26,209 bases of DNA from a virus. Numbering within the stretch: position 1 is the first letter of the stretch; every line of letters begins with the position of its first letter. Location: IMG/VR virus record IMGVR_UViG_3300046011_011878, positions 1 to 26,209 of that record. One strand, 5' to 3'. Made by a program: the position numbers and the translations under genes. Shown here one piece after another: positions 1 through 26,209 of this stretch. The notes under the pieces were generated by a model. The model was not told where the DNA came from. It saw only the letters and a program-made list of their open reading frames with translations, and did not search any database.

Positions 1-12
1 GGTTAGTTTCAT
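1..12 (-). CDS. start of a gene leaving the window
   Basis: An ATG on the minus strand at position 12 opens a frame reading M-K-L-T before the window ends. Only the first codons are visible, so nothing can be said of function. It lies about 50 bases downstream of the preceding small minus-strand gene and would continue the same gene array. The start is plausible only because of position and strand. Confidence 0.25.
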
Positions 13-64
13 GGCTTGAGGTTTAGGTTTTTGATTTTAGTGGTTGAGTATTTTATTGCAAGGA

Positions 65-220
65 TTATTTTCTCAAAATGTCGCGGACATTATAGCACAT
101 ATTGAAAAGATGAAAATTGACAAACGCGCAAACCCGCTTGTTGTCTCGTTCTGCCGCATGAGCGCGGCGAATAAATTTTTGTCCATTCTCGTGAAGAGTG
201 GCAAGGATTTTGTTTTTCAT
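65..220 (-). CDS. small basic hypothetical protein, 51 aa
   Basis: The product is unrecognised: a basic, Arg/Lys-rich protein with no obvious membrane segment. The frame stays open further upstream to 352, but I chose the ATG at 220. It begins M-K-N-K, like the neighbouring gene that begins M-K-N-E-N, and both ATGs sit just after an almost identical promoter-like leader (A-tract, TGGACA, 15 bp, ATAC(A/C)TT, AAAAACATG). The upstream open frame then reads through the promoter by chance. This gene has its own promoter and is the last complete gene of the minus-strand micro-gene array. Confidence 0.5.
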   Translation of the reverse strand: MKNKILATLHENGQKFIRRAHAAERDNKRVCAFVNFHLFNMCYNVRDILRK

Positions 221-228
221 GTTTTTAA

Positions 229-255
229 TGTATAAAATTATTTCGATTCTGTCCA
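229..255 (-). promoter_or_regulatory. sigma-70-like promoter for the 65-220 gene
   Basis: On the minus strand TGGACA (250-255), 15 bases, then TATACATT before the ATG at 220. Counting TACATT as the -10 gives a normal 17-bp spacer. A run of A residues lies just upstream like an UP element. Four other units in this region carry the same arrangement. Confidence 0.5.
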
Positions 256-266
256 GATATTTTTTT

Positions 267-428
267 TCAATTTTCGTATTGTCCGAAAAGTTCATATCGC
301 CCATCGAAAGATTCTTCTTCCTCGTCGAGAACGAAGGGGATGTTGCCTGCATAGGAACACATGGCGAGGAAGCTGTCTGTGTCTTGGATGTCTGCGGTGT
401 CAGCGGTGGTGGTGTTTTCGTTTTTCAT
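267..428 (-). CDS. small acidic hypothetical protein, 53 aa
   Basis: The product is unrecognised. It begins M-K-N-E-N and has a strongly acidic middle (L-D-E-E-E-E-S-F-D). No membrane segment or signal peptide is visible. The open frame reaches to 545, but I chose the ATG at 428. The upstream part overlaps a promoter-like leader shared with four other genes, and the shared leader places the ATG at the same distance in each. It is a single-gene unit, separated from the upstream unit by the first GC-palindrome/TGGCACG cassette. Confidence 0.5.
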   Translation of the reverse strand: MKNENTTTADTADIQDTDSFLAMCSYAGNIPFVLDEEEESFDGRYELFGQYEN

Positions 429-436
429 GTTTTTAA

Positions 437-463
437 GGTATTCGATTAAGTCTAAAATGTCCA
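437..463 (-). promoter_or_regulatory. sigma-70-like promoter for the 267-428 gene
   Basis: On the minus strand TGGACA (458-463), 15 bases, then AATACCTT. It is preceded by the same A-tract and ATATC leader as the promoter at 229-255. The ATG follows at 428. Confidence 0.5.
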
Positions 464-494
464 GATATTTTTTTTGATTTTTATTCGGTGCCGT

Positions 495-544
495 AAGCAA
501 TCGTCGTGCCAGGCCGTGGTTTAGCGCATTCAGAATCCGTGCCA
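495..544 (-). promoter_or_regulatory. two TGGCACG boxes (sigma-54-like), cassette 1
   Basis: On the minus strand, box 1a (528-544) reads TGGCACG-GATT-CTGAAT. Box 1b (495-511) reads TGGCACG-ACGA-TTGCTT. Box 1b matches the sigma-54 consensus TGGCACG-N4-TTGCW exactly, with GG and GC ten bases apart. Box 1a has GA in place of GC at the -12 position. The boxes are 33 bp apart, face the downstream gene at 428, and lie just upstream of its A-tract and sigma-70-like promoter. Tandem binding sites for another protein remain possible. Confidence 0.5.
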
Positions 545-581
545 ATTTTTCTGCATAAGTAGCTCATTTCCAATGACTTGC

Positions 582-625
582 AGGCCCGACGGGCCCGTAA
601 GTCGTTGATATTCAACCACTTACGG
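582..625. repeat. GC palindrome and hairpin, cassette 1
   Basis: A palindrome GGCCCG-A-CGGGCC (583-595) is followed by 14-base inverted arms (595-608 and 612-625) with one mismatch and a TAT loop. Read on the plus strand the hairpin is followed by ATTTTTTT, like an intrinsic terminator facing rightwards. On the gene (minus) strand it lies just after the stop codon of the 632-742 gene but has no U tail. Related copies are at 1361-1434 and 2135-2200. Confidence 0.7.
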
Positions 626-631
626 ATTTTT

Positions 632-742
632 TTACAGCCCGTTTTTGCCTACATAGTCAGCGAAGGCAAAGAACAGATGCAACATTGCCAAGGTAAAGGT
701 AATCAAGAAGATAGGGTAGAAAAGTTTTTCGATGAGGCTCAT
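632..742 (-). CDS. small membrane protein, 36 aa
   Basis: Reads M-S-L-I-E-K-L-F-Y-P-I-F-L, followed by a hydrophobic stretch from about residue 8 to 27, ending in G-K-N-G-L. It is probably a single-pass inner-membrane micro-protein. The family is not recognised. The start at 742 follows an A/T-rich leader with no Shine-Dalgarno. It is the last gene of a three-gene minus-strand unit and is followed at once by the hairpin of cassette 1. Confidence 0.45.
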   Translation of the reverse strand: MSLIEKLFYPIFLITFTLAMLHLFFAFADYVGKNGL

Positions 743-787
743 ATTATTTATTTAGGTTAGTTGTTTAAGTGATTGATTGTTAGTTGA

Positions 788-1117
788 TTAGTCGCTCCAG
801 CAGTCATAAGAGCCATTGAATATCCAAGAACCATCCTCTTGCTTGATCCCATCTTGGCAAGTAAGAGATTGACCGCCAATGCCATACAAACCACAGATAG
901 AGGTGAGAAGCTCTTTGTTGCTTTGTGCAAGGCGTGCTTTTGTATCAGCGTTGCCGAAGTAGTCGCGCCCAAAGGTAGGGAATAGGTTAGTGGATGCGTG
1001 AATCTGGAATGTGCCATAGTCACGGGTTCCTGTGCTGTTGCGGGAATGAGTAGAGGCAACCTTGATGAAGTGGCGAGCGTTATTCACGGCGTCAAGTGTG
1101 GCGGTTGTATTGTTCAT
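788..1117 (-). CDS. small protein with a lysozyme-like motif, 109 aa
   Basis: Residues about 27-38 read N-S-T-G-T-R-D-Y-G-T-F-Q-I-H. This resembles the core of C-type lysozymes and related transglycosylase folds, where N-x-D-G-S-T-D-Y-G-I-L-Q-I-N holds the second catalytic Asp. Two cysteines (about 74 and 86) follow. The catalytic Glu expected about 17 residues before the Asp is not visible; a His lies near that position. The protein also lacks a signal peptide and is short, so it may be a partial or non-catalytic relative, or the match may be chance. It is the middle gene of a minus-strand unit, about 15 bases after the membrane micro-protein at 1133-1234. A main endolysin exists elsewhere in the window at 21083-21700. 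Confidence 0.55.
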   Translation of the reverse strand: MNNTTATLDAVNNARHFIKVASTHSRNSTGTRDYGTFQIHASTNLFPTFGRDYFGNADTKARLAQSNKELLTSICGLYGIGGQSLTCQDGIKQEDGSWIFNGSYDCWSD

Positions 1118-1132
1118 GATTTTTATTTTATA

Positions 1133-1234
1133 TCAGTTGTTGTCTTTTGTTTCAAGGTGAATTTTTAGTAAAACGGCGATTGTAACAAACCAGATGAAGA
1201 CGATTCCGAAGGCGATTTTGTCAGTCATGTCCAT
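1133..1234 (-). CDS. small membrane protein, 33 aa (family A)
   Basis: Reads M-D-M-T-D-K-I-A-F, then the hydrophobic F-I-W-F-V-T-I-A-V-L-L-K and a polar tail. It is clearly related to the 30-residue protein at 2456-2548: both have a D-K/Q-I-A-F N-terminus, F-I-W-F, then T-I-A-V-L-L-K and a short acidic tail. A conserved pair at this length argues that both are real genes. Each would be a single-pass membrane peptide; function is unknown. An in-frame second Met (residue 3) could also be the start. It is the first gene of its unit, with a sigma-70-like promoter directly upstream. Confidence 0.6.
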   Translation of the reverse strand: MDMTDKIAFGIVFIWFVTIAVLLKIHLETKDNN

Positions 1235-1242
1235 GAGTTGAA

Positions 1243-1268
1243 TGTATCAAAGGAATGATTTTAGACAA
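1243..1268 (-). promoter_or_regulatory. sigma-70-like promoter for the 632-1234 unit
   Basis: On the minus strand TTGTCT (1263-1268), 14 bases, then GATACATT before the ATG at 1234. A long A-tract lies upstream. It is one base shorter in the spacer than the other four members of this promoter set. Confidence 0.5.
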
Positions 1269-1309
1269 GGATTTTTTTTTGAATTTAATTGAATTTTTTT
1301 TCGAGGCTT

Positions 1310-1359
1310 TAGCAGGTGTCGTGCCAGGCCGCTATTTTAGACATTCAGAATGCGTGCCA
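1310..1359 (-). promoter_or_regulatory. two TGGCACG boxes (sigma-54-like), cassette 2
   Basis: On the minus strand, box 2a (1343-1359) is TGGCACG-CATT-CTGAAT and box 2b (1310-1326) is TGGCACG-ACAC-CTGCTA. Box 2b keeps the GG-N10-GC core of a sigma-54 promoter. The 33-bp spacing equals that in cassette 1. The boxes lie upstream of the A-tract and promoter for the 1234 gene. Confidence 0.5.
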
Positions 1360-1360
1360 A

Positions 1361-1434
1361 GTTGTAAATCGTTGCATATCAAGCACTTAGGGGCCCGGCG
1401 GGCCCGTAAGTCGTTGATTTTCAGCAACTTACGG
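1361..1434. repeat. GC palindrome with flanking inverted repeats, cassette 2
   Basis: A perfect palindrome GGGCCCG-G-CGGGCCC (1391-1405) is flanked on each side by a degenerate hairpin of the form TAA(G/A)TCGTTG ... ACTTA. The right-hand hairpin (1404-1434) has 14-base arms with two mismatches. It lies between the stop codon of the 1441-1623 gene and the TGGCACG boxes. Confidence 0.7.
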
Positions 1435-1440
1435 CTTGTT

Positions 1441-1623
1441 TTACTTTTCTATTCCGCAAGCCTCGCGGAAACGCTTGGCGTCGAACAGATTATTGTCATT
1501 TTTGAAGGTGGCGCACAGGTCAGTCACCACATTCTCGACAATCCGAAGTTCTTTTGTAGTAGTGGCTTGCGCGTATTGTAATTTGATTGCTTCGGCGATT
1601 GCGATGAAGTGTTTTTTAGACAT
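1441..1623 (-). CDS. small hypothetical protein, 60 aa
   Basis: Begins M-S-K-K-H-F-I-A-I-A-E-A-I-K and ends N-L-F-D-A-K-R-F-R-E-A-C-G-I. The ending F-D-x-x-R-F-x-x-A-C-G recalls a short conserved phage and plasmid protein family of unknown function that I remember but cannot name. It looks helical and soluble. It is the second gene of a two-gene minus-strand unit, 29 bases after the 1653-1979 gene, and its stop lies next to the hairpin of cassette 2. Confidence 0.6.
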   Translation of the reverse strand: MSKKHFIAIAEAIKLQYAQATTTKELRIVENVVTDLCATFKNDNNLFDAKRFREACGIEK

Positions 1624-1652
1624 ATTTTTGTATTTGGTTGAGGTCGAGTGAA

Positions 1653-1979
1653 TTAGGCGACAACTTCGAGGTTGTCGATGTAGGAGAAGTCGAAGCGTTT
1701 GATTTGAAGGCGTCCATCCTCCTGCTCTTCAGCCCCTTGCAGGTATTCGCGAGCCTCCTTATCCTTGCGGTTGAGAGCAACAAAGCGGTGTTGAGTGTTG
1801 GACTTGCCCCATGAGCTACCGCCACGGAGAAGAGGGAGGATAACCTCACGCCCCATGCGGATGATGCGTTGGGTGACTTCCACGCCTCCCGCCTTGAGAG
1901 GCTTTGCGTAGGTGAACCGCACGAGAGCGGTGGAGGCTGGGATTTCGTTGTTGGTGAGGTTGGTTGCGTTGTTGTTCAT
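1653..1979 (-). CDS. hypothetical protein, 108 aa
   Basis: The product is unrecognised. The N-terminus is Asn/Thr-rich (M-N-N-N-A-T-N-L-T-N-N-E), as in the 788-1117 gene (M-N-N-T-T-A-T). The body has alternating hydrophobic residues, suggesting a beta-rich soluble protein, followed by a charged segment (K-D-K-E-A-R-E-Y-L-Q) and the ending Y-I-D-N-L-E-V-V-A. Start at 1979: no Shine-Dalgarno, but a promoter of the local set lies 12 bases upstream. It is the first gene of its unit. Confidence 0.6.
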   Translation of the reverse strand: MNNNATNLTNNEIPASTALVRFTYAKPLKAGGVEVTQRIIRMGREVILPLLRGGSSWGKSNTQHRFVALNRKDKEAREYLQGAEEQEDGRLQIKRFDFSYIDNLEVVA

Positions 1980-1990
1980 AACGAAAACAA

Positions 1991-2017
1991 GGTATCACGG
2001 GGGCATGGATAGCACAA
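1991..2017 (-). promoter_or_regulatory. sigma-70-like promoter for the 1441-1979 unit
   Basis: On the minus strand TTGTGC (2012-2017), 15 bases, then GATACCTT before the ATG at 1979. The sequence AAAAAAATCCC precedes it, as in the promoter at 2772-2798. Confidence 0.5.
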
Positions 2018-2058
2018 GGGATTTTTTTATTTTTTTTGAATTTTTTTTCGAGGGCTGT

Positions 2059-2129
2059 AAGCAATCAGCGTGCCAGGCCCTACTATAGCATGATTCGTGC
2101 CAGGCCCTTGCCTAGCAGGATGCGTGCCA
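2059..2129 (-). promoter_or_regulatory. three TGGCACG boxes (sigma-54-like), cassette 3
   Basis: On the minus strand, box 3a (2113-2129) is TGGCACG-CATC-CTGCTA. Box 3b (2086-2102) is TGGCACG-AATC-ATGCTA. Box 3c (2059-2075) is TGGCACG-CTGA-TTGCTT. All three keep the GG-N10-GC spacing of sigma-54 promoters, and 3c is a full consensus match. They are spaced exactly 27 bp apart, unlike the 33 bp in the other cassettes. The tandem, regular spacing would also fit an array of protein-binding sites. Confidence 0.5.
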
Positions 2130-2134
2130 AGCAT

Positions 2135-2200
2135 AAGTCGTTGTATAGCAAGCCATTACGGGCCCGGCGGGCCCCTAAGTCGTTGATACTCAAGGGTTTG
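2135..2200. repeat. GC palindrome with flanking repeats, cassette 3
   Basis: The palindrome GGGCCCG-G-CGGGCCC (2160-2174) is identical to that of cassette 2. TAAGTCGTTG is present on both sides of it, but the flanking hairpins are more decayed than in cassettes 1 and 2. It starts about 10 bases after the stop codon of the 2210-2347 gene. Confidence 0.65.
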
Positions 2201-2209
2201 CAGTGTTAG

Positions 2210-2347
2210 TTAGATAGCGGGCTTGCCGTTAGCTAACCAGTGGTAGTATAGTGATAGGAAACCCCTCTGCATCTGCAGTTTACGACGCAATTCCTTTTCC
2301 TCGCTTAGTTGTTTTTTTGTTTTCCTGCTATGTGTGCGTTTATTCAT
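2210..2347 (-). CDS. small basic hypothetical protein, 45 aa
   Basis: Begins M-N-K-R-T-H-S-R-K-T-K-K, a strongly basic stretch, then a charged helix (S-E-E-K-E-L-R-R-K-L-Q) and an aromatic tail (L-S-L-Y-Y-H-W-L). It is unrecognised; a nucleic-acid-binding role is only a guess. The start at 2347 comes six bases after the stop of the upstream micro-protein, and GGAAG lies about ten bases before the ATG. It is the last gene of a four-gene unit. Confidence 0.45.
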   Translation of the reverse strand: MNKRTHSRKTKKQLSEEKELRRKLQMQRGFLSLYYHWLANGKPAI

Positions 2348-2353
2348 AAGTTA

Positions 2354-2446
2354 TTATCTTCCAGTAAGAAACATATATATTTTGAATAGACTGACTACCG
2401 CGCCGATCCATACAAAAAGGATCATTAGTGATATGATGTTTTCCAT
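2354..2446 (-). CDS. small membrane protein, 30 aa
   Basis: Begins M-E-N-I-I-S-L and is hydrophobic from about residue 4 to 26 (with V-W-I-G-A-V-V-S), ending L-T-G-R. Likely a single-pass membrane micro-protein. Its W-I-G/F-I-W centre and length are like the family A peptide just upstream, but the similarity is weak. Its ATG context (A-C-T-T-ATG) matches those of the genes on both sides. It is tightly packed, with nine bases between it and the preceding gene. Confidence 0.45.
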   Translation of the reverse strand: MENIISLMILFVWIGAVVSLFKIYMFLTGR

Positions 2447-2455
2447 AAGTGGTTA

Positions 2456-2548
2456 TTAGTTAGAGGATTCGAGATATGCTTTGAGAAGAACTGCAATGGT
2501 GCAGAACCAGATGAACACTACAATGAAGGCGATTTGATCGGAGTCCAT
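2456..2548 (-). CDS. small membrane protein, 30 aa (family A)
   Basis: Begins M-D-S-D-Q-I-A-F and has the hydrophobic core F-I-W-F-C-T-I-A-V-L-L-K, then a short acidic-polar tail. It is a paralogue of the peptide at 1133-1234, matching over nearly its whole length. One copy sits in unit 1 and the other in unit 3, so the family was probably duplicated with the units. It is a likely single-pass membrane protein of unknown role. Confidence 0.6.
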   Translation of the reverse strand: MDSDQIAFIVVFIWFCTIAVLLKAYLESSN

Positions 2549-2565
2549 AAGTATATGGTAGTTAA

Positions 2566-2763
2566 TTATTTAGCCCAGATATACGGATCTTGGTAGAGAG
2601 CCAAGCTATTACGCATGACACGAAGGGCTTGCACACGCTCGCGGATCTCATTGCGATACACGCGGCGGTGTTGCCAGCGGCTCGTTATGTAGAGCATCAA
2701 GGTGACGCGGATAGTGGACAGCACATCTTGGCTGATTTCGTTTAGGTTGTTTTCGTTTTGCAT
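2566..2763 (-). CDS. small basic hypothetical protein, 65 aa
   Basis: Begins M-Q-N-E-N-N-L-N-E-I, then a helical stretch with many Arg (W-Q-H-R-R-V-Y-R-N-E-I-R-E-R) and ends Q-D-P-Y-I-W-A-K. It is unrecognised. The frame continues upstream to 2898, but the ATG at 2763 was chosen because it sits just after a promoter of the local set and starts M-(K/Q)-N-E like the 267-428 gene. It is the first gene of the most upstream minus-strand unit. Confidence 0.55.
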   Translation of the reverse strand: MQNENNLNEISQDVLSTIRVTLMLYITSRWQHRRVYRNEIRERVQALRVMRNSLALYQDPYIWAK

Positions 2764-2771
2764 GGTCTTAA

Positions 2772-2798
2772 TGTATAAAATTATTTCCCGAATGACAA
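2772..2798 (-). promoter_or_regulatory. sigma-70-like promoter for the 2210-2763 unit
   Basis: On the minus strand TTGTCA (2793-2798), 15 bases, then TATACATT before the ATG at 2763. AAAAAATCCC lies immediately upstream. It is the best -35 match of the set. This unit is the only one of the four major ones without TGGCACG boxes upstream. Confidence 0.55.
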
Positions 2799-3025
2799 GG
2801 GATTTTTTGAATAAAAATGAATTTTTATTTTTGGGTGATCGAAAGATTTCCCTTGACACCCCCCCAATTTTTCGAATTTCATACCGGCATGGGCCCAAAA
2901 AGCGCAGGGGGGTCTTAAAATTCAGTCTCCCCCATGAAAAACCTAATTATTTATTTTATTTCAATTTAATTAAATAAAAAACAATCTATCTAATCTTTAT
3001 TCATGTAATCTTATATAACCTTATT

Positions 3026-3088
3026 ATGATTGACCTATTCTTCTTTATTCTTTTCTTTATGTTTCTTGTTATTATCTTTTATTCGTAG
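3026..3088 (+). CDS. possible 20-aa hydrophobic peptide
   Basis: A 20-codon frame from ATG reads M-I-D-L-F-F-F-I-L-F-F and stays hydrophobic to its stop. It could be a tiny membrane peptide, but a T-rich spacer easily gives such a frame by chance. There is no Shine-Dalgarno and no clear promoter. Confidence 0.15.
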   Translation: MIDLFFFILFFMFLVIIFYS

Positions 3089-3208
3089 AATACGTAGGGA
3101 GCGTGGGGTACCCCCCCCTATTTTTCAAAAAATTAGAAATAAATAGAGTCATTTTTTCGTTTCAAGTCGTTTCGGCCCTGGCCAGGTTTTTCCCGTAGCT
3201 GTATTTTA

Positions 3209-3232
3209 GTGTATAAAATTATAAGAATATCA
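3209..3232 (+). promoter_or_regulatory. candidate phage promoter GTGTATAAAATTAT
   Basis: GTGTATAAAATTATAAG lies 23 bases before the ATG at 3237, at the point where transcription switches to the plus strand. GTGTA-type motifs recur before other units in this window (5457, 5943, 15704, 19219, 21736, 25309, 25818, and on the minus strand at 5895-5899). Confidence 0.4.
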
Positions 3233-3236
3233 AATC

Positions 3237-4607
3237 ATGATAAAACAAATACCTATGAAGAGAATGATAGAGAAACTATCTCTAGGGTTTTCATCTTTTT
3301 CGACATCTGATAATCAAAATAATAAAGAAAATATGCCTATCATTACCAACAACAGCGAAAACTTTCACAGCGGCGAAGATTATGAGGAAAAAGAGCATCG
3401 CACTCTTTTCGGGTTCTCTACTAAAAACGTTTTTGCATCTAAATCATTAAATTTTATTTATATCGTCGTTATGTTAGTGGCAACGGCTTTTGCTTTTCAT
3501 GCTTTGTCGCTTATCTTAACGGGGTGGAATGTCGGATTAATATTTTTAGCGGCGCTTTCAGTAGTTGGATTACCATACTGCGTCAAAATTATCATGTATG
3601 GTAGAGAAAGCTTTGAATATAAGCATGCTGTACTTTGTATTATTATAAGTCTTCTTCCTACTATATTTGACTTTGTTGGTTTTTATTCTGAAACCAGTAT
3701 CAAGTCGGCTTTACAAACAACCAAATTCGAAGTTCTAGAAAAAGTTAATTATTTTGATAAGGAAGTGAGAAAATCTCTTAATAAACAGCTTATTTCTTTA
3801 GAGAATGAAACTAATAGCGCGAAAAACAAAGTCGAACAAGACTTCATTGTTAAATTAAATGAAATAAATAATAAGATTGCATCTTCCACCACTGATATAG
3901 AACAACAGTTTAATACCAAAGTTAAAGAACTTAATAGTAAAGTCAATGAGGCGGAGCAGGCGTTTATTGACGAGACTGAAGGAGTCAAAGGAAAGTCAAC
4001 TAGTGGCGTTAGCGGTATGGGACCCAGAGCGAAAGAGCTTCAAGCAGACATCAGAAAGGCGAAATCAGAAACAGAAATAGCCAGAAAAGAAATCGAGAAG
4101 AATAAAGATAAAGAACTTGAGTCTTATAAGAATAATTTAATGATTCAACAGAAAGAGGCTGAGAATTTAAAAGCCAAAGAGATAGAGAAAATAGAAAAAG
4201 AGTACCAAACTAAGAAAGTCTCTCTTGATCAGGGTGTTCAAGCTATTGATGGATTAGTTTCTACTAAAGATGGGGAAGATGGACTCATATTTAGCGTAAA
4301 TAAAGCTAAAAGCTTTGAAGAACTTGCCGATACTTCTATTAAATTAAACAGCGCGATTAATATTGTAAGCTCAAAGCTCAACGTAGAGCCTCAGTTTGTT
4401 AAATTCAAAACTGATAACGTAATTAATTTATCTTTCGGCGCCTTATTGAGAGGGGACATAACTGCAACCATATGCTTCTTGCTGGCTATCTTATTAGAAA
4501 TAGTTGATACTATTATTGTATATATGGTAAGAGGGGTAAAAACAAAACCTGTTAAAAAACAAAACATCAGAAACGTAAGGGAAAGTATTAAATATAATAA
4601 TTTTTAA
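3237..4607 (+). CDS. membrane protein with long coiled coil (DUF4407-like)
   Basis: 456 residues. A polar N-terminus of about 70 residues is followed by three membrane segments (about 72-94, 98-118, 129-150). A long charged coiled coil follows (about 165-335), with a G-M-G-P-R-A-K-E-L-Q motif near 260, and a fourth membrane segment at about 410-431. The tail is basic. This order of segments, and the G-P-x-x-x-E-L-Q motif inside the coil, resemble the DUF4407 family of membrane coiled-coil proteins seen in bacteria and large phages. The assignment is by memory and tentative. The function is unknown. It is the first plus-strand gene after the divergent spacer and has its own GTGTA promoter candidate and a poly-T run after the stop. 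Confidence 0.75.
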   Translation: MIKQIPMKRMIEKLSLGFSSFSTSDNQNNKENMPIITNNSENFHSGEDYEEKEHRTLFGFSTKNVFASKSLNFIYIVVMLVATAFAFHALSLILTGWNVGLIFLAALSVVGLPYCVKIIMYGRESFEYKHAVLCIIISLLPTIFDFVGFYSETSIKSALQTTKFEVLEKVNYFDKEVRKSLNKQLISLENETNSAKNKVEQDFIVKLNEINNKIASSTTDIEQQFNTKVKELNSKVNEAEQAFIDETEGVKGKSTSGVSGMGPRAKELQADIRKAKSETEIARKEIEKNKDKELESYKNNLMIQQKEAENLKAKEIEKIEKEYQTKKVSLDQGVQAIDGLVSTKDGEDGLIFSVNKAKSFEELADTSIKLNSAINIVSSKLNVEPQFVKFKTDNVINLSFGALLRGDITATICFLLAILLEIVDTIIVYMVRGVKTKPVKKQNIRNVRESIKYNNF

Positions 4608-4674
4608 TTTTTTTTTGAAAAAAGTTTTTTCGCTTTAGAATAAATATAAAGCAACAAATAAATAAAAAAAAATT

Positions 4675-5127
4675 ATGGTTAAATTAGAGCAAAATTATCC
4701 CCATGTAGACAGAGTGGTTTTACAACTTCTTTCAAAGAATCAAGCATTTAAGCCTCAGTTCGAGCTTTTCGCGCCAGAAGTATATGCCGAAATTCAGACT
4801 TTTGTTACTAATCCAAATTGCAGTTGTAGAGGTAAAATAGCTGAATATTCTAGAAACAATTCAGAAAAATGTATTAATTTTGTAAATAGTTTTTTGGCTG
4901 AAACTAATTCGTCTATAGATTTTGATGAGATTAATAATAATTTAGCTCAAGCTCCTGTTCAGAATAGTGCGCAGAATACGCAAGCGGGACCGGGTAGGGT
5001 TAAAAGGATTAAAAAATCAGAATGGGAAAAATTCTCTATTGAGAATCAGAGCGGCTTTGGTGGACCAGTTAGGTTTTTTTCAGTTGTTCCGGTTGACGAA
5101 GAAAATATAGACGTTTATTATATTTAA
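4675..5127 (+). CDS. hypothetical protein, 150 aa
   Basis: Unrecognised. The N-terminal half is helical (residues 1-85) and carries N-C-S-C-R-G-K near residue 48-54. A Gln/Asn/Pro linker (about 92-105) leads to a basic K-R-I-K-K-S-E-W segment and a beta-rich end (G-G-P-V-R-F-F-S-V-V-P-V, then I-D-V-Y-Y-I). The layout is two small domains joined by a linker. The leader is purely A/T (AATAAATAAAAAAAAATT) with no Shine-Dalgarno. The next gene starts five bases after the stop, so the two are likely co-transcribed. Confidence 0.75.
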   Translation: MVKLEQNYPHVDRVVLQLLSKNQAFKPQFELFAPEVYAEIQTFVTNPNCSCRGKIAEYSRNNSEKCINFVNSFLAETNSSIDFDEINNNLAQAPVQNSAQNTQAGPGRVKRIKKSEWEKFSIENQSGFGGPVRFFSVVPVDEENIDVYYI

Positions 5128-5132
5128 TAAAA

Positions 5133-5432
5133 ATGTTATTCGATTTTTTATTATATTTGCTGCTCTCATTAAGCGTTAGCTTTATGTGGAGTTTTTCGGA
5201 AATATTTTCCCCGGTTAGAAACTTAGTCGCACGAATTCCCTACATTAGGCGTCCACTGATATGCCCCGAATGTAGTAGCTTTTGGATGGGAGTTCTTACT
5301 AGTTTATTTTTTAATCCTATTTTGGGCGCGCTTGGAGTTTTTTCTTTTGCTTTTTGTGGATTAGCAACGCACTTGTTTGCGTGTTATTTGTATAGAGTTT
5401 ATTTCTTGCTAGGCAGCAAGAATCAGTACTAA
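5133..5432 (+). CDS. DUF1360-like membrane protein
   Basis: 99 residues. An N-terminal membrane segment (about 3-22), then P-Y-I-R-R-P-L-I-C-P-E-C-S-S-F-W-M-G at about 36-53, then one or two more membrane segments to about 92. The sequence R-R-P-L-x-C-x-x-C-x-S-F-W-x-G between membrane helices is typical of small DUF1360-type phage and Bacillus proteins. The role is not known. It follows the 4675-5127 gene closely. Confidence 0.7.
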   Translation: MLFDFLLYLLLSLSVSFMWSFSEIFSPVRNLVARIPYIRRPLICPECSSFWMGVLTSLFFNPILGALGVFSFAFCGLATHLFACYLYRVYFLLGSKNQY

Positions 5433-5456
5433 TTTATCCATATCTAGTTTATATTA

Positions 5457-5522
5457 GTGTATATATATACTATGAATAAACTTGATGGAGCGGCGGCGCT
5501 GGGAATTTTGGGTTGCGCTTGA
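5457..5522 (+). promoter_or_regulatory. GTGTA motif followed by a 16-codon frame
   Basis: GTGTATATATATACT is followed ten bases later by an ATG (5472) opening a 16-codon frame, M-N-K-L-D-G-A-A-A, that stops at 5522. The spacer 5433-5610 holds nothing else I can support. The frame may be a leader peptide or chance; the GC-rich GGAGCGGCGGCGCTGG stretch inside it stands out from the AT-rich surroundings. Confidence 0.25.
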
Positions 5523-5610
5523 CCGATTTATTTGATAGAAGAAATAACTTGTATTTTTCTTATTTTATTGACAGTTCGTTACTGGATAAGATTTTTATAT
5601 AAATAATCGA

Positions 5611-5877
5611 TTATACGACTATAGAAGCTGGATCGGCGACTATATTTAAATCTACACAATTTCCAACAGCCTTGTCTATATTTTGAGTTACTTGAGCCGA
5701 GCCTGCGTATTCAGATATAGTAATAGAATTAGCGCCAGAGTTTACCTCAAGCTCTATGCCTCCTAAAAGCTCTTGCTTAGTTGCGAAACCCGGCGTCACG
5801 GCTCCGCTATCGGCGGATAATATAAAATTATTTCCAACTGATTTAGCAACCGAACTGACTTTTAGGAAAATTTTCAT
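5611..5877 (-). CDS. small structural-type domain protein, 88 aa
   Basis: Begins M-K-I-F-L-K-V-S-S-V-A. It has N-F-I-L-S-A-D-S-G at about 17-25, then T-P-G-F-A-T-K-Q-E-L-L-G-G and a beta-rich end. The same pattern (N-F-S-I-T-P-D-V-G, P-G-L-V-S-K-Q-E-L-L-A-G, then T-I-T-S) occurs at the N-terminus of the fibre-like protein at 25840. The two are clearly related, which argues for a phage structural or surface domain. It lies alone on the minus strand among plus-strand genes. On its own strand GTGTATTAATATT lies about 17 bases before the ATG. Confidence 0.65.
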   Translation of the reverse strand: MKIFLKVSSVAKSVGNNFILSADSGAVTPGFATKQELLGGIELEVNSGANSITISEYAGSAQVTQNIDKAVGNCVDLNIVADPASIVV

Positions 5878-5894
5878 TGAGAATTAAATATTAA

Positions 5895-5899
5895 TACAC
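5895..5899 (-). promoter_or_regulatory. GTGTA motif for the 5611-5877 gene
   Basis: On the minus strand GTGTATTAATATTTAATTC leads into the ATG at 5877. This is one of the few minus-strand genes in this part of the genome, and the motif is in the matching orientation, which supports it as a promoter element rather than a strand-biased accident. Confidence 0.35.
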
Positions 5900-5942
5900 T
5901 TGTTTTATACCGGTAGATAGAAAAAAATAAAAATCGATATAG

Positions 5943-5972
5943 GTGTAATATTTACTATTATAGTTATAATTC
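5943..5972 (+). promoter_or_regulatory. GTGTA motif before phoH and the sugar cassette
   Basis: GTGTAATATTTACTATTATAG lies 28 bases before the ATG at 5976. It would drive the run of five closely packed genes from 5976 to 9641. Confidence 0.35.
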
Positions 5973-5975
5973 ATT

Positions 5976-6794
5976 ATGTCTAAAAGCAAAAAAAATAAGC
6001 GCGTAACACAAACTGAAATTCAAAATGAAAGCCGAGCCGTGGAGGAACAGGTGCAAGAAAAAAAGGACTGTTCTCTTCACGTAACACAAAGACCAAAAAT
6101 AAGCTTTTCATTAAATATAAAAGAAAGAATAGACCTAACAGATAAACAAAAAAATATATTCGAAGTAGCTGCTAATAAAAATACAAAGTGCGTATTTATA
6201 GATGGACTGTACGGATCTTCTAAATCTTACTTAGCTGTAATGTCTTCGTTAAAGCTTTTGAATGCAAAAAAAGTAGACGAAATAATATTTATTAGGAATC
6301 CAGTGGAGTCTTCTACTACTGGTAAAATTGGTTTTATTCCTGGAACTAGCGAAGAAAAAATGGCTCCATATAATGCTATTTTATTTGACAAGCTTGAAGA
6401 AATGTTATCAGAGTCTGATATAGCTAGATTAAAGAAAGATAATAGAATTAGTTGTCATCCAGTTGGCTTTGTAAGAGGTCGTTCTTGGAATTGTAAGGCT
6501 GTTATCGTTGACGAAGCTTCTTCTATGACCTGGGATGACCTATTTCTTATTCTAACAAGATGCGGCGAATTTACTAGAATCTTTTTTATAGGCGATTCTG
6601 TTAATCAAAACGATATCGGAGCAAAGTCTGGGTTCAGAAAAATGTTCAACTTATTTAACGATCAAGAAAGTAAAGATTTTGGAATTCATTGCTTTGAGCT
6701 TAGAGAGTATTCGGATATTGTTAGATCTGGATTGTTAAGATTTGTGATGGAAAAAGCTGGTTTAATTAAAAAACCTAAAATTGATAATTATTAA
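5976..6794 (+). CDS. phoH: PhoH-like ATPase
   Basis: 272 residues, PhoH-family P-loop NTPase of cytoplasmic, still unclear function that is widespread in phages. The N-terminal 50 residues are polar and not conserved. The Walker A region at 77-84 reads G-L-Y-G-S-S-K-S, with Ser where most relatives have Gly before Lys. Then F-I-R-N-P-V-E (105-111), I-G-F-I-P-G-T at 118-124 and E-K-M-A-P-Y at 127-132, all typical of PhoH. Walker B is V-I-V-D-E-A-S (176-182), L-T-R-C-G-E (193-198) follows, and the sensor is F-I-G-D-S-V-N-Q (204-211). The stop is 15 bases from the next gene, suggesting one transcript with the glycosylation genes. Confidence 0.92.
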   Translation: MSKSKKNKRVTQTEIQNESRAVEEQVQEKKDCSLHVTQRPKISFSLNIKERIDLTDKQKNIFEVAANKNTKCVFIDGLYGSSKSYLAVMSSLKLLNAKKVDEIIFIRNPVESSTTGKIGFIPGTSEEKMAPYNAILFDKLEEMLSESDIARLKKDNRISCHPVGFVRGRSWNCKAVIVDEASSMTWDDLFLILTRCGEFTRIFFIGDSVNQNDIGAKSGFRKMFNLFNDQESKDFGIHCFELREYSDIVRSGLLRFVMEKAGLIKKPKIDNY

Positions 6795-6809
6795 TTAAAT
6801 TCTACTTAT

Positions 6810-7508
6810 ATGAATTACTCATTAGCTTTTACTTCTTATAAAAGTTTCAAATATATAAAAAAACAACTTGAACTTGATTATTTTAATTTGTCCGGTAATA
6901 GAATAGACGAAATCGTTATTCAAGATGACTGCTCTAGCGACTATTCTCTTATTCAGCCTTATGCAAATGAAAGAATAAAGGTTTTTCAAAATGCTGAAAA
7001 TTTATCACCACTTTTAAATAGGGTGAAACTGGTTGAAAACTGTAAAAATAACATGGTTTTATTGATGGATTCAGATAATTTTTTAGATATTGATTCTTTT
7101 TCTAAAATAAATAGCTGCGAATATAAGGATGACGTGATATATTGCCCGGATTACGCCAAGCCGTCCTTTAAATTTAAGGAGTTTTCAAATCTTGAAATAG
7201 ACTTTTCTTTAGCTAGAGAGCAAATAAATAGTCTTGGCTTACAAATATTTTTAAACACCGGTAATTACTTTGTTCCTAAAAAAACTTACCTTGAAGTAGC
7301 TAAAAACATAGACGTAAACTTTGCGCATTTTGCGGTAGACGTAATTTATTTTAACTTTTTATGGTTAAAGGCTGGTAATAAATTAAAATGTGTAAAAGAT
7401 TATGAGTATAATCATACGTCAAGAATCGATGGATACTACTCGATAAACGAAGGTTTACATACACAAAAAAAATTAATGGAAGTTATTGAACTGTATTTAA
7501 ATTTATGA
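6810..7508 (+). CDS. glycosyltransferase, GT-A fold (family 2-like)
   Basis: 232 residues. The nucleotide-sugar-binding start (Y-S-L-A-F-T-S-Y-K-S) is followed by I-V-I-Q-D-D-C-S-S-D at 35-44 and L-L-M-D-S-D-N at 84-90. The last holds the metal-binding D-x-D of GT-A glycosyltransferases. It would transfer a sugar from a nucleotide donor to an unknown acceptor in the host cytoplasm. The acceptor may be a cell-surface glycan, a phage virion protein or DNA. The stop overlaps the start of the methyltransferase by four bases (ATGA), so translation is probably coupled. Confidence 0.85.
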   Translation: MNYSLAFTSYKSFKYIKKQLELDYFNLSGNRIDEIVIQDDCSSDYSLIQPYANERIKVFQNAENLSPLLNRVKLVENCKNNMVLLMDSDNFLDIDSFSKINSCEYKDDVIYCPDYAKPSFKFKEFSNLEIDFSLAREQINSLGLQIFLNTGNYFVPKKTYLEVAKNIDVNFAHFAVDVIYFNFLWLKAGNKLKCVKDYEYNHTSRIDGYYSINEGLHTQKKLMEVIELYLNL

Positions 7509-8098
7509 AAACATATATACAAATCGGAGCAAATATTGGAAACGACGATTTTCAGAAACAAATTGAGGCTTTGTCTGAAAGGTCATTTGTTTTGCTTGTT
7601 GAGCCAAATCCAAAATTAATCAACGAATTAAAATTAAATTATAAATTGCTGGAAGGTAAGCATGAGATAGTTTTTTTTAATAAAGCCATATCTACAAAAG
7701 ACCAAGAAGACGCCAAACTGTACATATATCAAGAGAGTGGGCATTCGTCTTTGATCAGGCGAAAATCTCATATGATTCCATTGGAAGAAATTAGCGTTGA
7801 CGCTATTAAATTTAATACTTTATGCGAAATTTACAATGTAGACGAGGTTGAGCTTTTGCAGATTGATACTGAGGGGTTAGATTACGAGATAGTTAACTCT
7901 ATTGAGTTTTCGAAAATAAAAATTCATACATTAATTTTTGAATGTTGGGGTCATCCTGATGACGATTTAAATAAAATATACAGAACTGGCGCAGACTTTT
8001 TAGAAAAAGATGTAAAAAATAAACTACTTGAATTGTACGACTGGGGCGGCATATGGTTAAGCGATATGCCTAATCATAAATTAACTTTAAAAAAATGA
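7505..8098 (+). CDS. FkbM-type methyltransferase
   Basis: 197 residues. The start Y-I-Q-I-G-A-N-I-G-N-D is the SAM-binding glycine loop. V-E-P-N-P at 32-36 holds the acidic residue that binds the SAM ribose. L-L-Q-I-D-T-E-G at 117-124 is the hallmark D-x-E-G of FkbM-type O-methyltransferases. Such enzymes often methylate sugars or amino-acid hydroxyls in glycan and antibiotic pathways. Both ends overlap neighbours by four bases, linking it to the two glycosyltransferases. Confidence 0.85.
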   Translation: MKTYIQIGANIGNDDFQKQIEALSERSFVLLVEPNPKLINELKLNYKLLEGKHEIVFFNKAISTKDQEDAKLYIYQESGHSSLIRRKSHMIPLEEISVDAIKFNTLCEIYNVDEVELLQIDTEGLDYEIVNSIEFSKIKIHTLIFECWGHPDDDLNKIYRTGADFLEKDVKNKLLELYDWGGIWLSDMPNHKLTLKK

Positions 8099-8910
8099 TT
8101 ATTTTTGAAAGACTTGGCGGTTGGGGCTTGGCTAATACGCTATTTCAAATAGCTACAACGGTTTCTCTTGCTAAACTTAACAATACAGATTACGGCTTTC
8201 CAAGTGATTGTTATTTTAGATTTGCAAGATATAATCCGAATGCCTTAGGTAGGATTTTTTTTAAAAAAGAGCTTCCTTGGGTAGATATTAATCTTATAAA
8301 AAATCAAGACTTTGAAAGATGGGGGTTTGGGGGAGTAGGCTTTAAGCCGTTACCAACCACATATAAGAATATGATAATTGATGGCTTTTTTCAATCTGAA
8401 AAATACTTCATACAGCACCGTGATTATATTTTGGAATTATTTGAAATAAAAGATGAATATAAACTTTATATCCAGAGTAAATATAAGCATTTAATAGACG
8501 AAGACGCGTGTTCTCTTCATGTTCGGAGAGGTGACTATGCCAACGCTAGAGAACTTATTATTTTAAATAAGGATTATTATGATAAGGCAACAGAAATCAT
8601 TGGAAAAAATAAGCTTTTTGTTATATTTTCTGATGATATAGATTGGTGTAAAAAAAACTTGGATTATTTACCTAACAAGTTTTACATAGAAGAAAAAAAC
8701 GATCTTTTAGAAATGTATTTAATGTCTTTGTTTAAGAAGCACATAATAGCAAATAGTACTTTTAGTTGGTGGGGAGCGTGGATGGCAGACAATTCAAAAG
8801 TGATAATGCCAAATCCTAGCAGTAACTGGTTTAGTGAAGAATTCTATAAAGAGGCTTGGAGGGACAACATTTATACTGATTTAATTTGTTCCGGCTGGGA
8901 ATACTTATGA
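8095..8910 (+). CDS. alpha-1,2-fucosyltransferase-like (GT11)
   Basis: 271 residues. The N-terminus has G-G-W-G-L-A-N-T-L-F-Q, the G-x-G-N-x-x-F-Q-type start of GT11 enzymes. H-V-R-R-G-D-Y at 142-148 is the diagnostic donor-binding motif. F-S-D-D-I-D-W-C (178-185), I-A-N-S-T-F-S-W-W-G-A-W (218-229) and V-I-M-P-N-P (236-241) complete the family pattern. The family transfers fucose from GDP-fucose to galactose in surface glycans. It overlaps the preceding gene by four bases and the following start by four. Confidence 0.9.
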   Translation: MIIFERLGGWGLANTLFQIATTVSLAKLNNTDYGFPSDCYFRFARYNPNALGRIFFKKELPWVDINLIKNQDFERWGFGGVGFKPLPTTYKNMIIDGFFQSEKYFIQHRDYILELFEIKDEYKLYIQSKYKHLIDEDACSLHVRRGDYANARELIILNKDYYDKATEIIGKNKLFVIFSDDIDWCKKNLDYLPNKFYIEEKNDLLEMYLMSLFKKHIIANSTFSWWGAWMADNSKVIMPNPSSNWFSEEFYKEAWRDNIYTDLICSGWEYL

Positions 8911-9641
8911 AAAAAAAATATATTATAGGTATATGTTCGGTAGGCGAACAATATCATGCAAAAACTATAAAACTCATCAAAGAAATTAATGCTCTTATTG
9001 ATATAGATTTTTTAGTCCTGACAGATGAACCAAAAAATTTTGAAGGGTTTCCAAATGTTTTTTTAGAGAAGTACCAATATAAGTCTGCTAAATATTTAAA
9101 TAAAATGTTTTCGTTTCATGACAAGAAAATAATTTTCGAAAGAGGGTTTTTACATTATGATACGGTACTTCTTTTGGACGCAGATCATTCTATAAGGCCA
9201 AATCTTTATGAGGGCTTATTAGATTTTGATTCAGATAAAATTAGTTACGGAGCTTATCCGCAAATTATTTGGAGGCATCCAGTCGATTGCTCTATAGAAA
9301 ATTTTTTATGCGGGTTAACAGGAAGGGTTCCGTACGGAATAAAATTTAAAGAATACGCGATTTCTAAAAATTATAATTTAGATGGAGCTTTTTTGATTCA
9401 GGAAAGTTTTTTGCTTATTAAGTCCGACGAAAAGTCTATTTTTGATTTTTTGAAAATCTGGGACGATTTAAGTGTTTTTTGTGAAGAGCAAGACATTATC
9501 AGGGAGCAACATGTTCTTGGTTACGGCGAGGGGTACAGTATCGGGGTATCTTTGAACACCGCAGGAATAAAAATAATAGAAGATGATTCGTGCGTCAATA
9601 GGCTATCTAGATCGTTTAAACATTTTGCATGGGAAAAATAA
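8907..9641 (+). CDS. putative glycosyltransferase, DxD type
   Basis: 244 residues from the ATG at 8907, which overlaps the TGA of the preceding gene as ATGA. An upstream in-frame ATG at 8886 would add seven residues but sits inside the preceding gene. I-I-G-I-C-S-V-G opens a Rossmann-like fold and L-L-L-D-A-D-H at 88-94 gives the D-x-D metal site. The overall pattern fits retaining GT-A enzymes of the family 6/8 type, but I cannot place it further. It is the last gene of the sugar cassette and is followed by a T-run before the convergent minus-strand gene. Confidence 0.7.
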   Translation: MKKKYIIGICSVGEQYHAKTIKLIKEINALIDIDFLVLTDEPKNFEGFPNVFLEKYQYKSAKYLNKMFSFHDKKIIFERGFLHYDTVLLLDADHSIRPNLYEGLLDFDSDKISYGAYPQIIWRHPVDCSIENFLCGLTGRVPYGIKFKEYAISKNYNLDGAFLIQESFLLIKSDEKSIFDFLKIWDDLSVFCEEQDIIREQHVLGYGEGYSIGVSLNTAGIKIIEDDSCVNRLSRSFKHFAWEK

Positions 9642-9657
9642 AAATTAGCATTTTTTT

Positions 9658-10305
9658 TTAAATACCTGTTTTGAAAATGCAAAACAGTTTTTCAGGAATC
9701 TGGTTTATATTTTTGTATTTATTTTGAGCTAGTAATCTCGTGGCTCCAATTTTTTTATAGCTCGCAGTTCTTCCGGTTTTTTTATCTATAAAATCAGGCC
9801 AAATTCCGTATTCTCCCCAATACAAATATTTATATAAAATAACGTTTGCTTTCGCAATATATTCTTTTTTATCAACTGGCAGTTTATATTTATTTATTAA
9901 CTTAATAGCTTGTTTGTCACAGTCTAGCTCCATATTTATTATGGAGCTGGATATTTTTTTACGCAGCGTTTTATTTATTTTATTTGTTTTTTTTGTAAAA
10001 ATATCTTCAAGGTCATCTATATTGTCAAATACAGAGTCTTGAAAGCTTAGCCATAGTTTGTTGTGGCTAACGCATTGAAGAAAATGACTATATTCATGTG
10101 CCAATACCCCTATCCAGTAAGTAGATGAAAAATCTATAAAGCACTTTATGATCATATCTGACTCAAGAAATTCTCCGTCGAATTTACTACATTGAGATAC
10201 TCTGGCTTTTAAAATAAGTTTTCCATCATATTCAGATAAATGAGATTTAATCTTTTGTATAAAACTTTCTATTTTATATTTTTTTATTAAACTATTTAGC
10301 CTCAT
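9658..10305 (-). CDS. zinc metallopeptidase, HExxH type
   Basis: 215 residues. L-A-H-E-Y-S-H at 68-74 provides the two zinc His and the catalytic Glu. N-M-E-L-D-C-D-K-Q-A at 124-133 probably supplies the third ligand, as in gluzincins of the M48 and ImmA/IrrE kind. There is no signal peptide or membrane segment, so it should act in the cytoplasm. It is the only large minus-strand gene in the right-hand 20 kb, converging on the sugar cassette and diverging from the zinc-ribbon gene. Such phage peptidases may cleave a host regulator or process virion proteins; the target is unknown. On its strand TGTAATTATACC lies just before the ATG. Confidence 0.75.
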   Translation of the reverse strand: MRLNSLIKKYKIESFIQKIKSHLSEYDGKLILKARVSQCSKFDGEFLESDMIIKCFIDFSSTYWIGVLAHEYSHFLQCVSHNKLWLSFQDSVFDNIDDLEDIFTKKTNKINKTLRKKISSSIINMELDCDKQAIKLINKYKLPVDKKEYIAKANVILYKYLYWGEYGIWPDFIDKKTGRTASYKKIGATRLLAQNKYKNINQIPEKLFCIFKTGI

Positions 10306-10364
10306 AGGTATAATTACATTTTTTGTTTGGAAAAAGATAATAAAATAGATTTAAACTTATTAAC

Positions 10365-10378
10365 TGTATATAATATTT
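10365..10378 (+). promoter_or_regulatory. candidate promoter TGTATATAATATT
   Basis: TGTATATAATATT lies about 12 bases before the ATG at 10390. It would start the run of packed genes from the zinc-ribbon protein through the terminase. Confidence 0.3.
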
Positions 10379-10389
10379 TTTTAAAGCAT

Positions 10390-10935
10390 ATGAAACTATA
10401 CTGCACCGAATGTTTTGCTAAAACAGAATATAAATTTTCTAAGCCAAAATTTTGTCCAGAATGTGGCGCTAAAGCTGGAGCTTTAAACGTTTCGGTTGCT
10501 AGTGGGGGTACGAAGTCTTCTGCTTCAACCCCTTCTGACAATCAAAACCTAGTTAGAATTAAAGAGTTAGAGTTAGAGTTAGAAAAAATCAGAGCGTCTT
10601 CAAGATTGGGTCACTTAAGCAAAAATAAAAATCTTGATGAGGATATTGATGATGAAGTTGATGAAGAAGACTCTGAGGATTATTTAGCAACTCAAAGACA
10701 CATTGCCAATTTTAAAAGAAGTAAAAACAAATCTGGTATAGTTATAGAAAGAAGTCAGAATTCTTCTGGAGTTACATTTGGTCAGCTTATAGAAAATGCT
10801 TCAAAAAACCCATCTTCTGGATCTGCCGATTTTTTGCCTAAGCCTTCTGCTCCTAGCGAAGCTGAACGACAAAATATCTTAAATCAGTTAAGAGCTGAAT
10901 CTTCTAGTCAGGCTAAAGTCATAGAAATAGAATAG
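10390..10935 (+). CDS. zinc-ribbon protein, 181 aa
   Basis: The first 30 residues form a zinc ribbon: C-T-E-C and C-P-E-C separated by 14 residues, ending G-A-K-A-G. A Ser/Gly linker, a charged helix (E-L-E-L-E-L-E-K-I) and a very acidic block (D-E-D-I-D-D-E-V-D-E-E-D) follow, with a polar Ser/Ala-rich end. The frame is open from a TTG at 10327, but the ATG at 10390 places the ribbon at the N-terminus and leaves room for a promoter. It may be a small transcription or virion-assembly factor; position next to a sigma-like gene hints at transcription, but this is inference. Confidence 0.65.
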   Translation: MKLYCTECFAKTEYKFSKPKFCPECGAKAGALNVSVASGGTKSSASTPSDNQNLVRIKELELELEKIRASSRLGHLSKNKNLDEDIDDEVDEEDSEDYLATQRHIANFKRSKNKSGIVIERSQNSSGVTFGQLIENASKNPSSGSADFLPKPSAPSEAERQNILNQLRAESSSQAKVIEIE

Positions 10936-10939
10936 CAAT

Positions 10940-11665
10940 ATGGAGTTTGACGAAGAAAGCTTTAAAAAAGAAAAACCTAATTTTGAAAATTGTTTGTTCA
11001 TTATTAATGAAGAACTTTTGAAAAGAAAAGGAAAATGGCGTTTAACAGCTATAGCTTGGATGGATTTTGATGACGTATGTCAAAAAATTAGACTTCATAT
11101 TTTTAATAAGTGGAGTCAATGGGATAATGCTAGACCGATTAGACCCTGGCTTAATACTATAATTACAAATCAGATTACAAATTTAATTAGAAACAATTAT
11201 TCTTCATTTTCGAAACCGTGCTCTCAGTGTAAATATAATCTTGGCGGAAATTTGTGCGAAATATACGGAACTCAGAACAATTCATGCGCAATATATTCAA
11301 AATGGGAATCGTGTAAAAAGAATGCGTATGATATAAAAATGCCAGTTAGTATTCATGAAAACCTTTATGATAATAACGAATCTTCCGGCTCTCAGTCGGC
11401 AATGGATATTCCAGATTCAGATGCATATATAGATTACGATTCAAAAATCGGAAATTTTCATAAAAAAATAAAAGAAAAGCTGTCTGTAGTAGAATGGAAG
11501 GTTTACAACTATCTTTACGTTGAAAATAAAAACGAGATAGAAACAGCTCAAGCCATGGGGTATAAAACCACTGAAAAGAATAGGTCGCCTGGATATAAGC
11601 AGATAAAGAAAATTAAAAATAAAATATATAAAATTGCTAAAACTTTAATTTACGATATATCATGA
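10940..11665 (+). CDS. phage sigma-like factor
   Basis: 241 residues. Residues 40-86 (W-M-D-F-D-D-V-C-Q-K-I-R, then P-W-L-N-T-I-I-T-N-Q-I-T-N-L-I-R) match the core-binding and -10-recognising region 2 of small sigma-70-type factors. Residues about 180-232 (L-S-V-V-E-W-K-V-Y-N-Y-L, then I-E-T-A-Q-A-M-G-Y, then Y-K-Q-I-K-K-I-K) look like the region 4 helix-turn-helix. Between them lies a cysteine-rich insert with Cys at 94, 97, 106, 116 and 125 that could bind zinc. It probably directs host RNA polymerase to late phage promoters. It overlaps the next gene by four bases and follows the zinc-ribbon gene by four. Confidence 0.8.
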   Translation: MEFDEESFKKEKPNFENCLFIINEELLKRKGKWRLTAIAWMDFDDVCQKIRLHIFNKWSQWDNARPIRPWLNTIITNQITNLIRNNYSSFSKPCSQCKYNLGGNLCEIYGTQNNSCAIYSKWESCKKNAYDIKMPVSIHENLYDNNESSGSQSAMDIPDSDAYIDYDSKIGNFHKKIKEKLSVVEWKVYNYLYVENKNEIETAQAMGYKTTEKNRSPGYKQIKKIKNKIYKIAKTLIYDIS

Positions 11666-12828
11666 CCGAAAATGAAGATGATAATTTAAAGTTAACTCCA
11701 GAACAAGAGCTTATAGTTAGAGACGCGTTTCAGGACGGAGCTACTCCAAATCTTTCTGAATTAACTCAGAAGGTCTTTAAAAATCCGTCTATTGACGGAA
11801 GAAGCAAAGAGGGGCGAGCCATAAAAGAATACATATCTGAGTTTCAGATTGGTAAGGTTAGAGTAAATGTAATTAAAAAAATGGAGCCCTACGCTCTTTC
11901 TGACGAGCAAAAAGAAAAAATAAAAGAAGAGTATAAAAAAGACGGATTTACTACGCTTATTTTTACAAGAAATCTTTTAAATGATCAAACAATTAGCGCT
12001 CTCCATTTGGAACATAGGGCGGTAAGCGAGTATGTTAAATCACTGCATGATCAAGATGATAAAAAGAGTTTAAGGATTAGTGACTCTGGCGAATTTGAAA
12101 CAATAAATTATGAACCTTCTTCAAACTTCAGAAGAAGCGAAGCTCCAACTGAGCAGTATAGGCCTCCTGCTACAATGGTGCAAGTTATTGCTCGAATAAA
12201 TAAGTATTTAAACTATGGATGGAAAGAAGAAAATTTAAAACGCGCTCAGATTAAATGCGTTGAGTCTCTTTTTTCTTATCTTAAAATATTTCGTTTCTTG
12301 TATCAGATAAACAACTACTCCAGACAAGAGGATAGGGAGCTTTTCGAGGATGCTTTTATCAGATATACCCATGATAAAGATGACCTAACTCAAGAAGAGC
12401 TGGATCAGTTTATAACTTTGTCAAACGAAGTTGTTATTGCTGCAGATATTCAAAGAAGAATCGAATACTTGAGAATGGCTTTGGACGATATGGCTTCTGA
12501 GTCTGACGGCAGAAAAATAAGCATGAGTCTTAATGAAGCTATTAACAATGCCCAGACCGAATACAATCAATGCATATCCCGACAAGATAAATTGTACAAA
12601 AGTTTAACAGTCAATCGTTCGAAGAGAATAGAAGAAAAAAGAAATGAGAACGCTTCAATTTTAAATCTAGTTTACGCTTGGAAACAAGAAGAGAATAGAG
12701 AAAGAATGATTGCTTTAGCCGAAAGACAAAGGGAAGCGCTAAAAGAAGAGGTAGAAAAGCTATCGTCGGTTGACGAATTTAAAGCTATTATTAGAGGAAT
12801 TGATCCAAAGGAAATTTTTAATACTTGA
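11662..12828 (+). CDS. unknown protein with internal duplication, 388 aa
   Basis: Not recognised. The N-terminal 130 residues hold two similar segments. The first is L-T-P-E-Q-E-L-I-V-R at 11-20, with D-G-A-T-P-N-L-S-E-L-T and later G-R-A-I-K-E-Y-I. The second is L-S-D-E-Q-K-E-K-I-K at 79-88, with D-G-F-T-T-L-I-F-T and later H-R-A-V-S-E-Y-V. Each looks like a helical, possibly helix-turn-helix unit. A polar linker (about 130-170) leads to a long helical C-terminus rich in Glu and Arg. Its place between a sigma-like factor and the nuclease-terminase pair makes a small terminase role possible, but I see no direct evidence. Confidence 0.6.
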   Translation: MTENEDDNLKLTPEQELIVRDAFQDGATPNLSELTQKVFKNPSIDGRSKEGRAIKEYISEFQIGKVRVNVIKKMEPYALSDEQKEKIKEEYKKDGFTTLIFTRNLLNDQTISALHLEHRAVSEYVKSLHDQDDKKSLRISDSGEFETINYEPSSNFRRSEAPTEQYRPPATMVQVIARINKYLNYGWKEENLKRAQIKCVESLFSYLKIFRFLYQINNYSRQEDRELFEDAFIRYTHDKDDLTQEELDQFITLSNEVVIAADIQRRIEYLRMALDDMASESDGRKISMSLNEAINNAQTEYNQCISRQDKLYKSLTVNRSKRIEEKRNENASILNLVYAWKQEENRERMIALAERQREALKEEVEKLSSVDEFKAIIRGIDPKEIFNT

Positions 12829-12833
12829 TTTCT

Positions 12834-13766
12834 ATGGAATTCTCTTGTAAAGAAGTCGGATGCTCGTACTACTGCTCTGAAAAAGATGAGTTTATCAAAC
12901 ATGTAAAAAATGAACATGATTTAAAAATAGATAAATACTTAAAATGGAACTTAAATAAAAAAGATTTACTAACCAAGGAATCTATCGAGTTTAAAAGTTT
13001 TGAACAATATTTATTGACAGATTTTGTAAATAAAAAAAACATGCTTGCGTGGCTAAAGCTTGAAAAAGAAGGATTAGCTAAAAATTTCTTATTGAATAAA
13101 ATTATAGATCATTCAAAATTAAAAAGTGTATGCTATTTTCCATCGTCTTCCGAGATGAGAACTGTGTCTTATTTGCCTTCTATCAAGACGTATAAATTTT
13201 TTTTTCCAGATTTAGATAATTTCATTAAATCAACCGGTTTGAAAAGTCGTTACTCGTATAATAAAAATGAATTAAATTTTAATTTTATTTATCAAAAAAA
13301 CATAACAGTAGACACAAGGGAACAGAAGCCTATAAAGCTCAAGGATTACGAAATAGTAAACGAGAAACTTGAGTTCGGAGATTATTCTTGCGACGGGCTG
13401 CTGGCGGTTGAAAGAAAATCATTAAATGACTTAGTTTCTACTTTGTCATCTGGGTTTGATAGGTTTAATAGAGAAGTAGAAAGAGCTAGAGAAGCGAATG
13501 GATATATTGTCGTAGTTACAGAATGTGATATCAATAAGTTTTTATCGTTTTCTTATTCTAGAACCGGCAGATTCGCAAAAGCTTCAACAGATTTTGTTTT
13601 TCATAGATTTAGGGAGGTTTGTAAAAGCTTTCCCGAAAATATTCAATTCTGTTTTTCTGGAGGAAGAAAAGAGTCTTCCGAGCTTGTACCAAAAATATTG
13701 GCTTTGAATGTAGCCCAAGCTAAAACTTTTGATTTTCAATATTTAATAGAGCATAATCTTATCTAG
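12834..13766 (+). CDS. C2H2 zinc finger and ERCC4-type nuclease
   Basis: 310 residues from the ATG at 12834; an in-frame TTG at 12825 is less likely. The N-terminus has a classical zinc finger C5-x4-C10-x12-H23-x4-H28. A helical middle of about 120 residues follows. The C-terminal half begins V-D-T-R-E-Q-K-P at 159-166, then F-G-D-Y at 181-184 and A-V-E-R-K-S-L-N-D-L at 191-200. Together these form the G-D-x(n)-E-R-K-x3-D active site of XPF/ERCC4 nucleases. It probably cuts branched or flapped DNA during phage replication, recombination or packaging. The gene directly precedes the terminase with two bases between. Confidence 0.88.
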   Translation: MEFSCKEVGCSYYCSEKDEFIKHVKNEHDLKIDKYLKWNLNKKDLLTKESIEFKSFEQYLLTDFVNKKNMLAWLKLEKEGLAKNFLLNKIIDHSKLKSVCYFPSSSEMRTVSYLPSIKTYKFFFPDLDNFIKSTGLKSRYSYNKNELNFNFIYQKNITVDTREQKPIKLKDYEIVNEKLEFGDYSCDGLLAVERKSLNDLVSTLSSGFDRFNREVERAREANGYIVVVTECDINKFLSFSYSRTGRFAKASTDFVFHRFREVCKSFPENIQFCFSGGRKESSELVPKILALNVAQAKTFDFQYLIEHNLI

Positions 13767-13768
13767 CT

Positions 13769-15700
13769 ATGTGGGAAGTAGGAAATCAAGATATAATTAT
13801 TCCGGATCGTCATTTTAACGAAGAGTTAAAAGAAATGCGCGGCGAAATGGATGACGCTACCGCAAGAATAACTCTTGCAAAATTTTTAAAATCGAATATT
13901 GGATTAACTACTGAATTATTTTTAGGAATTAAGCTCGAAAAATATCAGGAGCTTAATATCAAAGCCATGTTTAATAGAAATTTTTCTATGCTAACATGGG
14001 GAAGAGGTGCTTCGAAGAGTTTTTGTGCCGCAGTATTTTGTATTCTTCAATGCATATTTGAACCAGGAACTAAAATATTAATTGCGTCTGCTAATTTTAG
14101 AACGTCTCGCAGGCTTTTTATGGAGATAGATAAGATGCTGAACGCCAAGGACGCTGGATTGGCTAAGCAATGCTTTAGAGACCCTATCAAAAGAAACGAC
14201 GAATACGTGTATCCAGTTGAGCTTCCAACTGGCGGATCAATAACAGCAATTCCGCTTGGCGGCGAGAATACTAGAGGGTATCGCGCGTCTGTTTTAATAA
14301 TCGATGAGTTTTTATTGATGCCTAAAGACATTGTTGAGAGAGTTTTAATGCCATTTATGAGTTCTCCTCTTGACGTTGCTGAAAGAATTAGAGTTAGAGA
14401 AGTAGAGGATCAAATGATAAAGGCTGGTAGAATGCAGGAAAAGGATAGAACTGTATTTAAAAATGTAAATAAAATGATAACTCTAAGTTCGGCAAGTTAT
14501 ACTTTTGAATACTTATTTGAGCTTTACTCTATTTGGTCTGATATCATCAGAGATCCAAATTTACTTAATGATTCTGAAAAAGTAGGAGAAGACAGAATGG
14601 AGGCTATGAAAAACTCTACTTATTTTGTATCTCAAATGAGTTACGAATCGCTTCCTGAGCATATGATAGACCAAGGCGTTATTCAATTAGCTAAAAGTGG
14701 AGGCATAAGTCACTCGGCGTTTCTTAGAGAATACTGCGCTCGCTTCGTGGATGGTGGTGACGGATATTTTTCTCCTAAAAAAATGACACTTTGCACCGTT
14801 CCTAATGGTCAATACCCAACTACTAAAATAGCAGGAGATAAAGATAAGAAATATATTTTAGCTATTGATCCGAGCTTTAGTGCTTCTAAAAGTTCCGACT
14901 ATTTTGCAATGGCTGTGATGGAATTGAACGAAGAAGACGGGACTTCTGTGTATGTTCATGGTTATCAAAAAGCTGGCGCGAGTGTTCAAGATCATATTAA
15001 ATACTTTTATTATTTATTAACGCATTTTAACATTAGATTAGTTATTATTGACAATGCGGGAGGCGATCAATTTATAGAGGCAGCTAATGGATCAGCTATT
15101 TTTAAAGCTAAGGGGATGAAAGTGGGGTTTTTTGAGTTTAACTCTGATAAAGAAGGAGAAGAATATATCGAAATGCTTAAAGAAGCTAAATCTCAATATA
15201 ATTTTGATACAGGAACTATTTGTATTAAGCAGTATTTTACTTCTTCATTTATAGGTAGAGCTAACAGCTATTTGCAAAGCTGTATTGATCATAAAAGAGT
15301 CTGGTTTGCGAGCGCCTCTTGCGCTCATCCAGACATTGTTAATCAAATGTTTTCATTGAATATACCAATAGATTACATTTATCCGAAAGGTATAGATGAT
15401 GCGCCAGAAGACGCCGTGGAGAGAGCCAAGCTTGGAGTTAGAGACTTCATGGAGCAACAGGATTTTATAATTAAAGATACAAAAGATCAGTGCGCGCTAA
15501 TACAGGTTTCGTCTACTGCGCGCGGAACTCAAAGTTTTGATCTGCCTGCTCATTTGAGAAGACTAACTACTGCTAATAAGCCTAGAAAAGATAACTATTC
15601 TGCCTTAATGCTTGGTAATTGGGCTGTTAAGGTTTATTTTGATTTGAACTCTGAAAAGGCTGAGAAGCCTCAGTACAATTTTACACCCTTTTTTCTATAA
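13769..15700 (+). CDS. terL: terminase large subunit
   Basis: 643 residues, the DNA-packaging motor. Walker A at 77-84 is W-G-R-G-A-S-K-S and Walker B at 175-181 is V-L-I-I-D-E-F. This is the N-terminal ATPase. The C-terminal RNase H-like nuclease shows I-L-A-I-D-P-S-F near 362-369, L-V-I-I-D-N-A-G-G-D near 418-427, and D-A-P-E-D-A-V-E-R near 543-551. The three acidic clusters fit the metal-binding aspartates. It acts at the portal vertex with a small subunit, which is not clearly recognised here. The gene is followed by a short AT-rich gap with a GTGTA motif before the portal. Confidence 0.95.
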   Translation: MWEVGNQDIIIPDRHFNEELKEMRGEMDDATARITLAKFLKSNIGLTTELFLGIKLEKYQELNIKAMFNRNFSMLTWGRGASKSFCAAVFCILQCIFEPGTKILIASANFRTSRRLFMEIDKMLNAKDAGLAKQCFRDPIKRNDEYVYPVELPTGGSITAIPLGGENTRGYRASVLIIDEFLLMPKDIVERVLMPFMSSPLDVAERIRVREVEDQMIKAGRMQEKDRTVFKNVNKMITLSSASYTFEYLFELYSIWSDIIRDPNLLNDSEKVGEDRMEAMKNSTYFVSQMSYESLPEHMIDQGVIQLAKSGGISHSAFLREYCARFVDGGDGYFSPKKMTLCTVPNGQYPTTKIAGDKDKKYILAIDPSFSASKSSDYFAMAVMELNEEDGTSVYVHGYQKAGASVQDHIKYFYYLLTHFNIRLVIIDNAGGDQFIEAANGSAIFKAKGMKVGFFEFNSDKEGEEYIEMLKEAKSQYNFDTGTICIKQYFTSSFIGRANSYLQSCIDHKRVWFASASCAHPDIVNQMFSLNIPIDYIYPKGIDDAPEDAVERAKLGVRDFMEQQDFIIKDTKDQCALIQVSSTARGTQSFDLPAHLRRLTTANKPRKDNYSALMLGNWAVKVYFDLNSEKAEKPQYNFTPFFL

Positions 15701-15703
15701 AAC

Positions 15704-15745
15704 GTGTAGAATTATCTAATAATATAATTGGTAAATTATCTTTAT
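15704..15745 (+). promoter_or_regulatory. GTGTA motif before the portal gene
   Basis: GTGTAGAATTATCTAATAAT lies 59 bases before the portal start, in the 67-base gap after the terminase. The portal leader also has AAAAAGGAATAAATTA before ATG, one of the few visible Shine-Dalgarno sites in the window. Confidence 0.35.
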
Positions 15746-15767
15746 TGGTTCAAAAAGGAATAAATTA

Positions 15768-17786
15768 ATGTCTAAATCTAAAATAGAAAAAGATGAGTCG
15801 TCGATTAAAGCTTCTACGTCTAGGGTAACTAGAAAAAGCGAAAAGGTAGAAATACCAGAAGCTCTTATGGCTTCTTTAGATGATAATTTAAGCATTTCTC
15901 TTGCTTCTACTTGTGAAAGAACAGGAGAAACTTCCATGAGAAGGAATATTTCTTCTTCAATTACTAAGACAGATAGATTTTCGAATCTCGAAAAGGGACT
16001 AGTTCCATTTGTTTATGGTACGGGCAAGGGGAATTACGATTCAAATATTTCAGCAAAAGATGCGATTGTCTTGTGTCAAAAAGCTTATTGGAACGTGCCG
16101 ATTTTTAGAAATACTATAGACTTAATGACTGAGTTTAGTTTGTCTGATATATACTTAACAGGAGGCAATGAACAAAGTAGAAAGTTTTTTGATTTGTGGC
16201 TTCAGAAAATAAGCTCGTGGGATTTACAAGATCAGTTTTATAGAGAGTTCTATCGCAGTGGTAATATTTTTATATATAAATTTAGAGCCGATTTTGGTAG
16301 AGAAAGCATGATGAAAATACAGGAGGTTTTTGGCGCAAAATCTTCTAAAAATGAAAAATTATCTGAGTCCGCTATTCCTGTAAAATATATCGTGCTGAAT
16401 CCGGCTGATATAAATATAGTAACATCATCTTCTTTTTTAGATAATGTTTATGTTAAAATTTTAAATGACTACGAGCTTCAAACTTTGGTAAATCCAAAAA
16501 CTGAATCGGACAGAAAAATTGCAGAAAAAATACCAGAAATAAAAAGCATTTTAGATAAAAAAGCCACATCCCAAAAAATGGGAATTCCGTCTGGTCTTAA
16601 TAATATAGGGCTAGAACTAGATAAAGATAGGCTTGTCGCTGTGTTTTATAAAAAACAAAATTACGAGCCATTATCTGTTCCCATGGGTTTTGCGGTTTTA
16701 GAAGATATAAATTCAAAACTAGAGCTAAAAAAAATAGACCAAGCTATTGCTAGATCTGTTCAGCAAGCGGTTTTAATGATTACAATGGGCGATGAAAAGG
16801 TCGGAATGCCGAGCGCTCAAAACCTAGCTTCAATGAGAAAGCTATTTGAAAATCAAAGTGTTGGAAAAGTTTTAGTTGCAGATTACACAACTAATGCCAA
16901 ATTTGTAATTCCAGATATTGGTAATTTACTTGACCCAAAAAAGTATGAAATACTGGATAATGATATCAGAATGGGGCTAAATAGTATTTTATTTGGCGAA
17001 GAAAAGTTTTCAAATACGTCGATAAAAGTAAAAGTATTTTTCGCTAGATTAAAATATGGAAGAGAAAAATTTTTGAGAGATTTCCTTATTCCAGAAATGA
17101 AAGAGGTCGGAAAAGCTCTTGGTTTCAAGCAGATTCCGACTCCAAAACTTGAAGACATTGATTTTGAAGATAATGTATTGATGAGTAGAGTTTATTCTAG
17201 ACTTATAGAGCTTGGGGTTCTTACTCCGGAAGAAGGTTTTGATGTTTTTCAGAGTGGCAGACTTCCAACTTCTGAAGAGAGCATAGAGTCTCAAAAAAGA
17301 TACAAAGATTTAAAAGATAAAGGATACTATAAGCCTATTATAGGCGGCACCAAAGAGGGCGAAGAATCGACTGGAACTGGTGGAAGCAAAAGTCCGGCTG
17401 GAAATTCCGGTCGTCCAGCGGGAACAGGTGGTAATAAACAATCTGTTCCTAGAAAACAGGTTAAAGCTTCTAATTCAAAATTTAGTTACAGCAAACTAAA
17501 AAATGTAATTTCTTCATTGACCGAATTAGAAAAAGAAATCGAATCTGTTTTGAAAGCTAAATTTAAAATAAAAAAATTAAATAAGGAGCAATTAAGTGTG
17601 GCTTCCGATCTAGCGATTTTAGTAGCTCAAAATGAGCCTTTTTCAAATTGGAAGTCTGTTTATAAAAAATATATAGATAATCCGATTGGTGAAAATTCTA
17701 ACATAGCGGAAGAAGTAGACTTAATAGCTTTGGAACATGGTTTAGATTCTCGTTCTGCTTGTATGCTTTACCATAGTAAGGAATAA
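15768..17786 (+). CDS. portal protein
   Basis: 672 residues. A polar N-terminus precedes a fold rich in portal-type patterns: N-V-P-I-F-R-N-T-I-D-L-M-T-E-F (about 110-125), W-D-L-Q-D-Q-F-Y-R-E-F-Y-R-S-G-N-I-F near 150-166, and V-L-N-P-A-D-I-N near 210. The early Y-R-S-G-N segment is common in portals of this kind. The C-terminal third has a Gly/Ser/Pro linker (T-G-G-S-K-S-P-A-G) and a separate helical end with A-S-D-L-A-I-L-V-A. Portals are dodecameric rings at one capsid vertex through which DNA enters. Position directly after terL supports the call. Confidence 0.88.
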   Translation: MSKSKIEKDESSIKASTSRVTRKSEKVEIPEALMASLDDNLSISLASTCERTGETSMRRNISSSITKTDRFSNLEKGLVPFVYGTGKGNYDSNISAKDAIVLCQKAYWNVPIFRNTIDLMTEFSLSDIYLTGGNEQSRKFFDLWLQKISSWDLQDQFYREFYRSGNIFIYKFRADFGRESMMKIQEVFGAKSSKNEKLSESAIPVKYIVLNPADINIVTSSSFLDNVYVKILNDYELQTLVNPKTESDRKIAEKIPEIKSILDKKATSQKMGIPSGLNNIGLELDKDRLVAVFYKKQNYEPLSVPMGFAVLEDINSKLELKKIDQAIARSVQQAVLMITMGDEKVGMPSAQNLASMRKLFENQSVGKVLVADYTTNAKFVIPDIGNLLDPKKYEILDNDIRMGLNSILFGEEKFSNTSIKVKVFFARLKYGREKFLRDFLIPEMKEVGKALGFKQIPTPKLEDIDFEDNVLMSRVYSRLIELGVLTPEEGFDVFQSGRLPTSEESIESQKRYKDLKDKGYYKPIIGGTKEGEESTGTGGSKSPAGNSGRPAGTGGNKQSVPRKQVKASNSKFSYSKLKNVISSLTELEKEIESVLKAKFKIKKLNKEQLSVASDLAILVAQNEPFSNWKSVYKKYIDNPIGENSNIAEEVDLIALEHGLDSRSACMLYHSKE

Positions 17787-17789
17787 GTT

Positions 17790-19214
17790 ATGGGAATAAA
17801 CAAAATCAAATTAAAACAAATTGATGCCGATTTTTCAGGATTGGTTGGGCAGTATGGATCTGGTTATTTTAGCACCACTGGACAACTAATTTCTCTTTCT
17901 GGCTCTGCTTTTAAGTATTCGGATATAGCCACAACGCAATTTGTTTACCAAACCGGAAATCAAAATATTTCAGGCTCTAAAACTTTTTTCTCTAGACCTA
18001 TTATTAGCGGGGCAGGCATAGCATATAGCGCTTCTGGAGTAGCTAGACTTGGAGAGGTTGTTACTTTAGCAAATAACGAAACAATAAATGGAACAAAAAC
18101 GTTTAACGCTCCAGTTAATTTGTATTCTGATGTAAATTTTCAAGCTAATGATGTTGATTTTCAGGGTGTAACTTTTGTTTTTGATACGACCTCTAGCCAA
18201 AGTCTTGCTCAGGCATTGGCTTCTTCTACCGTAAGCGCGACTGCGAATCAAAGCATAGGCGGAATAAAAAACTTTACTGGAGTTTTAAACGTCAAGGGAA
18301 CGGGAGTGTTAGTTAGCGGACAAGTTAATCCTTGTTATATTAGTGGGGCAGCAAGTACTTCCACTGTTAGATATCCTACATTTATTGAAGGTAATTTTAA
18401 TTCTTCAAAAATTTTACAAGCTCATACCGGTTTAGTTTATAATCCTTTGAATTCGGCATTAAGCGGAAATTACGCGGGGCTATTTTATAATAGTCCAGAA
18501 ACCACCAATACGTCTAGAAATATAATATTTACGTCCAATAATAACGCTGGGTACAAAGATTTGAGAACCAACGGAAATATTTTTGTTAATCCTTCCGCAG
18601 GCTCAGTTCACGCGCTGTCCTTCGAGGCGGGATCTTTTTCTGGCAACTTATTAGGCGCAACAAGTAACTCTAATTTGAGAATAGGCACTTTTACATCTCT
18701 GAATAATATAAGTTTTGAATTTCCGGCTGGGACTGCTGTTTATAACATGAGTAGCAGCAATCTTAGCCCTGTTGCTACTGCCGTAAAAGACTTGGGAACT
18801 TCTGCCGTGAGATGGAAGGATCTATATATATCTGCCGCTACGGTTAATACATCGGATTTCAATTTAAAAACAGAAATTTCCGAAATTCCAGATTCTTGGC
18901 TAGACGCCTGGCAAGAGGTAGATTATGCAAGATATAAATTCAAAGATGCGGCGGCTCAAAAGGGAATATCGGGCGCTAGATGGCATGTTGGGCTTATTGC
19001 TCAAGATATTCATGAAAAATTTCAAAATCATGGACTAAACGCATTTGAAATAGGAATGTTATGTTATGATAAATGGGATTCTTATATTGACCCAAATGGG
19101 AAAACTATTCCATCTGGAGAAATATGGTCTATCCGACCAGACGAATGCCAATTTATGGAAATGGCTTTAATGAGAAGGTCTATAAATAGATTAAAGAGTG
19201 GGATTTTGATTTAA
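17790..19214 (+). CDS. fibre or spike with S74 chaperone domain
   Basis: 474 residues. The shaft carries repeats of the tail-fibre type: Q-N-I-S-G-S-K-T-F, E-T-I-N-G-T-K-T-F and Q-S-I-G-G-I-K-N-F at about 53, 92 and 154. The C-terminal 130 residues are an intramolecular chaperone (peptidase S74). The sequence R-W-K-D-L-Y is followed by T-S-D-F-N-L-K, with the catalytic Ser and a Lys five residues on, then H-V-G-L-I-A-Q-D-I. The domain trimerises the fibre and cuts itself off. The gene starts three bases after the portal stop with AAGGAATAAGTT as ribosome site, an unusual place for a fibre gene. Confidence 0.88.
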   Translation: MGINKIKLKQIDADFSGLVGQYGSGYFSTTGQLISLSGSAFKYSDIATTQFVYQTGNQNISGSKTFFSRPIISGAGIAYSASGVARLGEVVTLANNETINGTKTFNAPVNLYSDVNFQANDVDFQGVTFVFDTTSSQSLAQALASSTVSATANQSIGGIKNFTGVLNVKGTGVLVSGQVNPCYISGAASTSTVRYPTFIEGNFNSSKILQAHTGLVYNPLNSALSGNYAGLFYNSPETTNTSRNIIFTSNNNAGYKDLRTNGNIFVNPSAGSVHALSFEAGSFSGNLLGATSNSNLRIGTFTSLNNISFEFPAGTAVYNMSSSNLSPVATAVKDLGTSAVRWKDLYISAATVNTSDFNLKTEISEIPDSWLDAWQEVDYARYKFKDAAAQKGISGARWHVGLIAQDIHEKFQNHGLNAFEIGMLCYDKWDSYIDPNGKTIPSGEIWSIRPDECQFMEMALMRRSINRLKSGILI

Positions 19215-19218
19215 AAAA

Positions 19219-19232
19219 GTGTAAACATAAGC
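19219..19232 (+). promoter_or_regulatory. GTGTA motif before the lysis block
   Basis: GTGTAAACATAAGC lies directly before the ATG at 19233. The distance (nine bases) is the shortest seen for this motif, so it may lie too close to act as a promoter without a very short or leaderless transcript. Confidence 0.25.
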
Positions 19233-19829
19233 ATGAGGGCATTGCTATTGTTTTCTTTTTGCGTGTTTGTTTCTGCTTGTACTATTTATACAGAAAAGCA
19301 ATCTCAAGCTTTGTCTAGAACAATTTATGCAACAAAAGATTCTCTTGATGAAGCTCGTATTGATTTAGCTGACAAATACTCAGCTGAGGCAACCCGCTTA
19401 GTTAAGCCGCCAAAAAAAAGAGTAGAAATTCCTCCGGTTTATAAAAAAACTATTCCGGTAATTTCTTCTCAAAGTAAGAACTCTCCAGAATATATTAATA
19501 AGCAAAGGGTTTTAGTTATACCTGAAAAATATAAAGGCGATACTGTGGTTGTTGTTAGCTCAGCAGAATACGAAGAGCTTTTGAAAGATAAAGAGACTTT
19601 TGCTCAAATTAAAAAAGATTTTGAGAATTTAACAGAAGTTAGAGATCAAGTAGACCAAGAATTGATTCGACAAATGGAGTATAATGACAAAATGATTAAA
19701 GACTTGAACATGATGCAGAAGAAACTTGTCGAAAAAGATCTGGCTATCTTACAAAGAAATATAATTATCGTCGTATTATTATTGGTAATAGGCGCTGCAA
19801 CTTACTTAAGAATAAAAGGAATACTCTAA
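19233..19829 (+). CDS. candidate u-spanin (lipoprotein with C-terminal TM)
   Basis: 198 residues. The N-terminal hydrophobic stretch L-L-L-F-S-F-C-V-F-V-S-A-C ends in a lipobox, V-S-A-C, with Cys16. A proline-rich segment (K-P-P-K-K-R-V-E-I-P-P-V) and a charged coiled coil (about 100-170) follow. The C-terminus is a membrane segment (I-I-I-V-V-L-L-L-V-I-G-A). A lipidated N-terminus in the outer membrane joined by a periplasmic part to an inner-membrane anchor is the plan of unimolecular spanins, which fuse the two membranes during lysis of Gram-negative hosts. Genes for a holin and an endolysin follow. It is longer than T1 gp11, the type example. Confidence 0.7.
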   Translation: MRALLLFSFCVFVSACTIYTEKQSQALSRTIYATKDSLDEARIDLADKYSAEATRLVKPPKKRVEIPPVYKKTIPVISSQSKNSPEYINKQRVLVIPEKYKGDTVVVVSSAEYEELLKDKETFAQIKKDFENLTEVRDQVDQELIRQMEYNDKMIKDLNMMQKKLVEKDLAILQRNIIIVVLLLVIGAATYLRIKGIL

Positions 19830-19830
19830 T

Positions 19831-19956
19831 ATGAAATCACAGACTAAGATAGAATTTTTTATTGAAAAAATTAATAATTTAATAAGCAAGTATCCAGCGC
19901 AATGCCTTTTCGGATTGGGGTTTATTTTTGGTTTTATAATTGGGTCTATTTTTTAA
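19831..19956 (+). CDS. small membrane protein, 41 aa
   Basis: The ATG follows the spanin stop by one base. The product begins M-K-S-Q-T-K-I-E-F-F-I-E-K-I, a charged amphipathic helix, then a C-terminal membrane segment with G-L-G-F-I-F-G-F-I-I-G. It may be a lysis accessory or holin/antiholin-like peptide by position, but nothing in the sequence proves it. Confidence 0.6.
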   Translation: MKSQTKIEFFIEKINNLISKYPAQCLFGLGFIFGFIIGSIF

Positions 19957-20006
19957 ATATAGAATGTATTTAATATAAAATAAAATACGTTTTATAAAAT
20001 ATAAGT

Positions 20007-20654
20007 ATGTTGGCTTTTTCAATTCTTCATTCAGAAATGGTTCCTGTTTTGGTGGCTTTTTTAACAGGCATAGTTGGTCCGATGGTTCTTCTTTACGCAA
20101 AGCACTTATTGAATTTAAGAAAAGAAAAAGATAGAAGTAAAAGACGCGACGATTTTAACATTACTATTAGCGTTCAACAAAAAATTAATTCTACTCTTAA
20201 TGTTTTACAAAGCAAGTATGACCTTGATAGAGTTTGGATAGCTCAGTTTCATAATGGTGGTAATTTTTACCCAGGGAATAAAAGCATGAAGAAGCTGTCG
20301 GCTACTTTTGAGTCAACAAAGCCTGGAATTTCTACAGATTTAATGAAGCTTCAGAATTTGCCAATATCTTTTTTTAGTAACGTATTAACGGAAATGAATG
20401 AAACTCAGTCGGGAGTGATCGTTGAGACAGATGGCTCGCATGAAAATGCATTTAAAGATTTTTGGCTGCATAGAGGCGTTCATAGGTCTTATATGTTTCC
20501 TATAATTTGTCTTGAGGGAGATTTTATTGCTATTTTGGGTATTGATTTTAATCATATTGACGGAAGATTATCTGACGAGCTTTATAAAGAATTAGAGGGA
20601 GAAGCTAAATTGCTATCTGGCTATGTAGCAATAGTTTCTATTGAAAAAAAGTAA
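20007..20654 (+). CDS. membrane-anchored GAF-like protein
   Basis: 215 residues. A membrane segment at about 10-32 (P-V-L-V-A-F-L-T-G-I-V-G) is followed by a basic, helical linker and then a GAF-like domain. The latter has V-W-I-A-Q-F-H-N-G-G-N-F-Y near 74-86 and a beta-alpha pattern ending I-L-G-I-D-F-N. Phage proteins with the F-H-N-G-G motif occur, but their role is not known to me. It lies within the lysis block, so it could sense a small molecule at the membrane and time lysis; that is inference. TGTATTTAATATAAAAT lies about 30 bases upstream. Confidence 0.7.
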   Translation: MLAFSILHSEMVPVLVAFLTGIVGPMVLLYAKHLLNLRKEKDRSKRRDDFNITISVQQKINSTLNVLQSKYDLDRVWIAQFHNGGNFYPGNKSMKKLSATFESTKPGISTDLMKLQNLPISFFSNVLTEMNETQSGVIVETDGSHENAFKDFWLHRGVHRSYMFPIICLEGDFIAILGIDFNHIDGRLSDELYKELEGEAKLLSGYVAIVSIEKK

Positions 20655-20673
20655 TAGCGCATAATAATATATT

Positions 20674-21096
20674 ATGATACAAGCTATTAAAAATACAGCG
20701 ATTTCATTAGTTTCTTATTTGAGCGGACACATGGCTCCGCCCAATACTCCTATTGAGGATATCGAAAAAATGCGAGCCATTAATCATATGGCTTCGAGTA
20801 AATTTTATATTGTTTTTACTTCGGTTTTAATCCTTGCGTTTTTTTATTTTGCTAGCTTGGGTATTATGTTTTTTATTCCACAGAAGCCAGAATTTATAAG
20901 CGGCTTTGTTACTGTGTTTTCAAAAACCATTGAAATTTTAGCAATTATTATTGCTTCTTATGTGGGCGCTCAAGCTGCCGTAGATCTCAAATACGGAAGC
21001 AGTTCAAGAGCGGCTATAGAAAGCGCAAATGAGACAATTAATTCGGTAACTGTTATTCAAACTAACGCAAAGGAAGATGATTATGAACTCGTCTAA
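20674..21096 (+). CDS. candidate holin
   Basis: 140 residues. Polar N-terminal 40 residues, two membrane segments at about 44-68 and 85-104, and a polar C-terminus ending in D-D-Y-E-L-V. The two-helix topology, small size and overlap with the downstream endolysin gene fit a holin that makes holes in the inner membrane. No family signature was recognised, so the call rests on position and topology. Confidence 0.6.
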   Translation: MIQAIKNTAISLVSYLSGHMAPPNTPIEDIEKMRAINHMASSKFYIVFTSVLILAFFYFASLGIMFFIPQKPEFISGFVTVFSKTIEILAIIIASYVGAQAAVDLKYGSSSRAAIESANETINSVTVIQTNAKEDDYELV

Positions 21097-21700
21097 ACCG
21101 TCTCAGAAAACTCTAGACTTGTTATTAAAATATGAAGTCGGCGGCGGAGAAAATTATTATGAAAAATATCTTTCTAAGTTTACCTGGCCTGGTGGAGCGT
21201 CTGGTCCAACTATTGGGATTGGAATAGATTGCGCTTACTATTCAGAAAATGAATTAGCTAATATTTTTAATTTTCTAAAAAAAGAAGAAATCGAACTAGT
21301 AAAGGGAGCAGTAGGGAAAACTTCTGAAAAAGGCAGAGAATATACAAAAAAATTAAGAGGTGCAGGTATCAGCGTTAGCTGGGAAAAGGCTTTGAAAATT
21401 TTTGAATCGCTTACGTGGACTAAGTTTACACAACTAGCTGAAAAAACATTTCCTGGATTGTCTGAGTTATGCCCTGATGCTTATGGCGCGATTGTGTCTT
21501 TGGTTTTTAATAGAGGAACTAGTTTAGTTGGCGAAAAAAGATTGGAAATGAGAAATATAAAAGTTCTTATTCCTAAAAAAGATTATAGGAAAATAGCGGA
21601 TGAAATTCGCCACATGAAAAGAATATGGCGAGGTAAGAATCTTGAAGGACTTATTGAGAGACGAGAGGCAGAAGCTCTTCTTGTGGAGTCTTGTATTTGA
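21083..21700 (+). CDS. endolysin, lysozyme-like
   Basis: 205 residues from the ATG at 21083. AGGAAG at 21071-21076 lies eight bases ahead, better placed than for the in-frame ATG at 21077. Y-E-V-G-G-G-E-N-Y-Y (17-26) holds the likely catalytic Glu. F-T-W-P-G-G-A-S-G-P-T-I-G-I-G-I-D at 33-49 matches the W-P-G-G-x-S-G-x-T-I-G-x-G-x-D pattern of a phage lysozyme-like group. A C-terminal segment ends R-R-E-A-E-A-L-L. It lacks a signal peptide, so export relies on the holin. It overlaps the holin gene in another frame. Confidence 0.85.
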   Translation: MNSSKPSQKTLDLLLKYEVGGGENYYEKYLSKFTWPGGASGPTIGIGIDCAYYSENELANIFNFLKKEEIELVKGAVGKTSEKGREYTKKLRGAGISVSWEKALKIFESLTWTKFTQLAEKTFPGLSELCPDAYGAIVSLVFNRGTSLVGEKRLEMRNIKVLIPKKDYRKIADEIRHMKRIWRGKNLEGLIERREAEALLVESCI

Positions 21701-21735
21701 TATATAAAATTATTTGTGACATTTTTTATATAATT

Positions 21736-21776
21736 GTGTAAATTTGAATTACAATAAAAATAATTTATTTTTTATC
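21736..21776 (+). promoter_or_regulatory. GTGTA motif before the capsid block
   Basis: GTGTAAATTTGAATTAC lies 36 bases before the ATG at 21777. A second AT-rich stretch with TATAAAATTATT lies at about 21704-21715; the same 12 bases occur in the leaders at 231 and 2774. Confidence 0.35.
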
Positions 21777-23453
21777 ATGCCAAAATTTGAAAATTCTTAT
21801 ATCTGGGTCAGCGACCTTATTGCAGAAGAATATAGACCGTCGGCAAAAATAGAGTTTCCGTTTCAAACTATTTTCGCATCTGAACCCGTTAAGATCTTTT
21901 TACCTGAAGAGAAAGATCTTACTGTTGCAAAGGCTGGCATAGATTCATTAAAACCTTTTTTAGATTCATCAATTGATTTGGAAAAAAACTATGATTTGAT
22001 TGGCGTTGCTTTCAATGCTTTTGTTGTAAATAGGGCTAATAAAAACGGTCAAGTTATTTCTACTGACGTAGCTTTATCATCTGTTGAAAACTTTAAGTTT
22101 AAGCCGATGAACATTGAGCATAAAAGAAAAAATGTTGCGGGTTTGATTACGAGCTATGGATTTAGCGAATACGGAACCGATAAGCCTTTGTCATTAGAAG
22201 AAGTTAAAGATAAAAAAGAGCCTTTCAATGTTGTCTTAAGTGGTTTTGTGTGGAGAGTTGTTAATGAAGAGTTTGCCGAAAAATTAGAAGCTTCTTCTGA
22301 CCCGTCTTCGGAATCTTATTTGACTATCTCCACAAGTTGGGAGATGGGATTTAAAAATTTTAATATTGCCAAAGGCTCTTTAAACTTGTCTGAAGCCTCT
22401 ATTATTTCAGACGAAAATGCCGTTTCTGAAATGAAAAACAAATTAATGCATTTTGGCGGAAATGGCTTGGCTGATGATGGACAGCCGGTTTATATCAACT
22501 TAGTCGGAGAAGTTTTACCTCTTGGGATTGGTTTCACAAACAATCCTGCGGCTGACGTAAAAGGAGTGAAAGTTTTTGGGTCCGATGATTTAGAAGATAA
22601 ACAAGAAGTTAGCGAGGATGTTGCATCTAACACAAAAGAAGTTGCAGAAAGTTCCCAATTAGAAGAAAAACTTGTAGAAACAAATATAATTTCAAATAAA
22701 TTAGACACGGATAACTTAGCTGCTGCATCTAACTCTTTTGAAAAAGAAATAAATAAAAAGGAAAATAATAAAATGCTTATAAAGTCAATTCAAGATTTAA
22801 CTGATGACTCTTTGAAACAGATTTGCGCTACTGATATTCGCTCGCTGTTTGAAGAGGAGATTAAGAAGGCTGGAGAAAAATTTGCCGAAGCGCAAGAAGC
22901 TAAAGATAAGCTTGTCGCAGAAGCGGAGAAAACAAAAGCTGAACTTGAAGCTCAACTTGAAGAGTTGAAACAAACTGGCGAACAGTTAAAAGCTGAACTC
23001 GAAAAAATTAGAGTCGAAGCCGAAGCTCGCGAAAAAGAAGAGTCATTCCAGAATAGAATGACCACTTTAGACGAAGAATTTTCTTTGGACGACGAAGAGC
23101 GCCAAGTTATTGGTGAGCAAATTAAAGATTTAGATCAAGAAGCTTTCGACAAGTGGTATAAAGCTTTTAATGTTTTTGCCAAAAGCAAAAACAAAAAATT
23201 AATGATGGAGAAAAAAGAGGCTGAGGAAAAAAATAAAGAAAAAGAAGAAACTAAAGCCGCCTCCGTTGAAGAAAAAGAATCTGCTGAGGCAATTGCTTCA
23301 GAGCAAGAAAAAGAGCAAGAAATCGCTAATATGCTTGAAAAAGCTGAGGCTGAGGAAGTTGCTCTTCCAAATGGTGCAGTTGCCGAGGATTCGCTTAGGC
23401 AGAAATTTGCCAAAGCTTTCAATAGTAACACTATCAAAGTAGAAAACAAATAA
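21777..23453 (+). CDS. prohead protease fused to scaffold
   Basis: 558 residues from the ATG at 21777 (a TTG at 21744 is in frame but less likely). The N-terminal 260 residues look like a prohead protease: N-I-E-H-K-R-K-N-V-A-G-L-I near 110-122 provides a likely catalytic His, and Y-L-T-I-S-T-S-W-E-M near 181-190 a likely Ser. The exact triad is inferred. A Glu/Lys-rich linker follows, then a long coiled coil (about 350-505) typical of an internal scaffold. The protease and scaffold parts are normally processed away during capsid maturation. The next two genes are capsid components. Confidence 0.75.
   Translation: MPKFENSYIWVSDLIAEEYRPSAKIEFPFQTIFASEPVKIFLPEEKDLTVAKAGIDSLKPFLDSSIDLEKNYDLIGVAFNAFVVNRANKNGQVISTDVALSSVENFKFKPMNIEHKRKNVAGLITSYGFSEYGTDKPLSLEEVKDKKEPFNVVLSGFVWRVVNEEFAEKLEASSDPSSESYLTISTSWEMGFKNFNIAKGSLNLSEASIISDENAVSEMKNKLMHFGGNGLADDGQPVYINLVGEVLPLGIGFTNNPAADVKGVKVFGSDDLEDKQEVSEDVASNTKEVAESSQLEEKLVETNIISNKLDTDNLAAASNSFEKEINKKENNKMLIKSIQDLTDDSLKQICATDIRSLFEEEIKKAGEKFAEAQEAKDKLVAEAEKTKAELEAQLEELKQTGEQLKAELEKIRVEAEAREKEESFQNRMTTLDEEFSLDDEERQVIGEQIKDLDQEAFDKWYKAFNVFAKSKNKKLMMEKKEAEEKNKEKEETKAASVEEKESAEAIASEQEKEQEIANMLEKAEAEEVALPNGAVAEDSLRQKFAKAFNSNTIKVENK
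22773..23453 (+). CDS. possible nested scaffold protein, 226 aa
   Basis: An in-frame ATG at 22773 inside the protease-scaffold gene is preceded by AAAAAGGAAAATAATAA, one of the clearest Shine-Dalgarno sites in the window, with AGGA about ten bases ahead. Starting here gives M-L-I-K-S-I-Q-D-L and just the coiled-coil part. Lambda makes its scaffold Nu3 from an internal start in the protease gene C in the same way. The site may equally be chance within an A-rich linker. Confidence 0.45.
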   Translation: MLIKSIQDLTDDSLKQICATDIRSLFEEEIKKAGEKFAEAQEAKDKLVAEAEKTKAELEAQLEELKQTGEQLKAELEKIRVEAEAREKEESFQNRMTTLDEEFSLDDEERQVIGEQIKDLDQEAFDKWYKAFNVFAKSKNKKLMMEKKEAEEKNKEKEETKAASVEEKESAEAIASEQEKEQEIANMLEKAEAEEVALPNGAVAEDSLRQKFAKAFNSNTIKVENK

Positions 23454-23492
23454 TAAACAAACAAACTTAACAAATAACAAATAAATAAAAAT

Positions 23493-24020
23493 ATGGCTAC
23501 AATTAGACCTTTCAGAGATTATGATGAGCATGAGGTTATCAACCTTTTCGCTCTTTCGGGTGAGGCTAACAAGGGCACTTTCGTTACTGCTGTCGGTAGC
23601 GGATTTGACCTTACTAAGACACCTGATTTCAGTAATGATAGTTTCATCAATGGAACTGTATCATCTAGATTCGACATTGCAAGTAAAGTTGCTCCTGCTG
23701 CTGCTAATACTCCTGCAGCTAGAGTTCTTGGTATGACGCTTAAAGACGTGAGAAGCGTTGACGAAAATGGCTATCCATTAAAATTCGAACCCCGTAAAGC
23801 TGCTGAGCGCGATGTAGTAATCAGTGGTCAGGCTGTTCCTGTCGTAAAACGTGGATTGTTCCTCTATAGCGGCGTCGCTGGTACACCTGCTTTTGGCAGT
23901 GGTCTTGCAATTGCTGCTAATGGAGAGCTTCAAACCACAAATGATGCTGCATTGACAGTCGCAAAAGCCCTTGGTCCAAAAGATCCAAACGGCTTTGTAT
24001 TAATTGACATCAAGCTTTAA
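23493..24020 (+). CDS. head decoration or minor structural protein
   Basis: 175 residues. M-A-T-I-R-P-F-R-D-Y-D-E-H at the start and later R-K-A-A-E-R-D-V-V-I-S-G-Q-A-V-P-V-V with F-L-Y-S-G-V resemble a conserved phage head protein that I recall, encoded directly before the major capsid protein. It is beta-rich with small residues and no membrane segment. The role (decoration, capsid stabilising) is inferred from position. Codons are richer in G/C at the third base than in the surrounding genes, as in the next gene. Confidence 0.65.
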   Translation: MATIRPFRDYDEHEVINLFALSGEANKGTFVTAVGSGFDLTKTPDFSNDSFINGTVSSRFDIASKVAPAAANTPAARVLGMTLKDVRSVDENGYPLKFEPRKAAERDVVISGQAVPVVKRGLFLYSGVAGTPAFGSGLAIAANGELQTTNDAALTVAKALGPKDPNGFVLIDIKL

Positions 24021-24056
24021 TATAAAAAATTAAAATTTAGAAAATATAATAAAAAT

Positions 24057-25208
24057 ATGAAAATCAAATTTGAAAAAACACCAGAGCAGGTTGAGCTAGT
24101 TAAAGCCATGGGTTCGACTAACAAAGTTCAAGCTCTTGAGGCTCAAGACGCTTTTGCCGCTTTTATTGCTCCAGTTATCCAAGAAGTGCTTTTACAGGCT
24201 GGCACCGCTGCTGCTATTTATGAGGACATGAGCTACGATGAAGATGATTCTCCATCAATTCCTGTTGATCTTTATTATGGCGAGCCAGAGGGCACATTTT
24301 CTGTTTGGCAGCAAACAGTTGCCGGCGGTCTTCCAACTCAGCAGATTGGCAGCTTTCAAGAGATCAAGGTTTCTACCTATCCTCTTGATTCTGCTATTAG
24401 CTTTGATAAGCGCTATGTGCGTAAATGTCGCTTAGACGTTGTTGCTAGAGGTCTTGAGAGACTTTCTAATGACGTTCTTATTAAGCAGGAAAGAAATGCT
24501 TGGTACGTTGTTCTTAAGATGCTTGCTGACGCTCAGTCAAAAACTGACGCGGCTGGTACTCTTACTAACCACGTTTTTAGAGCCCAAGGATATCTCAGCT
24601 CTGCTACACCCAACCGCTCCTTCCTTCTTGAGGATGTGAATAAAGCAATGACTCTTTTAAAGAGATTAAATGCTTCTTATAACTATTCTTCTCCAATTGG
24701 GAACGAAGGAAGAGGTTTAACTGATCTTTATGTTTCGCCAGAAATCATGGAGCAAGTTAGAGGTTTTGCTTACAATCCGGTAAATACAAAGCAAGCCGAC
24801 GCTGGTCTTACTTCTATTCCACTTACCGATTCTCAGCGTGAGCGTATTTATAGCGCCGCTGGCATGAGTGAAATCTTTGGAGTTACTCTTCATGAACTTC
24901 TTGAGCTTGGCGTTGGTCGTAAATACAATGTGTTATTTGACGAGATCGCTGGGACTAAGGTTTATACTAAGCCAGACGGAACGCAGGGCAAAGTTTTTGA
25001 AGCGGCTGATCAAATCCTTGTTGGTATTGATCGTTCGCGTAGAGCCTTTGTTCGCACGTTGGCTGTTAATGCTGAAACCGGCGGAAGCTTCAACCTTCGT
25101 CCAGATGACCAGTTTTTGGCTCGCTCTGGTAAAGTTGGCTTTTATGGCGGACTTGAAGAAGGTCGCGTTGCTCTTGATGCTAGAGCAGTTGCTGGCATCA
25201 TCGTCTAA
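24057..25208 (+). CDS. major capsid protein
   Basis: 383 residues. The N-terminus has A-M-G-S-T-N-K-V-Q-A-L-E-A-Q-D-A-F-A (18-35). G-S-F-Q-E-I-K-V-S-T-Y-P-L-D-S-A-I-S-F-D (about 98-117) is typical of the long beta hinge in HK97-fold capsids. The central part has L-S-N-D-V-L-I-K-Q-E-R-N-A-W. The call rests on size, position after the protease-scaffold and decoration genes, and the strong terminator downstream. Arg codons CGT/CGC are much used here, in contrast to AGA elsewhere, in keeping with very high expression. Confidence 0.85.
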   Translation: MKIKFEKTPEQVELVKAMGSTNKVQALEAQDAFAAFIAPVIQEVLLQAGTAAAIYEDMSYDEDDSPSIPVDLYYGEPEGTFSVWQQTVAGGLPTQQIGSFQEIKVSTYPLDSAISFDKRYVRKCRLDVVARGLERLSNDVLIKQERNAWYVVLKMLADAQSKTDAAGTLTNHVFRAQGYLSSATPNRSFLLEDVNKAMTLLKRLNASYNYSSPIGNEGRGLTDLYVSPEIMEQVRGFAYNPVNTKQADAGLTSIPLTDSQRERIYSAAGMSEIFGVTLHELLELGVGRKYNVLFDEIAGTKVYTKPDGTQGKVFEAADQILVGIDRSRRAFVRTLAVNAETGGSFNLRPDDQFLARSGKVGFYGGLEEGRVALDARAVAGIIV

Positions 25209-25235
25209 TAAAAGACTAAAATTAAAATCAAAGAC

Positions 25236-25266
25236 AAGCCCCGTTTATCGGGGCTTTTCTTTTTTA
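25236..25266 (+). terminator. intrinsic terminator after the capsid gene
   Basis: AAGCCCCG, loop TTTAT, CGGGGCTT, then TTCTTTTTT. The stem is eight base pairs without mismatch and lies 27 bases after the major capsid stop. It ends the capsid transcript. Confidence 0.9.
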
Positions 25267-25308
25267 TTAAACAAATCTTTTTTTAGATAGATTTTATTGA
25301 TATTAAAT

Positions 25309-25325
25309 GTGTAAACTATTAAGTT
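25309..25325 (+). promoter_or_regulatory. GTGTA motif after the terminator
   Basis: TGTGTAAACTATTAAG follows the terminator and lies 52 bases before the ATG at 25366. Lying between a terminator and the next gene is the position expected of a new promoter. Confidence 0.4.
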
Positions 25326-25365
25326 CGTTTATATTTTATAAATTATTTTAATAATGTAAAAGTCT

Positions 25366-25809
25366 ATGATTCCAGCTATTTATGATTTACCAGATGCTTA
25401 TAGAGGAGATGATTATGGTCCGATCTTATTAAAAATAAAAGATGCCAATGGAAATTATATTCCATTTATTGGGTCTCAAATAAATTTGCATGTAAAAAAT
25501 AAAAAAAATTGTGCTGTAGTTTTAAGTTGGTCTACATTAGATGGTACTATAGATAGACCGGATGATTTTTCTATTGTTTTAAAACAAAAAATTGGATGCA
25601 AGATGGGAATGCTTCCAGGTAAATATAGTTACGATTTACAAATTTTAGATTCTAAAAAAACAACAAGCTATTTAAGGGGAAGTTTGTCAGTTACAGGAGA
25701 TATAACTGATATAGTATTTTGCGATTGTGAATATAACGGTGGTTCTGCTGAACAATTAAGTGATTCATTTTGTTCAATAGAATCGTCTATTTCTTTATCT
25801 CGAATATAA
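25366..25809 (+). CDS. structural protein, 147 aa
   Basis: Begins M-I-P-A-I-Y-D-L-P-D-A-Y-R-G-D-D-Y-G-P-I-L, then I-K-D-A-N-G-N-Y-I-P-F-I-G at about 24-36 and later P-G-K-Y-S-Y-D-L-Q-I near 84-93. Y-R-G-D-x-x-G-P-I-x-x-x-I-K-D-x-x-G and P-G-x-Y-x-Y-D-L-Q are patterns of a beta-sandwich protein common in phage tail or baseplate gene runs. The exact role is unknown. Confidence 0.6.
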   Translation: MIPAIYDLPDAYRGDDYGPILLKIKDANGNYIPFIGSQINLHVKNKKNCAVVLSWSTLDGTIDRPDDFSIVLKQKIGCKMGMLPGKYSYDLQILDSKKTTSYLRGSLSVTGDITDIVFCDCEYNGGSAEQLSDSFCSIESSISLSRI

Positions 25810-25817
25810 AAACTCTT

Positions 25818-25834
25818 GTGTATATATTGAAATA
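25818..25834 (+). promoter_or_regulatory. GTGTA motif before the edge gene
   Basis: TGTGTATATATTGAAATAAT lies 17 bases before the ATG at 25840, with only 30 bases between it and the previous stop. It is in the same place relative to the gene as in other units. Confidence 0.35.
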
Positions 25835-25839
25835 ATATA

Positions 25840-26209
25840 ATGGATATTTTATTAACATTAAATGCCGGAATAGGCGAAGGGCTTGGTCCTAATTTTTCTA
25901 TAACTCCTGATGTTGGATTAGCAAATCCCGGCTTAGTTTCCAAACAAGAGCTTTTGGCTGGTAAGGTGATTTCAGTAAGTAGTTGCGCTACTCATGTAAC
26001 TATAACTTCGCTTGGAAAATGTGGAAATCGTATTGTTATTCCAATACAGACTGCTCATACACCGACTCCAACGCCGACGAATACGGCTACGCCAGCCACA
26101 CCGACTCCAACGCCGACGAATACGGCTACGCCAGCCACACCGACTCCAACGCCGACGAATACGGCTACGCCAGCCACACCGACTCCAACGCCGACGAATA
26201 CGGTCTATC
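25840..26209 (+). CDS. fibre-like protein with Thr-Pro repeats (partial)
   Basis: Runs off the window. The first 65 residues form a beta-rich domain: N-F-S-I-T-P-D-V-G at about 18-26, P-G-L-V-S-K-Q-E-L-L-A-G, then V-T-I-T-S-L-G-K-C-G-N. This domain is related to the 88-residue protein on the minus strand at 5611-5877. From residue 75 it becomes a perfect repeat of P-T-P-T-P-T-N-T-A-T-P-A-T. Thr/Pro repeats of this kind form extended, stiff linkers and are often O-glycosylated in other systems; here that is inference. Its true length cannot be seen. Confidence 0.75.
   Translation, partial: MDILLTLNAGIGEGLGPNFSITPDVGLANPGLVSKQELLAGKVISVSSCATHVTITSLGKCGNRIVIPIQTAHTPTPTPTNTATPATPTPTPTNTATPATPTPTPTNTATPATPTPTPTNTVY
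26062..26209 (+). repeat. 39-bp tandem repeats, three full and one partial
   Basis: Units at 26062-26100, 26101-26139 and 26140-26178 are identical; a fourth begins at 26179 and is cut by the window end. Each unit encodes 13 residues. The last nine bases (CGGTCTATC) depart from the unit, either a real variant or a sequence-end error. The repeat is much richer in G+C than the gene before it. Confidence 0.9.

Follow-up and report, generated by a model that had tools for sequence, protein, structure and literature searches.

The window, meaning the whole stretch of DNA analysed here, is a 26,209-base IMG/VR virus record consisting of one contig. Its plus strand carries terminase, PhoH, tail and glycosyltransferase genes, and its left end carries small genes on the minus strand. 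The first long plus-strand gene (3237–4607) encodes a 456-aa protein with a DUF4407 match. Among the small genes lie seven boxes of the form TGGCACG-N4-[ACT]TG, which a first-pass annotation had described as sigma-54-like; all seven are present as exact matches within 498–2129, all on the minus strand, and, as that annotation had held, they sit between small genes and upstream of minus-strand genes. Its further readings of the array are likewise borne out: GG-N10-GC is kept in five of the seven boxes, the two boxes named as full consensus (at 511 and 2075) read TGGCACG-N4-TTGCT, and the box spacing is exactly 27 bp in the cassette at 2062–2129 and 33 bp in the other two cassettes. In the comparison with shuffled sequence that the annotation had proposed, the exact pattern TGGCACGNNNNHTG is found seven times versus 0.03 expected, and none of 100 shuffles reached seven; a second shuffle set averaged 0.04 exact matches over the window and 0.01 over 401–2210. 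With two mismatches allowed, the whole window yields 24 matches versus 22 expected, which is chance level, so that the strict pattern is the only informative form.

Architecture of the small-gene cassettes

The boxes are built into a recurring cassette comprising, in the direction of the gene, the preceding gene's stop codon, a GC-rich quasi-palindrome, one to three boxes, an A-rich spacer, −35 and −10 elements, and the ATG. The window holds three such cassettes, each with an 80-nt quasi-palindrome around a GGCCC..GGGCC core and with two or three boxes; the distance from the −35 (TTGTGC, TTGTCT or TGGACA) to the −10 (TACCTT or TACATT) is 22–23 nt, and the ATG follows 6–9 nt later. In the promoter scan an A-run had to lie near the −35, and the candidate nearest the ATG was kept; the sigma-70-type promoters are predicted, as consensus matches backed by their fixed position. 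The features are as follows.

Cassette 1
267..428, minus: micro-gene, 53 aa (open reading frame and promoter position)
435..440, minus: −10-like TACCTT; 6-nt gap to the ATG at 428
458..463, minus: −35-like TGGACA (promoter scan)
498..511, minus: proximal box, TGGCACGACGATTG then CT; exact match, −10 lies 71 bp downstream
531..544, minus: distal box, TGGCACGGATTCTG then AAT; exact match, 33 bp from the proximal box
549..629, minus: quasi-palindrome, TAAGTNGTTGA..TCAACGACTTA / GGCCCGTCGGGCC / AAGT..TTG..CTTA; repeats D1 and D3, fold z about −5

Cassette 2
1133..1234, minus: micro-gene, 33 aa (promoter scan)
1241..1246, minus: −10-like TACATT; 6-nt gap to the ATG at 1234
1263..1268, minus: −35-like TTGTCT (promoter scan)
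1313..1326, minus: proximal box; exact match, 80 bp to the −10
1346..1359, minus: distal box; exact match
1358..1438, minus: quasi-palindrome; repeats, RNA fold z −5.4

Cassette 3
1653..1979, minus: micro-gene, 108 aa, without Pfam or PHROG match
1989..1994, minus: −10-like TACCTT; 9-nt gap to the ATG at 1979
2012..2017, minus: −35-like TTGTGC (promoter scan)
2062..2075, minus: proximal box, then CTT; exact match, 81 bp to the −10
2089..2102, minus: middle box; exact match, 27-bp spacing
2116..2129, minus: distal box; exact match, 27-bp spacing
2127..2207, minus: quasi-palindrome, degenerate; RNA fold z −0.75

Boxless copies of the same −35/−10/ATG layout are seen by eye at the minus-strand promoters in the repeats 208–274 and 2751–2817. 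Some cassettes in the related phages described below likewise have a promoter and a hairpin without a box, and a few cassettes of clade A contain reversed boxes; such boxless and reversed-box copies in the same phages suggest a more general cassette to which the box is an optional addition. In addition, the window contains 71% identical repeats at 1163–1218 and 2480–2535, inside tiny frames resembling paralogous short membrane peptides.

The quasi-palindrome folds strongly in two of the three window copies (z about −5), and a T-run of the kind expected of an intrinsic terminator does not consistently follow the hairpin in the gene direction. Nested pairing involves 58% of hairpin positions versus 49% when arms are mixed between different sequences, which provides weak covariation support for the hairpin. 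In most of the phages compared (window and L220–L225) the GC core hardly varies from copy to copy, and most of them differ from one another in its sequence, which reads GGCCCG[CT]CGGGCC in the window, GGCCCCCGGGCC in L222, mostly GGCCCTCGGGCC in L223 and GGCCC[AT]GGGCC in L225. This pattern of uniformity within and difference between phages suggests conversion between cassettes, or concerted evolution.

Conservation and apparent helical phasing in related phages

Relatives were found with a hairpin-derived pattern and a terminase search; most of the 120 loci of a first collection scan lay in a different context and were left out. Clade A phages (terminase at least 87% identical where tested) carry the same cassette in several copies per phage. 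In clade B, whose terminase shares about 60% identity, the box again lies between the quasi-palindrome and the promoter, but inverted. In a 134-kb record (G001), ten of eleven exact boxes fall at 3.8–8.4 kb on one strand, with none on the opposite strand and none for a reversed-letter control. The 134-kb relative also encodes a tmRNA (L236:1898–2311, minus strand; Rfam RF00023, 116.7 bits), whose predicted tag ends in ALAA; no DNA similar to this tmRNA was found in the phage collection. Behind a cassette in L220, positions 8504–9175 encode a GP88-family protein (PF17338) whose best matches belong to Pelagibacter, Stenotrophomonas and other phages; frames of 222–223 aa, the same length as this protein, lie behind cassettes in L221, L222, L223 and L225.

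Most cassettes contain a sigma-70-type TTG/TGG-N19–20-TAnnnT element downstream of the boxes. Exactly 6 nt separate the −10 from the ATG in 25 of the 35 non-redundant cassettes of clade A and in 14 of 15 from clade B. With such a gap, +1 would be expected to coincide with the A of the ATG, so that the mRNA would be leaderless; leaderless genes are marked by a TANNNT located about 12 bp ahead of their start codon (PMC3160421). SD-like motifs precede only 7 of 138 frames in G001, a scarcity that is consistent with SD-less translation and not diagnostic of it.

The box is aimed at its gene in the window and, for the most part, in clade A, where the leaderless promoter lies downstream of 55 boxes and behind 3, and it is reversed in clade B, with 0 promoters downstream and 20 behind (a set that includes one L229 box). 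In two more phage groups (L274/L275 and L229/L230) the boxes are likewise inverted and lie exactly 63 bp away from a TTGACA-N17-TAnnnT promoter.

The distance from the proximal box to the −10 falls into classes separated by roughly 10 bp. In clade A these are 68–71, 77–81 and 87–89 bp, with none at 72–76 or 82–86 and with outliers at 98 and 112; in clade B they are 62–64, 71–72, 79–80, 90–93 and 102 bp, with one outlier at 42. The clade A distances give a Rayleigh R of 0.71–0.73 at periods of 10–10.5 (nominal p about 1e-8) and those of clade B a nominal p of about 1e-3 at period 10, values that overstate independence, as the cassettes are kin by descent and probably homogenised within a genome. 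The 27 bp between neighbouring boxes in cassette 3 is not a whole number of helical turns, which counts against a phased arrangement. Autocorrelation of A-tracts in the spacer shows no clear 10-bp period, and accordingly no claim of bending is made. Tandem TTGGCACG-N4-TTG boxes also occur on other phage contigs in different surroundings, in 17-bp steps at L028:1–200 (minus strand) and as two copies 35 bp apart at L009:3395–4335.

Sigma-54 resemblance and candidate roles of the boxes

The resemblance to sigma-54 sites is close. When the window is scanned with a sigma-54 matrix derived from 29 intergenic Salmonella sites (ChIP set) printed in PMC3844500, a check proposed in the first-pass annotation, the seven boxes are the seven best matches, at 18–22 bits versus a median of 19.8 for the Salmonella sites. 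By this measure the box is, as a sequence, indistinguishable from genuine sigma-54 promoters. Position by position, A follows TG in 24 of 35 distal, 12 of 42 proximal and 12 of 21 clade B boxes versus 1 of 29 Salmonella sites, and C follows TG in 30 of 42 proximal, 9 of 35 distal and 9 of 21 clade B boxes versus 25 of 29. The proximal box often carries TGCTT, the full sigma-54 form, and in the distal boxes the N4, a stretch without base preference in sigma-54 sites, keeps the form [AC]TTC. Conservation at TGGCA and TG is partly a product of the search, since the box pattern used for it forced both.

The annotation had offered two readings, phage early genes run by RpoN or an operator-like array resembling the consensus, and the second is the better supported. 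The first lacks support, in view of a separate sigma-70-type promoter near each ATG, distances that move in steps of about 10 bp, the inversion in clade B and the frequent A at −12; no paper describing phage early genes run by RpoN was found in the literature searched. We regard the boxes as likely to be helically phased sites of a putative DNA-binding regulator, probably an activator, at the sigma-70-type promoters of small genes. A regulator seated on one to three boxes, on a fixed helix face about 60–100 bp upstream of the −10, would most simply help RNA polymerase. Having to share one helix face with the polymerase, it would allow the spacer to vary by about one helical turn, and it would tolerate a turned-round box, as the other clades indicate. 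The ATG would usually sit where +1 is expected, giving a leaderless mRNA. Observed directly are the boxes, the cassette, the promoter with its 6-nt gap, the distance classes and the change of orientation; binding of a protein to the boxes is inferred, its action as an activator rather than a repressor is suggested by the position of the boxes, and the regulator may be of host or phage origin. That the small genes are early is a guess shared with the annotation.

True sigma-54 promoters are an unlikely alternative, in which host RpoN would start transcription about 12 nt past the proximal box and the sigma-70-like element would be a second promoter. Matrix scores on par with real sites and the frequent TGC of proximal boxes agree with it, as does the 134-kb relative, where 15 of 17 matches of at least 16 bits lie at 3.8–9.8 kb on one strand; moreover, the C/T change at position 6 occurs in real sites too. 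Yet the box is turned round relative to the gene not only in clade B but in both further phage groups, many boxes have A at −12, and the distance to the promoter is helically stepped. A sigma-54 start would also yield an mRNA whose 5′ leader is several tens of nucleotides long, unlike a start at the ATG. The sigma-54 DNA-binding domain (PF04552) had no match in 14 phage records, and the enhancer-binding protein domain (PF00158) never rose above cut-off in 12, but most of the records are incomplete, which limits the weight of these negatives, and a protein supplied by the host would serve as well.

About equally improbable is a role as operators at which a repressor or silencer would close the promoters in a later phase. 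Repeated, orientation-tolerant and helically phased sites would suit looping or cooperative binding, and boxless cassettes occur in the same phages, but repressor sites normally overlap the −35/−10, and the boxes here lie about 60–100 bp upstream of the −10. A hybrid, in which host RpoN, alone or as idle holoenzyme, binds the boxes and aids sigma-70 polymerase at the leaderless promoters, making a sigma-54 site serve as an upstream activator site, appears very unlikely. Sites of replication, packaging or recombination that lie in gene cassettes by chance are just as hard to credit: direct repeats beside an A-rich stretch and a palindrome do resemble origin iterons, and the phage-specific GC core is a sign of conversion, but several box cassettes per phage, each before a gene and phased to its promoter, fit gene control better.

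With phased regulator sites as the preferred reading, a perfect sigma-54 consensus match can be something else, which bears on every regulon prediction made by matrix scan. The cassette would represent a promoter code shared within an uncultured phage group, with the same box in distantly related phages, and the recurrent box could point the way to a so far undescribed regulator of host or phage. A Lake Erken bin (L239) was considered as host and rejected: it supplied the sole hairpin-pattern match in a genome contig, a single one with no boxes in the surrounding 860 bases, the box pattern there is at or below control level, and a related palindrome pattern is absent from 299 genomes of its phylum. 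Searches via GP88, ribonucleotide reductase, polymerase and tmRNA gave no clear host.

Comparison with known systems

The leaderless TANNNT promoters of PMC3160421 share with the cassette a TANNNT about 12 bp before the ATG, whereas here this element belongs to a phage cassette with a −35 and upstream boxes. Sigma-54 (−24/−12) promoters share the sequence and spacing of TGGCACG-N4-TTGC[AT]; the boxes differ from them in an orientation that is not gene-bound, an A often at −12, a conserved N4, tandem copies and a separate downstream sigma-70-type promoter, and an activator gene was not found in the phage records. Class I upstream activator sites, such as those of CRP-like proteins, lie at variable distance upstream of the −35 and are restricted to one helix face. 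The boxes are placed in the same manner, but are asymmetric, tandemly repeated and without a known cognate protein.

Cassettes built on the promoter-early stem-loop (PeSL) were reportedly described in T4-type phages by Arbiol (2010) and Comeau (2014). Among known systems PeSL comes closest: a unit of stem-loop and sigma-70-type promoter recurs here too between genes, is dense among small orphan genes and has apparently been passed from gene to gene. PMC4503421 presents PeSL as mediating gene shuffling, a process that the suggested conversion between cassettes may parallel. Unlike PeSL, the cassette adds helically phased boxes and leaderless spacing, and no U-tract consistently follows its stem-loop. 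Nor is the phage recognisably T4-type, given a DnaE-type polymerase and a distant terminase (22–29% identity to the best of the phages listed, which are mostly those of Bacillus and Clostridioides), but it does have RIIA and RIIB homologues. Collectively, the cassette would resemble PeSL in its working without being filed as PeSL, and what is new relative to PeSL is the extra phased element, in a phage not recognisably of the T4 type.
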